From: Cyanobacteria bacterium FACHB-DQ100
Lineage (GTDB): Bacteria > Cyanobacteriota > Cyanobacteriia > Leptolyngbyales > Leptolyngbyaceae
Direction of reading: 5' to 3'
Assembly (NCBI GenBank): GCA_014695195.1
Contig: JACJNW010000025.1
Coordinates: 62,001 to 126,000, forward strand
DNA length: 64,000 nucleotides
Positions 1 to 64,000 of the stretch are shown piece by piece (within the stretch, counting starts at the first letter, position 1; each line of letters starts with the position of its first letter). The translations under genes were made by a program, and so were the position numbers. The notes beneath the pieces were generated by a model, which was not told where the DNA came from, did not search any database, and saw only the letters and a program-made list of their open reading frames with translations.

Positions 1-204
1 GGCGATGATGGTGACACGATTACCTTCAATCAAGCTGTCGATACGAAGGGTGCAAGTTTTAGCATCAATAGTGGTAGTGGGGAAGATACCATTACAGTTA
101 ATGCTGCAATCAGTACCCAAGGTGGAACCTTTGCGATCGAGACTGGCGATGATGGTGATACGATCACCTTCAACCAAGCTGTCGATACAAAGGCTGGTTC
201 TTTC
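1..204 (+). repeat. 144-bp direct coding repeat inside the giant gene
   Basis: Bases 1-60 and 145-204 are near-identical and encode the same G-D-D-G-D-T-I-T-F-N-Q-A-V-D-T-K segment. The period is 48 codons. The repeat probably continues upstream of the window. Confidence 0.8.
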
Positions 205-3200
205 AGTCTTAGTGGAGGCGGCGGAAACGATACGTTTAATATCAGCAACACGATCTTGACGGCAGGTGGAACTGTCAGTCTTGGCGGCGGCGACGGAAGC
301 GATACGTTTAATGTCAGCAACACGATCTCTACGACAGGTGGAGCTTTCACCATTAGTGGGGATAGTGGAAACGATACAGCTACGATAAACGCAAGTGTCT
401 ATACACAGGGTGGCAATCTCAGTATTGAGGCGAACACGTTGACCGTGAAGGCTGGCAACAATCTTTCAACCCGTAACACCTCCGGGGCAGATCACTCCAC
501 AGCAACTTCTACAGGCAATTCTGGTGCGATTTCCTTAACAGGCGAACAAATTACGATCGGATCAAAAGACAGTACACTTTACACCGGGCTGTACTCTCAA
601 GTCGAGACTGGAAGTACTTACAAAGCAGGCGATATCAAGATTAGCGTCAGTGAGACTGCGCTCACGACACTCGATCCGACAGACACCAGCAACGCGACGA
701 TCAATCTCAATAAAGTAATCCTGAAAGGAAACAATGTTACTTTCTCTGCCACTGCAGATTATGCTCAAACGTTTGATGACAGTAGCTCGGTTGCAGACTG
801 GGCAGTTAGCTTCTTAGACAACTATTCTCTGGTGGGAGGTGGAGCGGTTTCCAAATCCACGGCAACGATTACAGCAGATTATTACACGCAAATTACTGGT
901 GCTGATGTCAGTCTGTCTGCGAGTGCGACCACCGAGGCAATAATTCAGCCTCTCTTCTCCTACATTTTGGGTGCTGCCTATGCCAAAGCAGATTCCACCG
1001 CAACAGTGACATTTGCAGGAAAGATCACTGCCACCAGTAATGTTTCTATTTCCACACTAACAGATAGCACGGTCAACGCTCAATCCAGTACCTCCAAGTG
1101 GGACAGTTCAAATGCCGTGACCAATTCGGCAGCTTCCGCAGCGATTACCGAACTCTACAGTAATTCCACCGCACAAATTACCGATCAAGCTTCGATCTCA
1201 GCAGGCGGAAATGTCAGTGTCACAGCGAAAACAATCGATCGTAACTACACCAACACTAAATCAAGTACTAGTTCGAATGGAACACTTGCAGTTGCTGCTG
1301 CTGTTTCATTAGAGGATGGCAGCACAAATGCATTGATGGATGGCCAAGTCACTGCTGGAGGCAGTATTACCGTCGAGGCAAGCCAGAAGAACGAGGATAT
1401 TCAAAGCATCCTGACAGGTGGCGGTAGCTTGACAAGTGGGAGTGGGGTGAGTGCTGTTGCTGGCGTCAGTGATCTCAAGGGTGATGTGCTCTCTGGAATT
1501 CAGAGCAGCGTTGGAGCGGGGCTTTGGAGTGCAATTGCATCCTTGGGATCGTCAGAGTCCTCTCAGGCCAGCAGTAAGACGAAAGGAAAGACCTCCAGCT
1601 TTCAGATTGGGGCTGCTTTCGCTTATATCGATGATACGAACAATGTCACGGCTCGTATTGGAGATACTTACAAATCTGGTGAAACCTCGGCTGCAAACGT
1701 CATGGCCAAATCGGGCAGCATCGCTGTTAATGCTACGGCTGAATACCGGCCTAATGTCACAGCGAGTTCAATGCTGGATGACTCCGGCAGCAGTTCATCC
1801 AGCAGCGATTCATCCAGCTCCTCTAGCGGTTCTTCTAGTAGCACATCCTCCAGCAGCTTTGCGGGTTCAGCAGGTGTCGCGATCGGAGATTACACTAACA
1901 ATGTTTCTGCCTATATTGGTAGTTCAGCAACCGTCAACGCTTACAAGAGCCTATCAGTGACAGCTAACACGCTGAACAACTATAGTGTTCAGTGGGGTGT
2001 TAACCTAGTTGAACCTTTTACAGAAACTGGTGACTGGCAGACCAAGGCAGGTACGTTTGTCAGCAATTTAACGGGTTATCTTAACAATAATTTAGGCTTG
2101 GATAACTACATATTTGATTCTTGGAGCCAAGCAACAGCCAGTGCCGAGAGCAAATTGGCAGCAGCAGGTGCCGTGACTGTTCTATCCTTGGATCATACAA
2201 GCAAAGCTTATATCGATCAAAACGCCAAAATCAACCAAGACACGACGCTGCGGTCAGATCAGCAAACCGTGACGGTTGAATCTAATAGTATTAATGAGTC
2301 TGTTCACTTTGGCGGTAACATTGCTCTACCTGGAGTATCCTGGAACGGCAAAACTTCGTCTGCAAACTTTAGTATTGGTGGAGCTGGAGCAAGCGCGAGT
2401 AATGCAGTAGGTGGAACAGTATTGGTGCTGGACTACATAAACGATGTCTCCGCTCGAATTGAGGATGGAGTGACATTGTATGCCGATAGCCTAAAGGTGA
2501 ATGCTGATAGCAAGACGATGAGCATTGATATTGCGGCTTCTGGCGGTAAGGCTGACAAGTTTGGCTTTAATGGCGCAGGCACTTGGGTATTTGCCGATAA
2601 TACAACCACTGCACAAATTGATGACGGAGTGACTCTGGTGGTTGGGGATAACCTCGTGAGTGGTTCAACCGCGAGTTTAGTCGTAAACGCCGAGGACACC
2701 AGCGATGTAATCAATGTTATGGGTGGAATTTCCGTCAGCGACAGTATTGGCATGGGAGTCACCGTTGGCTTCAATACGATCGATCGTAATACCCGCGCTG
2801 TAATCGGAAACTTAAGTGGTTCTGGTGAAACTGATCAAACCACATCAATTAGTAGCAGTGGCAATGTCAAGGTCAATGCGAAGAATAATGGGTACATTGG
2901 TTCCTTCTCTCTAGCCTCGGCAATTTCCACAGGCGGTGATGTTACCAATCATTCGGATGGCACGACTACAGGCTCCACAAGCTATGGGGTAGGCATCTCC
3001 GGAGACGTAGCATTTAACGAAGTTACAGACACCACCGAGGCGTATTTGCGGGATGTCAAAGTCACGACGACGAATCAATCGACTGTCAGCGTCACGGCTA
3101 ACAATGATAGTGAAATTATGGCGATCGGTGGCTCGGTTGCCCTGACGATTGGAAATAACTATAAATCCACAAGCTCATTGGGCTTAGCAGGCTCCTACGG

Positions 3201-6200
3201 TCAAAATATCGTCAGTCAGACTACCAATGCCTACCTGGAAAACACAACACTTACAAATCCCAAGACTTTTACCGTCACTGCCACCAACACGAGTGAAATT
3301 TATGCTGTTGTCGCAGGTGGATCGGGAGCAGCGAATTCTGATCTGAATACAGGCATCGCTGGCGCAGTCACCATCAACGAAATTACCAATACCACCAAAG
3401 CTTATATTGCCAATTCCACAACGACGATCGCAGGTGCGATTACCGTCAGTGCTACGGATAGTTCCACCTTGCATGCTGATGCTGGCGGAGTTGCGTTGGC
3501 GATCGCATTCAAGCCTGAATCAAATGCGGCCTCCCTAAGTGCAGGGGTAGGCGTATCTGTTAACGATGTCACGAATACTGTGAGTGCCTATGTTGATAAA
3601 TCTACACTCACTGCTGCTGGAAACGTTGCCGTAACAGCGACATCGACAGGAACAATCGATGCCTTTGCTCTGGGGGGAGCAGCCTCCGTCAGCTCCAATG
3701 CTTCTCTAATGGCTTTCAGCTTTTCTGGTGCTGGGGCGGGTGCAGATAATGACATTGAGAATACCATCAGTGCTTACGTTACAAATAGCAGCACTATTAC
3801 AACGTCTAACAGTGGAACGATTTCAATTACTGCTACCGATAACAGCACTATCACTGCCGATAGCGGGGGATACTCGATTGCCTTTAGCCGCAGTTCGGCG
3901 AGTGCATCTGGTTCTGTTGGTGTGGCGATCGCCAATAACGATATTCAGAACACGATCAGCGCTTACGTTGATCAGTCAACTCTGACCTCGACTGGCGCAG
4001 TTGATATCACGGCACAGTCGACGGCAGAAATTGACGCGTTGAGTATTGGGGGTTCGGCTGCTGGATCGTCTGGCGATTTAGGCAGTCTAAGCATCAGTGG
4101 CGCGGGTGCGGGCACGACCAATAGCATCGACAATAAAATCTCCGCCCAAGTCAAGAACACCGCAACAATCACAACGTCCAATAATGCGGCAGTCACAGTG
4201 AAGGCAACAGATGGTAGCCTGATTACCGCAGATGCCGGTGGCGTAGCGATCTCAGGAACACTGGGCAATGGTTCGAGCGCATCATTGTCGATCGGCGCTT
4301 CTATCGCCACCAATAAGATTGGGTTAGAGCGCGGCCACACAATTCAAGCTCTCGTTGACAATGCAACTATCAATGCTGCTGGCAATGTCGGACTAACTGC
4401 GAGCTCTACTGCCACGATTGATGGCTTAGCTTTCAGTGGAGCAGCCGCCGTTTCCGGCTCTACAGGAGGCGGAAATATCAGCCTTGCAGGATCTGGAACT
4501 GGCATTGAGAATACAATTAAGGCGACGATCGCAGCAGGGATTCAAAACGGTGGAAAAGTCACGACTGTCGAAACGGTTACTCTGACTGCGACTGATGATA
4601 GTGAGATTACGGCTGATGCTGGAGCGGCTAGCCTCGCAATCGGTGTGAGTGGAGATGGATCTGGTGCTGTATCTATCGGAGTTGCGATCGCCAATAACGA
4701 GATCAACAATACGGTCAAAGCTTTTGTCGATAAAGGAACAGTCACTGCAGGCGATTTGAATCTCTCCGCTTCGTCTAGCGCTCTAATTGATACCAAGGGT
4801 ATCGCAGGGGCCGTTTCCGTTGCAGCTAGCGGTGGAGCATCCTTGAGCGGCGCGGGAGCCGGGACAGGGGTAACGAATACTCTACGGAACACCATTCAGT
4901 CTTACATCCAAAACGGCAGCACAATTACCACCAAGACGGATGCAAATAATGGTGGTGATCTCAATCTCAGCGCGATCGACGATAGCACTATTGAAAGCGT
5001 CGCCATCGGTGGAAGCATTGCCATCTCTGGGAGTACAGGTGCAGCCTTTAGCTTGGCAATCGGGGCTGTAACGGTCACAAATACGATCGACAACACGGTT
5101 CAATCGTTCATTGGGCAGAATGCAACCGACAGCACGAGCATTAGCGCAGGAGACGATATTGCCCTGACAGCGCAGTCTAGGCTGACCATGACGCAAAATA
5201 CTGCCGTTGCTGCGTCGCTTTCCGTAGGAGTTGCGCCAACCAGCGCCAGCTTCAGTGGCGCTGGCGCTAGCGTCACGACGACCACAACGAGTGATATAGC
5301 GGCCTTTATCCGCAACGTAAATACGTCGACTAATGGCTACAACGTACAAGCAGCAGACGTAATTACTCTAACGGCCAACGATGCCTCCAATCTTGATCCG
5401 ACTGTTGGCAGCGGCGTGCTAGTTGCAAGTATGGTCGGTGCATCGGTTGGTGTATCTATCACTGACACAACTGTAAACAATACAGTTCAAGCCTACATCG
5501 ACAATGCAAAAGTCTCTTCTACCAATGGCAATCTCAGTCTCACAGCGACCTCGTCACCCGATATCGATGCCCTGGCGGTTGCGACTTCGGTGGCTGCAAG
5601 CATAGGTGGAGCTGGGGCAGGCGCAGAAGCGACCGCAACCGTGAAGTCTACAGTCGAAGCTCGAATTGGCTCTGGCAGTAGCGTGAAGGCGAAAACCATT
5701 GATGTCGTGACTGATAGTACCGATGACATCACAACTGATGCCTATGGTGCGAGCGCAGGTGTAGTTGCGATCGGAGCAGCTATTGCAGATTCCAAGACCC
5801 AAAGCATAACGAAAGCTCATGTTACTGGAGCAACAATTACTGCGACCAATCTCAATATTAGCAGTACTGGCGATGGAAAGGTTGATGCTGGCGTGATGTC
5901 ACTTGCGGGAGGCGTGTGGGCCTCTGGAGCGGGTAATAGTGCAGATGCAACGTTTGATTCCACCGTACAGGCCTACATTGGGGATTCAACGACAGTCACC
6001 CTCACAGGTAATCTCAACATCACCGCTACCGCGCAACCCGATGCGGATGCGACTGCGTTCGGCTTGAGTGTATCCGGACTCTTACAGGCAGGCTATTCTG
6101 CTGCAACTGCTGAAGTGACACCCCAAATCGACGCTTACATCGGCAATGGCAGTACAATCAGTGCGAGTAATTTGACTCTCCTCGCGCAGCAAAGTCTATC

Positions 6201-9200
6201 AACCGGCGGAGATGCTGCCTATGCCAAGGCGACAGGATCGGGAGGCGCATTGTTTGGTTCACTCAACGCCAGCGAAAGTACTGCCACCAATTCAGGACAG
6301 GTAAGCGCCTATGTTGGTAAGTATAGCAATCTAACGATTACCAATACTGCTTCGATTAAAGCGGATGCTGACAGCCAACAGACCGCAGAAGCAGATGGCT
6401 ACAATGCTGGAGCATTAGCGCTGGGCAACAATATTGCTAGTGCTGAGTCAAGCCTGACGACACAAGCCTATTTGGACAATGGAGTCAATGTCACAGCTAA
6501 GGATTTGAAGATTCAGGCGATTGGTAACGATTACAACTACGCAAACGCGATCGCGGGCGGTGGCGGTGTTGTTTCTGGACGGGCAGCGACAGGTTCAACA
6601 GACAATGCAAGCACCGCTAAGGTTCGCATTGAGGATGGAGATACCACGAGCGGCAATGTAGAAATCAAGATCAGTAACGCGATTGATATTCTGGCTGATC
6701 AAACCACGAAATTCAATAGCAAGTCCAATAGTGTAAATGCTTCGGTGGTTGGTGGGAGCGGCGCTTACACTGAGAACACAGTGAATTCCACCGCAAGTGT
6801 CACAATTGGCACTGATACGGACAATACTGTTCAAAACTTAGTGATCAATGCTGCTAGCTTGACAGTGAATGCAAATCAGACCATTCTCAAGCCGGAGCTA
6901 GTTGACGAAACCGCGGAGTCAGCATCGGGAGGTGTCATTGATGCACCCGCTGCATCGAGCACAACGACGATTAATAACTCGACGACGATTACGATTGGCG
7001 ACAGCTCGACCAGTAATAACTTTGACACCACGATTTCTACCACAGGCGATATTACCTTAAACGCGCTGAATACTGTCTATGCCTGGGACGATACGCTACT
7101 CGATAGTGGCGGTGTCGTTTCGGTTGCTCGATCGGACTCGAAAGTAGAGCAAAAGACCAACGAAGCGATGATCGCTATCCAGGATGCCAACCTGTATAGT
7201 GATGGCGAGATTACCCTCTCAGCCCGGGCAGAGGTTGAGTTTGATGTCACTGCGAGTGCTTCTAGCTATGGAGTCGCTGGTGTTCCTTCTGCCTATTCAA
7301 CGGCAACCACGAATACCAAAAACCAGATTCAGCTTAAGAATGGGGCTTATCTGCGGTCTGAGAAGGATGTCAATCTTTTGGCAGGACAGAATGCTGATGG
7401 CGACACTAATGCAATCAACATCAATGCCCGCTCCAATGTCTGGAACTACACGGCTGCTCCAATTAGTAGTGCTGGCTCGTCGGATGCTTCCGTCACTTTG
7501 GAGAATACAATTACGATCGATGCAGGTGCCCAGATCTTGACGGTCAATGATGCCAATCTGCTCACGACAGAAGGCGATGTTGAAGCGGTGGGAGTTCTGA
7601 AGAGCCAAGACGGTTACGAAGAGCTTGTCGGAAACTTGACAGGTGCATCAGTTGCAGATATTGAACGCACGGCTGACGACATCAGGAGTACAACGGGTGT
7701 CACGGTCAATGGCACGGTCGAGGTCAGTATTGAGAACCAGGAAACACTGACGATCGATGAAAGCTTGAACCTGACCTCGAAGACAACCGTGGATGGTGTC
7801 AGTGTCTATCCGATCAATATCACGCAGCAGACTGATGGCATTGGCACTGTCACCCTTAGCGTCGAGAATGTTTACAACACCATTAGTCAACGTATTCTGC
7901 AACTTAAAGAGCTGAAAGCCGCTTACGCTGGTGACGTCAGTACCGTTGCCTCCTACACCTCTGAGATTGAATACTGGGAAACCAAACTGGCAGAACTGGG
8001 TTCTGTAACACAGGTTACGTATATTGAGGTACCAGATATTACGGTGAAAGTGGGCGATATCCGTGTTACAGGCGACTACCTCAAGGGTAGCGGCCTGTTG
8101 AATTCGCCTGGCGATGCCAAGATTTTTATCACAAATGGTAGCCCCTACTACTTGCGGGTTAACGATCTCACTATCCCAGAAATTGCAGGAGGACGAATTC
8201 TCTTCAATACTGCTTCGGTCACGAGTAATGCGACGATCAATAGCCGGAATACAAGCGGCAATACCGCTAATTTCAGCCAAGTCACGACATCAGCCAACAG
8301 TGATGAAGCCCTGATTAGTGTAGAAAATACTTACGATCCGACCTTTGCTGTGCAGAAGAGCCAGTTTACTGCTCTGGGCGTGAGTACACCGGCAGCCCCT
8401 GATTTGGAAGTTCTTGGGTCTGTGTCCAACTTCAAAGGTACGGTCAGGTTGACGAATGATGAGGGAAGCATTGTCGTCACGGGTAGCCTCAATGCAAAAA
8501 CCATTGATATTGACTCTGGCAGCGACTTTGTCTTGAGTGACAATGGCACAGTGTTTGAATTTAATCCCTCTAGTAAAGTCAGCGTCTCCAACAATACAAT
8601 CACGATCGCTAGCCATGGATTGAAGACAGGCGAGCAAGTGTTCTATCAAAACGGTGGTGGTACAAGCATTGGTGGATTGACAAATGCTCGCAGCTACTTC
8701 ACGATCGTCGTTGACAGCAACACAATCAAGCTTGCCTCCACTGAAACCGATGCCTCCGCGAATAAGGCAATCGATCTCACCAGTGCAGGTAGTGGCACTC
8801 AAAGCCTGAGTCTGACAGACGATTTAGGCTTCCTACATGTAGGTGGCGATCCTCGCAGCCAATTATCCGGTACTGCCAGCACTTATGAAATTGGTAGTGC
8901 AACCACTGGGAGCTCCTCTGTAGATCCCAGCAGTACCAGCAGTATTACCGCGAGCAACAACGTCTTTATTAATGCTCGCTATCTCAACATCAACGGTGTA
9001 ATCCAGAGCGGAATTCCCGATCGTAGTCTTACCCTCAGCGACACACTCAACTCTACGATTTTTGGTTTCAAATTCAGCTATGATCTCACCAAAGAATTTG
9101 GTGGAACGTCGTCGACGAAGTACCTCACTCTGTCTACCGATACAGATGGCACTGGCATTGATGCTAAATACAATGCTGAAACAAACCGCATTGAATTAGA

Positions 9201-12200
9201 CAATGTCTCGATCGAAGGCGGTTACATGCAGTTGACTGGCCATATCCTCAGCACAGGCGACGGCAACCTAAAAGTGATGGATGGCTTTGGGCGGATCAAC
9301 ATCGTCAACAACACGAGCTTTGATATTGCGCTCAACAGCATTGACACAGGTGGCAGCGGAATTGAAGGAAAACTCAAAATTATTGATACTGCTCGAACGG
9401 GAGCAGATGGCGAAGCTCTCGTCACAACCTATACCCATGTTGGCAATAATGTCACGATAACTGATACTTCAATATCTGGCGGCAAGACAACCACGACTTC
9501 CAATTCCCGTAGCGCCAGTTACAGCCCCCTTGCAAACCAACGTTATACCTGGGTGACAGGGCAATCCAGCCTCACTGAAACAGTAAAAACTTATGCCAAA
9601 TCGAATGTCTGGGGAATTGATGAGCTCGCAAAAGATCCTGGGACAGAGATTGAGTCGCATACCACGCTGCTGGATGAAACGCCGCTCCTAGAAGGAACTT
9701 ATGTTGAAACCGGCACCAGCAGCAATCTGTACAACTACAGCCGCGAAGTAGTGACCACGAGCAACAGTCAACTCGTGGATCAGGATACCTGGACAACTAC
9801 AAGCGGCTGGTGGGTCTTTAAGTCAACTACCTACTATCGCCGCGATACCTATCAAAAAGGTCAGAAGACAATCAATACTCACAGCTACAAGGCTGATTCT
9901 CCAATCGCCGTAACCTTCGTTGGCTATGACACGGGCTCGGTCAGTGTGACCTCTACCTCGAACATTCTGATTTTAGATTCAGTCACCAACGAGGGTGGCA
10001 CCACGACTCTCAAATCAACTTCTGGTTATATTGACAACCTGTCCACTACAGGCACGATTACCAGCAATAGCTTAGTGCTCTCCGGCAGCAAATTAGAGGA
10101 TTTGAAGACTGACGTGAATCAGTTGCAATTTACGGTAACTGGGGATGTATCTATTACTGACACTGCAGGCGATGTGACGATTTCTGGTGAAAGCTATTCT
10201 TCGTCCGGTAAAGTCACACTGTCTACAGAAGGCTCACTTCTGAGCGCGGGTGCAGGCACTTATGACATAAAAGGTTACACGATCGATCTGACTTCTGAGA
10301 GCGGCTCGATCGGCTCCTCGACTCGATCAGTCCGTGTGAATTCTGGTATTAAGACCAACGCGACGCTCAGTACTGCTGATGGCGTCTCTGGCGTCACGCT
10401 AGATGCCGCAGATGATATCTACCTGGAGGAAACTGATGGCGATCTTTATCTCGTCAGCGCTAAGGCAGGAAACAATGTTACCCTCAACGTCACCAAGGGC
10501 GGATTGATTGACAATAACTTGTCAGAAACGCTCGATCCCTACTCCCAAACTCAGCTCGAAAGTCTGTGGTCGCAAGTTGGTTTGACTACCGATCGTAGTT
10601 CTAAGGCGATCGCCAGCTTCAAGCAACAGGCAGAGCAACTTTATGATACCTACTGGAACTATCGCAACGTCAAATCCAGCGTGAATGGGGCAGGTCAAAC
10701 AGTCTATACTGCTGACGACTACAACGCCAACTTCGCTTACAGCTACAGTGATACTGCGAAAGCCCAACTGCGTACGCTCGGCTACACTGATAGCGCGATC
10801 ACTGCGATGGCAGCAGAGAAAACCGCACAGTATCATACTCTCCATCAGTTGTTCAGTGACAGTAGTGTGACCCTAACCGGTGATGAGGCTTACATGTCTA
10901 CTGTAATTACTGACCTATTTAAGGACAGTGACTTCACTGGCAAGAACCTGACAATCGTCAGCACCTACAGCCCCACGTTAATCGAGTCGAAGTATAACGT
11001 CAGCACTAGTCAGCAAAGCAGCCTTAGCCAAGGCGGCAAGTGGAGCTTGGATCAACTGAAAAATACGGTTGCCGCCGGATTGTTTGGTTCCGTAACAGAT
11101 ACGCAGTACATGGTCGAGGATCCAAATATCACAGCTGGTGGCGACGTTACGATCACGACGAGCGGTGGTGTTGGTCGCGCTGAAGGTACAGTCGTGATCG
11201 ATAACTGGAGCAGTATTAAAAACTGGGCAACAGATCTGACCGAAGCTCAACGCCTTGCGCTCAGCTATGCAGAGCGCGACGATATCACCTACTATGATGC
11301 ATCGGGCAACAAAATTAGTGATCTGAGTAAATCGGGCACCTCGATCGCCAAGGTCTCCATCAGCCTCAAGCAGGATGTAGACATCAATACTACTGGGGAA
11401 ATTAACCTCACGGCTGGCGGCAATGTCTTCCTGGGGTCTGAGCAAGACATTAACCTCGATCAGATTAAAGCAGGCAGCGAAGTGCGGATTAAGGCTACTA
11501 AAGGCCTTGTCAACGTGGCTGCATCAGGAGCAGTCAACGTTATCAGCGGAGGTGATCTGGTTCTAGAGGCTGGAAGTGCCAGCATAGGGACTAGCACCAC
11601 TCCGATTACGATCGACCTAAAAGATAACGCTTACTACTACAATGGCAAACTCTATCTTCTGAGTAGCTCGGCCACCTGGGAAACGGCTCAAACCTACGCT
11701 CAGAGCCTAGGCGGCAACTTAATCACAATCAATGATGCAACCGAAGAGGCATGGTTGAAGTCTACATTCGGCTCAACAGAAGGCTTCTGGATTGGCTTAA
11801 CTGACAAAGCGACGGAAGGCACCTTTGCTTGGGCAAATGGTGAAACCACAACCTATCGTAACTGGGCAGCAGGTGAACCGAATAATTCCAATAATGAGGA
11901 TTATGTCTCCATGAACTTTGGCGGTAATCGCCAATGGAACGATAGTTCCTCAACCGCAACGATGCGCGGTATCATCGAGCTCAGCGTCCAGGAATACAAC
12001 GGACATTTCTACCTGCTCAATCCTACCGCCACCTGGGAAACGGCTCAAACGGCAGCGCAAGCATTAGGTGGCGCCTTAATCACAATCAATGATGCAACCG
12101 AAGAGGCATGGTTGAAGTCTACATTCGGCTCAACAGAAGGCTTCTGGATTGGCTTAACTGACAAAGCGACGGAAGGCACCTTTGCTTGGGCAAATGGTGA

Positions 12201-15200
12201 AACCACAACCTATCGTAACTGGGCAGCAGGTGAACCGAATAATTCCAATAATGAGGATTATGTCTCCATGAACTTTGGCGGTAATCGCCAATGGAACGAT
12301 AGTTCCTCAACCGCAACGATGCGTGGTATCGTAGAAATCGGTTCTCTTGGCGCTAACTTGACCGCTCGTGCGAAGACAGATATCTATGTCGCAAATAGCG
12401 GCAACCTCAATATCAGTGAAGTCTATGCTGGAAATATTCTCAGTCTGTCTTCGACGGGGGGCATTATCGATGCCAGCAATAATGCTGATGCCAATCTCCA
12501 AAGTGATTTCCTGATGCTAACTGCTCCATCTGCAGGAACCTCTACGAATGCAGTCGACTTCGCGGATGATACAGAAGTCAAGTTGAATACGACTCAGAAT
12601 GTATATTTGCAAACCCCTGGGGATCTGAGTGTTGATGTCTTGGGCAGAACAAGTGGATCTGTCAACATCACCGGCGATAGCAGCAACAATATCATTACGC
12701 TCTACAGCAGTTCTGACAGCCTCAATTCAACGATAGACATTTCTGTTAATGGTGGCAGCGGTAGCGATACCCTGATCGTGAAACCCACCCGTACGGGCGG
12801 CACATGGGACCAGACGAACCGAACGATTACGGGTACAGGTTTAGGCACGATCGCTTACAGCAATATCGAAACGGTGAAAATCACGCCGGTTGCTGGAAAC
12901 GACAGCGCCACGACGACTGAAGCAACCTCGACTACGTTTACTGTCTTGGGCAATGATGTCGACTTTTATCCTGCAAACGCGATCGCAATTTCAGAAATTG
13001 GCGGCAGCAGCGTCACGGCAGGCCAAACAGTGACCCTGACTTCTGGTGCATTAGTCACCTTCAATGCCAACAACAGCTTCACCTACAATCCCAATGGCAA
13101 ATTTGAATTCATCGGAGTAGGTAAGACCGCAACCGATACCTTTACCTACGGTGTAACCAATTCCTCTAGCGGAACGGACACCGCAACGGTCACCGTGACG
13201 ATCGCTGGAATTAACGATGCACCAACCGGCATAGACGATAGTCCGGCCACAGATGAAGCGACGACGTTGACCATCTCGGCGCTCAGCAATGACTTTGATA
13301 CTGACATGGGAGACACACTGAGTATCACCCATGTCAATGGCACCGCTATTAGTGCTGGCTCGATCCTAACGCTGGCGTCTGGTGCGAAGGTAACTTTCAA
13401 TGCGGACGGCACCTTCAGCTACAATCCGAACGGTAAGTTCGAATATCTAGGAATTGGGAAGACAGCCACCGATAGCTTTCAATACACCATCAGTGACGGC
13501 AAAGGGGGCACCAGTACTGCAACCATTAATCTCACAATTACTGGGGTTAATGATGCTCCCACAGCCAAAGCTGACAGCGTGACCACCACCGAAAACTCAA
13601 CGGTGACATTCGCAGTTCTAGGTAACGACTCGGATATTGATGTGGGAGATATCCTTAGCGTCACAAAGATAAACGGCGTCATGCTGAGTGCTGGTTCTAG
13701 TGTCTTGATTGACTCTAAAGCTAAGGTTACGCTGAATGCCAACGGTACGCTCACATATGATCCGAACGGCAAATTCGAGTATTTGGGCAAGAGTGCAACA
13801 GGCACCGATAGCTTCACCTACACTATTAGTGACAGCAAAGGGGGAATCAGTACCGCAACTATTAATCTCACGATTACTGGAGAGAATGATGCACCTACTG
13901 CAAATGCAGATAGTGTGACGACCAATGAAGACAGTTCGACTACATTTAGCATCTTGAGCAATGATTCTGATATTGATACGGGCGACACGATTAGTATCAG
14001 TCGGATCAATGGCAAGATTATGGTTCCTGGTTCAACGATTACGCTGACTTCCGGCGCAAAGCTTACCTACAACACCAACCGTACCTTTACCTACAACCCC
14101 AACGGTAAATTTGCTGCACTCAATATGGGTGATACAGCGACCGACAGCTTTACCTATACAATCGTCGATGGCAAAGGAGGAAGCAGCACTGCTACTGCTA
14201 CCATCACGATTAAAGGTGGTAGCTTCTTCGAACGGACAGGAAGTAGCAATCCATTCAATGGTGTGGATGTCGGCTATAACAGCAACATAACATTTGCAGA
14301 TCTCGATAAAGATGGCGATTTGGATGCATTTATGGCAGCATCTGAGGGTATCCGCTACTATCAGAATACTAATGGTAGCTTTACTCAAGTCACTGGAACT
14401 TCTAATCTCTTGAATGGGGTGTACGGCGCCTCGATCTCCTTTGCAGATATTGACAAGGACGGCGATTTAGATGCCTTCGTTGGTGATGTTAAGAGCGGTA
14501 TCAATTATTACCAAAACAACAATGGTAGGTTTTCTCTAGTCACTGGTGCTAGCAATCCCTTTAATAACATTTCTGACACTATTGCACCTAGCTTTATCGA
14601 TATCGATAATGATGGTGATTTAGATGCCTTCGCAGGAAGCATTGACGGCACGATTAAGTTCTATCGCAATACTAATGGAAGCTTTGCTCAAGTGACTGGA
14701 AGTGCTCATCCCTTTAATGGGCTAGATTTTGGTGATGACGCTAGCATATCCTTTGCTGACGTTGACCTGGATGGCGACTTAGATGCCTTTATTGGAAGAT
14801 CAACTGGCCTTATCAGCTACTACAGCAACACAAACGGCAGCTTTGCTGCATCAAGTGGCAATCCGTTTAATGGGGTAGATGTAGGACAAAATGCAACGAT
14901 CGCGTTTGCTGATATTAATGGCGATGGCGATTTAGATGCCTTCATCGGTGAATTCGATGGTAATTTCAATTACTTCGAGAACGTCAACACGGCACCTGTT
15001 GCCTCGGCTGACAGCACAACAACGAATGAGGATACCGCGATTACCTTTAGTACATTAAGCAATGATTCTGATGCGAATGTTGCCGATACGCTAAGCATCA
15101 CGAAAGTGAATGGCGCTTCCATGACCGCTGGCTCTTCAATTTCTCTCACCTCTGGAGCAAAGGTGACATTGAATGCCAACAAGACCTTTACATACAGCCC

Positions 15201-16458
15201 GAACGGTAAGTTCGAGTATCTGGGAAGCGGAAAGTCGGCAATGGATAGCTTCACCTACTCGATTAGCGATGGCAGAGGAGGTATCAGCACTGCGACCGTC
15301 AGCTTGACGATTACTGGAGTCAACGATGCTCCTGTTACTGTTGCCGATAGCGCAACTACTGATGAAGACACCACGACTACAATCAGCGTACTGAGCAATG
15401 ACTATGATATGGATGCAGATACCTTCAGCATCACTCAGGTGAATGGAGCCGCAATCTCCTCTGGTTCTACGATCACGCTCGGTTCTGGTGCAAAATTGAC
15501 CATAAATAGTAATGGCACCTTTACCTACAATCCTAATGGCAAGTTCTCGTCCTTGCAGTCGGGGGCAACAGGTAGTGATAGTTTCACCTACACCATTAGC
15601 GATGGTAAAGGTGGTACCAGTACGGCAACTGTCTCTCTGTCAATCACTGGATTAACCTTTAGAGAGCGTACTGGTACAGCGAATCCCTTCACCGGGTTAG
15701 ATGTTGGTGACAAAGCAACTCCTGCTTTTGCAGACATTGATAAAGATGGCGATTTAGATGCTTTTGTAGGATCATCTGATGGAACGATTCGCTACTATCG
15801 CAACACCAATGGAAGCTTCACCCAAGTTACTGGAACTGCTAATCCCTTTAATGGAATCACTTGGGGTAATAACAGCAGTATCTCTTTTGCGGATATTGAT
15901 CGTGATGGTGATTTAGATGCCTTTATTAGCGGAACTAAAGGGGGGATCGGATACTACCAAAATACCAACGGTGTCTTTACTCTGAACACGAATACTACCT
16001 TGTTCCCTGGTTTAACCTCCACCACTAATGCTCCTACATTCGCAGACATTGATGGAGATGGCGATTTAGATGCATTCATCACCAATGCAAGTAGCTCGTC
16101 TAGCACAACAGGCTCGATCGCGTTCTATCGCAATACCAATGGCAGCTTTACGCAAGTTACCGGAACGGCAAACCCATTCAATGGAATGAGTATTGGTGTT
16201 AACACTCGCTATGATTTTGCAGACCTTGATAAAGATGGAGATCTAGATATGTTTGTGGGTGACGACAAAGTTGGCGCTGCCTACTACCGGAATACCAATG
16301 GTAGCTTTAGCTATGAGTCAGGTGCGAATCCCTTCGCCAATATCAGTGGCATCGGTTCAACTAGTGCAATTATCTTTGCAGATATTGATAAGGACGGGGA
16401 TTCGGACGCGATCTTCGGTCAGCAGGATGGCACCTTGAAATACTTAGAAAACAAGTAA
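1..16458 (+). CDS. Giant multidomain surface/adhesin-like protein, 5' end outside window
   Basis: The frame is open from base 1 to the TAA at 16458, so at least 5485 residues are visible and the start lies upstream; the TTG at 256 is not a credible start. Order by visible residue: a 48-residue repeat (1-70); long Thr/Ser/Ala/Gly-rich beta-helix-like repeats (about 80-3850) whose units alternate ITADAGG-like and ISAYVD-like segments; a Ser-rich patch (about 595-622); two C-type-lectin-like domains (about 3877-4114) with WIGL, EPNN and WND motifs; four cadherin-like Ig domains (about 4299-4740) with NDAP linkers; five FG-GAP repeats with DxDxDGDxD calcium loops (to about 4995); two more cadherin-like domains; and five more FG-GAP repeats to the end. 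No hydrophobic anchor or RTX tail is seen at the C-terminus. Such proteins are usually secreted or surface-bound and work in adhesion or matrix. That role is inferred from the domains. Confidence 0.9.
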   Translation, partial: GDDGDTITFNQAVDTKGASFSINSGSGEDTITVNAAISTQGGTFAIETGDDGDTITFNQAVDTKAGSFSLSGGGGNDTFNISNTILTAGGTVSLGGGDGSDTFNVSNTISTTGGAFTISGDSGNDTATINASVYTQGGNLSIEANTLTVKAGNNLSTRNTSGADHSTATSTGNSGAISLTGEQITIGSKDSTLYTGLYSQVETGSTYKAGDIKISVSETALTTLDPTDTSNATINLNKVILKGNNVTFSATADYAQTFDDSSSVADWAVSFLDNYSLVGGGAVSKSTATITADYYTQITGADVSLSASATTEAIIQPLFSYILGAAYAKADSTATVTFAGKITATSNVSISTLTDSTVNAQSSTSKWDSSNAVTNSAASAAITELYSNSTAQITDQASISAGGNVSVTAKTIDRNYTNTKSSTSSNGTLAVAAAVSLEDGSTNALMDGQVTAGGSITVEASQKNEDIQSILTGGGSLTSGSGVSAVAGVSDLKGDVLSGIQSSVGAGLWSAIASLGSSESSQASSKTKGKTSSFQIGAAFAYIDDTNNVTARIGDTYKSGETSAANVMAKSGSIAVNATAEYRPNVTASSMLDDSGSSSSSSDSSSSSSGSSSSTSSSSFAGSAGVAIGDYTNNVSAYIGSSATVNAYKSLSVTANTLNNYSVQWGVNLVEPFTETGDWQTKAGTFVSNLTGYLNNNLGLDNYIFDSWSQATASAESKLAAAGAVTVLSLDHTSKAYIDQNAKINQDTTLRSDQQTVTVESNSINESVHFGGNIALPGVSWNGKTSSANFSIGGAGASASNAVGGTVLVLDYINDVSARIEDGVTLYADSLKVNADSKTMSIDIAASGGKADKFGFNGAGTWVFADNTTTAQIDDGVTLVVGDNLVSGSTASLVVNAEDTSDVINVMGGISVSDSIGMGVTVGFNTIDRNTRAVIGNLSGSGETDQTTSISSSGNVKVNAKNNGYIGSFSLASAISTGGDVTNHSDGTTTGSTSYGVGISGDVAFNEVTDTTEAYLRDVKVTTTNQSTVSVTANNDSEIMAIGGSVALTIGNNYKSTSSLGLAGSYGQNIVSQTTNAYLENTTLTNPKTFTVTATNTSEIYAVVAGGSGAANSDLNTGIAGAVTINEITNTTKAYIANSTTTIAGAITVSATDSSTLHADAGGVALAIAFKPESNAASLSAGVGVSVNDVTNTVSAYVDKSTLTAAGNVAVTATSTGTIDAFALGGAASVSSNASLMAFSFSGAGAGADNDIENTISAYVTNSSTITTSNSGTISITATDNSTITADSGGYSIAFSRSSASASGSVGVAIANNDIQNTISAYVDQSTLTSTGAVDITAQSTAEIDALSIGGSAAGSSGDLGSLSISGAGAGTTNSIDNKISAQVKNTATITTSNNAAVTVKATDGSLITADAGGVAISGTLGNGSSASLSIGASIATNKIGLERGHTIQALVDNATINAAGNVGLTASSTATIDGLAFSGAAAVSGSTGGGNISLAGSGTGIENTIKATIAAGIQNGGKVTTVETVTLTATDDSEITADAGAASLAIGVSGDGSGAVSIGVAIANNEINNTVKAFVDKGTVTAGDLNLSASSSALIDTKGIAGAVSVAASGGASLSGAGAGTGVTNTLRNTIQSYIQNGSTITTKTDANNGGDLNLSAIDDSTIESVAIGGSIAISGSTGAAFSLAIGAVTVTNTIDNTVQSFIGQNATDSTSISAGDDIALTAQSRLTMTQNTAVAASLSVGVAPTSASFSGAGASVTTTTTSDIAAFIRNVNTSTNGYNVQAADVITLTANDASNLDPTVGSGVLVASMVGASVGVSITDTTVNNTVQAYIDNAKVSSTNGNLSLTATSSPDIDALAVATSVAASIGGAGAGAEATATVKSTVEARIGSGSSVKAKTIDVVTDSTDDITTDAYGASAGVVAIGAAIADSKTQSITKAHVTGATITATNLNISSTGDGKVDAGVMSLAGGVWASGAGNSADATFDSTVQAYIGDSTTVTLTGNLNITATAQPDADATAFGLSVSGLLQAGYSAATAEVTPQIDAYIGNGSTISASNLTLLAQQSLSTGGDAAYAKATGSGGALFGSLNASESTATNSGQVSAYVGKYSNLTITNTASIKADADSQQTAEADGYNAGALALGNNIASAESSLTTQAYLDNGVNVTAKDLKIQAIGNDYNYANAIAGGGGVVSGRAATGSTDNASTAKVRIEDGDTTSGNVEIKISNAIDILADQTTKFNSKSNSVNASVVGGSGAYTENTVNSTASVTIGTDTDNTVQNLVINAASLTVNANQTILKPELVDETAESASGGVIDAPAASSTTTINNSTTITIGDSSTSNNFDTTISTTGDITLNALNTVYAWDDTLLDSGGVVSVARSDSKVEQKTNEAMIAIQDANLYSDGEITLSARAEVEFDVTASASSYGVAGVPSAYSTATTNTKNQIQLKNGAYLRSEKDVNLLAGQNADGDTNAININARSNVWNYTAAPISSAGSSDASVTLENTITIDAGAQILTVNDANLLTTEGDVEAVGVLKSQDGYEELVGNLTGASVADIERTADDIRSTTGVTVNGTVEVSIENQETLTIDESLNLTSKTTVDGVSVYPINITQQTDGIGTVTLSVENVYNTISQRILQLKELKAAYAGDVSTVASYTSEIEYWETKLAELGSVTQVTYIEVPDITVKVGDIRVTGDYLKGSGLLNSPGDAKIFITNGSPYYLRVNDLTIPEIAGGRILFNTASVTSNATINSRNTSGNTANFSQVTTSANSDEALISVENTYDPTFAVQKSQFTALGVSTPAAPDLEVLGSVSNFKGTVRLTNDEGSIVVTGSLNAKTIDIDSGSDFVLSDNGTVFEFNPSSKVSVSNNTITIASHGLKTGEQVFYQNGGGTSIGGLTNARSYFTIVVDSNTIKLASTETDASANKAIDLTSAGSGTQSLSLTDDLGFLHVGGDPRSQLSGTASTYEIGSATTGSSSVDPSSTSSITASNNVFINARYLNINGVIQSGIPDRSLTLSDTLNSTIFGFKFSYDLTKEFGGTSSTKYLTLSTDTDGTGIDAKYNAETNRIELDNVSIEGGYMQLTGHILSTGDGNLKVMDGFGRINIVNNTSFDIALNSIDTGGSGIEGKLKIIDTARTGADGEALVTTYTHVGNNVTITDTSISGGKTTTTSNSRSASYSPLANQRYTWVTGQSSLTETVKTYAKSNVWGIDELAKDPGTEIESHTTLLDETPLLEGTYVETGTSSNLYNYSREVVTTSNSQLVDQDTWTTTSGWWVFKSTTYYRRDTYQKGQKTINTHSYKADSPIAVTFVGYDTGSVSVTSTSNILILDSVTNEGGTTTLKSTSGYIDNLSTTGTITSNSLVLSGSKLEDLKTDVNQLQFTVTGDVSITDTAGDVTISGESYSSSGKVTLSTEGSLLSAGAGTYDIKGYTIDLTSESGSIGSSTRSVRVNSGIKTNATLSTADGVSGVTLDAADDIYLEETDGDLYLVSAKAGNNVTLNVTKGGLIDNNLSETLDPYSQTQLESLWSQVGLTTDRSSKAIASFKQQAEQLYDTYWNYRNVKSSVNGAGQTVYTADDYNANFAYSYSDTAKAQLRTLGYTDSAITAMAAEKTAQYHTLHQLFSDSSVTLTGDEAYMSTVITDLFKDSDFTGKNLTIVSTYSPTLIESKYNVSTSQQSSLSQGGKWSLDQLKNTVAAGLFGSVTDTQYMVEDPNITAGGDVTITTSGGVGRAEGTVVIDNWSSIKNWATDLTEAQRLALSYAERDDITYYDASGNKISDLSKSGTSIAKVSISLKQDVDINTTGEINLTAGGNVFLGSEQDINLDQIKAGSEVRIKATKGLVNVAASGAVNVISGGDLVLEAGSASIGTSTTPITIDLKDNAYYYNGKLYLLSSSATWETAQTYAQSLGGNLITINDATEEAWLKSTFGSTEGFWIGLTDKATEGTFAWANGETTTYRNWAAGEPNNSNNEDYVSMNFGGNRQWNDSSSTATMRGIIELSVQEYNGHFYLLNPTATWETAQTAAQALGGALITINDATEEAWLKSTFGSTEGFWIGLTDKATEGTFAWANGETTTYRNWAAGEPNNSNNEDYVSMNFGGNRQWNDSSSTATMRGIVEIGSLGANLTARAKTDIYVANSGNLNISEVYAGNILSLSSTGGIIDASNNADANLQSDFLMLTAPSAGTSTNAVDFADDTEVKLNTTQNVYLQTPGDLSVDVLGRTSGSVNITGDSSNNIITLYSSSDSLNSTIDISVNGGSGSDTLIVKPTRTGGTWDQTNRTITGTGLGTIAYSNIETVKITPVAGNDSATTTEATSTTFTVLGNDVDFYPANAIAISEIGGSSVTAGQTVTLTSGALVTFNANNSFTYNPNGKFEFIGVGKTATDTFTYGVTNSSSGTDTATVTVTIAGINDAPTGIDDSPATDEATTLTISALSNDFDTDMGDTLSITHVNGTAISAGSILTLASGAKVTFNADGTFSYNPNGKFEYLGIGKTATDSFQYTISDGKGGTSTATINLTITGVNDAPTAKADSVTTTENSTVTFAVLGNDSDIDVGDILSVTKINGVMLSAGSSVLIDSKAKVTLNANGTLTYDPNGKFEYLGKSATGTDSFTYTISDSKGGISTATINLTITGENDAPTANADSVTTNEDSSTTFSILSNDSDIDTGDTISISRINGKIMVPGSTITLTSGAKLTYNTNRTFTYNPNGKFAALNMGDTATDSFTYTIVDGKGGSSTATATITIKGGSFFERTGSSNPFNGVDVGYNSNITFADLDKDGDLDAFMAASEGIRYYQNTNGSFTQVTGTSNLLNGVYGASISFADIDKDGDLDAFVGDVKSGINYYQNNNGRFSLVTGASNPFNNISDTIAPSFIDIDNDGDLDAFAGSIDGTIKFYRNTNGSFAQVTGSAHPFNGLDFGDDASISFADVDLDGDLDAFIGRSTGLISYYSNTNGSFAASSGNPFNGVDVGQNATIAFADINGDGDLDAFIGEFDGNFNYFENVNTAPVASADSTTTNEDTAITFSTLSNDSDANVADTLSITKVNGASMTAGSSISLTSGAKVTLNANKTFTYSPNGKFEYLGSGKSAMDSFTYSISDGRGGISTATVSLTITGVNDAPVTVADSATTDEDTTTTISVLSNDYDMDADTFSITQVNGAAISSGSTITLGSGAKLTINSNGTFTYNPNGKFSSLQSGATGSDSFTYTISDGKGGTSTATVSLSITGLTFRERTGTANPFTGLDVGDKATPAFADIDKDGDLDAFVGSSDGTIRYYRNTNGSFTQVTGTANPFNGITWGNNSSISFADIDRDGDLDAFISGTKGGIGYYQNTNGVFTLNTNTTLFPGLTSTTNAPTFADIDGDGDLDAFITNASSSSSTTGSIAFYRNTNGSFTQVTGTANPFNGMSIGVNTRYDFADLDKDGDLDMFVGDDKVGAAYYRNTNGSFSYESGANPFANISGIGSTSAIIFADIDKDGDSDAIFGQQDGTLKYLENK
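11719..12323 (+). repeat. Tandem duplication of a C-type lectin-like domain (357-bp period)
   Basis: Bases 11719-11966 and 12076-12323 are identical over about 248 bp and lie 357 bp (119 codons) apart. Each copy encodes a C-type-lectin-like fold with W-I-G-L, E-P-N-N and W-N-D. The first part of each domain (the segment before LITINDATEE) has diverged, so identity covers only the C-terminal two thirds. This points to recent duplication or gene conversion. Confidence 0.9.
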
Positions 16459-16824
16459 TCCTGTTGGGCTGTAATGAAGCGATAGCGAATAGGGGCTGCC
16501 TCTTTCCACCAGTCCCTTTCGCTCAAAAATTATTGCCGCTTAGGCTATTGCCACCTGAATTTTCGATCGCGTTTCTCTACCCTTCCCGCTAGCGCTCTCT
16601 CATTCGAGAAACCTTCTAAGTCTCACAATTGCCTTCTAAATCTCACCGCTATATAAGTTGTGTTTCAAAGCCCCGAAGCCGGGAACCTTAAAGGCGGAGG
16701 AATAAAAAATAGCAATGCAAGAAACTCAGTACATATTCTGTTCTGAAAAATGCTGAGCCAAACACTAGCGTTCCTGCTTTAATAGCACCAAGCCCCAAGA
16801 CACATTTTTTACCCGTGAGGAAGT
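16459..16824. other. Intergenic leader region before the NHL-repeat gene
   Basis: No credible gene. A GC-rich, self-complementary stretch at about 16668-16700 (CCCCGAAGCCGGG followed by AACCTTAAAGGCGG) sits roughly 125 bases before the next start and could form a structured leader, but it matches no riboswitch class that can be named from sequence alone. A GTGAGGA ribosome-binding site lies at 16815-16821. Confidence 0.3.
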
Positions 16825-17880
16825 ATGAGTATCAGTGTGAATGAAACCGCCCCGATCGTGCCAAAAGTACGATTAACGCATAAGACAATTCTGCAAGAGC
16901 CGAAGCGCAAGGAAACGTGGAAAGTTCAAGCGATCACAATGCTTCGGAGTGCCGCTTTGCCGATCGCGGGTGCCGCAGTCATGAATATTGCTTTTTTACA
17001 GACTGCAATGGCATTGTCCTATAACTCTACTGGAACACCATTTACTAATACGGGATTGGGGCTTCCAACGGGAATAGCAGTCGATAGCAGTGGCAATGTC
17101 TTTGTCTCGAATTTCGATACCGCTACTATATCAAAATATACTAGCAACGGCACTCCATCAGCGACATTTGGATCAGGTGCAAGCTTCGCTGGTATCGCGA
17201 TCTCCAACGATGGAAGCGTCTTGGTTACGGACACAACCAACAATAAGGTACTGAAATATAGTAGCGATGGTACTACGTCAGCAGTGTTTACCTCATTGGA
17301 CTTGGCTAATCCCTTTGGTATTGCGGTGGATAGCAGTGGAAATGTTTTTGTCACGAATACTAGCGATGTTACAAAAGATGTAAGGAAGTACAGTAGCAAT
17401 GGTACCTCGCTTGGAATATTTGCTAATACAACATCGGGCTTGAGTAGCCCATTTGGCATTGCGGTTGACAGCAGCGGCAATGTTTTTATCGGCGATATTG
17501 ATACCAGCAAAGTACTAAAATATAGCAATACAGGTACCCTATTACAAGCGCTTACGGTGGGTTTGCTCCCAAATAGTATCGCGATCGATAGCAGTGGTGA
17601 TATTTTGGTGGCAGATAGCGCTGGCGACGTTGTAGTTCGTTATGACAGCACTGGTGTCGAGCGTCAGAGACTTAGTGGACTCACTGCTCCCTCTGCACTG
17701 GCAATCGATCGTAGTAACAATCTTTTGGTTGCAAGTTTTAATGAAAACACCCCTGTTATCACCCGTTTCGCTGGATCTTTAGAACCGATTACTCCTGTAC
17801 CGTTTGGTTTTTCGCCGCTTTGGGCGCTGTTGCCAGCTAGTATTCGCTGCATCATCAAGCGATTGCAAAAGCGAAAGTAA
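16825..17880 (+). CDS. Exported NHL-repeat beta-propeller protein with PFE/PEP-CTERM-like tail
   Basis: A 351-residue protein. The N-terminal 45 residues are basic and polar, then a hydrophobic stretch ends in AMA before LSYNS (residues 46-65), which reads as a late-placed signal peptide. Six NHL-type repeats follow (residues 70-320), each with a G-I-A-V-D-S-S-G-N-V-F-V-like strand; NHL propellers usually bind proteins or carbohydrates, and the ligand here is unknown. The last 27 residues have VPFGFSP, a hydrophobic segment and a Lys/Arg end, close to the cyanobacterial PFE-CTERM/PEP-CTERM sorting signal that exosortases process. That assignment is an inference because the usual E is G. The start is supported by GTGAGGA a few bases upstream. 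It lies 366 bases after the giant surface gene and may share its location in the envelope. Confidence 0.85.
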   Translation: MSISVNETAPIVPKVRLTHKTILQEPKRKETWKVQAITMLRSAALPIAGAAVMNIAFLQTAMALSYNSTGTPFTNTGLGLPTGIAVDSSGNVFVSNFDTATISKYTSNGTPSATFGSGASFAGIAISNDGSVLVTDTTNNKVLKYSSDGTTSAVFTSLDLANPFGIAVDSSGNVFVTNTSDVTKDVRKYSSNGTSLGIFANTTSGLSSPFGIAVDSSGNVFIGDIDTSKVLKYSNTGTLLQALTVGLLPNSIAIDSSGDILVADSAGDVVVRYDSTGVERQRLSGLTAPSALAIDRSNNLLVASFNENTPVITRFAGSLEPITPVPFGFSPLWALLPASIRCIIKRLQKRK

Positions 17881-18041
17881 CCTGAGATAGCTACAAGACA
17901 GTTGCCTCCTAACTGAGAGGGCCTATTTAGCTTTTTATTCAAACACGAGCGTATCTACACAACGGGTCAAGGCAAATTAGAACAGACCTCTTGCGTGAAT
18001 CAGTGAGAGGGTAGTAGAAGTAGGTCAAGGAGGACAAACTG

Positions 18042-18320
18042 ATGACCTATGAACAGCTAAAACATCTAAAGCCAAGTGCGTTCAAGCGCCGATGCAGCGT
18101 ATCTCCTGAAACGTTTACTCAGATGGTTGAAGTGTTGCGTCCCGACCTTGACCGGCGGAGAAAACGCGGGGGACAAGCAAAACTGAGCGTCGAAGACCAA
18201 CTTCTGGTGGTGCTGGAGTATTGGCGCGAATACCGAACACAGTTTCATGTTGGCAGTAGCTGGGGGTTAAGCGAGTCGGCAGCCTGCCGATTGATTCGAC
18301 GGGTTGAATCGTTACTGATG
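18042..18320 (+). pseudogene. Truncated IS5-type transposase, N-terminal fragment
   Basis: The first about 93 residues look like the N-terminal helix-turn-helix part of an IS5/IS4-like transposase (LSVEDQLLVVLEYWREYRT, then G-L-S-E-S-A-A-C-R-L-I-R-R-V-E). Similarity stops after ESLLM near 18320, and the open frame then reads unrelated sequence to 18380. The DDE catalytic domain is missing, so this copy cannot encode an active enzyme. AGACCTCTTGCGTGAATCAG near 17983-18002 may be the left IS end, and AGGAGG at 18028-18033 is a good ribosome-binding site for the start. The cut edge abuts the remnant of a secreted-protein gene on the other strand. Confidence 0.7.
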
Positions 18321-18572
18321 GCATGTCGATTCCTCTATCTTTTTCGGTTCAGTTGTCGCGCTTGGCTTTGGTGTTGCTGATTGACTCACTTTAGGCGGAG
18401 CCGATGGCTTAGATTGCGGCATTGCAGGTGAGTTTGCCAAAGCGATCGGCACTGCAAACCCCAGGACAGAAAGTTTTAGAAGAAGTGAGTACTTCGTGGG
18501 GCAGTGCCAACAAGTATTTTTAGCCGTATTTTTCACAGACAAACTTAGCGATGGCGAAGAATTTTGTGACAA
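18315..18572 (-). pseudogene. 5' fragment of a secreted protein gene cut by the IS remnant
   Basis: On the minus strand an 86-residue frame holds a basic N-terminus, a hydrophobic core (KLSVLGFAVPIALA) and then a Pro/Ser/Thr/Lys-rich linker, the look of a signal peptide plus proline-rich stalk. It ends five codons after meeting the transposase remnant, so the rest of the gene is probably lost. No specific family can be named, and the exact start is uncertain. Confidence 0.4.
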
Positions 18573-18768
18573 TTCTATCCCTGCTTCAGCCTGCCAATTC
18601 CCATAAACGAAATCCTATTTTCTGATTTGTACTTGCTGGTGTTTAAGCGATCGTGACTCTTGCTAAATCTCAAATGACAAGGAAATATCAAGTCTTTCAG
18701 GATATTAGAAAATGCGTCTCTATTAGTATCAGAAATGGGGAAAACCAGAACAGGTAAAGAGTAAAAAA

Positions 18769-19074
18769 GCGACATCCAATTTGCGAAACGATCTTCTGAT
18801 TTGAGAGCGGTGGGTCAGAAATTTTTAAGGAAGCGATCGCTACAGCAAAAACAATTCTAAAAACGACACTTAATTTGCGAAGGATTTTTTGAGTAAGAAG
18901 CGACACCCAATTTGCAAAGTTAACTCTGCGACACTCAATTTGCGAAGGATTTCAAACGTCGTTTTCCTACTAAAAATCCTAAAAGTCCTAAAAGTCCTAT
19001 CAGATAAGCACTCTATCTCACTGTTTTACGCGGCATTAATTTGCGAAGTGCGACATTTAATGTGCGAACGTACA
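18769..19074 (-). mobile_element. End of a Tn7-like (CAST-type) transposon: six TnsB-like sites
   Basis: Read on the minus strand from 19074, the sequence begins TGTACG and then shows TTCGCACATTAAATGTCGC (19050-19068), followed by five related sites: 19030-19047, 18928-18946, 18900-18918, 18863-18881 and 18769-18787. The consensus is TTCGCAAATTRRRTGTCGC. Unequal spacing, closely placed sites at the outer edge and a TGT terminus are what is known for ends of Tn7-like elements, including cyanobacterial V-K CAST elements. No tnsB, tnsC, tniQ or cas12k is in the window, so this is an orphan or decayed end. The assignment to CAST rather than another Tn7 relative is an inference. Confidence 0.65.
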
Positions 19075-19091
19075 AAAATCAACCATTTCAC

Positions 19092-19133
19092 GCTCCCGAT
19101 AAGGCTCATAGACCTTACTGGGAGCAGTTTTTT
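19092..19133 (+). terminator. Rho-independent terminator
   Basis: GCTCCCGATAAGG (19092-19104) pairs with CCTTACTGGGAGC (19113-19125) with two mismatches, around an 8-base loop, and is followed by a T-tract at 19128-19133. It lies 18 bases beyond the transposon end and has no gene in front of it now. It may be the terminator of a gene that the insertion displaced. Confidence 0.65.
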
Positions 19134-19281
19134 AGAAACCTCCAAAAAACTAGGTGTAATCTTTGGGCGAGTTCGGGATTCAGGTTGAGATCAGAAAAGT
19201 CATAAAAATTTGGTACTAGCGCCTTAACAACCTCCTATGAAGCTCTTATTGGGAATTGGGTGACTTGTGAAAGACTTATCC

Positions 19282-19335
19282 AGAAACGACAAAAGCCAGT
19301 CAATGACTGGCTTCTCATCAATCGGAGCGGCGGGA
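19282..19335 (-). other. Attachment-site remnant 1: tRNA terminator plus tRNA 3' end
   Basis: AGAAACGACAAAAGCCAGTC starts a 32-base stretch (19282-19313) that is identical to 40402-40433. It contains the hairpin AAGCCAGTCA/TGACTGGCTT, a typical terminator after a tRNA on the minus strand. It leads into AATCGGAGCGGCGGGA (19320-19335), the complement of a tRNA 3' acceptor/T-stem, and then diverges. Flanking bases about 19226-19281 also match those before the 30.5-kb copy at roughly 80%. Confidence 0.65.
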
Positions 19336-19516
19336 CGTGATTCATTGAAGACTTAATTCTAGTACGGGGAAAATCCGTGTCTTGCCCTCGCATATGGCAT
19401 GAAATATAAGTTTGCCAACTGGTCTAAAAATTCCGTAAACGATCGCTACAAAGTGAAAGGTGAATTGTCGTCGAAATTAAGTCTATTTTTAACGGATTTT
19501 ATTATGGATACCTGAA

Positions 19517-20475
19517 ATGGAACAGTATAAGCCCTCAGATACAGACGGTTACTCCGCTTCTCACCGAATTGTGATTGCTGGAGGTGGGTTTGGGGGTTTA
19601 TATGCTGCTAAAGCCTTGGGACGTTTTAAACACATTGAAATTACATTAGTCAATAAGCGTAATTTTCATCTTTTTCAACCATTACTCTATCAGGCGAATT
19701 AGATCACTATGCGTTGAAACATGATTTTCGCAACATTGATACGAGAGAAACTCAGATTTTATTATTAGAAGGGCTAGATCGTGTCTTACCGCCTTATCCT
19801 CCTGAGCTTTCAACTGCTGCTGCAAAATCTCTCGAAAATTTAGGCGTTACAGTACAAACACAGTCCTTTGTGACAGGAATTACGGAGGATACGGTTATGG
19901 TTCGCCGCGGAAAACAAGCTGAGACAATTCAGGCCAAAACGGTGCTTTGGGCAGCAGGCGTTCGCGCTTCAGGAATGGGGAAAGTACTGGCTGAGCGGAC
20001 AGGTGCAACGCTCGATCGTGTAGGGCGAGTGATCGTCAATCCTGACTTAAGCGTGCCAGGACAACCAAACATTTTTGTTGTTGGAGATCTTGCTCATTAC
20101 AAGCACCAAGGTGATCAACCTTTGCCAGGAGTTGCTCCCGTTGCCATGCAGGAAGGCGCTTATATCGCTAAATTAATTCGATATCGTCTGCAAAGACGAG
20201 AATTGCCGTCCTTCCACTATTCAGATGTCGGAAGTTTAGCGGTGATTGGACAGAATGCCGCTGTGGTTAACCTGGGCTGGTTAAAGCTTTCTGGGTTTCT
20301 GGCTTGGCTAATTTGGGTGTTTGCCCATATTTACTACTTGATTGAGTTTGATAACAAGCTGATTGTGATGATCCAGTGGTCCTGGAATTACTTCAGCCGC
20401 AAAGGAGGTTCTCGCCTGATCACACAGGAGGAAGATCCGTTAAACCATTCAGAACTGGGAGGGAAGCTTGGCTGA
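19517..20475 (+). pseudogene. ndh: Type II NADH dehydrogenase with internal deletion (broken)
   Basis: The first 61 residues carry the FAD dinucleotide-binding motif GGGFGG and the NKRNFHLFQPLLYQ segment of NDH-2 enzymes, which pass electrons from NADH to quinone at the membrane. At about 19692 the frame breaks after LLYQ and jumps to GELDHYALKHDFRNIDT, a part normally about 120-130 residues further on. The second frame (from about 19694) then runs to 20475 with the rest of the FAD domain (NIFVVGDLA) and the C-terminal membrane-binding region. The deletion is out of frame and removes the NADH-binding GxGxxG. A truncated product may be made from ATG 19714 but could not be a working NDH-2. The end overlaps the xylulokinase start by 8 bases. 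The deletion is clear from the protein; its size is estimated from family knowledge. Confidence 0.85.
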
Positions 20476-21934
20476 CGTAGTAATAGGTCTAGATCTGGGG
20501 ACAGGAGGGGTGCGAGCGATCGCGGTTGATCTGCATGGGCAACTTATTGCTCAGACAACAAAAAGTTATCCCCTGTTCACGCCACAACCTGGTTGGACGG
20601 AGCAAAATCCGGCAGATTGGGTAGAAGCTAGTTTGGAGGCTTTATCAGACATCGCTCAACAGCTTGGTGAAAACCGTGCGATCGCCCTGGGCTTGTCGGG
20701 ACAAATGCACGGTATGGTTCCACTTGATGCAGAAGGTCAGGTGATCAGACCCGCAATTTTATGGAATGACCAACGGACTGGAAAGGCGGTGGGAGAGATC
20801 GAAGCTGCAATTTCTCGCCAAGAACTGATTCAACGAACTGGCAATCCTGCGATCACAGGATTTCAGCTTCCAAAGCTCATCTGGTTGCGAACGCAAGAGC
20901 CACAAGCCTATGCCCAAGTTCGGCAAATCTTGCTGCCCAAGGATTATTTGGGCTATGTATTGACTGGAGCAGCCGCTACAGAACCCTCCGATGCTTCAGG
21001 AACAGGCTGTTTGAACTTAGCGAATCGACAGTGGGACATCGATATTCTGAATGCGCTTGAGATTAATTCAGCATGGTTTCCACCTGTAGTGGAGTCCACC
21101 GCAATCGCTGGACGCTTGAAACCAGCGATCGCAACACGCGTGGGGCTACCAGACGGATTACCAATCGTTGCTGGAGGAGGTGATAATGCAGCCACCGCAA
21201 TTGGGTTGGGAATTTCAGCCAGTAATCTGAATCGAGGTAGTCTGAGTATCGGTACGTCGGGCGTGATTTTTGCTCCTCTGGAGCGTCCCATCCCTGATCC
21301 AGAGGGGCGAGTGCATTTGTTTTGTCATGCTGATGGCGGCTATCACTTGTTGGGTGTGACGCTAGCGGCAGGTGGCTCGTTGCGCTGGTATCGAGACACG
21401 ATCGCTCCCCAGATTGCCTTCGCGGATCTGATGCAGTTGGCGGAAAGTTCACAGCCTGGTGCTCGTGGTGTTTTATTTCTGCCTCACCTTGCGGGAGAAC
21501 GCAGCCCTCATCTTGATTCAGAAACTCGCGGAGCCTGGGTAAATCTAGCCTTAGCACATTCGCAAGCTGATCTGATCCGGGCTGTACTGGAAGGTGTGGC
21601 ATTCAGTCTAAGAGAAGCCTTAGATGTGATTCACGAAATAACTCCCATGCAGCAACTCTTGGCAACGGGAGGAGGGGCACGATCGAGCGTTTGGTTGAAG
21701 ATCCTGGCAGATGTGTTGCAAACAGAATTGATTGCGCCCAAGGCTGAAGAAGGTGCTGCTTATGGAGCCGCAATTCTAGCAATGGTAGGAGTTGGGGCAT
21801 ATTCCAATTTAGAAGCTGCATTCAAGATCCTGCCCCAGGCTGAAGACGTTGTACAGCCCCAGAAAAATCTAATGTATGAGCCTGTGTTTCAAAAATATAA
21901 ACAATTATATGAAGCCCTGAAAGCAGTGCGTTGA
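20468..21934 (+). CDS. xylB: Xylulokinase (FGGY family)
   Basis: A 488-residue FGGY sugar kinase of normal length. It phosphorylates D-xylulose to D-xylulose 5-phosphate in the cytoplasm, feeding the pentose phosphate pathway. Visible motifs are [11 protein letters not shown] near the N-terminus (ATP), [32 protein letters not shown] with the putative catalytic Asp, GTSGVIF, and [12 protein letters not shown] near the C-terminus. The start is TTG at 20468, preceded by GGGAGGGAAG and overlapping the broken ndh frame by 8 bases. It stands first in a polyol cluster with a SorC-type regulator, two dehydrogenases and an ABC transporter, so the xylulose is likely made from a polyol such as D-arabitol or xylitol. 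Other FGGY kinases act on fuculose or ribulose, but the motifs fit XylB best. Confidence 0.93.
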
Positions 21935-22140
21935 ACAATCCGCTGCAATCAACAGCAATTCACATTATTGATGTAGCAGTAACAAATCAGGCATTTGAAA
22001 AAGTGATTGATAAACGAGTGCTGCACCCCGATCGCGGGCAAATCCTCGGAACATGGATGAATAGCTATCAATCTCCAGCCTTGGGGTTTATCAAGGACGA
22101 CTGTATGAGGTTTCAATTCACTCAGTCGTTTTTGATAAAT

Positions 22141-22288
22141 TGGCGTTGCTGAATGCAAGTATGGTTTGCCCTCATCCCCAACCCTTCTCCCTAAGGAGAA
22201 GGGAGCTAGAAACCTCTTGTTCCCTCTCCCTGGGGAGAGGGCTAGGGTGAGGGCGAATCCGAGATTCATACTCAAATTCAGCAATGCC
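22141..22288. repeat. MITE-like imperfect inverted repeat
   Basis: The left arm (from 22141, TGGCGTTGCTGAATGCAAGT...) and the right arm (to 22288, ...CAAATTCAGCAATGCCGA) are imperfect inverted copies of each other. The centre is two short hairpins of the CCCTCTCCCTGGGGAGAGGG type, a family scattered in many cyanobacterial genomes. There is no coding content. It sits between convergent xylB and the regulator gene and may act as a two-way terminator. Confidence 0.65.
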
Positions 22289-22318
22289 GATAAATTCTTG
22301 GTTTATGCTCTATTGCAC

Positions 22319-23281
22319 TTACACTTTGGCAAGAATTGCTTCAGCAACCGCTTTGTCAGTGACCAACCCTGTAATGAGCTTGCCACGCATAGCGGCTAGA
22401 ATGGCTTCTGCCTTTTTTTCACTACCTGCTACACCAATAACCAGGCGCTGAGCTGGTTGCTGCAAGGGAACGCTAGCTACTCGACTATTGATTCCTTCTT
22501 GTAATAAAACTCCGTCGCGATTATATGCCCAGCCTGCAATCTCTCCAACTGCTCCCAGCTCAATCAATTTAGCAACTTCTTCATCGTTAATAAAGCCGTC
22601 TTGATGGAGCGGGGCATTCCAGGCAAGATGGCTAATCCCAACAAATGTTGCTTTAGCTTGCTCTGCTAAGGTCTTTACGGTAATAAACGATCGCTGTGTC
22701 TGTAGTAGCTGCCGTTCTTCAATGCTGGTCGCAACAACCGGAGTGGGGACAGGATAAGCTTGAGAACCAACGCGATCGGAGAGGTGCATCACAACTTCAT
22801 GACGACCCGCACGCCCATAGTGAGACAGGTTGCCGATAATGGAGATAATTTTATGCTGAGGTTGATTCATTGCTGGAATCTGTTCCACCATTGCTCGCAA
22901 TGTTCTTCCAGAAGAAAATGCCAGAATGGTTGGGGCTTTTGCAAGCAAATAACTCTCTAGGTAATTAGCAGCACATACCCCAATCCCATTAAACCGATCG
23001 ACATTGCGATCATCACTGGGAACTACTTCACATAAGGACAATTGAAATTTTTCCCGTAATGATTCAGCTAGCTCTATACATTCTCTTAAAGGATGATCAA
23101 GGCGAAACTTGATCAGTTTTTCGCTAACAGCCAATGCCACTAGGCGTTGAGCTGCCTGACGGGAGACATTGAGTTTATTGGCAACCTCTTCCTGAGTATT
23201 GCCACCAATGTAATAGAGCCAAGCTGCATGAGCCGCGAGATCCAGTTTACGATCGCGCCGCTCAAGAAAAGTTTCTTCCAT
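22319..23281 (-). CDS. SorC/DeoR-type transcriptional regulator of polyol use
   Basis: A 320-residue protein with an N-terminal helix-turn-helix (about residues 25-65, TQEEVANKLNVSRQAAQRL) and a C-terminal sugar-binding domain typical of the SorC family (FSSGRTLRAMV, GRAGRHEVVMHLSDRVG, DGFINDEE, GVAGSEKKAEAILAAMRG). Family members bind sugar phosphates or polyols and control nearby operons. The gene lies between xylB and the divergent dehydrogenase/transport genes. An 18-bp near-palindrome just upstream of its start is repeated in the divergent promoter region, which suggests that it regulates itself and the cluster. The start at 23281 gives a standard length. The inducer is not known; a polyol or xylulose 5-phosphate would fit. 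Confidence 0.88.
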   Translation of the reverse strand: MEETFLERRDRKLDLAAHAAWLYYIGGNTQEEVANKLNVSRQAAQRLVALAVSEKLIKFRLDHPLRECIELAESLREKFQLSLCEVVPSDDRNVDRFNGIGVCAANYLESYLLAKAPTILAFSSGRTLRAMVEQIPAMNQPQHKIISIIGNLSHYGRAGRHEVVMHLSDRVGSQAYPVPTPVVATSIEERQLLQTQRSFITVKTLAEQAKATFVGISHLAWNAPLHQDGFINDEEVAKLIELGAVGEIAGWAYNRDGVLLQEGINSRVASVPLQQPAQRLVIGVAGSEKKAEAILAAMRGKLITGLVTDKAVAEAILAKV

Positions 23282-23320
23282 ATCTCATCATCTGGGAAAA
23301 CGCATCTGTCTAAAGAGAGC

Positions 23321-23357
23321 TTTGAGCATATGCCCAAAATTACTATATTTGCTCAAA
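23321..23357. promoter_or_regulatory. Operator candidate at the regulator promoter
   Basis: TTTGAGCATATGCCCAAA (23321-23338) is a palindrome with one mismatched pair, and a half-site TTGCTCAAA follows at 23349-23357. It lies 40-76 bases before the regulator start. A site matching at 15 of 18 bases occurs at 24380-24397. Binding by the SorC-type protein is an inference. Confidence 0.5.
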
Positions 23358-23466
23358 GTTCTCTGTAAACTCTATTACATTATCCTCAATAAAATCTACA
23401 GAGCAGGTAATTTTTGAGAAGTAAGACGTTCACGATCGACAGTAACGACTCAAAACCCCGAAGTCG

Positions 23467-24294
23467 CTATTGACCTCCCGTAATGTCCAGGTTAAATCCT
23501 GTAATGTAACTTGCTTCATCACTCATGAGAAAAGCAACTCCGTTGGCAACCTCTTCTAAACTGCCCAGACGGCGCATTGGCACTGAATCAATCATTTGTT
23601 GTTCTACAACTTTAGGGTCTGCATCAAAATACTGAGAACCTACTGCTGCCTGCAATTCAGTTTGCCGTGTCCACATTACACCTGGTCCAATCAGTGAAGG
23701 TGAGAGAGAATTCACTCGAATTCCGTAAGGTGCTAAATCCTTTGCAGCAGTTTGAGTCATGCCAATCACTGCAAACTTGGAAGCTGCATATGCCAGCATA
23801 TTCGGAGGTCCATCAACTCCTGCATGGCTCGCCATGTTGACGATAGCTCTGCTACACGGGTACGTGCCCGCGCCGCCGCCTGAATCGCGGAGCTGCTGAG
23901 CGGCAGCTTTTAGAACGTGAAAAACGCCAACGACATTGATATCAATCACCTTTTGAAAATCATCCTCTGGATAGTCCTCAGTTTTGGCAAATGCTCCTTG
24001 GTAGCCAGCATTATTGAAGACGTAGTCAATCTGTCCAACCTGCGCTACAGCACCAGAAAATGCTTTTGCCACGCTGTCTGCAAGCGTCACATCACAGTGA
24101 AATGCAACAAGGGGGACATTGTACTCCTTTAAGTCCTGCACTACCTCTGCCATTTTGGTTTCATTTAAATCCAGCAGAACTACTCCAGCACCATTAGCTG
24201 CAAAGCGTTGTGCCGTTGCTTTTCCAATATCTCCAGCACCCCCTGTAATTAAGATAGTTTTTCCCTCAAACGAATAAGTTGCGCTTGCCGTCAC
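23467..24294 (-). CDS. Short-chain dehydrogenase/reductase, probable polyol dehydrogenase
   Basis: A 275-residue classical SDR. It shows the NAD(P)-binding TGGAGDIG (residues 17-24), an Asp after the second strand (LLDLN, favouring NAD), NNAG, and the catalytic YAASK with a Ser about 15 residues before it. The C-terminus ends SYITGFNLDITGGQ. SDRs of this type oxidise xylitol, arabitol, galactitol or sorbitol to a ketose. Its place between a SorC regulator and a polyol ABC transporter, with xylulokinase nearby, makes a polyol to ketose step likely, but the substrate cannot be read from sequence. It is divergent from the substrate-binding-protein gene, with 157 bases between. Start ATG at 24294 is preceded by AAGGAGAT on the minus strand. 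Confidence 0.88.
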   Translation of the reverse strand: MTASATYSFEGKTILITGGAGDIGKATAQRFAANGAGVVLLDLNETKMAEVVQDLKEYNVPLVAFHCDVTLADSVAKAFSGAVAQVGQIDYVFNNAGYQGAFAKTEDYPEDDFQKVIDINVVGVFHVLKAAAQQLRDSGGGAGTYPCSRAIVNMASHAGVDGPPNMLAYAASKFAVIGMTQTAAKDLAPYGIRVNSLSPSLIGPGVMWTRQTELQAAVGSQYFDADPKVVEQQMIDSVPMRRLGSLEEVANGVAFLMSDEASYITGFNLDITGGQ

Positions 24295-24379
24295 GGTTTT
24301 ATCTCCTTGTTAATCAAGAATTGTTTCAAATATCAATGAACGATTTAGTTTTAGAACTGAGGTCAGTATGATTTCTATT

Positions 24380-24397
24380 ATTGAGCTTTTGCCCAAA
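24380..24397. promoter_or_regulatory. Operator candidate in the divergent polyol promoter
   Basis: ATTGAGCTTTTGCCCAAA matches the site at 23321-23338 in 15 of 18 positions. It is centred about 64 bases before the substrate-binding-protein start and 94 bases before the SDR start, so one regulator could control both directions. Confidence 0.5.
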
Positions 24398-24451
24398 AGC
24401 AGAGCATAAAATCAATATTACTTGCTCGATCTTTAATATAAGGAGCTAGCG

Positions 24452-25798
24452 ATGCGCACACCTCGCTTCGCCAAAATCATCGTTGTGTTCCTGATTGGCA
24501 TGATGTTGACGCAACTGTTGCATGCTTGTTCATCAGGTTCGCGAGCGGCAGAAAAAACAAGACTCACGATCGCCACAGTCAATAATGGCGACATGGTGAT
24601 CATGCAGGAGCTTTCCAGTCACTTTGAGAAAGCTAACCCCGATATTCAACTGAGATGGGTAGTGTTGGAAGAAAATGTATTGCGCCAGCGGGTCACGACT
24701 GATGTTGCGAGCCAAGGTGGGCAATTTGATGTTTTGACGATCGGTTCTTATGAGACACCGATCTGGGCAAGACGCGATTGGCTAAGATCCTTAAATCTGC
24801 CTGCTAGCTATGATGTAAACGACCTGTTGAAACCCATTCGAGAAGGGCTTTCCAATGACGGCAAACTCTATGCTGTGCCGTTCTATGGCGAAAGTTCGAT
24901 GCTTTATTACCGCAAGGATTTATTTCAAAAAGCAGGAATTACAGTTCCTGAACAGCCCACCTATCCTCAAATTAAAGAGTGGGCAAGTAAAGTTCATGAT
25001 CCCAAAAATGGGGTTTATGGCGTGTGCTTACGGGGTAAACCGGGTTGGGGTGAAAATATGGGATTCATTTCAACGCTCGTGAATACCTATGGTGGTCAAT
25101 GGTTTGACATGAAATGGAATCCGACGATTAATACACCCGCTTGGAAAGAAGCGATCAACTACTATGTGGATCTGATGCAGAACTATGGTCCCCCTGGCGC
25201 AAGTTCTAATGGATTCAATGAAAATTTAGCCTTGTTCTCAACGGGCAAGTGCGGAATGTGGGTTGATGCAACCGTTGCGGCGGGACTACTCTCGAACCCG
25301 AAAGAGTCCAAGGTATATGACAAGCTGGGTTTTGCTCGTGCGCCGATCGAGAAATACCCTAATGGTTCAAACTGGCTCTGGGCATGGGCTTTAGCAGTTC
25401 CTAAAACCTCGAAATCACCAGAAGCAGCAGAACGATTTATTGCTTGGGCCACCTCGAAGGAGTATATCCAGCTGGTCGCTGACCAAAATGGTTGGGTTGC
25501 TGTACCACCGGGTACTCGCACTTCCACCTATCAGAATCCTAACTATCAAAAAGCCGCTCCTTTTGCCTCGATCGTGCTGCGTTCTATCCAATCTGCTGAT
25601 GTTACCCGTCCGGCTGCTCAACCAACGCCCTATAAAGGCATTCAGTATGTGGATATTCCAGAATTTCAGGCGATTGGATCATCGACTGGGCAGACGATCG
25701 CGGCTGCGCTGACCCGTAGTACCTCTGTCGATCAAGCGTTGCAACAATCCCAAAGCACAACGGAACGCTTCATGAGACATACAGGCTACATCCAGTAG
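24452..25798 (+). CDS. ABC polyol/sugar substrate-binding lipoprotein
   Basis: A 448-residue family-1 extracellular solute-binding protein. The N-terminus is a lipoprotein signal with lipobox L-H-A-C, lipidated at Cys26, so it should be tethered in the periplasm. Downstream it has the fold-typical SHFEKANPDIQL, YAVPFYGESSMLYYRKDLF, FSTGKCGMWVDATVAAG and WAWALAVPKTSKSPEAAERFIAWA segments. Close relatives bind mannitol, sorbitol or other polyols (SmoE/MtlE type), which fits the neighbours, but the ligand is an inference. The start has AAGGAG at 24440-24445. The gene leads an operon with two permeases, an ATPase and a mannitol-type dehydrogenase, all on the same strand. Confidence 0.92.
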   Translation: MRTPRFAKIIVVFLIGMMLTQLLHACSSGSRAAEKTRLTIATVNNGDMVIMQELSSHFEKANPDIQLRWVVLEENVLRQRVTTDVASQGGQFDVLTIGSYETPIWARRDWLRSLNLPASYDVNDLLKPIREGLSNDGKLYAVPFYGESSMLYYRKDLFQKAGITVPEQPTYPQIKEWASKVHDPKNGVYGVCLRGKPGWGENMGFISTLVNTYGGQWFDMKWNPTINTPAWKEAINYYVDLMQNYGPPGASSNGFNENLALFSTGKCGMWVDATVAAGLLSNPKESKVYDKLGFARAPIEKYPNGSNWLWAWALAVPKTSKSPEAAERFIAWATSKEYIQLVADQNGWVAVPPGTRTSTYQNPNYQKAAPFASIVLRSIQSADVTRPAAQPTPYKGIQYVDIPEFQAIGSSTGQTIAAALTRSTSVDQALQQSQSTTERFMRHTGYIQ

Positions 25799-25912
25799 GA
25801 ACAGATTTAACAGCAGCTTTCAAGATTACTCAAGATTACTAATGGCGAAAAATCTGTTCTTACTTTCTGACCAACGTGGTTCAAAAACAATTAATTTGCG
25901 GTCTTTAAAGCT

Positions 25913-26830
25913 ATGTCTTCAATAGTTGTAGAACGTCACCCCGAAACACAACCCCCTAGACAGCGAACTCATCGTCAGGCATCAACCTTACCGCTAATTG
26001 CGCCTTCCGTCATTGCTCTGCTGCTCTGGATGATTGTGCCGCTGGTGATGACCATCTGGTTTTCTTTCCAGCGATATAACTTATTAAATCCCGATGCACA
26101 GAAATTCATTGGAATTGAGAATTTCACCTTTATCCTAAGTGATGCGGGCTTCTGGATTTCGATTGGAACTACGATCGTTCTCGTCGTTGCAGTTTTGGCG
26201 ATTACGATCGGTCTCGGTACATTACTCGCCGTCCTGTTTGACCAAGACTTTCCCGGTCAGGGAATTGCGCGGGTACTTGCTATCTCTCCCTTCTTTGTCA
26301 TGCCCACAGTCAGTGCATTGGTTTGGAAGAATATGCTAATGCACCCAGTCAATGGGCTGTTTGCTCAGATTACAAGAGGGTTGGGCTTAGGCGCGATCGA
26401 TTGGTTCGCTAACTTTCCATTGCTAGCAATCATCATCATTGTGTCGTGGGAGTGGTTACCCTTTGCATTGTTGATCTTATTGACAGCGATTCAGTCACTT
26501 GATCACGAACAGCTAGAAGCGGCTCGAATGGATGGTGCAAATGCGATCGCTCTGTTTCGGTTTGTAATGTTACCACACCTCAGTCGTGCGATCGCCGTAG
26601 TGGCAATGATTGAGACGATCTTCTTCCTCACCATCTTTGCGGAAATTTTCGTAACGACTGGAGGTGGTCCTGGTTTAGCAACAACTAACTTAGCTTATTA
26701 CATCTTCCTGAAAGCACTCCTGGAATTTGATGTGGGCGGTGCTTCAGCGGGTGGCTTGATTGCCGTAATTCTGGCAAACATCGTCGCAATCTTCTTGTTG
26801 CGGAGTGTGGCTCGTAATTTGGATACTTAA
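25913..26830 (+). CDS. ABC polyol/sugar permease, MalF/SmoF type
   Basis: A 305-residue inner-membrane permease with six predicted membrane spans and the EAA loop (EQLEAARMDGANAIALFRFV, about residues 200-219) that docks on the ATPase. The N-terminal tail is basic and Arg-rich. Together with the next permease and the ATPase it forms the import channel for the ligand of the upstream lipoprotein. It starts 114 bases after that gene and ends 14 bases before the next, which is tight operon spacing. It is the MalF-like partner; polyol specificity (SmoF/MtlF) comes from context. Confidence 0.92.
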   Translation: MSSIVVERHPETQPPRQRTHRQASTLPLIAPSVIALLLWMIVPLVMTIWFSFQRYNLLNPDAQKFIGIENFTFILSDAGFWISIGTTIVLVVAVLAITIGLGTLLAVLFDQDFPGQGIARVLAISPFFVMPTVSALVWKNMLMHPVNGLFAQITRGLGLGAIDWFANFPLLAIIIIVSWEWLPFALLILLTAIQSLDHEQLEAARMDGANAIALFRFVMLPHLSRAIAVVAMIETIFFLTIFAEIFVTTGGGPGLATTNLAYYIFLKALLEFDVGGASAGGLIAVILANIVAIFLLRSVARNLDT

Positions 26831-26844
26831 TTGGGGCACTTAAA

Positions 26845-27666
26845 ATGGCACGTAAAAATTCTCGTAAATGGCTGTGGGCAGTGCTTGGCTGGTTAGCTGC
26901 TTTACTCCTGTTTTTCCCAATCCTCTGGATGTTCATCACGAGCTTCAAAACAGAAGTTGCTGCGGTTGCCACACCGCCTCAATTATTCTTCCAGCCAACA
27001 TTGGAAAACTATGCAACGATTCAGGATCGAGCGAATTATGCCAATTATGCGTTTAATAGCATAGCAGTTTCCCTCGGTTCAACAATCCTTGCACTGCTGC
27101 TTGCTATCCCTGCTGCCTATGCGATGGCATTCTTCCCAACCAAGCGCACCAAGACAACCTTAACCTGGATGTTGTCCACCAAAATGCTACCGTCTGTTGG
27201 TGTCCTGGTTCCCATCTACATCCTGTGCCGAAATGCTGGACTGCTAGACACTCGCCTTGCCTTAATTATTATCTACACATTGAGCAATTTACCGATCGTG
27301 GTTTGGATGATCTATAGCTTCTTCAAGGATGTCCCAAAAGAGATTCTAGAAGCCGATCGCATGGATGGCGCAAGCACCCAACAAGAGCTTCGTCATGTAT
27401 TGCTCCCATTAGCATTACCGGGAATTGCTTCTACTGCACTGCTGTCCATTATTCTGTCCTGGAACGAAGCCTTCTGGAGTTTGAATCTAACCACATCTGA
27501 TGCAGCTCCACTCACTGCATTTATTGCCTCATTCTCCAGCCCGCAGGGATTGTTCTGGGCAAAACTTTCTGCTGCATCAACATTAGCGATCGCACCCATT
27601 CTCATCTTTGGTTGGTTGAGCCAACGACAGTTAGTTCGAGGTCTCACCTTTGGTGCCGTCAAATAG
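26845..27666 (+). CDS. ABC polyol/sugar permease, MalG/SmoG type
   Basis: A 273-residue membrane protein of standard MalG length. It has an N-terminal span, six spans in all, and the EAA motif EILEADRMDGASTQQELRHV. The C-terminus ends LVRGLTFGAVK, the typical GAVKG-like tail of this subfamily. It pairs with the preceding permease to form the channel. Spacing is 14 bases from the upstream gene and 36 to the ATPase gene. The polyol role is inferred from SmoG/MtlG-like neighbours. Confidence 0.92.
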   Translation: MARKNSRKWLWAVLGWLAALLLFFPILWMFITSFKTEVAAVATPPQLFFQPTLENYATIQDRANYANYAFNSIAVSLGSTILALLLAIPAAYAMAFFPTKRTKTTLTWMLSTKMLPSVGVLVPIYILCRNAGLLDTRLALIIIYTLSNLPIVVWMIYSFFKDVPKEILEADRMDGASTQQELRHVLLPLALPGIASTALLSIILSWNEAFWSLNLTTSDAAPLTAFIASFSSPQGLFWAKLSAASTLAIAPILIFGWLSQRQLVRGLTFGAVK

Positions 27667-27702
27667 CATCTGCTTGTTTGTAATCATTGATAGGAGCAGT
27701 TC

Positions 27703-28860
27703 ATGTCTACAGTTACTTTAAGAAATATCCATAAACGGTACACCGATACTGAAGTCATCAAGGGCGTTGATCTAGACATTCACGATCGTGAGTTTGTTGT
27801 GTTCGTCGGTCCCTCTGGCTGCGGAAAATCAACGTTACTTCGGATGATTGCGGGATTGGAAGAAATCTCCTCTGGCGATCTGTTCATCGATGAACAACGA
27901 GTGAATGATGTGCCGCCGGACAAGCGCGGATTGGCAATGGTGTTCCAGACCTATGCGCTCTATCCCCACATGACAGTGGCAGAAAATATGGCATTCAGTC
28001 TACGGCTCTCTGGTATGCCAAAAGCGCGACGACTGGAACGGGCGCGAGATGTTGCTCGTATCCTTCAATTAGAACCCCTCTTGAACCGGAAACCGAAAGA
28101 GCTATCGGGTGGTCAACGTCAACGGGTAGCGATCGGTCGGGCACTCGTTCGGAATCCGAAGGTGTTTTTGTTTGATGAACCCTTGTCAAACTTAGATGCA
28201 GCTTTGCGAGTGCAGATGCGGCTGGAGCTATCGAGCTTACACGATAGCTTGCAATCTACAATGATTTATGTCACGCACGATCAGGTAGAAGCGATGACGC
28301 TTGCCGATAAGATTGTTGTATTGCAGGGCGGCATTGTGGAACAGGTAGGGTCGCCACTGGAACTCTATCATCATCCCCGGAATCTATTCGTGGCTGGATT
28401 TATTGGTTCACCTAAAATGAACTTTCTCCCAGTTACAGTATCAGCCGTCAATGATTCCGGTACAACAGTTCAACTTCCAGGCGGTACTCGCGTCACAATT
28501 CCAGTTAGACCTGGAAGCCTCTCCACTGGAGATAGCGCAACCTTAGGAATTCGACCAGAGCATTTAGGACTGGATCACAACAATCCAACCTTAACAGGTG
28601 AGGTACTTGTGGTAGAACAACTGGGTGGAGAAACATTTCTCTATGTCAGGATTGCTGGCGGTGACACATTGGTTGTGCAAACTGATGGTGACAATCCTAG
28701 TCGTACACACGATCGCGCATTTATCCAGGTGAATGGCGAACTTTGCCATCTGTTCAATCAAAACGGTGAGGCTGTTCCCAAGGCTCGTCGTCACCATTTA
28801 ACACTGGATGACTCCCATGAACCACAATATCAAAACAGAATCAGCCATCAAGCTGAATGA
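27703..28860 (+). CDS. ABC transporter ATPase, MalK/UgpC/SmoK type
   Basis: A 385-residue ATPase that powers import. It shows Walker A GPSGCGKS (residues 36-43), the Q-loop VFQTYALYPHMTV, signature LSGGQRQRVAIGRAL, Walker B VFLFDEP with D-loop SNLDA, and the H-loop YVTHDQVEAMTLAD. The last about 130 residues form the TOBE/OB regulatory domain found in MalK-like subunits (GIRPEHLGL). AGGAGC (27692-27697) is the ribosome-binding site. The end overlaps the dehydrogenase gene by about 44-53 bases, which suggests translational coupling. Confidence 0.94.
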   Translation: MSTVTLRNIHKRYTDTEVIKGVDLDIHDREFVVFVGPSGCGKSTLLRMIAGLEEISSGDLFIDEQRVNDVPPDKRGLAMVFQTYALYPHMTVAENMAFSLRLSGMPKARRLERARDVARILQLEPLLNRKPKELSGGQRQRVAIGRALVRNPKVFLFDEPLSNLDAALRVQMRLELSSLHDSLQSTMIYVTHDQVEAMTLADKIVVLQGGIVEQVGSPLELYHHPRNLFVAGFIGSPKMNFLPVTVSAVNDSGTTVQLPGGTRVTIPVRPGSLSTGDSATLGIRPEHLGLDHNNPTLTGEVLVVEQLGGETFLYVRIAGGDTLVVQTDGDNPSRTHDRAFIQVNGELCHLFNQNGEAVPKARRHHLTLDDSHEPQYQNRISHQAE

Positions 28861-30325
28861 AGCATCTCTTGATCGTTTAACGAGTGATGTTCGCATTCCC
28901 CAATATGATCGTCATCAAATCACAAATGGAATTATCCACATTGGTGTAGGCGGATTTCATCGAACCCATCAAGCGCTCTATCTTGACGATTACTTTCACC
29001 AGCATCCCAACAGTGATTGGGGCATTTGTGGAGTTGGCTTGCTGGATTTCGATCATCGGATGCGAGATGCTTTGAAGTCACAAGATTGCTTATACACCTT
29101 AGTAGAGCGATCGCCCGAAAGCGATAATGCTAGGGTCATTGGTTCTATTACACAGTACCTATTCGCACCAGAGAATCGGCAAGCTGTGATTGATGCATTA
29201 GCCCATCCCCAATGCCGTATTGTGACACTCACGATTACAGAAGGAGGCTACTACTATATCGAGGGCAGCGGTGATTTTGATGTCAATCACCCAACGATTC
29301 AGCATGATTTACAACATCCAGATGAACCCATTGGTGTATATGGCTTTTTGATTGCTGCATTAGATCAGCGTCGTAAACAGGGATTAGCGCCCTTTACTGT
29401 CCTGTCTTGTGATAACTTGCAGGGGAACGGCAATATTGTCAAAAAAATGCTAACGACTTTCGCAGAAATGCGCGATCCAGAGTTAGGTCGTTGGATTGCT
29501 GACCATGTTGCCTTTCCAAACTGTATGGTCGATCGCATTACTCCCGCTACCACTCCATCGGATATCGAAATGGTTCGGCACCAGTTTGGCATTGAGGATG
29601 CTTTTCCAGCCGTTGCCGAACCTTTTCTTCAGTGGGTGATCGAAGATAACTTCTGTTCAGGTAGACCAGAACTCGAAGTGGTGGGCGTTCAATTTACGAA
29701 TAATGTTCATCCTTACGAGATGATGAAAATCCGCCTGCTCAACGCTAGCCATCTGCTCATTGGCTACCTAGGCACACTGATGGGCTACTCCTATGTCCAT
29801 GAAACGATGGCAGATCGGTTAATTCGACAAGCAGTTGAACAGTTGATGGAGGAAGTGACGTCCACCCTTCAGCCTGTTCCTGGAATTGATTTGGACAACT
29901 ATAAAAAGACGTTGATTGAGCGATTTGCAAATCCCAAAATCCGAGATCAGCTTCCACGCTTGTGTCTCAATAGTTCAGCTAAGTTACCTAAGTGGGTGCT
30001 CAGTTCACTGCGGGAGAAACTACAGCAGGGTGGATCAATTGACTATTTAAGTTTGACGATCGCTGCTTGGTTCCGCTATTTAAATAGGCAGGATGACCAG
30101 AAGAAGCCAATTTCAATTGATGATCCAATGGCAGATGCTCTAACTCAACGTGCCCAAGCAGGCGGTTCCAACCCCAGTAGCCTCCTCAGGTTATCTGAAC
30201 TTTTTGGCGATCTCCCACAGTCTTTGCGTTTCGTTGAGACAGTCACGAATCATCTCCGCAATCTATATGACGTCGGAGCAAAAGAAACCTTAATAGGGCT
30301 GCTTCAAGTTCATATTATGAGGTGA
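28817..30325 (+). CDS. Mannitol/arabitol-type long-chain polyol dehydrogenase
   Basis: A protein of about 502 residues in the polyol-specific long-chain dehydrogenase family, which oxidises D-mannitol to fructose or D-arabitol to D-xylulose with NAD. The Rossmann start IHIGVGGFHRTHQALYLDDY and the family signature KIRLLNASH (about residues 304-312, catalytic Lys and His) are present, as is QWVIEDNFCSGRP. Family members usually begin close to the KLNEASL segment; ATG 28817 or 28808 are the nearest starts and both overlap the ATPase gene by about 50 bases. With xylulokinase in the cluster, D-arabitol 4-dehydrogenase activity is as likely as mannitol 2-dehydrogenase activity. The gene ends the transport operon. 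Confidence 0.9.
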   Translation: MNHNIKTESAIKLNEASLDRLTSDVRIPQYDRHQITNGIIHIGVGGFHRTHQALYLDDYFHQHPNSDWGICGVGLLDFDHRMRDALKSQDCLYTLVERSPESDNARVIGSITQYLFAPENRQAVIDALAHPQCRIVTLTITEGGYYYIEGSGDFDVNHPTIQHDLQHPDEPIGVYGFLIAALDQRRKQGLAPFTVLSCDNLQGNGNIVKKMLTTFAEMRDPELGRWIADHVAFPNCMVDRITPATTPSDIEMVRHQFGIEDAFPAVAEPFLQWVIEDNFCSGRPELEVVGVQFTNNVHPYEMMKIRLLNASHLLIGYLGTLMGYSYVHETMADRLIRQAVEQLMEEVTSTLQPVPGIDLDNYKKTLIERFANPKIRDQLPRLCLNSSAKLPKWVLSSLREKLQQGGSIDYLSLTIAAWFRYLNRQDDQKKPISIDDPMADALTQRAQAGGSNPSSLLRLSELFGDLPQSLRFVETVTNHLRNLYDVGAKETLIGLLQVHIMR

Positions 30326-30501
30326 AATGTATTTAGAGGTCATTGGATAGTATCGGAGTGCAACCAGCTGAACAGGCTCAGGACCAGAAGGCATGATGTA
30401 ACTCAATTGCACCAAGTTTTGTTGCACTAGTACGATCGCTCGATGCCAAATACATTAGTGAGGTTCTATGACGCTCTTATTGAGCACTGGGTGATCCCTG
30501 A
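30326..30501. other. Intergenic segment before attachment remnant 2
   Basis: No gene is seen. From about 30465 the sequence (GCTCTTATTGAGCACTGGGT and on) is a diverged copy of about 19232-19281, the left flank of attachment remnant 1. Confidence 0.5.
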
Positions 30502-30600
30502 AAGCCTTACCCAGAAACGACAAAACCCCCTGCTAGAGGAGGTTCTGTCAATCGGAGCGGCGGGATTTGAACTCACAACCCCTACTACCGCAAAGTAGAA
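30502..30600 (-). other. Attachment-site remnant 2: tRNA 3'-end-like fragment with hairpin
   Basis: AGAAACGACAAAA is followed by a different hairpin (CCCCCTGCTAGAGGAGG, 30526-30542) and then AATCGGAGCGGCGGGA at 30550-30565, continuing ATTTGAAC as in the 40.4-kb copy. Beyond that the T-stem no longer pairs (GTGAG against CCCGC on the minus strand), so this is not a functional tRNA. It marks the junction between the two att-bracketed segments. Confidence 0.6.
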
Positions 30601-30647
30601 AAAATATTGTAAAAACTGCTTATTCACAGCACTTTTTGTCTTCCACT

Positions 30648-30723
30648 CAGACTGGTATACCAAAAAATATTCCAATCTCTATAAGAACACTATAGGAATT
30701 GGAATATTTTTTGTACCAGTCTG
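30648..30723. repeat. Near-perfect 26-bp inverted repeat
   Basis: The arm 30648-30676 (CAGACTGGTATACCAAAAAA and on) is the inverted copy of 30698-30723, identical except for three extra bases (TAC) in the left arm. The loop is 21 bases. A perfect 14-bp palindrome, GTTTGAATTCAAAC, follows at 30728-30741. GGTATAC also recurs at 40273-40383 beside the integrase gene. This may be an integrase arm-site, a small MITE or a cruciform terminator. Confidence 0.65.
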
Positions 30724-30797
30724 ACTTGTTTGAATTCAAACATTTGAGACCACACTCAATCTGGGAACGCTAAACTCGTCTCTTATTCCCAATGGCG

Positions 30798-30914
30798 ATG
30801 GAAGAAATCGATTTTTTAATGAACTCTGAACCCGCGATCGCGCCGATGCTGATCGGAGCAGGGCTGTATTCTGGCGTTAATGCTTTGGCTAGTGGCTTGG
30901 GGATTTGTAGCTGA
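30798..30914 (+). pseudogene. Frameshifted N-terminal module of the pentapeptide-repeat gene
   Basis: The 38-residue frame begins MEEIDFLMNSEPAIAPM, matching the intact 48-residue protein at 42132 (MEESLVNLMLNSEPAIAPM). Alignment with that copy shows one extra base near 30860-30868 (GGCTGTATTCTGGCG against GGCTAATCTTGGCG). Removing it joins this module in frame with [18 protein letters not shown], the start of the pentapeptide-repeat frame. The gene therefore seems to have lost its natural start through a one-base shift. Confidence 0.6.
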
Positions 30915-31560
30915 GTGGTGGGATTTGATGTATCCTGAACTGTCCATCCAGAACCGAAGCTATTTTGTGCAGCAACCCTCCTCGCCGCCGCCTAAACCAG
31001 TTCCTCTTTCTCAGTCTCGAACGAAATTAACCCGCTTGAACAATAAGATTGAATCACCCAGCGCTGTTCGATTGCGCTGGATGCATGGGGCGGGAAAAAG
31101 GCTGTTTGGTCTACTCTGGAGGACTTTCTTTAAGTCCTCAGATTGCTCTGCGCTTCCGACTCATATTGCAGGGGATGTGCCTTTTCACCTGTTGCAGCAA
31201 GGACAAATTCAAGCTTGGAACAGATGGATGAGCCAACGCAACTTCCCCCAGCTGAGCAACACTATCGACCTCAGCGGTACCGATCTCAGCAGAGCTAATC
31301 TCCGGGGTGCCTACCTCTTCAATGCCAACCTCAGCGGTGCCGACCTCAGCAGGGCTAATCTCCAGGGTGCTTACCTCTTCAATACTAACTTCAGCGGCGC
31401 CGACCTCAGCGAAGCTAATCTCCGGGGTGCCGATCTCAGCGAAGCCAATCTCAGCGAAGCCAATCTCAGCAGGGCTAACCTCAGCGGTGCCGATCTCAAC
31501 GGCGCGAATCTCAAGGGTGCTGGTCTCGATGGTGTAATCGTAGAGAGCACTTTTTGGTGA
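30880..31560 (+). CDS. Pentapeptide-repeat protein, probably missing its native N-terminus
   Basis: A 226-residue frame. Residues 1-15 are hydrophobic ([15 protein letters not shown], the end of a membrane segment). Residues 30-125 are a basic, Pro-rich region with no known domain. From about residue 126 there are roughly 18-20 A(D/N)LXX pentapeptide repeats ([15 protein letters not shown]-like), which form a right-handed quadrilateral beta-helix. Function in this family is mostly unknown; some mimic DNA. The original gene likely began at 30798 in another frame (see the frameshifted module), so ATG 30880 may be only an in-frame Met. The downstream 70 bases recur at 34765-34834. Protein existence is likely; start and role are uncertain. 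Confidence 0.75.
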
Positions 31561-31979
31561 AGAAAAAATTCTTTACGGCTCTGAATGCAGTGGTTTTAGA
31601 GAACGCGATCGGTGTCGTTAATTTCGCGATCATATTTTCTAACCGCTTAAGTCGAGACTTGAAGCTATGCGAGATTAAACGCCCTCCAGAAGGATAGGGT
31701 TCCTTCCTCACCTTCAAGCTTTTAAGATGCATTTACCCTGTACTAACCCCACGTTCATTTGACGAGCTACCGGAGAGAACTTAAAAACATCTACGTCTTA
31801 AGGCTCAAATATAAAAAAAAGTCTATGCAAAACAAGATTTCAGAGCAGTTGCTGAGCTAAACTACAACCGGATAAGCAAATATACTCCCTATACTGCCTC
31901 TGTAAATTCTGGCTCGCCAGACAGAGAGGCGATGGGTTTACTAATTTCTTGTGCTTGTTTTTAAATTCAACCGTTATTT
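31558..31979. repeat. Gene-free segment with a dispersed repeat (31558-31628)
   Basis: GAAGAAAAAATTCTTTACGG at the pentapeptide stop begins about 70 bases that match 34765-34834 at roughly 80%. The rest, to the kinase start at 31980, shows no gene and no clear promoter. Confidence 0.5.
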
Positions 31980-34175
31980 ATGCGAACCAGTCAGCAAATT
32001 ACGACAGAAATTGAGCAAAAGTTCGGGTTCTTCCCCCCTTTTTTCTCTCCTGCCTTACAGACTCCTCAAGTATTAGAAAATTTATGGCAACAAACCTGTT
32101 CTGCCTACGTTGACAATCCCCTTCCCGCCCTCTTCAAGGAGAAATTGTCTGCCTATCTATCGCGTTTCTGTCCAGTTCCATACTGCTTGGTGTGCCACAC
32201 CTGCTCACTCCGGGAGTTGGGAATGCAAGCGCAGGAAATATTAATGCTGCTTGAGACGGCTCCCCCAACTGCCCAAGCTGTAGATGAGCATCTTCGGCTC
32301 CTGACTGCTCAAAACGAGTTATTGAGAGTGTTATCCCAGCTTAATGCAGTTCTCGAAGCAAGTCTTCTGGATTGTGCCATCTTTATTGCCTTGCATACAG
32401 ATGAGGCTGACAGCTGTCGGCAGGCGTTGCGGTGTGTTTTAGGGAGCGAGAACTACCAATATCTAGTCACCTTTATTGCTTATGTCAAAACCTGCCATGA
32501 GTGGATGGAGGCGCACTCAGAAGTATCATACGCGACGGATAAGCGAGCTCAAGATCATCTTAATGGCTTAATTTCTGAAGAGCCTCAGATCGCACACTTT
32601 TTCGAGACGTATTGGGACAGAGCTAAACAAGAACGACTCGAGTGGTTGAAGAAGCAGTCAACTGTAGGATTGCAAGCAGATGAGTTGCCTCAGTCGCCCT
32701 TTGCCCAAGCGTTTCACTTTGCTTCGGAGGGCATTTTGCTCAGCGATCCCAATCAGCCTGATAATCCTATCATCTACGCAAATCCTGCCTTCTCAAAGCT
32801 GACAGGGTATGAACTCGAGGAGATTAGAGGTTCCAATTGTCGATTTTTACAGGGTTCAGACACTGATCCAGAAGTTGTCGCGCAAATTCGTGAGGCGATT
32901 GTACAACAACGGGAAATTCAAGCCACGCTTTTGAATTATCGTAAAGATGGTCAGCCCTTTTGGAATGAGCTCAAACTTGCTCCTGTGCGCGCAGATACAG
33001 GTCAGCTGCTCTATTTCGTTGGGATTCAAACCGATGTCACCGAGCGAAAAGAGAGTGACGCACAACTGCAAGCAAAAGCCACCCTTCTGGATCAGTCACA
33101 GAATGCCATTCTTCTGCTGAGCTTAGACCATCGGATTCTGTTTTGGAATAGCAGTGCAACTCGATTATTCGGTTGGACGGCTGATGAAGCAGTAGGATGT
33201 TGCTTTGACAACCTAATTTTTGAAGGGGTTTCTCCGCAACTTCACCAAGCTCAATCCCTGGTTCTTGAACAGGGAGCGTGGCAGGGTGAGCTTCAGCATC
33301 GCGCAAAAGATGGTCGAAAAGTCATTGTTGACAGCTATTGGACATTAATCCGTGTTTCAGTAGGACAGCCTCAATCTATTCTCGTCAGTAGCACCAATAT
33401 TACTGAGAGAAAGCAGACCGAAGCGCTACATCAACGCATCCAACGGTTTGAAAGCATTAGCACGGTAACGAGTGGGATGGCGCATCATCTCAACAATGCG
33501 TTGACGCCTGTTCTAATGTCAATCCAACTATTGGCGAACAAACTGACCGATGAACAGAGTAAAAGACTTTTGGCAATTCTGGAACAAAACACAAAGCGTA
33601 GTGCTGATGTTATCCAGCAAGTCTTGTCCTTTGTAGGAGGGCTGAAGGGCAATAGAAGTCCCCTAGCCGTGGCGTTCTGGCTATTGGAAATAACAGAGAG
33701 CCTTGAGCAAAACTTTCCAGGCAATATCCGAGTTCAAACAGATGTTGCAGTTGACCTTTGGACCATTGCTGGAGACCCATCGCAACTCCATCAAATGCTG
33801 CTGAATCTTTGCCAAAATGCATGTGATGCGATGCCAGACGGTGGCATTTTACGCATCTCTGCAGAAAACACATGGGTTGATGCAAATCTAGCGCGCACAA
33901 GTATAGATGCGTCAACCGGTGCCTATGTGGTGCTAACTGTCTCTGATACTGGAATTGGCATACCGCCTGAGAACTTGAATCGGATCTTTGAACCCTTCTT
34001 CACAACCAAAGCGTTTGGGAAGGGGACAGGGCTCGGGCTATCCCTAGTGGTAGGAATTGTCAAAGGGCATGGAGGGTTCATCACCGTAGAAAGTGAACCC
34101 CACAAAGGTGCTCAATTCAAAATCTACTTACCTGCTCTGGAATCACAACTACGGGTGCTTGCGAACTTTTGGTGA
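31980..34175 (+). CDS. LOV-PAS sensor histidine kinase with N-terminal AhpD-like domain
   Basis: A 731-residue cytoplasmic kinase. Residues 1-215 hold a helical domain with C64-x4-C69-x3-H73 (SRFCPVPYCLVCHTC), as in carboxymuconolactone decarboxylase/AhpD-like domains fused to bacterial PAS kinases. Residues about 245-360 are a LOV domain: GSNCRFLQG with the flavin-adduct cysteine Cys287, NYRKDG, FWNEL and GIQTDVTE are all present, so FMN binding and blue-light sensing are likely. A second PAS domain follows (about 370-480), then the dimerisation histidine in MAHHLNN (His502), and an ATPase domain with N-box NLCQNACDAMPDGG, DTGIGIPPENLNRIFEPFFTTK and GKGTGLGLSL. No receiver gene is adjacent, so its partner is unknown. 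It starts at ATG 31980 without a strong ribosome-binding site. Confidence 0.9.
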   Translation: MRTSQQITTEIEQKFGFFPPFFSPALQTPQVLENLWQQTCSAYVDNPLPALFKEKLSAYLSRFCPVPYCLVCHTCSLRELGMQAQEILMLLETAPPTAQAVDEHLRLLTAQNELLRVLSQLNAVLEASLLDCAIFIALHTDEADSCRQALRCVLGSENYQYLVTFIAYVKTCHEWMEAHSEVSYATDKRAQDHLNGLISEEPQIAHFFETYWDRAKQERLEWLKKQSTVGLQADELPQSPFAQAFHFASEGILLSDPNQPDNPIIYANPAFSKLTGYELEEIRGSNCRFLQGSDTDPEVVAQIREAIVQQREIQATLLNYRKDGQPFWNELKLAPVRADTGQLLYFVGIQTDVTERKESDAQLQAKATLLDQSQNAILLLSLDHRILFWNSSATRLFGWTADEAVGCCFDNLIFEGVSPQLHQAQSLVLEQGAWQGELQHRAKDGRKVIVDSYWTLIRVSVGQPQSILVSSTNITERKQTEALHQRIQRFESISTVTSGMAHHLNNALTPVLMSIQLLANKLTDEQSKRLLAILEQNTKRSADVIQQVLSFVGGLKGNRSPLAVAFWLLEITESLEQNFPGNIRVQTDVAVDLWTIAGDPSQLHQMLLNLCQNACDAMPDGGILRISAENTWVDANLARTSIDASTGAYVVLTVSDTGIGIPPENLNRIFEPFFTTKAFGKGTGLGLSLVVGIVKGHGGFITVESEPHKGAQFKIYLPALESQLRVLANFW

Positions 34176-34207
34176 TTTGGGCTCGGAAAGGCTATTCAGC
34201 CGTTGAC

Positions 34208-34235
34208 TTTGGGCTCTTGCAGGCAGGAGCCCAAA
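34208..34235 (+). terminator. Hairpin after the LOV kinase gene
   Basis: TTTGGGCTC and GAGCCCAAA form a perfect 9-bp stem around a 10-base loop, 33 bases after the kinase stop. There is no T-tract, so termination is only probable. Confidence 0.4.
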
Positions 34236-34337
34236 CAGCTTGACGTGCGATCGGGCTTCTTGTAGATCACCAAATTTGAGTTGATTCTGAAATGGTGGTG
34301 ATCAAACCCCCTCTAAAATGGCTGAAATGCTGATTAA

Positions 34338-34646
34338 CTAAGGTTTCGTTGTGGTGTTCAAACGATAGCGATCGCCCCCCAAATGCACTGCACCTGTTTT
34401 CCTTGAGAGCCAATGCTCCGCATTCCATCCGTGAACAGAACTCCTCCAGTTGTGCGGAATGTTGAAGCGATCACACAGTTCCGCCTCTGTCAGAATCTCG
34501 CTCTTAGCGATCGATTGGACTGCTGTTTTATTTGCACCTGCGACACGAGCAAAAAGATCGGAAACAATTCGCTCCAATTCCCTAACTCGATCGGCAAGGT
34601 TCGGTGATGGAGTATCGCCCAAATATTGCGCAATCGTATCCCCCAA
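34338..34646 (-). CDS. Small hypothetical protein, possibly 5'-truncated
   Basis: A 102-residue frame from TTG 34646. The frame continues open for about 24 more codons upstream without a start (…SDRIAEGDYTAHDDENYLGDT), which suggests the true N-terminus has been lost. An amphipathic heptad-like helix (ADRVRELERIVSDLFARV, about 20-37) precedes a compact C-terminal part with LCDRFNIPHNW and HWLSRKTGAVHL. The family was not recognised; the C-terminal pattern could be a winged-helix or transposon-accessory protein. A role cannot be given. Confidence 0.4.
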   Translation of the reverse strand: MGDTIAQYLGDTPSPNLADRVRELERIVSDLFARVAGANKTAVQSIAKSEILTEAELCDRFNIPHNWRSSVHGWNAEHWLSRKTGAVHLGGDRYRLNTTTKP

Positions 34647-35074
34647 ATAATTCTCATCATCGTGAGCGGTATAGTCCCCCTCAGCTATGCGATCGCTCGG
34701 GTGACTGACGAGTTTTGACTATGGCAGGCAGGCGGAAAATGGTGCGTTCAGATTTCGCCAAGCGGTGAAGAAAAAGTTCTCTACGGTTCTGAATGTAGTG
34801 GATTTAGATAGCGCGATCGATGCTCGTTAATTTGTGTGAGCGACCTATTAATAACTCTGACCCCGCGATCGCGCCTATGACGACTGGTTGATACTTGGGT
34901 TAGTAGCTTGGGGATTTCTGGCAGAGCGGCGGGATTGATGAGCGGTTACGGCGCGATCGTTCCTTAGATGTGGGAATTCTTGAGCCATCCCAACTACTCA
35001 AACCTCTGTAACTACGGCACAATTGCTGTCTGAATTTGCCCGGACTATTGTTAATGCAATAATTCGTTCAAAAC
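34647..35074. pseudogene. Degraded copies of the pentapeptide-gene flank and small membrane module
   Basis: Bases 34765-34834 repeat the segment after the pentapeptide gene (31558-31628). Bases 34851-34946 then encode pieces of the same small module, NNSDPAIAPM and LVAWGFLAERRD, in two frames separated by stops. This is a dead copy of the gene seen at 30798 and 42132. Nothing else is seen before 35075. Confidence 0.5.
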
Positions 35075-36142
35075 CTACGGCATGCTAAGGGTAATACCTA
35101 CTGGCTCCCAACCGCCAGCATTCGGCGTAGCGCTGGAAGCCTTTTCAGTGCCCGGAATAAACAAAAGACTCGCTTCACCGATCGCCTCTCCCGGCATCAG
35201 CCCAAAAAGCGGGTTAAACTTACGGTCTTCTTTCATCTTGAGCGCTTTGTCGCCCGTTGTAGCAGTGATTCGGTAGCGTCCAAGCGGAATATTGTGAATA
35301 CTGAAATTACCCTTAAACCCGATCGGCTGGCGAATGACGAAAGTTCTTCCCGCTGTACCGTCAAGCATGTTGCCTTCGGGCGTTAAGGTGATTTCGATAA
35401 TCGAATCTTCGACAATGCTGCCTGCAGCTATATTGGGGTCGGTCTTTTCGCGTGTGTAATAAGAGACGCGAATCGAACCCCCGTAATAACTTGATGAGAC
35501 ATACGGATTTTGGCTGACATTTTCAGGGCTGGTAATGCCATAAGGCAGCAGCACAAAGTTTTCCACCGCACCATCAACGGTTGTAAAACTTTCCAATTTT
35601 CCGTCCACTGGATGCAGACCCATTGCTGCGATGCCGTCGCCCCATTTGAGTTGATAACCTGCATTGTAGTAATGCGCCGAACCTTTCGGAACGGCAAACT
35701 CATAATACCCGTTTGCGTCGGTTTCGCCCTGCGCACCTGAATAATGACCGGCAAAATACGAAGCACGAATCCCGATGGTCGCGCCCTTCAGAGGATTTCC
35801 CGACAAATCTTTCACATAACCGCGCACTTTTCCAGCCTTTGGCGCAAGCTGAGGAAAATTCGGCATCGCTGGTGTTTTGTCGCCCATCACGTTGACGAAA
35901 TGCGCATCACGCTCAACGTTCAAAACCGTCGGTGTGCCACCCGATGACGTCGAAGCGGTTTGGTTGTTCATCCGATTTGTCAAAGTTAAGTCTAGACTAG
36001 AAGGATCGTCAAACTGGGTATGGTCGACAGTGGAACCATCGACTGATGCGCCGTTTAAGACGACTCCAGCTTTCGGAACCGATGCAAAAGAAAAAACACC
36101 TAGGGTAGTCAGGAGAGCGATCGTGCAGAATTGGCGGTTCAT
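35075..36142 (-). CDS. Secreted carboxypeptidase-regulatory-like domain protein
   Basis: Starting at ATG 36142 (AAGAGG upstream on the minus strand) it gives 355 residues; an open extension to 36220 is unlikely to be used. Residues 1-25 look like a signal peptide (MNRQFCTIALLTTLGVFSFASVPKA). Residues about 105-170 form a CarboxypepD_reg-like beta-sandwich (GKVRGYVKDLSGNPLKGATIGI, then TDANGYYEFAVPKG). A second beta-domain follows (EDSIIEITLTPEGNM…FKGNFSIHNIPLGRYRITAT). Such domains carry no catalytic site and usually serve as structural or binding modules outside the cell. The role is unknown. It stands alone, between the damaged repeat region and a tandem repeat. Confidence 0.8.
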   Translation of the reverse strand: MNRQFCTIALLTTLGVFSFASVPKAGVVLNGASVDGSTVDHTQFDDPSSLDLTLTNRMNNQTASTSSGGTPTVLNVERDAHFVNVMGDKTPAMPNFPQLAPKAGKVRGYVKDLSGNPLKGATIGIRASYFAGHYSGAQGETDANGYYEFAVPKGSAHYYNAGYQLKWGDGIAAMGLHPVDGKLESFTTVDGAVENFVLLPYGITSPENVSQNPYVSSSYYGGSIRVSYYTREKTDPNIAAGSIVEDSIIEITLTPEGNMLDGTAGRTFVIRQPIGFKGNFSIHNIPLGRYRITATTGDKALKMKEDRKFNPLFGLMPGEAIGEASLLFIPGTEKASSATPNAGGWEPVGITLSMP

Positions 36143-36227
36143 GGTTGACCTCTTGTTGTGTTCGTAAAGTTGAGATGCAGCGAAGTCCTGAATGTCAGCG
36201 GTTTGCCTGATATCGCTCAAGATAGAG

Positions 36228-36317
36228 AATAAATGGGGAGAACTAGAGAAGAAGCATGACAGCTGTTTTCAGAATAAACGGGGAGAACTAGAGGAGAAGC
36301 ATGACAGCTGTTTTCAG
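36228..36317. repeat. Two tandem 45-bp direct repeats
   Basis: Units 36228-36272 and 36273-36317 differ at two positions. Each contains GGGGAGAACTAGAG and CATGACAGCTGTTTTCAG. CGGGGAGAACTAGG recurs at 38059-38072. It lies just upstream of the secreted-protein gene start; no function is evident. Confidence 0.85.
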
Positions 36318-37245
36318 ACGAATGGTCGGACAACCACTCCTTACTCCGATGAAATAGACTTACACCGCTTCATTCGTCTATTTCACGGCTGAGAAATGGA
36401 AGCTATGCAACGGAGAGACTTGAGATACTAGATAACCATAAGCAGCCATAGCCTCTCATCATCCGCTTCGCTGGGTCAGGGAGGTGTGCTGTGATTCTGT
36501 CAACGGATTATTTGTCGCTGTGCCTTTAATCTCTAATGGTCAAGCCGCTTCGTCACTAGAGCATTCAACCACGGAGCCTGGCTCCGATGTCTGAGATCGT
36601 CAGTCTGCCACACGCTGACAATGTTCAACTGAGGATGAGCGCTCATCGCGTCACTAATCCGGGTTGTGTGGCATCTTTTAATCCTGAAACAGTGTCTTTG
36701 TGCTTCCCGATCGCTCTTGCGTATTCACTCAACCCACCACAATCAAAAAGCCCTGACCTTTAGGATTGCCTTTATTTTTACGGCTCACCGTAAAAAGCCT
36801 GAGACTCATACGAGATTCAAGATAAGACCATTAATAAGCCTGGTTAATGAGTACATCTGCTCTGTCCCGGTGCGATGCGTTGATCGAATTTGGGGGAACG
36901 CGATCGCAACTTAGCCCAAATAGTTCAGTTTTAGTCCAGGCTTTAAGATGACGAATTAAAAAAGCGTACAATCCTTATTTTGCAGACGGTCTTGATTTAG
37001 AAATATTGTTGAACTTTTGCTGTGTGAGCAGAAGTTCAAAGCATTTTTCAGGAAATCCTGGACTCGTCAACGCCCGAAACCCTATATAAATGAGGGGATT
37101 CAGCGATTTAAGGTGCAATACAAATCTGGACTATTTTTTGCGCCGTTAGTCCGGCTTATCCAGAGCAGAAGGCTTAAGCAGTTCTTATCGATTCATTCAG
37201 AGAAAACCTCTCTCGATCCGGTTCCAAAAACGAAAGACTTTCACT
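36318..37245. other. Gene-poor segment of about 930 bp
   Basis: Only short, low-quality frames occur here. No RNA gene, repeat array or terminator was recognised. It may be decayed sequence. Confidence 0.5.
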
Positions 37246-38013
37246 TTACGCTGTTTTTGTCTTTAACCGAGAATTATTGAGGTATGGGAGATAAATACAT
37301 TCACTATCATGAAGGCAAAAGAAATGATAGAGATTTTTTTCAATTGGATACTTGTGATAGGTCTGGTACAAATCATCTTCTTCAGTGTGTAAATTAAGTC
37401 TAAGAAGAATAACAGGATTTTGGTTGATACCTTGATAAGCTTTGATTGCTCCAATTTGCTGAAACGGAAGAATAGCTGTATAGAAAGATTGATGCTTGGG
37501 AACGACTCCAATTACAAGGTCATCTAACTGCAAATACTGTTTTGCATATAGATACATGATTTTATTGAGATGTAACGGAATAGTAAAATCTCTGTATCTA
37601 AAATTAGGGTCTGATGCCAACGCTCCAATTTCTGCAAATCGCCGTTTTTGATGACGAATAGTAGCAAGTTCTTCCTGATAAATACAGTCCATAGGTAAGC
37701 CTAATTCGGAATCAGGAGACAGAGCCATTGTTGTTACTACTTTGTCATTGTGTACACCAATAAATATTGTTGAATTTTGTAAGACGTGAAGGGGATGAAG
37801 TCGCATTCCTGAAGGATGAGGATTCATGTATTCTATTTGAATATAGGCATTATAAACTAGCTTAAATGCCTGTTCTAACTCTGACTTATTTTCTGCAATC
37901 TTAAATATAAGATTACCAAGTTTACTCTCATCAATTTTGATTTTTTCTCTTAATGCTGAAGCTTTTGAAGCTTGAGAGGTAGCTACTGATGGGCTATTTT
38001 TTACGGTTAACAA
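37246..38013 (-). CDS. FeeM-like N-acyl amino acid synthase (GNAT fold)
   Basis: A 255-residue protein. Residues about 40-190 carry the FeeM catalytic-core pattern: AYIQIEYMNPHPSGMRLHPLHVL, then STIFIGVHNDKVVTTMALSPDSELGLPMDCIYQEELATIR, then RRFAEIGALA. Known FeeM-type enzymes move a fatty acyl chain from acyl carrier protein onto an amino acid such as tyrosine, and are related to acyl-homoserine-lactone synthases. The enzyme should be cytoplasmic; the N-terminal 35 residues are low complexity and the last 60 are unassigned. No biosynthetic partner gene is adjacent. Base composition is clearly AT-richer than the flanks, in keeping with transfer as part of the integrated segment. Product and acceptor are unknown. 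Confidence 0.75.
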   Translation of the reverse strand: MLTVKNSPSVATSQASKASALREKIKIDESKLGNLIFKIAENKSELEQAFKLVYNAYIQIEYMNPHPSGMRLHPLHVLQNSTIFIGVHNDKVVTTMALSPDSELGLPMDCIYQEELATIRHQKRRFAEIGALASDPNFRYRDFTIPLHLNKIMYLYAKQYLQLDDLVIGVVPKHQSFYTAILPFQQIGAIKAYQGINQNPVILLRLNLHTEEDDLYQTYHKYPIEKNLYHFFCLHDSECIYLPYLNNSRLKTKTA

Positions 38014-38076
38014 TGCTCTAAACCTCAGTTCGATATTTTTATAGATTAGGAAACAATCGGGGAGAACTAGGGGACA

Positions 38077-38184
38077 CTGGCGCTCGAGAATCTACGCAAA
38101 ATCGAGGATGTTTTAGGCGTAGATTTTGGGGTGAGTTTCGATGAACTGGCGCAAACGAGATCAGAGGTAAAAGTTAATGCCTGA
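38077..38184 (+). pseudogene. C-terminal fragment of a small HTH (Xre/antitoxin-like) gene
   Basis: A 35-codon frame reads LALENLRKIEDVLGVDFGVSFDELAQ and ends at a TGA whose codon overlaps the next gene's start region. Its end resembles the last helices of Xre-type DNA-binding proteins. No start is present; a copy of the CGGGGAGAACTAG element lies directly before it, so the N-terminal part has been replaced. Its stop overlaps the following ATG, suggesting the two were once coupled. Confidence 0.4.
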
Positions 38185-38554
38185 GTCATTCGAGAAGCAA
38201 ACGCTTAAAACGATCGTTGATCTGCTGTCAGTCATGCGAGATAACGACAATCGAAACTTTGATCGCGTCACCGCATCGATCGACGCTCTTGCGCTTAACA
38301 TTGCCCAATTGGCAGCACAACAGAAGCAGACATCTGCGAATTTAGAAAAATGGGGCGAACGTACCGAGAAATCGATCGATAGATTAACTGAGGCAATTCG
38401 AGAAACGAATCAAGCAATCAATGGACATCTGGCGGTAGCTCAGCAGCAGAGCGCAAACATCGAAGCGCTAACAAGACTTGCGACCGTTCTCGTCTCTCGC
38501 ACTGCCTACTTCGCAAAATTTCCAAGCATTCCTACCAAATTTCTAAAGTCATAA
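38177..38554 (+). CDS. Small coiled-coil protein, function unknown
   Basis: A 125-residue, mostly helical protein with heptad-like spacing from about residue 20 to 105 (NIAQLAAQQKQTSANLEKWGE, DRLTEAIRETNQAING). There is no signal peptide or membrane span. Its ATG at 38177 overlaps the stop of the upstream HTH fragment, an arrangement typical of two-gene small operons. The product is not assigned to a family; a structural partner of the lost HTH protein is possible. Confidence 0.55.
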   Translation: MPESFEKQTLKTIVDLLSVMRDNDNRNFDRVTASIDALALNIAQLAAQQKQTSANLEKWGERTEKSIDRLTEAIRETNQAINGHLAVAQQQSANIEALTRLATVLVSRTAYFAKFPSIPTKFLKS

Positions 38555-38829
38555 ATCTCGTAAACGTAGACATAGCAAGCATCCTGCGGATCGAGGCAGT
38601 TTCGATCGTTGGACTAAGGCGTGATCGGTGTTAGTCCAGAATTGGTGCGATCAAATTTATCGGCTCAACTTATCGATCAACTTTTTTCTTTCCAGAAATC
38701 CTGTAATTGTCCCCAATCTATCGAGAGGAAATGCCACCCCATTCAAGCGAGTGGCGACCAGTTCTAGTGCGATCGTACTTATCGCAAGAAAAGCAGGGGA
38801 TAATAGAGCAAATGTTCTAACCATAGATT

Positions 38830-39042
38830 ATGAGCAATCGAGATTTAATTTTGTCACTGCATCAAAACATCGAGGAACTGAAGCGCCGTCATCCCGATCG
38901 CTGGCAAATGATGTTGAACTCGATTTCAACTAATCCTAATTGTCCCTTCGTTGAAATGAGCCGAGAGCAAGTCCCAGCAGCGGCAGCGACAAAAGCACCT
39001 AAGATCAAGTTCTCTGAAGAGAGAAATTCAACAAGCGGATGA
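38830..39042 (+). CDS. Small hypothetical protein (70 aa)
   Basis: A soluble, charged protein: an N-terminal helix (MSNRDLILSLHQNIEELKRRHPDRWQMML) and then a low-complexity tail. The last codon overlaps the next start as ATGA (39039-39042). No family was recognised. Coding is supported by the coupled reading frames and the helical N-terminus only. Confidence 0.4.
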   Translation: MSNRDLILSLHQNIEELKRRHPDRWQMMLNSISTNPNCPFVEMSREQVPAAAATKAPKIKFSEERNSTSG

Positions 39043-39167
39043 TTGAAGTGTGGCTCACGGCAAAATGCCAGAAGAATCCAGAATTGCACCTCAATGCAAT
39101 CCAACGGTTTCAGGAATTACACCCCGGAGCCGTTCCCATCAGAGGTGGGAGGAAGAATATCGCCTAA
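39039..39167 (+). CDS. Small hypothetical protein (42 aa), coupled to the previous gene
   Basis: The frame starts at the ATG of an ATGA overlap and reads MIEVWLTAKCQKNPELHLNA with an alpha-helical pattern through FQELHPGAVP. It ends inside the 3' end of the oppositely oriented integrase gene. It is too short to judge by composition and is listed because of the overlap. Confidence 0.25.
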   Translation: MIEVWLTAKCQKNPELHLNAIQRFQELHPGAVPIRGGRKNIA

Positions 39168-40286
39168 GATATCTGGCAACGTTGCCTTACTTGGAATGTA
39201 GTGACCATAGTGTTCAAAAATCATTTTGAGAGACGTGCGCGTGTATTTTGCAACCGTAGCGGGATCTTCACCTTGTTTTAGCCAATAGCTGATGAGGGTA
39301 TGACGAGAGGTATTTGGTTTGCGGTAGGGGATGTCTAGCTCGCTGAGAACGGTTTTCCAAGCTCGGTTGCGGAAGTTTGCGTTATCCATATATCCACCCT
39401 TCCGAGGCGTTGGAAAGATTAACGCTTCTGGCTTTACGTCGAGCGCACGTCTTCTCAATAGCATTTGCTGAAGACTTTTACTGAGTGGGACAAAACCCGC
39501 TTCACCTGCCTTAATTTGCCGTAAATCCCCACGGTTGTAGGCTTTTCCAAACCAAATTTGGGAACAGTCTTCTGTGACATCAACCCAAGTGAGCGCGATC
39601 GCCTTCTCAATTCGACATCCAGTACAAAGCAAGAATTCTGCATAATCCGCATAGTAGCTATATTCTGGGTACGTTCTGAAATGCTGGATGATGCGCTGCA
39701 CTTCCTGAACTGTAAAGGGTTGAGGTTTTTTAACCTTGCCGCGTGGAACTTGTTTAACGACCTCGATCCAGGGATTTTCGCTAACCATCTTTCGAGCGAT
39801 CGCCCATTCCCAAGCGGTTTTAATTGCGCTTAAGTATTGCTTGAGCGTAATCGGCGCAAGTTTCTCTGACAACCAAGATTTAAACTTCTCGCAGTCAGAT
39901 TCTGTCAAATTCCCGGCATAGCGCTCTCGAAAGTAAGTCTTAAGGTTGCTAAGTACCCCGTGATACTTGTCTAACGTTTGGTTTGCAATTTTTCCGCGCT
40001 TGTATTCAATGTGTCGTTCAAACAATTCATATACCTTGATTGGCGTATTGCCATGCTTCTCCGAGCGGTATTTGAACAACGTTGGATCAAACATCCCATA
40101 CTCGATATCGCGTTCGATCACAGACGCTCTCATTTGCGCTTGAGCGCGATTTGTGGCGTTATCTCTGAGACCCAAGCTTAAACAGTACCGCTTCCGCTCA
40201 TGCGTCCAACGCAGGCGCAAATTTCCGCGCATCTCTTCAATCTTGACTTCAACCTTGTCTCTCGCCATTCGTGGTATACGGCTCAA
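39117..40286 (-). CDS. int: Tyrosine-type site-specific integrase
   Basis: A 389-residue phage-type integrase of full length. It has an arm-binding N-terminus (LRWTHERKRYCLSLGL), a SAM-like core-binding domain (about 95-180, TLDKYHGVLSNLKTYF…LTESDCEKFKSWL) and a catalytic domain (about 200-370). The Arg I motif is LLCTGCRIEKAIAL, the second box reads NTSRHTLISYWL (Asn where His is usual, Arg kept), and the nucleophile is likely in IFEHYGHY near the end. It sits about 150 bases from a tRNA 3'-end sequence and directs outward to it, the normal layout for an element integrated at a tRNA gene. It probably inserted the 30.5-40.4-kb segment. Confidence 0.9.
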   Translation of the reverse strand: MSRIPRMARDKVEVKIEEMRGNLRLRWTHERKRYCLSLGLRDNATNRAQAQMRASVIERDIEYGMFDPTLFKYRSEKHGNTPIKVYELFERHIEYKRGKIANQTLDKYHGVLSNLKTYFRERYAGNLTESDCEKFKSWLSEKLAPITLKQYLSAIKTAWEWAIARKMVSENPWIEVVKQVPRGKVKKPQPFTVQEVQRIIQHFRTYPEYSYYADYAEFLLCTGCRIEKAIALTWVDVTEDCSQIWFGKAYNRGDLRQIKAGEAGFVPLSKSLQQMLLRRRALDVKPEALIFPTPRKGGYMDNANFRNRAWKTVLSELDIPYRKPNTSRHTLISYWLKQGEDPATVAKYTRTSLKMIFEHYGHYIPSKATLPDILGDILPPTSDGNGSGV

Positions 40287-40383
40287 TTGGTGGACTAATT
40301 GGTATACCGAATCTTATACCACTACCCCGATGGAGACCGCATTAAAGCGTACCAGAACGAACAAAGATACCAGTGTGTATACC
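40273..40383. promoter_or_regulatory. Cluster of GGTATAC-type sites before the integrase gene
   Basis: GGTATAC (40273-40279), GGTATACC (40301-40308), TATACC (40315-40320) and GTATACC (40377-40383) lie in 111 bases around the integrase start. The same core is in the inverted repeat at 30648-30723 near the other attachment remnant. They may be integrase arm-binding or excisionase sites. Confidence 0.4.
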
Positions 40384-40401
40384 ACTGACTTTCAAATTCC
40401 T

Positions 40402-40485
40402 AGAAACGACAAAAGCCAGTCAATGACTGGCTTTCATCTAATCGGAGCGGCGGGATTTGAACCCGCGACCTCTACTACCCCAAGC
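40402..40485 (-). other. Attachment-site remnant 3: tRNA (probably Pro) 3' half plus terminator
   Basis: Minus-strand reading gives the 3' half of a tRNA, TTGGGGTAGTAGAGGTC then GCGGGTTCAAATCCCGC (a perfect T-arm) and CGCTCCGA, ending at 40441. It is followed by the hairpin AAGCCAGTCA/TGACTGGCTT (40413-40433). The CGGAGCG-type acceptor with a final A after CTCCG fits tRNA-Pro. The 5' half (D-arm) is absent to the right, so it is not a working tRNA gene. It shares 32 identical bases with 19282-19313. Confidence 0.65.
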
Positions 40486-40712
40486 TTTGGTACTTACGAA
40501 TAAGGCTAGTCATAATCGCAGTTCCAGGCTTCATAAATATTTAGAGTACAATTCCGCAACAATCTGTTCAAAGCCCTGGCGGGGAGTTTCAACTGAAGCG
40601 CTACAAAGCTTATCGGAAGCAATCCGATCACTCTCGATTGGGGCTTGAGAAAATAACGCTACTTCATACAAGTAGTGTGCTACCAAGCGAGGTTACTCCA
40701 GGGCATCACACC

Positions 40713-41090
40713 TTAGGGCTGCGACGGGATTTCGCTATCTTCACCTTCATTTAGATCTCGCTCTGCTTGCTGAATCATCCGCTCGATTCTTTCTGATCGA
40801 CTCCATGTATGGATGCTTTGATAAATCGTAAACGTATTACCGTGTTCATTTGGTTCAGGGTGCTGCAAGACGATATAAGAGATTCGTTCATTTTCCGTTT
40901 CAAACTCATAGGGCGCGCTTGCTACCCCGGTCGCTTCATTTACTTCTTCAGGTACAAATCTTGTTCCAATCGCGCCTTCAAGCTTACGCAACCGGGCGCT
41001 AGTCGATTTATAAAACTTCAGCGCCGCCTCTGCTTGAATTTGTAACTTGACGCATTCATCTAACATCTCTCTGAACTCTGCATTCATCAA
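40713..41090 (-). CDS. Hypothetical protein (125 aa)
   Basis: A soluble, acidic, helical protein. Residues 1-45 form a likely coiled helix (CVKLQIQAEAALKFYKSTSARLRKLEG). The middle is beta-like (APYEFETENERISYIVLQHPEPNEHGNTFTIYQSI) and the end is a charged helix (RSERIERMIQQAERDLNEGEDSE). The ATG at 41090 or the second at 41087 serves as start, with GGAGGC upstream on the minus strand. The family was not recognised. Confidence 0.6.
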   Translation of the reverse strand: MMNAEFREMLDECVKLQIQAEAALKFYKSTSARLRKLEGAIGTRFVPEEVNEATGVASAPYEFETENERISYIVLQHPEPNEHGNTFTIYQSIHTWSRSERIERMIQQAERDLNEGEDSEIPSQP

Positions 41091-41331
41091 AGCCGCCTCC
41101 TGAATTCAACCACCACCACAGTAGTTCAACCGATCCAGGAAGTACCAGAGTAGCGATCGCGTTAAAAAGCTAACGTAGCCGGGCGCTATTCTCGCTTCAG
41201 GTTAGGCGAGATCAATAGTACAACGAGTGCAGTAGATGACCTCTGAGCGGGCGCGGCTGTCCTTAAATCGCACACCTACAGAATAGGCGCTCTAGATAGC
41301 TTTAGAGGGACGTTGTGCCACGCCCTGCCCA

Positions 41332-41652
41332 ATGAAACTCAATCCCGAACAGGTTCAGCAGTCCTTCGCCCGCCTCTCTTCAGAGAACGTCTCAGTCAGT
41401 AAAATCGCCAAAGAACTAAAAGTGCAGCCGTCCGCGCTGACTTATCGACTGAAGCGGCAATTCGGTGAATCGTATCTCAGCCTCAGCAAAGGTTGTAACT
41501 TCTCGCTCCTAAAATCCTTGAAGCAAGATATCCTACCCGGATTGACCGAATCCGAACAGGTCGAGGTGCAAGCGTGGATGACAGAAAACCTGCACCATCT
41601 GTCGATGCCTACTTTAGACTCAGGGCGATCGCTTCTGTACTCATCTACCTGA
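41332..41652 (+). CDS. Small helix-turn-helix-like protein (106 aa)
   Basis: Residues about 20-45 (SVSKIAKELKVQPSALTYRLKRQFG) read as a helix-turn-helix. The rest is a short helical tail (LPGLTESEQVEVQAWMTENLHHL). It may bind DNA; no family was identified. Its 3' end overlaps the convergent exported-protein gene by 12 bases. Confidence 0.5.
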   Translation: MKLNPEQVQQSFARLSSENVSVSKIAKELKVQPSALTYRLKRQFGESYLSLSKGCNFSLLKSLKQDILPGLTESEQVEVQAWMTENLHHLSMPTLDSGRSLLYSST

Positions 41653-42006
41653 ATTATTCTTGAACGCTTTCATCTGTGCATCCACAGCATTCATATAACC
41701 TTGGTCTTGCAAAATGCTCTGCGGCAATAGATTTGCCTTGAGCGCCGCTTGCACCACATCATTTGCCGTTAGAGTTCCTTGGTTACATCCATCCGCAAAG
41801 GCTCCATAGCTACGCAAGCCCTGCGCCCGAAGACGACCCTGGTATGCCGCATACACTAAGTCATACGGCGTTAGAGACGGAACGGCTGCTGTTGTCGCAA
41901 TGGGAGCAGTCGTTGCATTGGTCGGGGTTGATTCTGCGCGCACGATCGGCATCGGAAGTAAAACAGTGGTCAGAAGCAGTCCTAGCATGAGTTTCCAATT
42001 ATTCAT
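41641..42006 (-). CDS. Small exported protein of unknown function
   Basis: A 121-residue protein from ATG 42006, chosen because AGGAGAAAGGAC directly precedes it on the minus strand; the open frame upstream to 42132 is likely non-coding. Residues 1-22 are a clear signal peptide (MNNWKLMLGLLLTTVLLPMP, cleavage after VRA). A Thr/Ala linker follows, then a helical domain with SLTPYDLVYAAYQGRLRAQG, SYGAFADGC and ALKANLLPQSILQDQGYM. It is probably periplasmic. No enzymatic motif is seen. Confidence 0.75.
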   Translation of the reverse strand: MNNWKLMLGLLLTTVLLPMPIVRAESTPTNATTAPIATTAAVPSLTPYDLVYAAYQGRLRAQGLRSYGAFADGCNQGTLTANDVVQAALKANLLPQSILQDQGYMNAVDAQMKAFKNNSGR

Positions 42007-42131
42007 GTCCTTTCTCCTAAGCATTCGTTGAGTTAGCGCACGCTTTAGCGAGCCAGTTTTACAGCTTAGAGGATGTCTCAGCAGTTGAAAAGTGGTCAGA
42101 ACACTAAAGCCATCCTCCCAAGGTCTGAACA

Positions 42132-42278
42132 ATGGAAGAATCTTTAGTCAATCTGATGCTCAACTCTGAACCCGCGATCGCGCCCATGACGATCACAGCG
42201 TGGCTAATCTTGGCGTTAATGTTTGGGCTAGTGGCTTGGGGATTTCTGGACGCAGAACTCGATCAGGGAAATCGCTGA
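42132..42278 (+). CDS. 48-residue single-span membrane protein
   Basis: The frame reads MEESLVNLMLNSEPAIAPMT followed by a membrane span (ITAWLILALMFGLVAWGFL) and an acidic tail, ending at TGA 42278. It starts 126 bases from, and is divergent to, the exported-protein gene. Two damaged relatives exist in the window: one frameshifted in front of the pentapeptide-repeat gene (30798) and one with stops at 34851-34946. The conserved core is NSEPAIAPM plus VAWGF. Conservation of this peptide across three loci supports that it is real. Its role is unknown; as the lead module of the pentapeptide gene it would be a membrane anchor. Confidence 0.6.
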   Translation: MEESLVNLMLNSEPAIAPMTITAWLILALMFGLVAWGFLDAELDQGNR

Positions 42279-42381
42279 GCGTTGGGGCAGCGTTGGGGCT
42301 ACCGAGCGTAATGCAACACGGTTCAAAGCCGCATTCTCTCGTTCAGTAGAGGTACTAGCAGCAGGTGAACGGAGGCGTTAA
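42250..42381 (+). pseudogene. Possible fragment of a plasmid-type HTH gene
   Basis: In another frame, bases to the TAA at 42381 read SIREIAERWGSVGATERNATRFKAAFSRS-like residues, which look protein-like and HTH-like, but there is no start codon. It overlaps the end of the 48-residue gene. It is probably the 3' remnant of a fused gene. The rest of 42382-42463 shows nothing. Confidence 0.25.
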
Positions 42382-42463
42382 GTCGCATATTTTCCCTGCG
42401 GGGTATCACCGCAAAGTTTATTGGTGGGCACGATAAGTCTGTGATGTTTCAGGGCGAATAATT

Positions 42464-43123
42464 ATGGTTTCCAACTCCCCAAGCTTAGAGGCTCAACTCC
42501 ATGAGGAAATGATCGCCATTTACCAACATGTAGGGCGTGAGACAGGGTATTGGGCCCACCGCTACCTGCAACGTGTGAAAAGGGTTGGTGGTTTGCAAGC
42601 AGCAAAAGATTGGCTTAAGCCGAAAAGCAATCCAACGAGGGGCTTACAGAAATTAGTTGAGATCAATCGGCTGGACTTATCCCTTGAAGCTTTAGTTCTC
42701 CGCCAACCTTGGTCAGCTCTTTTTACTAGCGAGGAATTGTCTGTTGCCCAAAAGCGACTAAATACTGTCTCTAGTGTTCGTCTTTCTGAAGAAGTTTCTG
42801 ACAATCAGAAGCTGGTTGAGGGTTCAGTCTGCCAGGTTACGATCAATTCCTATGAGCGCAATCCTGAAGCCCGCAGGCGTTGCATTGAGTATTACGGTGT
42901 AAGTTGCTGCATTTGTGGCTTTAACTTTGAAGAGAAGTTTGGGTCGGTAGCGCAAGGGTTTATCCATGTACATCACTTAAAACCGCTATCGGAAATTCAG
43001 CAGGAGTATGAGGTTGATCCAATTGCTGACCTGCGCCCAGTTTGTCCTAATTGTCATGCCATGATTCATTTAGGTGGCAAGACAAGGAGGATTGAAGAGG
43101 TGAAATCGTGGCTACAGCATTAG
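42464..43123 (+). CDS. HNH endonuclease domain protein
   Basis: A 219-residue protein. Residues about 130-215 form an HNH nuclease: CCICGFNFEEKFG supplies the first Cys pair, HVHHLKPLSE the His-His core, and CPNCHAMIH the second Cys pair and the final His, so the metal-binding finger is complete. The N-terminal 120 residues are helical (EMIAIYQHVGRETGYWAHRYLQRVKR) and of unknown role, perhaps target recognition. It could be a restriction or homing-type nuclease; no methyltransferase is adjacent. It lies in an accessory region and ends 7 bases before an attC-like sequence. Confidence 0.85.
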   Translation: MVSNSPSLEAQLHEEMIAIYQHVGRETGYWAHRYLQRVKRVGGLQAAKDWLKPKSNPTRGLQKLVEINRLDLSLEALVLRQPWSALFTSEELSVAQKRLNTVSSVRLSEEVSDNQKLVEGSVCQVTINSYERNPEARRRCIEYYGVSCCICGFNFEEKFGSVAQGFIHVHHLKPLSEIQQEYEVDPIADLRPVCPNCHAMIHLGGKTRRIEEVKSWLQH

Positions 43124-43130
43124 TGCTTGC

Positions 43131-43262
43131 GACCTAACACTTCACAGCAGTGGACGGACGAAAGCTGCTGGTGCTGAGTTAAAGGCTGCCTGCTGCCGCT
43201 GCGCTTTGGCGTTATCATTGAATTCGCTTTGCCAAATGCTAGCTAATTGCTGCGCCTTGCAG
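43131..43262. repeat. attC-like palindrome and dispersed repeat after the HNH gene
   Basis: ACCTAAC at 43134-43140 fits the RYYYAAC box of integron attC sites, and GCAGTGG is followed about 60 bases later by CCGCTGC, an imperfect pair. The closing box (GCGTTATC) fits GTTRRRY poorly. Bases 43199-43262 also match 54248-54315 (GCGCTTT, GAATTC, CCAAAT in order), so part of this belongs to a dispersed intergenic repeat. Confidence 0.3.
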
Positions 43263-43363
43263 GAGTCCCATCCGCGCCAGAATTGGTGCATTCAAATCTG
43301 CGGCAATGCCAGCATTCCTGAACTCTAGAATGGCTACAAGATGCGGTAGCCCGAACTTAGAGG

Positions 43364-44101
43364 TTAGCTCACACTTGTAGCAGCAGCCAGCAGCCCGTCC
43401 CTCAGCATCGCAAGCTCTGCATTCGCTCCTATAGCACCACCATACCGTCGGTGCCTCAGACTGGCATGCCGCAGGCTCGGGTGGATCAGCGCGACAGCAG
43501 TGGTCTGGAAGTCCACTATATCCCGGAACGTCACGCCGGTCTGCACCGGTCCGACTGCATCCAAATGCTTCAGTCCACGCCCCGCTGCCCACGGTGCTAG
43601 CTCCGGCGAGAGGACTCCGATCACGGGTGGGACATGAACACCGAGTGTGAGGAGCAACGCCGGACGTTGGACTCGGAGCTGTTCGAGGAGAAACGCCTGG
43701 CAATGCGATACAAATTTCGCGCCGTTTGCGCCTGGGAATACGCCTGTTGTGGCAGTTCCCGCACGGAGTCCCATATAGAGATTTGTGAAAAAGCAGTGCT
43801 CTGGCACTACCCCGGCGGACTCGAACAGCTTCAAGAGGTTGCTCCATGTGGGTAGCGTGAGGCGTTCTCCCCCAAGCCGCCGCGACTCAGCGTAGCCAGT
43901 CTCTGAGTGGAAGTCATGACCGAGCACCATGACGCCGCCTACCGGAAAGGCGGGCAGCGGGCACCCCTGCTTCATACCCCACAGCCCGTATCCGCCAGGA
44001 AAGAACGCGAGTCCGCTAATTGGCTCCGGTACAGGTAGGACGCCGATCGGGTAGCCGTCCGAGGGGTGGTGGCGTGCCCAGAGTGCTTCGGCAGGATGCA
44101 T
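43364..44101 (-). CDS. Uracil-DNA-glycosylase-superfamily-like protein
   Basis: A 245-residue protein that resembles UDG-fold proteins: VMVLGHDFHSETGY (strand and loop), LPTWSNLLKLFESAGV, CFFTNLYMGLR, FLLEQLRVQRPALLLTLGVHV, and a late ALIHPSLR in the position of the His-Pro-Ser motif of UDG enzymes. Active-site Asp/His chemistry cannot be confirmed, so enzyme activity is not certain. GC content is clearly above the neighbours', and several long false frames overlap it for that reason. It was probably acquired by transfer. It could be a DNA-repair or defence-linked glycosylase. Confidence 0.65.
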   Translation of the reverse strand: MHPAEALWARHHPSDGYPIGVLPVPEPISGLAFFPGGYGLWGMKQGCPLPAFPVGGVMVLGHDFHSETGYAESRRLGGERLTLPTWSNLLKLFESAGVVPEHCFFTNLYMGLRAGTATTGVFPGANGAKFVSHCQAFLLEQLRVQRPALLLTLGVHVPPVIGVLSPELAPWAAGRGLKHLDAVGPVQTGVTFRDIVDFQTTAVALIHPSLRHASLRHRRYGGAIGANAELAMLRDGLLAAATSVS

Positions 44102-44474
44102 AAGCAGGGATTAGTCCAGTGTGAGAACGAAATTATGCTATTGGAACTTGCATGGATGTAGTATTCCCAGCGGATTACAGTTCTAGCCAGTCTCGTGAAC
44201 CTAACATTTAGACTGACTGCTTCCGTCCTCACGATCACCGGCTCGGATACACCCACTCCCTCCAGCTACGCGCTAGAACAGGCTTTCCTACCTCAGATAG
44301 ATGCAATCTCAGGGGCAGTAGCGCGGTTAATGGGATGAATGGAATCCGTTGCTGTTCAGGTGGGAGAGGAACTGAGCAGGAAAATTAAACTTCCTGTCAG
44401 CTCAGCGCTTCATGGGTTGACCAAAGGGGAATTGAGAATTGCTTCACCATACTTCACGATAAGGAGAATTCACC
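44102..44474. other. Intergenic segment before the NmrA-like gene
   Basis: No gene or repeat is recognised. AAGGAG at 44461-44466 is the ribosome-binding site of the next gene. Confidence 0.4.
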
Positions 44475-45425
44475 ATGATAGACAGGAAAACCATCGCTAT
44501 TATTGGCGCAACAGGTGCTCAAGGCGGCGGTCTGGTTCGTGCCATCTTAAACGATACCAATGGGGGGTTCGCCGCCCGCGCGATTACCAGAAACGTGCAG
44601 TCAGACAAAGCCAATGCTTTAGCCAGCCAGGGTGCCGAAGTCGTTGCTGCTGACTTGGATGACCTTGATAGCCTGCAACACGCTTTCTCTGATGCTTACG
44701 GTGCCTACTGTGTCACCAACTTCTGGGAACACTTCTCACCGGAAAAAGAGCTGATTCAGGCCCAGAACCTGGCCACGGCAGCAAAGCAAGCAGGGGTACA
44801 GCACGTCATCTGGTCTACTCTCGAAGACACGCGCCAGTGGGTGCCTCTCAGCGATGACCGGATGCCCACTCTAATGGACAAATACAAAGTGCCGCACCTT
44901 GATGCCAAGGGCGAGGCCAATCACTATTTCACCAATCTGGGCGTGCCCACCACCTTTCTGCTGACCTCATTCTACTGGGACAATTTCATTTACTTCGGTA
45001 TGGAACCCCAAAAAGGCCCCGACGGCAGGTATGCCATTACCCTCCCTATGAGCGACAAGAAGCTGCCGGGAATCGCTTCCGAAGATATTGGCAGATGCGC
45101 TTATGGCGTTTTCCAGAAAGGCTCCGAGTTGATTGGTCAAACGGTCGGTATCGCAGGTGAGCACCTGACAGGCGATGAGATGGCGGCGGCATTCTCGCAA
45201 GCCCTCGGTCAAACGGTGGCTTACAACAGCGTTGATCCCGCTGTTTACCGCAGCTTTGGTTTTCCAGGGGCGGAAGACCTGGGCAATATGTTCCAGTTCA
45301 AGCGCGACTTCAATGACGACTTCTGCGGCGCACGCGATATCAATGTTGCTCGTTCGCTCAATCCTTTATTGCAAGATTTCGCAACCTGGCTCAACCGCAA
45401 TAAGGACAGGATTCCACTGAAGTAG
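44475..45425 (+). CDS. NmrA-like NAD(P)-binding oxidoreductase/sensor
   Basis: A 316-residue atypical short-chain dehydrogenase. It has the Rossmann motif GATGAQGGG (residues 11-19), a variant of GxxGxxG; LDDLDSLQHAFSDAYGAYCVTNFWEH; and HVIWSTLED, PHLDAKGEANHYF and FLLTSFYWDNF in the order typical of NmrA-like proteins, which bind NAD(P) and often sense redox state rather than catalyse. The usual Tyr-x3-Lys pair is not evident, as is common in this group. Start ATG 44475 has AAGGAG 9 bases upstream. The gene is monocistronic: a strong hairpin follows. GC content is higher than in most of the window. Confidence 0.88.
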   Translation: MIDRKTIAIIGATGAQGGGLVRAILNDTNGGFAARAITRNVQSDKANALASQGAEVVAADLDDLDSLQHAFSDAYGAYCVTNFWEHFSPEKELIQAQNLATAAKQAGVQHVIWSTLEDTRQWVPLSDDRMPTLMDKYKVPHLDAKGEANHYFTNLGVPTTFLLTSFYWDNFIYFGMEPQKGPDGRYAITLPMSDKKLPGIASEDIGRCAYGVFQKGSELIGQTVGIAGEHLTGDEMAAAFSQALGQTVAYNSVDPAVYRSFGFPGAEDLGNMFQFKRDFNDDFCGARDINVARSLNPLLQDFATWLNRNKDRIPLK

Positions 45426-45508
45426 CGAAGATAATGGTTGATTGGTGATCGATGAATGCAGCCATCACCCCCGATGGTAAGCCACACTCTAAAGTAAGAC
45501 TGTGGCAT

Positions 45509-45546
45509 TCCCAGTTCTGTGCAGCTTGACACAGAACTGGGATTTA
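45509..45546 (+). terminator. Strong hairpin terminator after the NmrA-like gene
   Basis: TCCCAGTTCTGTG (45509-45521) and CACAGAACTGGGA (45530-45542) form a perfect 13-bp stem with an 8-base loop, followed by TTTAT. Confidence 0.75.
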
Positions 45547-45574
45547 TCTCGTTGTGGTGTTTCTGCTGAACATT

Positions 45575-45735
45575 TGTACAGTGACTAATCAAATGACATC
45601 GGGACAAATTCGTGTCATCCAACCAACCTGAGCGCCGTACACTTCAAGGATTGAAAAACTCTTCGGAATTAGTGCTTAACGGAACGCGAACGAGATACTT
45701 CGTTTGTCACTAAAAAGTATTTGCGACATAATCTT
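45575..45735 (+). mobile_element. Possible second Tn7-like/CAST-type transposon end
   Basis: TGTACAGTGACTAATCAAAT (45575-45594) leads into two related units, GTGACTAATCAAATGACA and GGGACAAATTCGTGTCA. TTTGTCAC and TTTGCGACA occur further in at 45705-45735. TGTACAGTGACAAATT-type starts are known from the Scytonema CAST end. The inner sites are weak, and no transposase gene follows, so this is a remnant at best. Confidence 0.4.
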
Positions 45736-45809
45736 TTTTTGTGCCCTATCCGTAAACGAGCCTTTTTTGATGAGGCGGTAAGCACTGGCTGTACCCAGTT
45801 GCTATCCGT

Positions 45810-45932
45810 TTACAGTTCCAGTTCATAAATCTGGGCAATCTCCTCGGCTTGAATCCCCAGATACGCTAACGTCTGCTGCTGTGTGGCATGTCCAAAGGCT
45901 TCTATCAGCGGCGGAATAGCGGTACCGCGCTC
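45810..45932 (-). pseudogene. C-terminal remnant of a tyrosine recombinase
   Basis: The last 40 codons read PPLIEAFGHATQQQTLAYLG followed by IQAEEIAQIYELEL and stop, the typical GH-x-T-L-x-Y-L end of phage-type integrases with the nucleophilic Tyr region. The frame upstream is unrelated, so the first about 250 residues are missing. Confidence 0.6.
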
Positions 45933-46004
45933 CATATGCTGAATTGGCACGAAAAGTAGTATTAATTTCCAGCACAAATAAACACAGGTTCCGCGGTTGG
46001 TCAC

Positions 46005-46420
46005 GCATCAAGAAATTGCTGCGTTCGATCGCCTTCTTATCCGAATCGGTTCAGCATTCTGAAGTTTTTTGTAATAGTTAATGAAATAGAAGGAGCAGGT
46101 CAATTGGGTCTTCTCGCTTCACAACGGTCAAACACTATTCCGAAATTACTTAGGACGCTTAGTAAACTGACCCTTCTCCTCCTTAACACCCGCTTCCTCG
46201 CTCTATAACAGAAGTATGGGACCAGAGCTAAGAGTCATTCAACCTCCACGCTCATCCGGGTTCTCTTCGCACTCACTCGCTTCCCAGCATTCTGGAGCAG
46301 CTCGCACCTCTACCTCAGTCTGCTGGTGATACCCAAGAAGCGGTGAGTGGCTCGATGTTTCTTCTCACTGCCGAATAAGGCAGAAACTCTCTTTTAACGT
46401 TCACAACTCTTCAGGTGACT
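46005..46420. other. Intergenic segment before the outer-membrane protein gene
   Basis: No gene, repeat or clear terminator was recognised. AGGTG at 46413-46417 is a short-spaced ribosome-binding site. Confidence 0.35.
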
Positions 46421-46951
46421 ATGAGATCTCTTCAATCTGTGGCAATGCTTTCGGGTCTCGCTGCCTTAGTTGTTTCGCCGCTGTTCCTTGGTGTTGGCGC
46501 TGCTTCGGCTCAAACAGCTCCTCGTTACGATCGCAGTTATGTCGGCGCTGGCATTTCTGGCGGTGTCCTTAGCGGTGGACGGGGCAATGATGACACGTCT
46601 TTTGGTGGCAATGTGCAAGGTCGCTTTGCGATTCCGAATGCTCCTGTGTCGGCACGCGGTTCGGTCTTGTTCACGGGCGACAATAGCGCGATCGTTCCAA
46701 CCGTGACTTACGATGTGCGGTTGAACGACAAATCGAATGTGTATGCGGGAGCGGGCTACTCATTTGTGCAGAATGGCGGGGTGACCTCGCCGATTGGAAA
46801 TCAAGATGCACCGGTGCTGACGCTGGGAGTGGAATCGCAAGTGGCGAAAGGTGTCGTGGTGTATAGCGATGCTAAGTATGGCATCAATGCGTATCGGGGC
46901 AGTGATGCGGGTGCGTTGAGTCTGCAAGCAGGTGTGGGACTGGAGTTCTAA
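46421..46951 (+). CDS. Outer-membrane beta-barrel protein
   Basis: A 176-residue protein from ATG 46421 (the GTG at 46415 is less likely). Residues 1-30 are a signal peptide with cleavage after ASA. The mature part alternates polar and hydrophobic residues in short strands (SYVGAGISGGVLSGG, NVYAGAGYSFVQNGG, VLTLGVESQVAKG, ALSLQAGVGLEF) and ends in Phe, the classic C-terminal signal for outer-membrane barrel insertion. About eight strands are expected, as in small OmpA/OmpW-like porins. Function is unknown; a structural or adhesin-like role is possible. A strong terminator follows. Confidence 0.85.
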   Translation: MRSLQSVAMLSGLAALVVSPLFLGVGAASAQTAPRYDRSYVGAGISGGVLSGGRGNDDTSFGGNVQGRFAIPNAPVSARGSVLFTGDNSAIVPTVTYDVRLNDKSNVYAGAGYSFVQNGGVTSPIGNQDAPVLTLGVESQVAKGVVVYSDAKYGINAYRGSDAGALSLQAGVGLEF

Positions 46952-47002
46952 GCGCGTGTCGAGCAGACAAAGTTACAGGCTTGACCCATGACTAAGGGAC
47001 AG

Positions 47003-47035
47003 GGTTCTCACGTTAAAGTGGGAGCCTTTTCTTTT
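47003..47035 (+). terminator. Rho-independent terminator after the barrel gene
   Basis: GGTTCTCAC (47003-47011) pairs with GTGGGAGCC (47018-47026) with a 6-base loop, followed by TTTTCTTTT. Confidence 0.85.
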
Positions 47036-47162
47036 ATCGGTATCTGGCTGAGCTGAGGTTGGCTGCTGAGATTTGCAGATGCAGTTGGTGATCGCACCTT
47101 TATTCATTCAGTCTGCACATAATACAGCCGTGTTACAAATCTTGGCTTAAAATTGGACCTAG

Positions 47163-48006
47163 AGGGTGTTATGCACTTTGAAATCGAAATTCGACAAACT
47201 GTTTGACCATCAACATCGCAAACGCGACCAAATGGAAGCCTGCTAACGTCTCGGCTAGTCGTTCATAATCCCGCGCCAATCGCCGAAACCGGGACATCCA
47301 ACCGAAACTGCGTTCCACCACCCAACGACGAGGCAGGAGAACGAAACCTTTCTTCGCTTCTGGCAGTTTCACCACTTCTAATCGAACGCCTTGTTCTGCT
47401 GCCGCTTGTGCCGCTGATTCTCCGGTGTAGCCTTGGTCTACAAATGCCACCTTCACCGTTTCTCCACTCACTTGCTGCACGTGCTCGACGAGGACTTCAA
47501 CTTGGTGTCGGTCTTGTTCGTTCGCGGGCGTGACATGCAGCGCTAACAGTTGCCCCAAGGTGTCCACCGCAATTTGAACCTTGCTGCCCTTTTTGCGTTT
47601 TCCTCCGTCATACCCCGCTCGATGTCCACTTTCAACCGTGGCTTGTAATGTTCGACTATCCAGAATCACCGCACTGGGTTGCTCGTTACGTCCAGATAGA
47701 AGCCGCAGCAATTCCCGCAGATCATCGACCATCGCTTCAAACACACCCGCTTTCATCCAGCGCATCGTTTGTTGGTACACGGTTGCCCACGGTGGCAGGT
47801 CATGGGGCATCAGTCGCTATGCGCCTCCTGCTCTCGCTATGTACCGTAAGCCATTGAACACTTCGCGCAGACTGTGTTCTCGTTGTGGTGCATCTTCCGT
47901 CATTAACGTTAAGTAGGGTACGACAAATACCCATTCTTCATCACTCACGTCCGTCGGATAAGGCTTTCTGCTCATGCCTCCAGTCTAACAAAGTGCATAA
48001 CACCCT
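47163..48006 (-). mobile_element. IS5-family insertion sequence (844 bp)
   Basis: The inverted ends AGGGTGTTATGCACTTTG (left, 47163-47180) and its exact complement (right, 47989-48006) are flanked by CTAG on both sides (47159-47162 and 48007-48010), a likely 4-bp target duplication. It carries one transposase gene, interrupted by a stop. Confidence 0.85.
47169..47975 (-). pseudogene. IS5-family transposase interrupted by an amber codon
   Basis: A 268-codon frame from ATG 47975 would encode a full transposase: MSRKPYPTDVSDEEWVF at the start, GLRYIARAGGA-stop-RLMPHDLPPW, then the DDE segments AVILDSRTL, VAFVDQGYTG and the late RRWVVERSFGWMSRFRRL. A TAG at 47817-47819 replaces the Trp that is conserved in GGAWRxMPHDLPPW. 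A single G to A change explains it. The downstream part (47169-47810) is intact. The element may be dead or need suppression; its ends are perfect, so it could move if supplied with enzyme. Confidence 0.88.
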
Positions 48007-48102
48007 CTAGGGCTTCTCAGTTATTGCATCAAGATCATCTGCTCGTTTTGATCAGTTGCCAAAGTCGGCAGAAAGTCCAGATGCAGAGCGTTTTGGATTC
48101 TG

Positions 48103-48387
48103 CTAGGAGAGTTGAAGGTTCAGTTGGCTCGAAATCGACACAACAATACCCTTCTTCCGCAGATCGCCTAACGCTTTGTACAAATCTCCCTCATCCAACT
48201 CCCAGCGATCACAAAAAGCAGAGACATTAATCGCAGGATTCAGTTTACCCGGGTAGTCCACCTGCAAGGCAAAAAACATATAATCGCGATCGCTTGTTAA
48301 AAGCTTGAGGCTCCGAATCCGTAAGAGTTCGTCTCGATCCAATGAATAGCTAACATCGGGGGCAGAATCAGGTTGAGTCATAGTCAA
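48103..48387 (-). CDS. Hypothetical protein (94 aa), winged-helix-like
   Basis: A soluble protein starting MTMTQPD. The segment LLTSDRDYMFFALQVDYPG and the final VSAFCDRWELDEGDLYKALGDLRKKGIVVSI have the helix-helix-wing feel of a small winged-helix domain, so DNA binding is possible. The family was not recognised. It lies 96 bases from the IS5 element, and upstream of its start there is no other gene on that strand. Confidence 0.5.
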   Translation of the reverse strand: MTMTQPDSAPDVSYSLDRDELLRIRSLKLLTSDRDYMFFALQVDYPGKLNPAINVSAFCDRWELDEGDLYKALGDLRKKGIVVSISSQLNLQLS

Positions 48388-48761
48388 CAGTACATAAGCA
48401 CTATCAATTGTGCGGAGTTATTTCCTCATGCCAATGCAAACAGAATAAAGTTCGCAGTCTTAAGCTGCTGTCTCATTCTAAGATCAGTTGTCTCAAAACC
48501 GGGCTGGACTAGAATCGGACTAAATCGCCAGTTTGTAGTACGCTGTAGCGCCCAAAACTCGTGAGACTGAACGCTGGCGTTTAAGGTAGTGGCAAACTTC
48601 GGATTCCCCTGACTCGTCAGCCTTTCCACACTGTCTCATCCGTTGGAACTTCTGCTGAACGGGCAGCCTTTCCATTCGGTGCTTGCTCAGTTTCGCACAG
48701 AAATTATGAAAATAGTCTGCTTCAACTCGTTTGGCTGAGCCCAAATGCCCGGTCCTTCAAC
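48388..48761. other. Gene-free segment
   Basis: No gene, repeat or hairpin was recognised. Confidence 0.4.
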
Positions 48762-49475
48762 TTATTGAGGGTCTTCGAGCAAGAGCTTTTTTGCGACCTC
48801 GGGGAATTGCTGTTGCAGACATGCGTCGCAAATCCCGTGGGTAAAATTCACGTCTGAATGCTGCTTGATGAACTTTTCAACGCTGGACCAATAGCCTTGG
48901 TCATCTCGAATGCTTTTGCAGTAAGAGCAAATGGGAATTAATCCTTCCATCAGATCGATCTGGTGAAGGGCTTCAGTTAAACTCGCTAACACTCGCCGCA
49001 ACTCGAGCTGGGCAATCACCTGCCGCGCCAGTGCTTCCAGAGCCAGCTTCTGGGGCGTGGATAACGCTCGGGGCCGTCGATCGATGACACAAAGCGAACC
49101 AAGCGCATGTCCTTCGGGAGTAATCAGCGGTGCACCGGCATAAAACCGAATCCTTGGATCATCGGTGACGAGTGGATTGTCCATAAACCGTTCGTCCAGC
49201 AGGGCATCGTTCACCACTAGGGTTTCGGGACTCAAGATAGTATGTCCACAAAACGCGAGATTCCGAGCGGTTTCATCTACCTCTAAGCCCACCTTCGACT
49301 TGAACCACTGCCGCTCTGCATCGACGAGGCTAATTAAGGCGATCGGAACCTCGCAGATGAACGAGGCTAGTAAGGTGAAGTCATCATAGGACTGCTCTGC
49401 AGGGGTATCTAAGATGCGGTATTGTCTCAGCGCTTCCAGTCTCGCGGCTTCTTGAGCCGGTTTTCGTACTTTCAT
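48762..49475 (-). CDS. GAF-domain protein with C-terminal Cys-rich motif
   Basis: From ATG 49475, 237 residues. The GAF domain (about residues 25-165) contains [47 protein letters not shown], as in GAF proteins that sense small ligands or redox. A short coiled linker leads to [20 protein letters not shown] and HGICDAC, a motif with two Cys pairs that often ends cyanobacterial signalling proteins and may bind zinc. No kinase or cyclase domain is attached, so it is likely a partner of a nearby kinase. An upstream open extension to 49520 is ignored. It opens the signalling cluster. Confidence 0.82.
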
Positions 49476-49749
49476 CACATGGACCTCTGTTTGTCCTGCA
49501 ACCAAGGTTGCTGGCGCCAATAGTATTTTCTATGCAACTAAACGCTGAGAGGGCTACTCCCTGCTCGTTCTCAGGCAGAACAGTCACTAACGTTTAATCT
49601 CATACTTATTGACCATAGCGATTAAGCAGAGAAACACGAGAAAACGTGATAGTGCTTAACACAGATAGTGTGCCCAAGTCCTCTTCGCTTCAAAAGCAGG
49701 AGGCTGCAAGCATTGGGTCATCTCATTGGAAACGAACCTGATGCTTGGG

Positions 49750-50130
49750 TTAAAGTGTTGCTTTTCGCAGCCCTCGAATTCGGTCAAGCAGCTTGTCGAA
49801 CTCAATCGGTTTTGGAATAAAGCCATCGGCTCCTATCGCAGCAGCAAACCCTTCATTCCCTGCCTGGTGAGCCGTCATTAGCAGAATCGGAAGTGCATTC
49901 AGCACAGGATGTTGTCGAATCCGCTGGATCACTTGAGCACCGTCCAGTCCAGGCATCATGAAATCGAGCAGCATCACGTTGGGAGAGAAGGCGGACGCTT
50001 GAGCTAGCGCAGACTCCCCACTATTGGCAACTTCGACTTGATATCCTTCGTCTGCTAAAAACACTTGCAAGACCCACAAGTTATCCCACGAGCCGTCTAC
50101 GATGAGAATGCGCCTCCCTTGCTCCTCCAT
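49750..50130 (-). CDS. Single-domain response regulator
   Basis: A 126-residue receiver without an output domain. The phospho-acceptor is Asp56 in MLLDFMMPGLDG, Thr is present in LLMTAHQ, and Lys in FIPKPIEF completes the site. In the acidic pocket the usual Asp-Asp pair reads Asp-Gly (IVDGSWD), so magnesium binding could be weakened. It likely shuttles phosphate to or from one of the kinases encoded nearby. The start at 50130 has AATTCTGAGTTC upstream and no strong ribosome-binding site. Confidence 0.88.
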   Translation of the reverse strand: MEEQGRRILIVDGSWDNLWVLQVFLADEGYQVEVANSGESALAQASAFSPNVMLLDFMMPGLDGAQVIQRIRQHPVLNALPILLMTAHQAGNEGFAAAIGADGFIPKPIEFDKLLDRIRGLRKATL

Positions 50131-50457
50131 GTTGAACTCAGAATTGATGAAAGGTTAAAAGCGATGGCGAAGGTTGATACTTAGCACCTTCACCTCTCTC
50201 TCTATATCATCGAGGAATTCTAGCGATTTGTAGGTGCTTAACGAAATGTATTACTTATCGAAAGGATTGAAATAACCAAGCTTACCTGGTTTAGGCTGGC
50301 AAATCGTATAAAGCTCCATCAAGCGAAATATTTGCAACGCGGTCGTTATCGCTTATATAAAAGTTAATTCAATCCTCCTGCGTTGAGTGATATTCGCTCT
50401 ACTCGGCTCAGCGAAACGTCCCTGGTTCGAGTCCTGCTGCTCAACATTCATCGCTTT
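50131..50457. other. Intergenic promoter region between divergent signalling genes
   Basis: No gene is seen. The open frame of the next kinase extends to TTG 50383, but no start signal supports that. No conserved operator was recognised. Confidence 0.35.
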
Positions 50458-52662
50458 ATGCACCCGCAAAACCCATCCACTTCTTTCCTCGCTTTAGACG
50501 CTGCCCTTGATCGCCGTGCCTTGACCGTGTCTCCAGACACCTCCCTGAGCGAGGCGATCGCGATGATGAGCAAAGCGCAGAGCAGTTGCGTACTTCCAGG
50601 ATTGGAGCTCTCGCTCAACACCACTTTGATGAGCGAAGCTCGTGCAAGTGGGCTTCTGGTCGTCGAAGGAACGCAGCTGCTGGGCGTATTTGCCGAGCGA
50701 GATGCGATCGGAGCAATTGTGTCAGGGCAAGACTTAACAGCAACGACTATGACTGATGTTGCACGGCAACCGGTCATTTGCTGCACTGCATCTAGGGATC
50801 AAACGGTTTTTACGGCGCTCGCTCAATTGCGTCAGCATCGAATCCATCACCTCCCCGTCGTGGATGATCATGGGCAATGGCTCGGACTCATCACTCCAGC
50901 GAGTCTTCGTGCGATCTTACCGCTCGATGAATTCCTAAAGTCAAAGCCGTTAGCCGAAATTGTGTTTCCACCCGTGATACAAGCTCCATCTACTACGTCT
51001 GTACTTAAGTTGGCTCAACTGATGGTTGAGCATGACGTGGAGTGTATTATCCTCACAGCGGGCGAGGAGATGCAGCCTGATGCCCAAGTTGGATTACTAC
51101 TTAGGCGGCACGTGCTTCAGCTTTGGTCTTTGGGGCTAGAGTTATCACAGATCCCAGCCCAAGCAGTAATGAGTGCTCCATTCCTGTGCTTCCCCGCCTC
51201 AGAGTCAGTATTAGTGGCTTACTGGGAAATGCAGCAAGCCAAAGTGCAGCGATTTGGGGTATGTGCCACTGAAGGAAACCTGTTAGGCATTGTCTCGCTG
51301 ACGAGTTTTCTTGAGACGCTGGACCTCAACGAGATGCACAGCGCCGTGGATCAGCTACAGAGATCGATCGAGCAGTTTGAGGTTTCAAAAACCAAAGCTG
51401 ACCCAGACCCGCGACCCGATCTTGATCTTCAGCTACTCGAAAATCCAACCGGCTTGCTCGAACAGTTACAGTGCAGCCAAATTCTCGCTGCGATGGCACT
51501 CCATATTCGGGAATCTCTCAACCTAACCGATATCCTGCAAAGGAGCGTCGAGGAAGTTCGACAATTCCTTAAAACAGATCGGGTAATTATCTACCAGTTC
51601 CACCCCGACTGGAGCGGCACTGTCGTGGTCGAGTCGGTCGCAGACGGTTGGAGACCTGCGCTTCACAGTAGGATTCAGGATACGTGCTTTGCACAAAATT
51701 ATGCCCACGCCTATAAACGGGGACAAACCCAAGTTTGCGATGACATTTACACGGCAGGGTTAACTCAGTGTCATATCGATATTTTGGTGATCTACGATGT
51801 ACGAGCCAGCCTGGTCGTTCCGATTCTACAGGGAGACCATCTATGGGGGTTATTGTGTGCCTATCACTGTGCTGGACCTAGACGCTGGCGTGAATTTGAA
51901 GTAGAACTTCTCAAGCAACTCGCCACACATATCGCGATCGCGATTCAGCAATCCGAGCTGTATCAGCAAGTTCAGACCGAATTGCAGGAGCGCCGACGCA
52001 CCGAGGAGCAGCTTAAGCTATCCCTGAAAGAAAAAGAAGTCTTGCTGAAGGAAATTCATCACCGAGTCAAGAACAATCTCCAGGTGATCTCAAGCGTATT
52101 ACGACTGCAATCGGATTACATCAAGGATGACCAGGTTCTCGCCTTGTTCAAGGACAGCCAAAATCGCATCCGCTCAATGGCACTGATTCATGAGAAGCTG
52201 CATCAATCGAGTAATCTGCTCAAAATCAACTTTGAGGACTACATTCGAGATTTAGCAGACAACTTGCTGCGATCCTATGCGGCGAATGCCAAAGCCGCCA
52301 CGTTACAAACTGAAGCGGTAGGGGTTTGGCTCAACATTGATACCGCCATTCCTTGTGGCTTGATCATCAATGAGCTTGTGTCCAATGCCTTGAAACATGC
52401 CTTTCCCACTCCAGCCCCCGACAATGAAATCCGGGTTGAAATTGTTCCCACTGCAGATCATCGATTGACCTTAACCGTTCGCGATAATGGGGTTGGTTTT
52501 CCACCAGATCTGGACTTTCGCAACACCGATTCCCTCGGCTTGGAATTAGTCTGCGTCTTCACTGGGCAACTCGAGGGCACGATCGATCTGGATCGAACTG
52601 TAGAATCGGGAACGACTTTGACAATCACATTTTCAGAACTAGACAATACCGGGAAGGCATAA
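50458..52662 (+). CDS. CBS-cyanobacteriochrome sensor histidine kinase
   Basis: About 734 residues from ATG 50458 (a TTG at 50383 is a possible longer start). The N-terminal 300 residues contain CBS-type repeats in pairs ([38 protein letters not shown], then a second, weaker pair) that bind adenine nucleotides in other proteins. A cyanobacteriochrome GAF domain follows (about 350-520): [10 protein letters not shown] supplies Cys438 next to His, the bilin-attachment pair, and [20 protein letters not shown] is typical. The kinase part is HisKA_2 type with [13 protein letters not shown] (His534) and an ATPase domain with [13 protein letters not shown] and DNGVGFPP. It should sense light, probably tuned by nucleotide level. 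It is followed after 2 bases by a receiver-kinase gene. Confidence 0.9.
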
Positions 52663-52664
52663 TT

Positions 52665-53795
52665 ATGGCTGCTGAAAAAATCTTAGTTGTGGAGGATGAA
52701 CGCATTGTTGCTCGCGATATCGAAAAGCGCTTGAAGAAGTTGGGGTATGTCGTTCCCGCCTCGGTTGCCTCTGCAGAAGCAGCGATTGAAAAGGTTGCAG
52801 AAGTCCGACCGGATCTAGTCTTAATGGACATCCGGCTCAAGGGTCCGATGGATGGCATCGAAGCCGCAGAGCACATTCGCACCGAGTATGAGACGCCCGT
52901 TATTTATTTAACGGCTTACGCTGATGAAGCGACCTTACAACGTGCAAAAGCGACCGAACCCTTTGGCTATATTGTGAAACCGTTTGACGAGCGGGACTTG
53001 CATGTGGCGATCGAAGTCGCCCTCCGCCGCCAATTATCAGAAACTGCCATTCGCGTTGCTTTAGAGAAAGAGAAGGAGTTGAGCGAGTTGAAATCCCGGT
53101 TTTGGTCGATGGCGGCGCATGAAATTCGCAACCCGATGACCTCGATCCTGGGATGTGCTCAAATGCTGGAGCGTGAGTCCAATTTGCCCGAGGAGCGACG
53201 CCGAGAGTTTTTGTACATGATTCAACAGTCGGTTCGGTCGATGGACCAGTTGTTAAACGATTTATTGGAGATTGGTCGCGTTGAAGGCGGCAGTTTGAAG
53301 TTCGAGCCTGCGCCTTTGGATTTGGAGCAGTTCTGTCAGCGCTTGGTGGAGGAAATCCAATTTAGCGCGGGTGCTCATCAGCGCATCGTGTTCCATTATC
53401 AAGGGGACTGTGAGCGGGCTTACCTCGATCAAAAGCTTCTGAGACACACGCTCACCAATCTCCTCTCCAACGCCATCAAGTATTCCCTCGGAAGCAGCCT
53501 GGTTTATTTAGATCTCGTTTGCACAGATCAACAGGTCACCCTCCAAGTTCGAGACACGGGAATTGGTATTCCCCTGGAGGCACAACGGCATCTATTTGAA
53601 CCGTTTCAGCGGGCGAGCAACGTAGGAAAGGTTCCGGGTACGGGATTGGGGCTGACGATGGTAAAACGATGCGTGGACTTGCAGGGGGGGCAGATTGCGG
53701 TTGAGAGTGAAGTGGGTGCCGGAACCACTTTTATTGTTCAACTCCCCCAGCATGAGCCCGTAAATAGCCAACTGCAAAGAACGGTTTCAGGTTGA
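52665..53795 (+). CDS. Receiver-histidine kinase
   Basis: A 376-residue protein with an N-terminal receiver (residues 5-120): VVEDE acidic pocket, phospho-Asp55 in [14 protein letters not shown], and Lys105 in YIVKPFDE. A dimerisation domain follows with His152 in AAHEIRNPM. The ATPase domain has [17 protein letters not shown] and GTGLGLTMV. It likely receives phosphate from the cyanobacteriochrome kinase two bases upstream, and both are co-transcribed. It may hold the next step of a phosphorelay, but the final output protein is unknown. Confidence 0.92.
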
Positions 53796-54633
53796 GAAGA
53801 GGCATTCCTAGGGGGACTTCGCTTGACTTAGATTGAGCCATTAGCCCTTCTATTTAGTCGAGAAATTGCGACGACCCGTTGCTCAAATGGAAGTGAGTAT
53901 ATGTCAATCAAGGATGCACCCTAGTATCAAATCCGCTTGATGCGTTGTTACTATCGAGTGTCAGGCAGACTTGTGCCATCTTCGTTCAATAGCAAGCGCT
54001 CAAATAATACTCAGACAAAAGTCAGCAGATTGTTTTTATTGCTAAAACAGCTTCAGCAAAAACCAATTAGTTGAGTGTTAATCTCCAACAAATAAGCATT
54101 TCCATTTAAATGTGAATAATAGAAACATTGAAAACAGCTGATAGAGCGCTTTGGAAAGGATTTATAAGAATTTGAGCAAGCATCAAAGTTAACGGACTTC
54201 ACCTGATTTCCCTTCCAAAAGCTAGAACCTCTGTGCACTGAGCATCAGCGCTTTTTGGCATTGAATTCACTTTTCCAAATCTTGGTTAACTGCTGAACAT
54301 GCAGAGACTCAGCCACTATCTTTTTAAGTCTTTTGCACAGTAAGCACGGAATATCGAGCTATTATAAAAGTCAGACTAGACGTCGATAGCTATCCTTTGT
54401 CGTCGCTACAGCTATATATCAGGGTCTCTTTTGGGTTTGAGGGCAGTTTGTACCGGGCGCAAAGCTTAGAAGTAGCCGTTATCTATCAAGCCAATCGAGC
54501 CAAGCACTGTTCAAGGAAAACGTCCTCAACGGCTTGAATCACCCCAATCAAAACCTGCTTTCAAACTCTTTCTCAGGGTTGTAGGCTGCGTTATCCCGTC
54601 TGTCCTAGGGTGATACAAGTAATCGGAGTAGCA
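53796..54633. other. Intergenic segment with a dispersed repeat (54061-54315)
   Basis: No gene is seen in these 838 bases. Bases 54061-54260 match 61207-61400 in the same orientation; the best block (54172-54240, ending TAGAACCTCTGTGC) is about 80% identical. Bases 54248-54315 match 43199-43262. The repeat may be a small RNA, a shared promoter or a mobile fragment. Confidence 0.5.
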
Positions 54634-54882
54634 ATGACCCTGACAACATCCTTGCCCATCCCAGACTTAATCCGTCAGCTGCGGCAGCATCTCAATCTGT
54701 CGCAGGAGAAGTTTGCAGCCGAATTGGGCGTGTCTTTCAAAACCGTGAATCGGTGGGAGCGGGGACATAGCCTGCCTTCACTGATGGCTCTGAAGCTGAT
54801 CGAAGCTCAACTGAAAACACTTGGGGAACCCGGGCAAGTTCTGTTACGCCGGTATTTCTTAAAGGGAGAGTTGGATGCCTGA
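54634..54882 (+). CDS. Xre-family helix-turn-helix regulator
   Basis: From ATG 54634, 82 residues (CGGAG upstream). The HTH is clear: IRQLRQHLNLSQEKFAAELG and VSFKTVNRWERGHSLPSLMALKLIE. It ends at TGA 54882, overlapping the next start (ATG 54875) by 8 bases, so it is coupled to the hybrid kinase gene. It is likely a small DNA-binding output or autoregulator of that kinase; the direct link is inferred from the coupling. Confidence 0.88.
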   Translation: MTLTTSLPIPDLIRQLRQHLNLSQEKFAAELGVSFKTVNRWERGHSLPSLMALKLIEAQLKTLGEPGQVLLRRYFLKGELDA

Positions 54883-57800
54883 ATCGAGATCGTCCGTTAG
54901 TCTGGAGGATATCTTTATTACCGAGGTCTTAGCCCAAAGGCCGTCCAGAACCCCTAACTTACAAGCTGAAACGCAGGCTTTCCATGCGCTGGCGCGGCAA
55001 CTCGCAGAACACCCACAAACGATGCTAAGAACCTTAGTGGCTGTCGCGAAGGAGCTGTGTCAGGCAGGAAGTGCTGGCGTGAGTTTACTCGAGGTGACTG
55101 CCAATGGAGAAGAAGTCTTTCGCTGGGTTGCCGTCGCGGGAGCCCTAGCCGATTACGAGGGCAGGACAGCGCCGAGAAACTTTAGTCCTTGTGGCACCTG
55201 TCTAGACCGCCAATCACCTCAACTTTATACCCATCCGGAGCGCTATTTCCCCGACTTCGAGCAAGCGAACCCTCCAGTCGTTGAAGGGTTGGGTATTCCG
55301 TTAATAGGTGCATCTCAACCCTTAGGCGTCATTTGGATCGTGTCCCATAACGCAGCCCGACAGTTTGATGCTGAAGACGTGCGGATTATGACGAGTCTGG
55401 CGGACTTTACCGCGGCTGCCCTACACAGTATTCAGCTGCGGCAAACGGCAGAAGTTGCCTTGCAGCGGGAGCAATCTGCCTGGCGAGAAGCCGAAGCCAC
55501 CCGTCAAGCCTTAGATGAATCGGCACAACGCGCGATTGAAATTCTGGAAAGTATTACTGATGCTTTTATCTGTGTTGATCAAGACTGGCGCATTACCTAT
55601 GCCAATCAAGAGGCTGCCCGGTTAACCAAACTGCACCCTGAGGAAATGATAGGTAAGACGCGCCAAGCGTTGCAGTCTGGAGCAACACGAAGCAGTTCCC
55701 CGCCTGAGGTCATCGCCACGGTGATGGAACAAGCTTATCGTCGGACTGTTGCAGCACCAGAGGAAATCCACTTCGAGACGTTTGATGAAGCTTCGCAGCG
55801 GTGGCTAGAGATCCATACTTATCCCTGTAAGGTGGGTTTCAGTCTTTATTTTCGCGACATTACTGAGCGCAAACGAGACAAAATTAAACGTCTGCAAGCA
55901 GAGACAGCCTTGCGAGAGAGCGAATCGCGCTTTCGTCTGATTGTCGAGAGTGTAAGAGACTATGCCATCTTTACGTTGGACCTGGATGGGCACATCACCA
56001 GTTGGAACCCTGGAGCCGAACGGCTGCTCGGTTACAAAGAGGCAGAAATTATCGGTCAACTCGGTCGCATTATCTTTACCCCCGAGGACAATGAGGCTGG
56101 AAAAGCCGATGAGGAACTTCAGACGGCGCTGACTCAAGAACGAGCAGAGGATGACCGCTGGCACGTTCGTAAAGATGGAAGCCGATTCTTCGCCAGTGGT
56201 TTCATGATGCAACTGCGAGACGAAGCAGGAAACCTTCAGGGATTGGTCAAGATTCTGAGAGACATCACCGGAGCACATCAAGCCCAAGAGCGGGAGCAGT
56301 TTCTATCCAGAGCGAGTTCTGTCCTGGCCGGAACCCTTGACTACAAAATCACGTTATTTAACATCGCGCAGTTAGCTGTGCCGTTTCTGGCTGACGTTTG
56401 TTTCTTTGACATTCTCAATCCCAATCACCAGATCGAACGAATGGCATGGCATCACGGCGATCCGACCAAGCGGGATTGGTTTGAGCAGGTGCAACGCTAT
56501 ACGCCGCCTCAAGACCGTGAGAACCACCCGATCTCCACCGTTGTTGCCACAGGTCATGCCAACCTTGTTGCTCACATGAGCGAAACATGGATGCAAGCCG
56601 CAGCGATCAGTGCCGAGCATTTGCAATTCATCCGTGACTTGCAGGTGCGATCGCTGATCACTGTGCCCCTGATTGCCCATGGGCGAACGCTTGGAGCTCT
56701 AACGGTTTGCTCCACCGCAGACTCGAATCGTCACTACACTCAGTCCGACTTGGCAGTGGCAGAAGAATTAGGACGACGGGCAGCGTTGGCACTCGATAAT
56801 GCCCGACTCTACCAGCAGGCGCAGGAAGCCAACCGAATGAAAGACGAGTTTTTGGCAGTGCTCTCGCATGAGTTGCGCTCACCGCTGAACCCGATTCTCG
56901 GTTGGCTGCAAATGATCCGCAGAGGAAATATGGATGCAGCCAGAACCGAAAAAGCCTGGAACACGATCGAACGCAATGCCAAGCTGCAAGCCCAACTGGT
57001 TGAGGATCTGCTGGATGTTTCCCGGATTCTGCAAGGCAAACTGAGTTTGAATATGGGTCAGGTCAACTTAGCGGTGACAATTCGCGCTGCCTTAGAAACG
57101 GTGCAGTTGGCTGCCCAAGCAAAGTCGATTGCGATCGAGACCAGACTTGATTCTCAAATTCCATCGATCCTAGGAGATGCCACCCGTCTACAACAAGTTG
57201 TTTGGAATCTCCTCTCGAACGCGATTAAGTTCACCCCGGAACAAGGGCAGGTCGAGGTGCACTTAGAACGGTTGGATAACCAGGCTCAGATTCGGGTGAG
57301 AGACACAGGTGTGGGGATTCCGCCCAGCTTTGTGCCGCACGTGTTTGACTACTTCCGGCAAGCGGATGGAGCGACAACTCGACGGTTTGGCGGACTGGGA
57401 CTGGGATTAGCGATCGTGCGTCAGATTGTGGAGGCGCATGGGGGAACGGTGTGGGCAGAAAGTCCTGGGGAAGCGCAGGGGGCAACATTTACGGTGAGAC
57501 TGCCGCTGACGCTCGCTCAATCCACAACCACTCCAGAAAGCCAACCCTCTGAAGCGGCTTGCAGTTTGCACGGGACTCAAATTTTAGTGGTCGATAACGA
57601 GCCCGATGCGTTAGAGGTTGCTGCGTTCGTCCTGGAACAAGATGGGGCAACAGTGATCACAGCCAGGTCCGCCGAGGAAGCGTTGACAGTGTTCAACGAA
57701 TCGCAACCGGATATATTACTCAGTGATATCGGGATGCCGGAAATAGATGGCTATATGCTAATGGAGCAAGTACGGTGCTTCGAGGCGTTGCAGCAGGAAT

Positions 57801-57979
57801 CGCTGCCCCCTGAGAAGCGGAGAGCGATTCCTGCCATTGCGCTCACTGCTTATGCTGGGGAGATCAATTATCAGCAGGCGATCGCGGCAGGGTTTCAACG
57901 GCATCTGGCTAAACCCGTTGATCCAGGGATGTTAGTCCAGACGATTGCAGAATTGCTGAAGCAAAACCCGCGTCAATAG
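54875..57979 (+). CDS. Hybrid histidine kinase GAF-PAS-PAS-GAF-HisKA-HATPase-REC
   Basis: A 1034-residue cytoplasmic kinase. The order is: N-terminal GAF (about 40-185, with FSPCGTCLDRQ), PAS (about 225-330), second PAS (about 345-460, WNPGAERLLGY), GAF (about 480-640), dimerisation domain with His665 in LSHELRSPLNP, ATPase domain (about 765-880, [29 protein letters not shown]), and a C-terminal receiver with Asp951 in ILLSDIGMPEIDG and Lys in HLAKPVD. No membrane span is seen. The FSPCGTCLDRQ GAF type is often associated with bilin- or redox-linked kinases but lacks a proven ligand. It is coupled to an HTH gene upstream; a pseudo-receiver gene faces its end with a 7-base overlap. Confidence 0.92.
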   Translation: MPESRSSVSLEDIFITEVLAQRPSRTPNLQAETQAFHALARQLAEHPQTMLRTLVAVAKELCQAGSAGVSLLEVTANGEEVFRWVAVAGALADYEGRTAPRNFSPCGTCLDRQSPQLYTHPERYFPDFEQANPPVVEGLGIPLIGASQPLGVIWIVSHNAARQFDAEDVRIMTSLADFTAAALHSIQLRQTAEVALQREQSAWREAEATRQALDESAQRAIEILESITDAFICVDQDWRITYANQEAARLTKLHPEEMIGKTRQALQSGATRSSSPPEVIATVMEQAYRRTVAAPEEIHFETFDEASQRWLEIHTYPCKVGFSLYFRDITERKRDKIKRLQAETALRESESRFRLIVESVRDYAIFTLDLDGHITSWNPGAERLLGYKEAEIIGQLGRIIFTPEDNEAGKADEELQTALTQERAEDDRWHVRKDGSRFFASGFMMQLRDEAGNLQGLVKILRDITGAHQAQEREQFLSRASSVLAGTLDYKITLFNIAQLAVPFLADVCFFDILNPNHQIERMAWHHGDPTKRDWFEQVQRYTPPQDRENHPISTVVATGHANLVAHMSETWMQAAAISAEHLQFIRDLQVRSLITVPLIAHGRTLGALTVCSTADSNRHYTQSDLAVAEELGRRAALALDNARLYQQAQEANRMKDEFLAVLSHELRSPLNPILGWLQMIRRGNMDAARTEKAWNTIERNAKLQAQLVEDLLDVSRILQGKLSLNMGQVNLAVTIRAALETVQLAAQAKSIAIETRLDSQIPSILGDATRLQQVVWNLLSNAIKFTPEQGQVEVHLERLDNQAQIRVRDTGVGIPPSFVPHVFDYFRQADGATTRRFGGLGLGLAIVRQIVEAHGGTVWAESPGEAQGATFTVRLPLTLAQSTTTPESQPSEAACSLHGTQILVVDNEPDALEVAAFVLEQDGATVITARSAEEALTVFNESQPDILLSDIGMPEIDGYMLMEQVRCFEALQQESLPPEKRRAIPAIALTAYAGEINYQQAIAAGFQRHLAKPVDPGMLVQTIAELLKQNPRQ

Positions 57980-58374
57980 ACGAGACACAACCGCTGGAGA
58001 AGGCGTTTCAACTGTTGTCCGTCTTCGAGATAGCTGACATATTCATGGTCACCGATCTCGATATCTTGCCCCTCAAGGTCTGCCCCATAGCGTTCAGCCA
58101 GGATAATAATTGGAGCACGGCTGTCTACTCCTGAATTTTGGCGAATCTGCTGCCCAATTGCCCTGCATTCATCGATCGTTTGGTCCATCTGATTAATCAA
58201 AATCAGATCAAAGCAGTCTTGCCCTCCCTGGGTGCGCTGAATGGCATTCTCTGCATCGAGCGCCATCATCACCTGATAGCCCCAGGCTTGCAGATTATGC
58301 TTCAGCATCGGTCGGACGTTATCATCGGGTTCCAGGACGAGGATACGAGCGGTGTTTGTGGTGGTCTGATGCAT
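57973..58374 (-). CDS. Pseudo-receiver protein 1 (phospho-Asp replaced by Asn)
   Basis: From ATG 58374, 133 residues with a receiver fold (ILVLEPDDNVRP, then DLILINQMDQTIDE, then YVSYLEDGQQLKRLL). The acceptor position is Asn61 (LINQ) and the usual Lys-Pro is Tyr-Leu-Glu-Asp, so normal phosphorylation is unlikely. The family is recognised from other cyanobacteria as a conserved stand-alone protein. It lies 55 bases after a Crp-type gene on the same strand. It has a close paralog at 59811-60209 in the same setting. A possible role is a constitutively active or protein-binding receiver. Confidence 0.85.
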   Translation of the reverse strand: MHQTTTNTARILVLEPDDNVRPMLKHNLQAWGYQVMMALDAENAIQRTQGGQDCFDLILINQMDQTIDECRAIGQQIRQNSGVDSRAPIIILAERYGADLEGQDIEIGDHEYVSYLEDGQQLKRLLQRLCLVY

Positions 58375-58429
58375 GTCTTTCACTTCTTCATAATTAACAA
58401 CTGGATGTCAGCGGACCTGGCTTGCCGCG

Positions 58430-59128
58430 TTATTGCTCGGCCAGTAATCGCTGGTATTGAGCTTTGATGGTTTTGAAACATTCGCAGCCACTCGCTTCTA
58501 ACCCTGTCTGATTGAGAATGTGCACACTGCCACGCCGATATTGAATCAAGCTTCTTTCTTGAAGACTTTGAGCCGTCTGCGTCACCCCGGGTCGCCGCAC
58601 GCCGAGCATGATCGAGAGAAACTCCTGCGTCAAAGGCAAATAGCTGGAGTTGAGTTGCCATTGGGCTTCGAGTAGCCACCGGCACAGTCGTTGCTCGAGC
58701 GGGTGGAGCGCATTGCAAGCCGCGGTCTGAGAGACCTGTGCCAGAAACACCTGAGTGTAGCGCAGCAGCACATCGCGCAGTTCGTCGTTCCGGTTAAATT
58801 CTTGTCGCATCACCTGAGCCTCGATCTTCATGGCGTTCCCTGCAACTTGAACAAAGACATCCGTCTGTGCCGCTTCACGGCTGCCCAAGCAGGCGTGAAT
58901 GCCGACCACATCCCGACTGCCGGCCATACCGACCTCGGCGACCGCCCCATTTTTCATCGTGATCGTGACTGAGAAGAGACTGTCGATCGGAAAATAAAGA
59001 TAGGATATAGAGTCGCCAGGTCGGTAGATGACTTTGCCTTGCTCTAAGCTGACTGGCTGGAGATGCGGTGCCAGTCGATCGAACACCTCAGCCGAAAGCG
59101 TCGCTAATATTTGACTGTCAGGGGTCAT
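58430..59128 (-). CDS. Crp/Fnr-family transcription regulator 1
   Basis: From ATG 59128, 232 residues. An N-terminal cyclic-nucleotide-binding-type barrel (YRPGDSISYLYFPIDSLFSV, then AEVGMAGSRDVVGIHACLGS) and a C-terminal HTH (LPLTQEFLSIMLGVRRPGVTQTAQSLQ) are seen. It lacks the RxAxx cAMP-binding Arg-Ser pattern and the Fnr cysteine cluster, so its ligand is unknown. The C-terminal tail GLEASGCECFKTIKAQYQRLL is a signature of this cyanobacterial subfamily. It is followed by pseudo-receiver 1 and preceded by an atypical receiver gene. It is the paralog of the Crp gene at 60239-60952. Confidence 0.88.
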   Translation of the reverse strand: MTPDSQILATLSAEVFDRLAPHLQPVSLEQGKVIYRPGDSISYLYFPIDSLFSVTITMKNGAVAEVGMAGSRDVVGIHACLGSREAAQTDVFVQVAGNAMKIEAQVMRQEFNRNDELRDVLLRYTQVFLAQVSQTAACNALHPLEQRLCRWLLEAQWQLNSSYLPLTQEFLSIMLGVRRPGVTQTAQSLQERSLIQYRRGSVHILNQTGLEASGCECFKTIKAQYQRLLAEQ

Positions 59129-59213
59129 AACAGCCTCAAAAGGTGAGTTGGAGAGGCTCTTCGTAGAACACAGCCCAGAATCAAAGGTCAAAGATTGCCG
59201 AAACAGGAATTTG

Positions 59214-59624
59214 CTAGACCGCTTCAACCTTCTCAGTCACGCTTGCCACGGTCGCAATCAGCTCGTCGAAATCGATCGGCTTGGATAAGTGTCGGGAAAA
59301 TCCGGCGCTGAGCGCCTGAAGCCGATCGGTTGTTCTGGTATAGACGGTCACAGCGATTGCAGGAATTCGGACGTTGAAAGTTGTCTCAAGCGCTTGCACT
59401 TGGCGGATGAGCGCATATCCATCCTCCTGGGGCAGGGCAAGCTCGCTGATTAGGAGATCGGGACGAGTTTGGTGAATCTGCTGAATCGCTTCGCGGACAC
59501 AAGTTGCTGTCGTCGTCTCCACACCATAGGAAGCAAACAAGAGCGTCAGTAGCTCAGATGAATCAGCGTTTGCATCGACGACCAGCACTCGTAAACCATT
59601 TGGCAGTAAAGCAGAATGACACAT
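59214..59624 (-). CDS. Atypical receiver protein (acceptor position Glu)
   Basis: From ATG 59624, about 136 residues (the frame opens to 59666). It has a receiver fold with VVDANAD in the acid pocket, where one of the two acids is Ala, and LLISELALPQEDG, where Glu61 stands for the phospho-Asp. Glu often mimics a phosphorylated Asp, so this receiver may be constitutively active. The Lys in HLSKPID is kept. It lies between the two Crp/pseudo-receiver pairs on the same strand. Its output is unknown because no other domain is attached. Confidence 0.82.
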   Translation of the reverse strand: MCHSALLPNGLRVLVVDANADSSELLTLLFASYGVETTTATCVREAIQQIHQTRPDLLISELALPQEDGYALIRQVQALETTFNVRIPAIAVTVYTRTTDRLQALSAGFSRHLSKPIDFDELIATVASVTEKVEAV

Positions 59625-59810
59625 ATTCGGGTAGCCCACGACAAAGTAAGAAACCATGGAACACAAAGTGAGCAGTCCCTGCTTTCCCCAGAAGCAATGC
59701 GGTTGAGTTGCTCAACTGTCTCCATCGTAGTGGCTGGAAAGATCGAGTTCAGTACGAAACCGTACCAACGGAAAATGTCCCACCGCGAGGATGGGGAAAT
59801 GCCAATGTCG

Positions 59811-60209
59811 CTAAAGGGGGCAAAGGGTGTGGAGAAGATGTTTTAACTGTTGCCCATCCTCAAGATACGTCACGTACTCGCTTTCCCCGACCTGGATATC
59901 TTTCCCTTCCAATTCGGGACCATACTTCTCAGCCATCACCACAATTGGAATCCGGCGAAAATGATCGGCGTGTTGACGAATCTGCCGCCCCAGGTCAACC
60001 GTTTCGTCGATCGACTGCTTGAACTGATTGATCAGAATCAGATCAAAGGACTCACCGCTATACCGAGTTCGCTGGAGCGCATCTGCGCCATCCAAAGTTA
60101 CCGTCACAAGATAACCCCACTGGTGCAAGTTGTCTCGAAGAGCGGGACGGACTGCATCGTCCGGCTCAACAAGCAAGATAACTTTTACGGTTGCTGATCT
60201 CAGTTCCAT
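59811..60209 (-). CDS. Pseudo-receiver protein 2 (phospho-Asp replaced by Asn)
   Basis: 132 residues, paralogous to pseudo-receiver 1 (shared VEPDD, RPxLxxNLxxWGY, FDLILINQ, IDE, QIRQ, EYVxYLEDGQQLKxLLxxLC). Asn61 sits at the acceptor position and YLED replaces the Lys-Pro segment. It lies 30 bases beyond the extended frame of Crp gene 2, on the same strand. The repeated order Crp then pseudo-receiver suggests a duplicated cassette and a functional tie between the two proteins. Confidence 0.85.
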   Translation of the reverse strand: MELRSATVKVILLVEPDDAVRPALRDNLHQWGYLVTVTLDGADALQRTRYSGESFDLILINQFKQSIDETVDLGRQIRQHADHFRRIPIVVMAEKYGPELEGKDIQVGESEYVTYLEDGQQLKHLLHTLCPL

Positions 60210-60238
60210 ATCCCGCTGACTTTGCCAAACACATAACG

Positions 60239-60952
60239 TTACGAGGGTTCTTCATGAGCGAGACCCAGCAAGCGATCGTATTCATCCTTGACCGTTTGAA
60301 AACACTCGCAGGAAAAGGCTTCTAGCCTCGATCAATCCAGGATATGAATGTGCCCCCGGTGGTAACGAATCAAATCGCGCTCCTGAAGCGATTGGGCGGT
60401 TTGGGTAACACCCGCCCGGCGTACCCCCAGCATATCTGCGATAAATTCCTGGGTCAGATCTAGATCGTCCCCCTCAACTCGGTCATGCGCTTCTAAGAGC
60501 CAGCGAGCCAAGCGTTGGTCTATCCTATGGAGGCTGTTGCAGGCGGTGGTTTGCGAGATCTGGGCGATAAAGGCTTGAGTGTAGCGCAGCAGCACATCAC
60601 GCAAGTCTTGATTGCGATCAAACTCTTCTCGCAAAATCCGAGCATCAATCTTCAGAGCGCTACCTGGAATCTGCACAATGTAGGTGGTTTGTGTTGTTTC
60701 TCGACCGCCCATAAAGGCATTAATCCCAATCACTTCACGCTGACCGACCACTCCCGTCTCAGCAGTTGTGCCATCCTTCATCGTGGTGGTGATAGAAAGA
60801 ACACAGTTGAGCGGAAAGTAAAGTGTGTGGATCGGTTCACCGGGATTGTGCAGACGATCTCCTTTTGACAACGCCTTTTGTTTCAAGTGTGGAGCAAGCT
60901 TGTCACCTAGAGCTTGAGGCATCGCACTGAGCAAGCGGTTTTGAGCGGTCAT
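60239..60952 (-). CDS. Crp/Fnr-family transcription regulator 2 with in-frame TGA
   Basis: The frame from ATG 60952 reads 206 codons to a TGA at 60332-60334 and then stays open for 31 codons to TAA 60239-60241. The extra part, SRLEAFSCECFQTVKDEYDR, is the conserved tail of this subfamily and matches regulator 1, so the TGA is most simply a single CGA (Arg) to TGA change. The truncated protein keeps the nucleotide-type barrel (HNPGEPIHTLYFPLNCVLSI) and the HTH (LDLTQEFIADMLGVRRAGVTQTAQSLQ), so DNA binding may survive. Whether the tail is needed is not known. The call covers the full original frame. Confidence 0.8.
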
Positions 60953-61819
60953 AGCGCCCTCACAGTTTGTCTTAGCAGCTTACTTCGTCGCGATAGGGAG
61001 CACATCCAACACAAGTTAGAAATCATCTGCTAAGCAAAAGGTTTCTCCCACTCTTACCGGATATCTCCTTGTCATCTACCAACCGTTCCACAATTGGCTG
61101 TGAGTATTGCTGATACTAAATTCAGGCAGATTTTGTCGCTCGGGAAAAAGCCTGAAAAAGCCGGATTCGGCTTGAAAGAGCATCAATACCGTTAGAAACT
61201 ATTGACCACTGATTTCTAATAAATAAGCTTTTCTATTTATTAGAACATAAGTGTTATAAAGGCTGAAAGCTCTTTCCACTCTGTCTTAACGGTAATTTAC
61301 GAGATTTGAGCAGGCATTAAAATTAACCGATCTCACCTGCTTCCCTCTCCGAAAGCTAGACCCTCTGTGCTTTCCAAGAGCAACAGCACTTTTCGACGAC
61401 TAGTGTAAATTAAATAAACCCAACTGTTTATAGGGCAGTAGGACTGAGTCATATCGCTTCAAATATTTATTATGGCTCTCAAATCTGTTTATTAAAGCTA
61501 AGCACCGAAATAAGCTGTACTGCCTGCTATGCAAAAGCTCTGTCTCGTTAACGGTTTTTTAAATAGCTAATGATATCCCTAAAGGTTGATAACACAGATT
61601 TCGCGCCAGATATAGCTTTCGGCTCTGATCATAGGTGTCACGACAATTATGATCGGTAGTGGGGCGGGATTCCTAGCTGTCGCCAACCCGCCAGTGACGC
61701 TGCACTTGATAGTCCTGAATCGCTCCCCTAATTTTAACTGCCTAGTGTGGTCTCAAAGTGCGTCTATGCTCACTTAGAAAAGTGATGACGCTCAATCCCC
61801 ATCCTCCTCGCCAGTTGCC
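60953..61819. other. Intergenic segment with the second copy of the dispersed repeat
   Basis: No gene is seen in these 867 bases. Bases 61207-61400 match 54061-54260, including GAGATTTGAGCAGGCATTAA and CTAGACCCTCTGTGC. Confidence 0.5.
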
Positions 61820-62272
61820 TTAAGAAGGATTTGCCAAAGCAGTAGTCGCTTGCTGACACATCCTGAGCATGCGGTGGTCATTCGCACTAATGGTCTGAAG
61901 CGGATATAACTGAGCTAATTCTGCCCTGACAGCTTGGGGTTTGACCTCCTCCGGGACTTGTTCCTCCACGTCTAATTGTGTTCCCTCGAGTTCACCAGCA
62001 AAACAGGTGAACTCCGATTGGGGCGAGTAAAAGGCCCCCACGACTTTGCCCTGGTGCCGTTCAAACACAACATAGTTTTGGCTGACCTGATTCGGCTTAG
62101 GGGAATTGCTATAGAGGTAAACCCCGTCCGGAAGCGTTGCGGAATCAGGTGTTGCAGCAAGCCGGGCTTGAGCCAAAGGAACTCGAGGACTCGTGCTCAG
62201 CAGGGTGATGGGGAAGAGCGCCGCGATGGCGAGCAGGAACCTTTTTGGGCGGATTAAAGCAAGTGGAAGCAT
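61820..62272 (-). CDS. Small secreted protein of a cyanobacterial unknown family
   Basis: 150 residues. Residues 1-35 are a signal peptide (basic start, FLLAIAALFPITLLS core, cleavage near AQA). The mature part has DGVYLYSNSPKPNQVSQNYV, GKVVGAFYSPQSEFTCFAGE and a helical end with NDHRMLRMCQQATTALA. This combination, with two spaced Cys, recurs in exported cyanobacterial proteins of unknown function. It should reside in the periplasm or outside. GGAGAAAC precedes its ATG at 62272. It is monocistronic. Confidence 0.75.
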   Translation of the reverse strand: MLPLALIRPKRFLLAIAALFPITLLSTSPRVPLAQARLAATPDSATLPDGVYLYSNSPKPNQVSQNYVVFERHQGKVVGAFYSPQSEFTCFAGELEGTQLDVEEQVPEEVKPQAVRAELAQLYPLQTISANDHRMLRMCQQATTALANPS

Positions 62273-62517
62273 TGCTGTTTCTCCTTGCGGGATAGTGATG
62301 ACAGTAGAGTCACGTTCCAGCGCTTCTATCCCTCATTAAGCGCCACATGAGGGCGCTGAACATCGATTCAAGTTTGGTAGATACAAGTCTTGAGAGCAGG
62401 GGATAGCGTCAGCCGTGGAACGTGAACGGTTCCAGGTTATCGAGCGGATTCCGCAAGCTCCTCTGCCCTGCGGATCACTTCAATTTCTGTCCGATGGCAG
62501 GAGAGAAATCTCAGTCA

Positions 62518-62976
62518 TTAGCCAGAACTCTCACCTTCAGCCCTAGCGGATGCCCCAGGTTGCAGCACCCAGTCTTCCTTCTCTCGGGCTCCGGTTCGAC
62601 GGGCAAGGAGGTGCTGAATCTGAGCGAAGAGTTCGGAGGTATCGGTCTGCTTACTCAGCACAGCATCGGCCTCGGGACAAAGGTCTGCAGCTTGGTCGAG
62701 GAGGTCTGGGGTGAAAAAACTGGAAATGAGGACGAGCAGCGGTGGCGTCTCTAGCTGCTGGTGTATCCGACAAATCAATTCGGGTCCGTCCATGCTGCGT
62801 TGGTAAGCTGGAGTCGGCATTGAGAAATCCACCAGCACTAAGTCAAATTGATCCATTTGAGGCAGGAAGGCTTGAACTTGAGTAAACGCAGACGTGACAT
62901 AGCCCAGCTGCTGTAACCGTAGGGCTAGCACAAAGCACCAAGCCTCGTTGTCATCAATAATTGCAATGCGATTCAT
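62518..62976 (-). CDS. Single-domain response regulator
   Basis: From ATG 62976 (AGGAGA about 9 bases upstream; a GTG at 62982 is less likely), 152 residues. It is a canonical receiver: acidic pocket IIDDNEA, phospho-Asp in LVLVDFSMP, and Lys in VLSKQTD. The last 25 residues are a polar tail after the receiver fold, and no DNA-binding domain is present. Unlike the receivers at 57973-60209 its acceptor Asp is intact, so it could be the phosphate-accepting partner of the hybrid kinases in this cluster. Confidence 0.88.
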   Translation of the reverse strand: MNRIAIIDDNEAWCFVLALRLQQLGYVTSAFTQVQAFLPQMDQFDLVLVDFSMPTPAYQRSMDGPELICRIHQQLETPPLLVLISSFFTPDLLDQAADLCPEADAVLSKQTDTSELFAQIQHLLARRTGAREKEDWVLQPGASARAEGESSG

Positions 62977-62982
62977 CCCCAC

Positions 62983-63494
62983 GTCTCCTGGGCCACCTTC
63001 GTTCTATAACCGTTCTTATCTATCGAAACAGAAGATGGAAACTACCTAAAGACAGAACAGGCTGGAGGACTAGCTTGAGGGGTACCTGTCTCGCCACTGC
63101 ATCCCTTGAGCAATCGCGCCCATCCAGTCTGAATAGCCCCGGGACTCAAATACATCTTGATGCATTCCTGCAACTAATCCTTTCTCTCGATTCAGGCTAC
63201 CAGGAGAAGGTGCAATTGCAATGGCGCTGAGAATCTACTAACACTGTGACCGCTGAACATGTCAAGAAAGTTCAGAAATTAAAGCTCCCTGAACCTTCTG
63301 ATTGCTGTTTTTGCGATGCAACCGTCTCAAAACTCTGTAAGGGCCCAAAAGTGTAGAACACGACAACGGGAATAGACATCAAACATCCTGCGCTTTCTCA
63401 GCATTTCTACCAAATGACAGGTATTAATTTGAACATTGCCATGCGATAACAAGGAGACATCTCTTTTTCACAGCTTTATTTGCACTTCAGGACC
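62983..63494. other. Gene-free segment
   Basis: No gene, repeat or strong hairpin was recognised. Confidence 0.35.
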
Positions 63495-63701
63495 ATGTCT
63501 CAATTCGCGCCAGTACCAGTTCATTCCTCTTTCTTTACGGTGTATCTCAGCAAACATGGCATTGAACTACACCCAGGCTGTCAGGATTATCCCAACACTC
63601 ATGTGCTGTTTAGTTCAAGGTCTTACGAGTCGGCTCAACACTTTGCTCAAATTGCTGCTAGCATTCGTCATTTACCATTAAAAAGTTGGGTCAATATCTA
63701 A
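63495..63701 (+). CDS. Small hypothetical protein (68 aa)
   Basis: From ATG 63495, preceded by CAGGACC. The sequence MSQFAPVPVHSSFFTVYLSK, then HGIELHPGCQDYPNTHVLFS and SARSYESAQHFAQIA-like helix has the mixed strand/helix pattern of a real protein and ends SWVNI. No family was recognised. Confidence 0.45.
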   Translation: MSQFAPVPVHSSFFTVYLSKHGIELHPGCQDYPNTHVLFSSRSYESAQHFAQIAASIRHLPLKSWVNI

Positions 63702-64000
63702 CCTGACCTGTCGACTGAAATGGAAGCTGCCCAAAATTCTGAATCGCCAAAGCTTGGGAAGAGCCTATCGCTGCATCTAACACGTCATGTAGCAGAGCCC
63801 ACGCGAGTCAATCCGAGCATCATGAAGCCGTGCGATTGGCAGAATACGCCTCTCAGCAAACTTCAGGTGTTACCCAAGGATGCCAAAACCCGTTACTTCT
63901 TGGCGCGACCAGGATGAACGTTGCTGAATGTGGTACAGGGGACTCGGAAAGCAGGAGATTCCTTGGCAAAACAATAACTTATCCTCAGCCAACTGACCGC
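63702..64000. other. Right edge of window
   Basis: Only an uncertain 65-codon frame (63720-63917) is present, with no supporting signal. Nothing else is recognised. Confidence 0.3.

Follow-up and report, generated by a model that had tools for sequence, protein, structure and literature searches.

A Crp-family regulator and an adjoining pseudo-receiver, often with a glutamate receiver, are inherited as a unit in some cyanobacteria

Organization of the locus

The window, by which we mean the whole 64,000-nucleotide stretch of Cyanobacteria bacterium FACHB-DQ100 that was analysed, carries a cassette of two Crp-type regulators, two pseudo-receivers (PR1 and PR2) and one receiver (REC). Its features, in window coordinates, are as follows.

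60332-60952, minus strand: Crp1, 206 residues, cNMP-binding-like domain and HTH_Crp_2, ended by TGA at 60332-60334
59811-60209, minus strand: PR1, single-domain pseudo-receiver of 132 residues, with N61, A93 and Y115
59751-59766, no strand assigned: operator-like palindrome, core GTACG-N4-CGTAC, GTA-N8-TAC geometry
59214-59624 (ATG), minus strand: REC, single-domain receiver in which the Asp site is Glu61
59214-59666, minus strand: open frame of REC, from TTG at 59666
58430-59128, minus strand: Crp2, 232 residues, ATG start, full length with the CECF tail
57973-58383 (GTG start), minus strand: PR2, pseudo-receiver; an ATG at 58374 gives N61
54875-57979, plus strand: hybrid histidine kinase, GAF-PAS-PAS-GAF-HisKA-HATPase-REC with a normal Asp, convergent
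54610-54882, plus strand: HTH_3 (XRE-type) protein whose gene overlaps the start of the kinase gene

Along the minus strand the order is Crp1, PR1, REC, Crp2, PR2, and an earlier note made from the sequence alone had both this order and the coordinates of the cassette right. The same note took the position next to hybrid kinases to suggest a signalling circuit. The end of the kinase gene overlaps PR2 by 7 nt, but it is convergent and a hybrid kinase is a neighbour in just 8 of the 31 neighbourhoods examined; the kinase is therefore not a general part of the module. A relative of the HTH_3 protein occupies the equivalent place in 5 of the 31. Scans for sigma-70 promoters and terminators gave matches at chance level. 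A plasmid search returned one record.

Crp and pseudo-receiver are neighbours and share a phylogeny

How constant is the pairing of Crp and PR? In the survey of adjacency across cyanobacteria that the earlier note had proposed as a check, a same-strand Crp is the upstream neighbour at 32 of the 33 loci with distinct PR genes. Identical PRs (L029, L034, L035, L039 and L043) were counted once, and from one homology listing of 18 hits the 11 weak ones were dropped (27-34% identity, E 1e-7 to 9e-6, frames of at least 261 residues). The 33 genes include L026, L027 and L047, which have a partial contig or no Crp, and the PR of L027 stands alone; the 30 complete pairs used below omit these three. Within those pairs Crp and PR are separated by between -14 and 392 nt, the genes of L016 and of L019 overlapping by 4 nt, and no PR frame (0/30) contains an inner stop.

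An identical set of seven rows forms one clade in both trees, with support of 100/100 for Crp and 100/97 for PR. Crp and PR distances correlate with a Mantel r of 0.757, a figure that includes shared species history, and 0 of 10,000 permutations were as high. In nine comparisons, which share rows, the dN/dS of PR was 0.19-0.38; PR is under purifying selection. The distribution of the module is patchy. Of the 11 best Crps across 42 genomes, four have no PR, one of these with a PR-like remnant (L081). L024 has a gutted PR1-REC stretch.

Crp1 and PR1 are 77.7% and 65.9% identical to the Crp1 and PR1 of Phormidium tenue FACHB-886, and 59.2% and 53.8% identical to the second pair of that strain. 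Being closer to the first pair than to the second, they did not arise by recent tandem duplication. Crp and PR share a phylogeny, and the duplication is therefore ancient. Some cyanobacteria inherit a Crp and its adjoining PR, often with a Glu receiver, as a unit. A fold prediction of a linked Crp-PR reached a pTM of 0.64, too low for a confident placement of the domains.

The pseudo-receivers have lost the phosphorylation site

What became of the phosphosite in PR1 and PR2? The earlier note read Asn61, Glu61 and Asn61 in the three receivers, correctly, given ATG starts for PR2 and REC: PR1 has N61, and the PR2 residue is N64 counted from GTG and N61 counted from ATG. The YLED word that it saw in both PRs starts at residue 115 (PR1) or 118 (PR2). 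Its main observation, conserved loss of the phosphosite, holds throughout the complete pairs. The phospho-Asp position is N in 28 and S in two, the next residue is Gln in all 30, the catalytic Thr is Ala in 30/30, and the Lys place holds Y in 29 and F in one. The second acid is lost in 27 of 30, being kept in L016, L045 and L046. The exact word YLED occurs in 24 of 30. Fifteen loci were found by patterns that contained the word and say nothing on its conservation; the profile search did not require it. Lacking Asp at the phosphosite, the PRs are pseudo-receivers, or aspartate-less receivers (ALRs), and the site pattern shared by the 30 pairs is more than chance.

The predicted strand ends of PR1 place N61 at the close of beta3, A93 at the close of beta4 and Y115 at the close of beta5, with E15-P16 after beta1; from these we read the changes as D to N, T to A, K to Y and second acid to P. 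The profile-profile alignment of PR and REC has a one-residue gap at N61, so we base the equivalence of N61 with the Asp site on the strand ends and on the DLILIN/DLLISE motif, which is ungapped. Both PRs score below the curated PF00072 cut-off of 30.2 bits (PR1 25.1, PR2 19.9). The PR1 model has a predicted receiver fold (pLDDT 81, pTM 0.79) in which helix alpha4 is not formed; a conserved AE-YG..LEG loop lies in its place. Nearly every Foldseek match to this model is a receiver (TM to query 0.49-0.69), and the VIA-align matches (Z 11.9-14.0) begin with a human Rossmann-fold entry and continue with receivers; neither CikA nor KaiA is singled out among the matches listed by the two programs. 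A Cys near the C-end (C130), the sole conserved Cys of the alignment, is near-invariant (27 of 30).

The glutamate receiver is of a different kind

The earlier note treated the three receivers as one kind. They are two: REC belongs to a clade of Glu-receivers, and the PRs are another family without the Thr and Lys. REC scores 71.7 bits with PF00072, over the same cut-off, and carries its Glu at position 75 from the TTG or 61 from the ATG at 59624; its second acid is lost, and unlike both PRs it retains Thr and Lys. The count covered single-domain receivers that score more than 40 bits and lie no further than 3 kb from a Crp in the 31 neighbourhoods. From the 20 listed we excluded two that are on the opposite strand and one in the window (62518-62982, Asp, same strand, separated from Crp1 by another gene); receiver fragments of L024 and L028 were omitted. 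The Glu-receivers of the module have Glu in 17 of 17, T or S in 17 of 17 and K in 16 of 16, and the second acid is gone from all 17.

Sixteen of them form one clade in a quick tree (SH-aLRT 99), beside receivers with Asp that belong to sister Crp modules and to kinases. The receiver at L020 4689-5210 has the Glu, but falls outside this clade on a long branch and has no palindrome. The basal lineage has an Asp receiver (L092 4757-5212, outside the 20), which lies 0.9 kb upstream of its Crp. Since the Thr (or Ser) and Lys that would hold a Glu are kept, the permanent mimicry proposed by the earlier note is plausible for REC on sequence grounds. A D-to-E change alone frequently fails to activate a receiver (PMC4395418).

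Crp1 and Crp2 are Crp/Fnr proteins with altered ligand positions

Both regulators are members of the Crp/Fnr family, scoring 33.6 (Crp1) and 33.1 (Crp2) bits for cNMP_binding and 58.7 and 49.4 bits for HTH_Crp_2, over cut-offs of 27.5 and 27. Crp1 is shortened by 30 residues by its in-frame TGA, past which the frame continues to 60239 and encodes a conserved LEA..CECF..EYDRLL tail. The tail is present in 29 of the 30 aligned Crps, Crp1 being the exception, and the TGA is absent from the 29 others. The earlier note had overlooked both this stop and the retained Thr and Lys of REC.

Which ligand might these proteins bind? The cAMP cassette of E. coli Crp, which we take to be Glu plus Arg-Ser, was matched by eye to columns 77, 88 and 89; there the aligned Crps have I, L or V (30/30), Q (29/30, H in one) and T (30/30), so the residues of a cAMP-responsive Crp are replaced. 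The nearest solved sequences include NtcA, and the Foldseek matches for the Crp part include NtcA-PipX, behind mycobacterial Crp. Crp1 scores 19.3 bits against the cut-off of 244.95 for the NtcA family TIGR03697 (NCBIfam), and a Gln stands where an Arg of NtcA aligns.

A palindrome precedes the glutamate receivers

The palindrome at 59751-59766 precedes the REC ATG by 127 nt. With at most one mismatch allowed, 16 of 17 Glu-RECs have it upstream, compared with a mean of 0.065 in shuffles; REC start codons were chosen by hand for this count. Its 20-base form has two sites in the 5.5-Mb genome, both at REC-Crp modules (the second is a canonical REC-Crp-Crp module), and none in a reversed-pattern control; in the source genome the palindrome is thus restricted to REC-Crp modules. 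A genome-wide regulon was rejected: a loose 12-base form (91 sites) is rarer than its reversed control (239), and the 20-base form has the two sites just named. Summed by hand over 42 genomes, the sites number 22 and those of the control 13; eight of the 22, also placed by hand, are at REC-Crp modules, which puts the remaining 14 at chance level.

For Crps without a REC in front, the palindrome was sought in the 600 nt upstream. It is present with at most one mismatch in L028, L096, L033, L097, L090 and before Crp1 of L023, and absent from L032, L025, L084, L085, L086, L091, L092, L024 and L079 (which has no PR), as well as before Crp1 of the window, L020 and L022. Sister Asp modules of the L054/L055/L056/L064 type have none (0/4). 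Since many Crps without a REC and the L054-type modules lack it, the palindrome may belong to another REC regulator. We also considered that it acts as an RNA hairpin. Four copies do fold, at -6.6 to -10 kcal/mol and with z from -1.7 to -4.2, which makes a hairpin conceivable; judged by eye, however, the loop comes in either orientation, and changes confined to one half-site go uncompensated.

Discussion

With moderate confidence, we read the locus as an ancient, co-inherited module of REC(Glu), Crp and PR, present as two diverged pairs, in which the PRs are phosphorylation-dead partners of the Crps. Two diverged Crp-PR pairs flank a single REC here, and each PR would be made together with its own Crp. 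By analogy with PipX on NtcA, PipX being unrelated, a PR would bind its cognate Crp and set its activity, both the binding and the sign of its effect being putative. The input to the Crp would be its PR partner or a ligand of the PR; a protein partner would fit as input because the Crps are without the cAMP ligands of E. coli Crp and have Gln where an Arg of NtcA aligns. REC would be held in one state, presumably the active one, by a Glu braced by the retained Thr and Lys. Output would then be set by the amount of module made, through a palindrome that the Crp may bind, and not by phosphate. More tentatively, the PR may be a dedicated Crp effector replacing cAMP or 2-oxoglutarate, its receiver fold having turned into a PipX-like adaptor, with the Glu-locked REC and an operator specific to the module setting the level of output; this would be a new form of Crp-family control. 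Of the earlier note's unconventional signalling circuit, the conserved phosphosite loss and the adjacency of Crp and PR stand; the kinase as a general part and the uniform treatment of the three receivers are not supported.

NtcA-PipX resembles this scheme as a Crp-family factor with a small protein partner, if PR has that role. The differences are that PR has a receiver fold and PipX a Tudor-like domain, and that the Crp carries Gln in place of the NtcA Arg. A review of PipX regards it as conceivable that, outside cyanobacteria, further regulators of the Crp family have such adaptors (PMC6243067).

Could PR act on a kinase instead? PR (and REC) might be anti-kinases that block histidine kinase autophosphorylation, with Crp driving their synthesis in a negative feedback loop, a somewhat unlikely alternative in our judgement. 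FixT, which inhibits FixL, and Osp, which inhibits CckA, are unphosphorylated single-domain receiver-like proteins without the acid pair, in circuits with a Crp/Fnr-type gene (fixK, for FixT) or a hybrid kinase, as described in the accessible portions of their reports (PMC7078487, PMC9430884). In several cassettes the last pair faces a convergent hybrid kinase, and a same-strand PAS gene follows PR in L090 (PAS and GAF domains) and L091. However, FixT and Osp act on kinases, and those portions report no constant Crp neighbour. FixT of Caulobacter has a four-Cys Fe-S motif that is absent from the PR alignment, with its one conserved Cys. A kinase adjoins far less often than the near-constant Crp, the convergent kinase lies outside the operon, and the co-phylogeny figure covers PR with Crp only. 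That PR senses a quinone or other redox ligand, like CikA and KaiA, and passes the signal to Crp or a kinase seems less probable still as a separate account, although ligand sensing can be compatible with our main reading. Ligand binding is an established pseudo-receiver mode (PMC12632262), and the AE-YG..LEG loop and the C-end Cys are candidate sites; the fold matches listed did not single out CikA or KaiA, which weighs little either way.

Are the PRs and REC functional at all? The Crp1 nonsense codon, the L081 remnant, the gutted stretch of L024 and the patchy distribution would suit decaying, now functionless remains of a phosphorelay. We consider this highly improbable, given the low dN/dS, the invariant new residues, the Glu fixed across a deep clade and the intact PR frames; conservation already disfavours decay. 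Deamidation of Asn61 to Asp, followed by ordinary phosphorylation of PR, is the least credible proposal. Asn-to-Asp reversion at a receiver site is on record (PMC4395418, in its available text), but Thr and Lys are gone from all 30 PRs and the second acid from 27, and two members have Ser.

RitR, ChxR, FrzS and plant PRRs likewise have Asp replaced by Asn or Glu, and presumably carry further domains. By comparison, PR is a free domain tied genetically to a Crp; alpha4 is unformed in its model, and the residues that are invariant form a set of its own. The canonical REC(Asp)-Crp-Crp module of the same genome and genus (L078, L088) is built from the same types of gene, and there too the palindrome precedes REC, at a distance of 118-127 nt; the module differs in a receiver with Asp and the acid pair, and no PR was found adjoining it. 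Glu (26%) and Asn (16%) are the commonest replacements among ALRs (PMC4395418), and phosphate-independent receivers are already known as a kind (PMC12632262). The arrangement seen here was not found described in the literature searched, and the palindrome upstream of Glu-receivers is new here.

Why does such a module matter? How bacterial pseudo-receivers switch is termed a mystery in a 2025 review (PMC12632262). The module is a compact case for this question and for that of Crp-family adaptors: its free PR has a partner that is near-constant and inherited with it, the genome itself supplies a natural control in a sister module whose phosphosites are normal, and the candidate operator is short. 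A handful of small proteins and a single DNA site would suffice for tests. It hints at a Crp switch run by a partner protein, and not by phosphate or a known small molecule.

Pseudo-receivers and their cassette

The window belongs to a genome of 5.5 Mb in 44 contigs, cyanobacterial judging from named relatives. Its minus-strand cassette runs Crp1, PR1, REC, Crp2, PR2, where PR stands for pseudo-receiver and REC for a single-domain receiver; on the other side, a hybrid kinase gene and one for a small HTH protein are convergent with it.

60332-60952, minus: Crp1
59811-60209, minus: PR1
59751-59766: palindrome ahead of REC
59214-59624, minus: REC
58430-59128, minus: Crp2
57973-58383, minus: PR2
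54875-57979, plus: hybrid histidine kinase
50383-53795, plus: CBS-GAF-HisKA_2 kinase, then receiver-HisKA kinase, adjoining XRE and hybrid-kinase genes

At their ends, PR2 and the convergent kinase gene share 7 nt (57973-57979), and such an overlap is also seen in the relatives L020, L024 and L026; antisense coupling is possible.

The earlier note had read Asn61, Glu61 and Asn61 at the phospho-Asp place of the three receivers, and its residues are correct on re-reading of the sequence. Across 30 PRs this place holds Asn (28/30) or Ser (2/30), always followed by Gln. The Thr has become Ala in all 30 and the Lys Tyr in 29 and Phe in one; the first acid is Glu in 29 and Asp in one, and the second is gone in 27, with Glu in L016, L045 and L046. 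New residues invariant in all 30 include D17, R21, L24, Q62, A93, G102, Q121, L122 and L129. The model of PR1 has a receiver fold with alpha4 unformed, as does the PR in a second, linked Crp-PR model. The domains of that linked model, the one direct look at binding, are well folded, but with a pTM of 0.64 it counts neither for nor against PR as a partner of Crp.

The Crp domains are of Crp/Fnr type, with NtcA among the nearest solved relatives. At what we take to be the cAMP-ligand positions of E. coli Crp, Arg-Ser is replaced by Gln-Thr (columns matched by eye). A Gln also aligns with the Arg in the DRF stretch of NtcA, presumably a 2-oxoglutarate ligand. A C-terminal tail, LEA..CECF..EYDRLL, is kept in 29 of 30 aligned Crps and missing from Crp1 alone because an in-frame TGA shortens Crp1 by thirty residues; the conserved tail is readable beyond it (60239-60334). 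Recent loss, sequencing error and read-through are each candidate explanations.

The PRs form a genuine family, ancient and rare. With a cut-off of E <= 1e-12, they were found in 5 of 42 genomes from the order (counted from the match listing), in 3 of 386 sampled phylum-wide and in 1 of 8 of the genus; of 340 genomes from another order, 13 had them by a profile search (E <= 1e-15). The genome of the window has two; its third and last match (E 6e-7) falls within a frame of 1422 aa. Scanning named genomes yielded 15 PR loci, including Phormidium, Leptolyngbya, Scytonema, Microcoleus, Tolypothrix, Nostoc and Stenomitos. Kovacikia minuta CCNUW1 carries the cassette on a plasmid record of 1.2 Mb that is predicted to be non-mobilizable. 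From the patchy distribution, horizontal spread of the cassette would be our guess.

Pairing and joint duplication of Crp and PR

Are Crp and PR neighbours across cyanobacteria, as the earlier note had proposed to survey? After removal of duplicates, a same-strand Crp is the upstream neighbour of PR at 32 of 33 loci (contig ends truncate L026 and L047). The intergenic distance in 30 complete pairs is between -14 and 392 nt; in L016 and L019 the two genes overlap by 4 nt. L020 (Phormidium tenue FACHB-886) matches the window in all five genes and in the convergent kinase, whereas L022, L023 and L024 depart from this layout by an additional Crp or by losses. The sole exception, L027, has a PR without partners: the flanking genes are the same, but what lay between them besides PR has been deleted. 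At this locus (L027 6847-9729) the lone PR lies between flanking genes that in L030 and L031 enclose REC-PAS/Crp-Crp-PR, one of them encoding a selenium-binding protein homologue (SBP56).

The tie is looser when viewed from Crp than from PR. Among the best 11 Crps in 42 genomes (E < 1e-98), seven have a PR and four do not; three of these four keep the Glu-carrying REC, one of them (L081) also with a PR-like remnant (2157-2369, 13.4 bits) upstream of intact Glu-REC and Crp.

The second-pair clade comprises the identical 7 members in the Crp tree (support 100/100) and in the PR tree (100/97). Crp and PR distance matrices correlate at r 0.757, reached in 0 of 10,000 permutations, a value that still includes shared species history. 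The duplication is older than the split from L020 and L022, both of which have the two pairs; within all three cassettes that contain two complete pairs (window, L020, L022), every Crp has retained its own PR. Across 9 close comparisons, which have rows in common, PR shows a dN/dS of 0.19-0.38 and Crp one of 0.14-0.36.

Other genes recur near these pairs in relatives.

L028 5795-6955; also L030, L031, L033, L094, L095, L096: PAS, cNMP-binding and HTH_Crp protein (domains from the scan of L028) encoded ahead of Crp-PR in 7 neighbourhoods, flanked by REC and Crp wherever there is a REC
L022 5935-6876, L024 5021-5941; also L023, L083, L028, L096: adjoining CheR-type methyltransferase gene (6/31 neighbourhoods; divergent in 4; domains scanned in 3), a candidate target gene
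L090 7890-9521, L091 7311-8924 (basal lineage): same-strand PAS-domain gene after Crp-PR (of the two, L090 was scanned and has PAS and GAF), possibly a sensor of the pair

Glu-receivers and a candidate operator

All 17 counted same-strand single-domain receivers near these Crps carry Glu at the Asp place, whereas all 10 receivers found near sister Crps (tree set) carry Asp. The Glu-RECs have lost the second acid (17/17) and retain Thr or Ser (17/17) and Lys (16/16); 16 of 17 group as a single clade in a quick, non-bootstrapped tree (SH-aLRT 99). Left out of this count were two receivers with Asp (window 62518-62982; L092 4757-5212).

An inverted-repeat scan of 36 upstream regions found GTACG-N4-CGTAC in 6; across 20 block shuffles, no repeat was shared by more than 3. 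With at most one mismatch, the palindrome lies in 16 of 17 Glu-REC upstream regions (300 nt), 52-282 nt ahead of the start codon (plain-shuffle mean 0.065, maximum 2 in 200). It also stands 127 and 118 nt ahead of REC in L078 and L088, canonical REC-Crp-Crp modules of the same genome and genus; four other canonical modules had upstream sequence too short for the scan, and it is absent from 4/4 sister modules of another type. A 20-base form occurs at two places genome-wide, the cassette and a canonical module on contig 22 (control 0), and the same variant at REC-Crp-Crp modules of four genomes of the genus (G018, G019, G021, G022). The half-sites read GTA-N8-TAC, which we take to be how NtcA and Crp sites are spaced. 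Because of this geometry, and because both Crp groups have VRR or TRR as a recurrent word in the recognition helix, a Crp is the likeliest binder of this candidate operator; counting against it, no palindrome was found upstream of many Crps without REC ahead.

What does the pseudo-receiver act on?

Receivers lacking the Asp, receiver-like inhibitors that are free proteins, and a Crp-family factor with a protein partner are already known one by one; their combination was in none of the papers listed by searches of an open-access library. The PR could act as an anti-kinase instead of a Crp partner. The kinase, however, adjoins in 8 of 31 neighbourhoods (of the 31, 4 lack PR and several are truncated at contig ends), whereas Crp is a near-constant neighbour, and for this reason we prefer a Crp partner. 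Because the two genes are near-constant neighbours, overlap translationally in two cases and duplicated jointly, and because the phosphate chemistry is lost, the sequence evidence is best fitted by a PR that would serve as the protein partner of its Crp.
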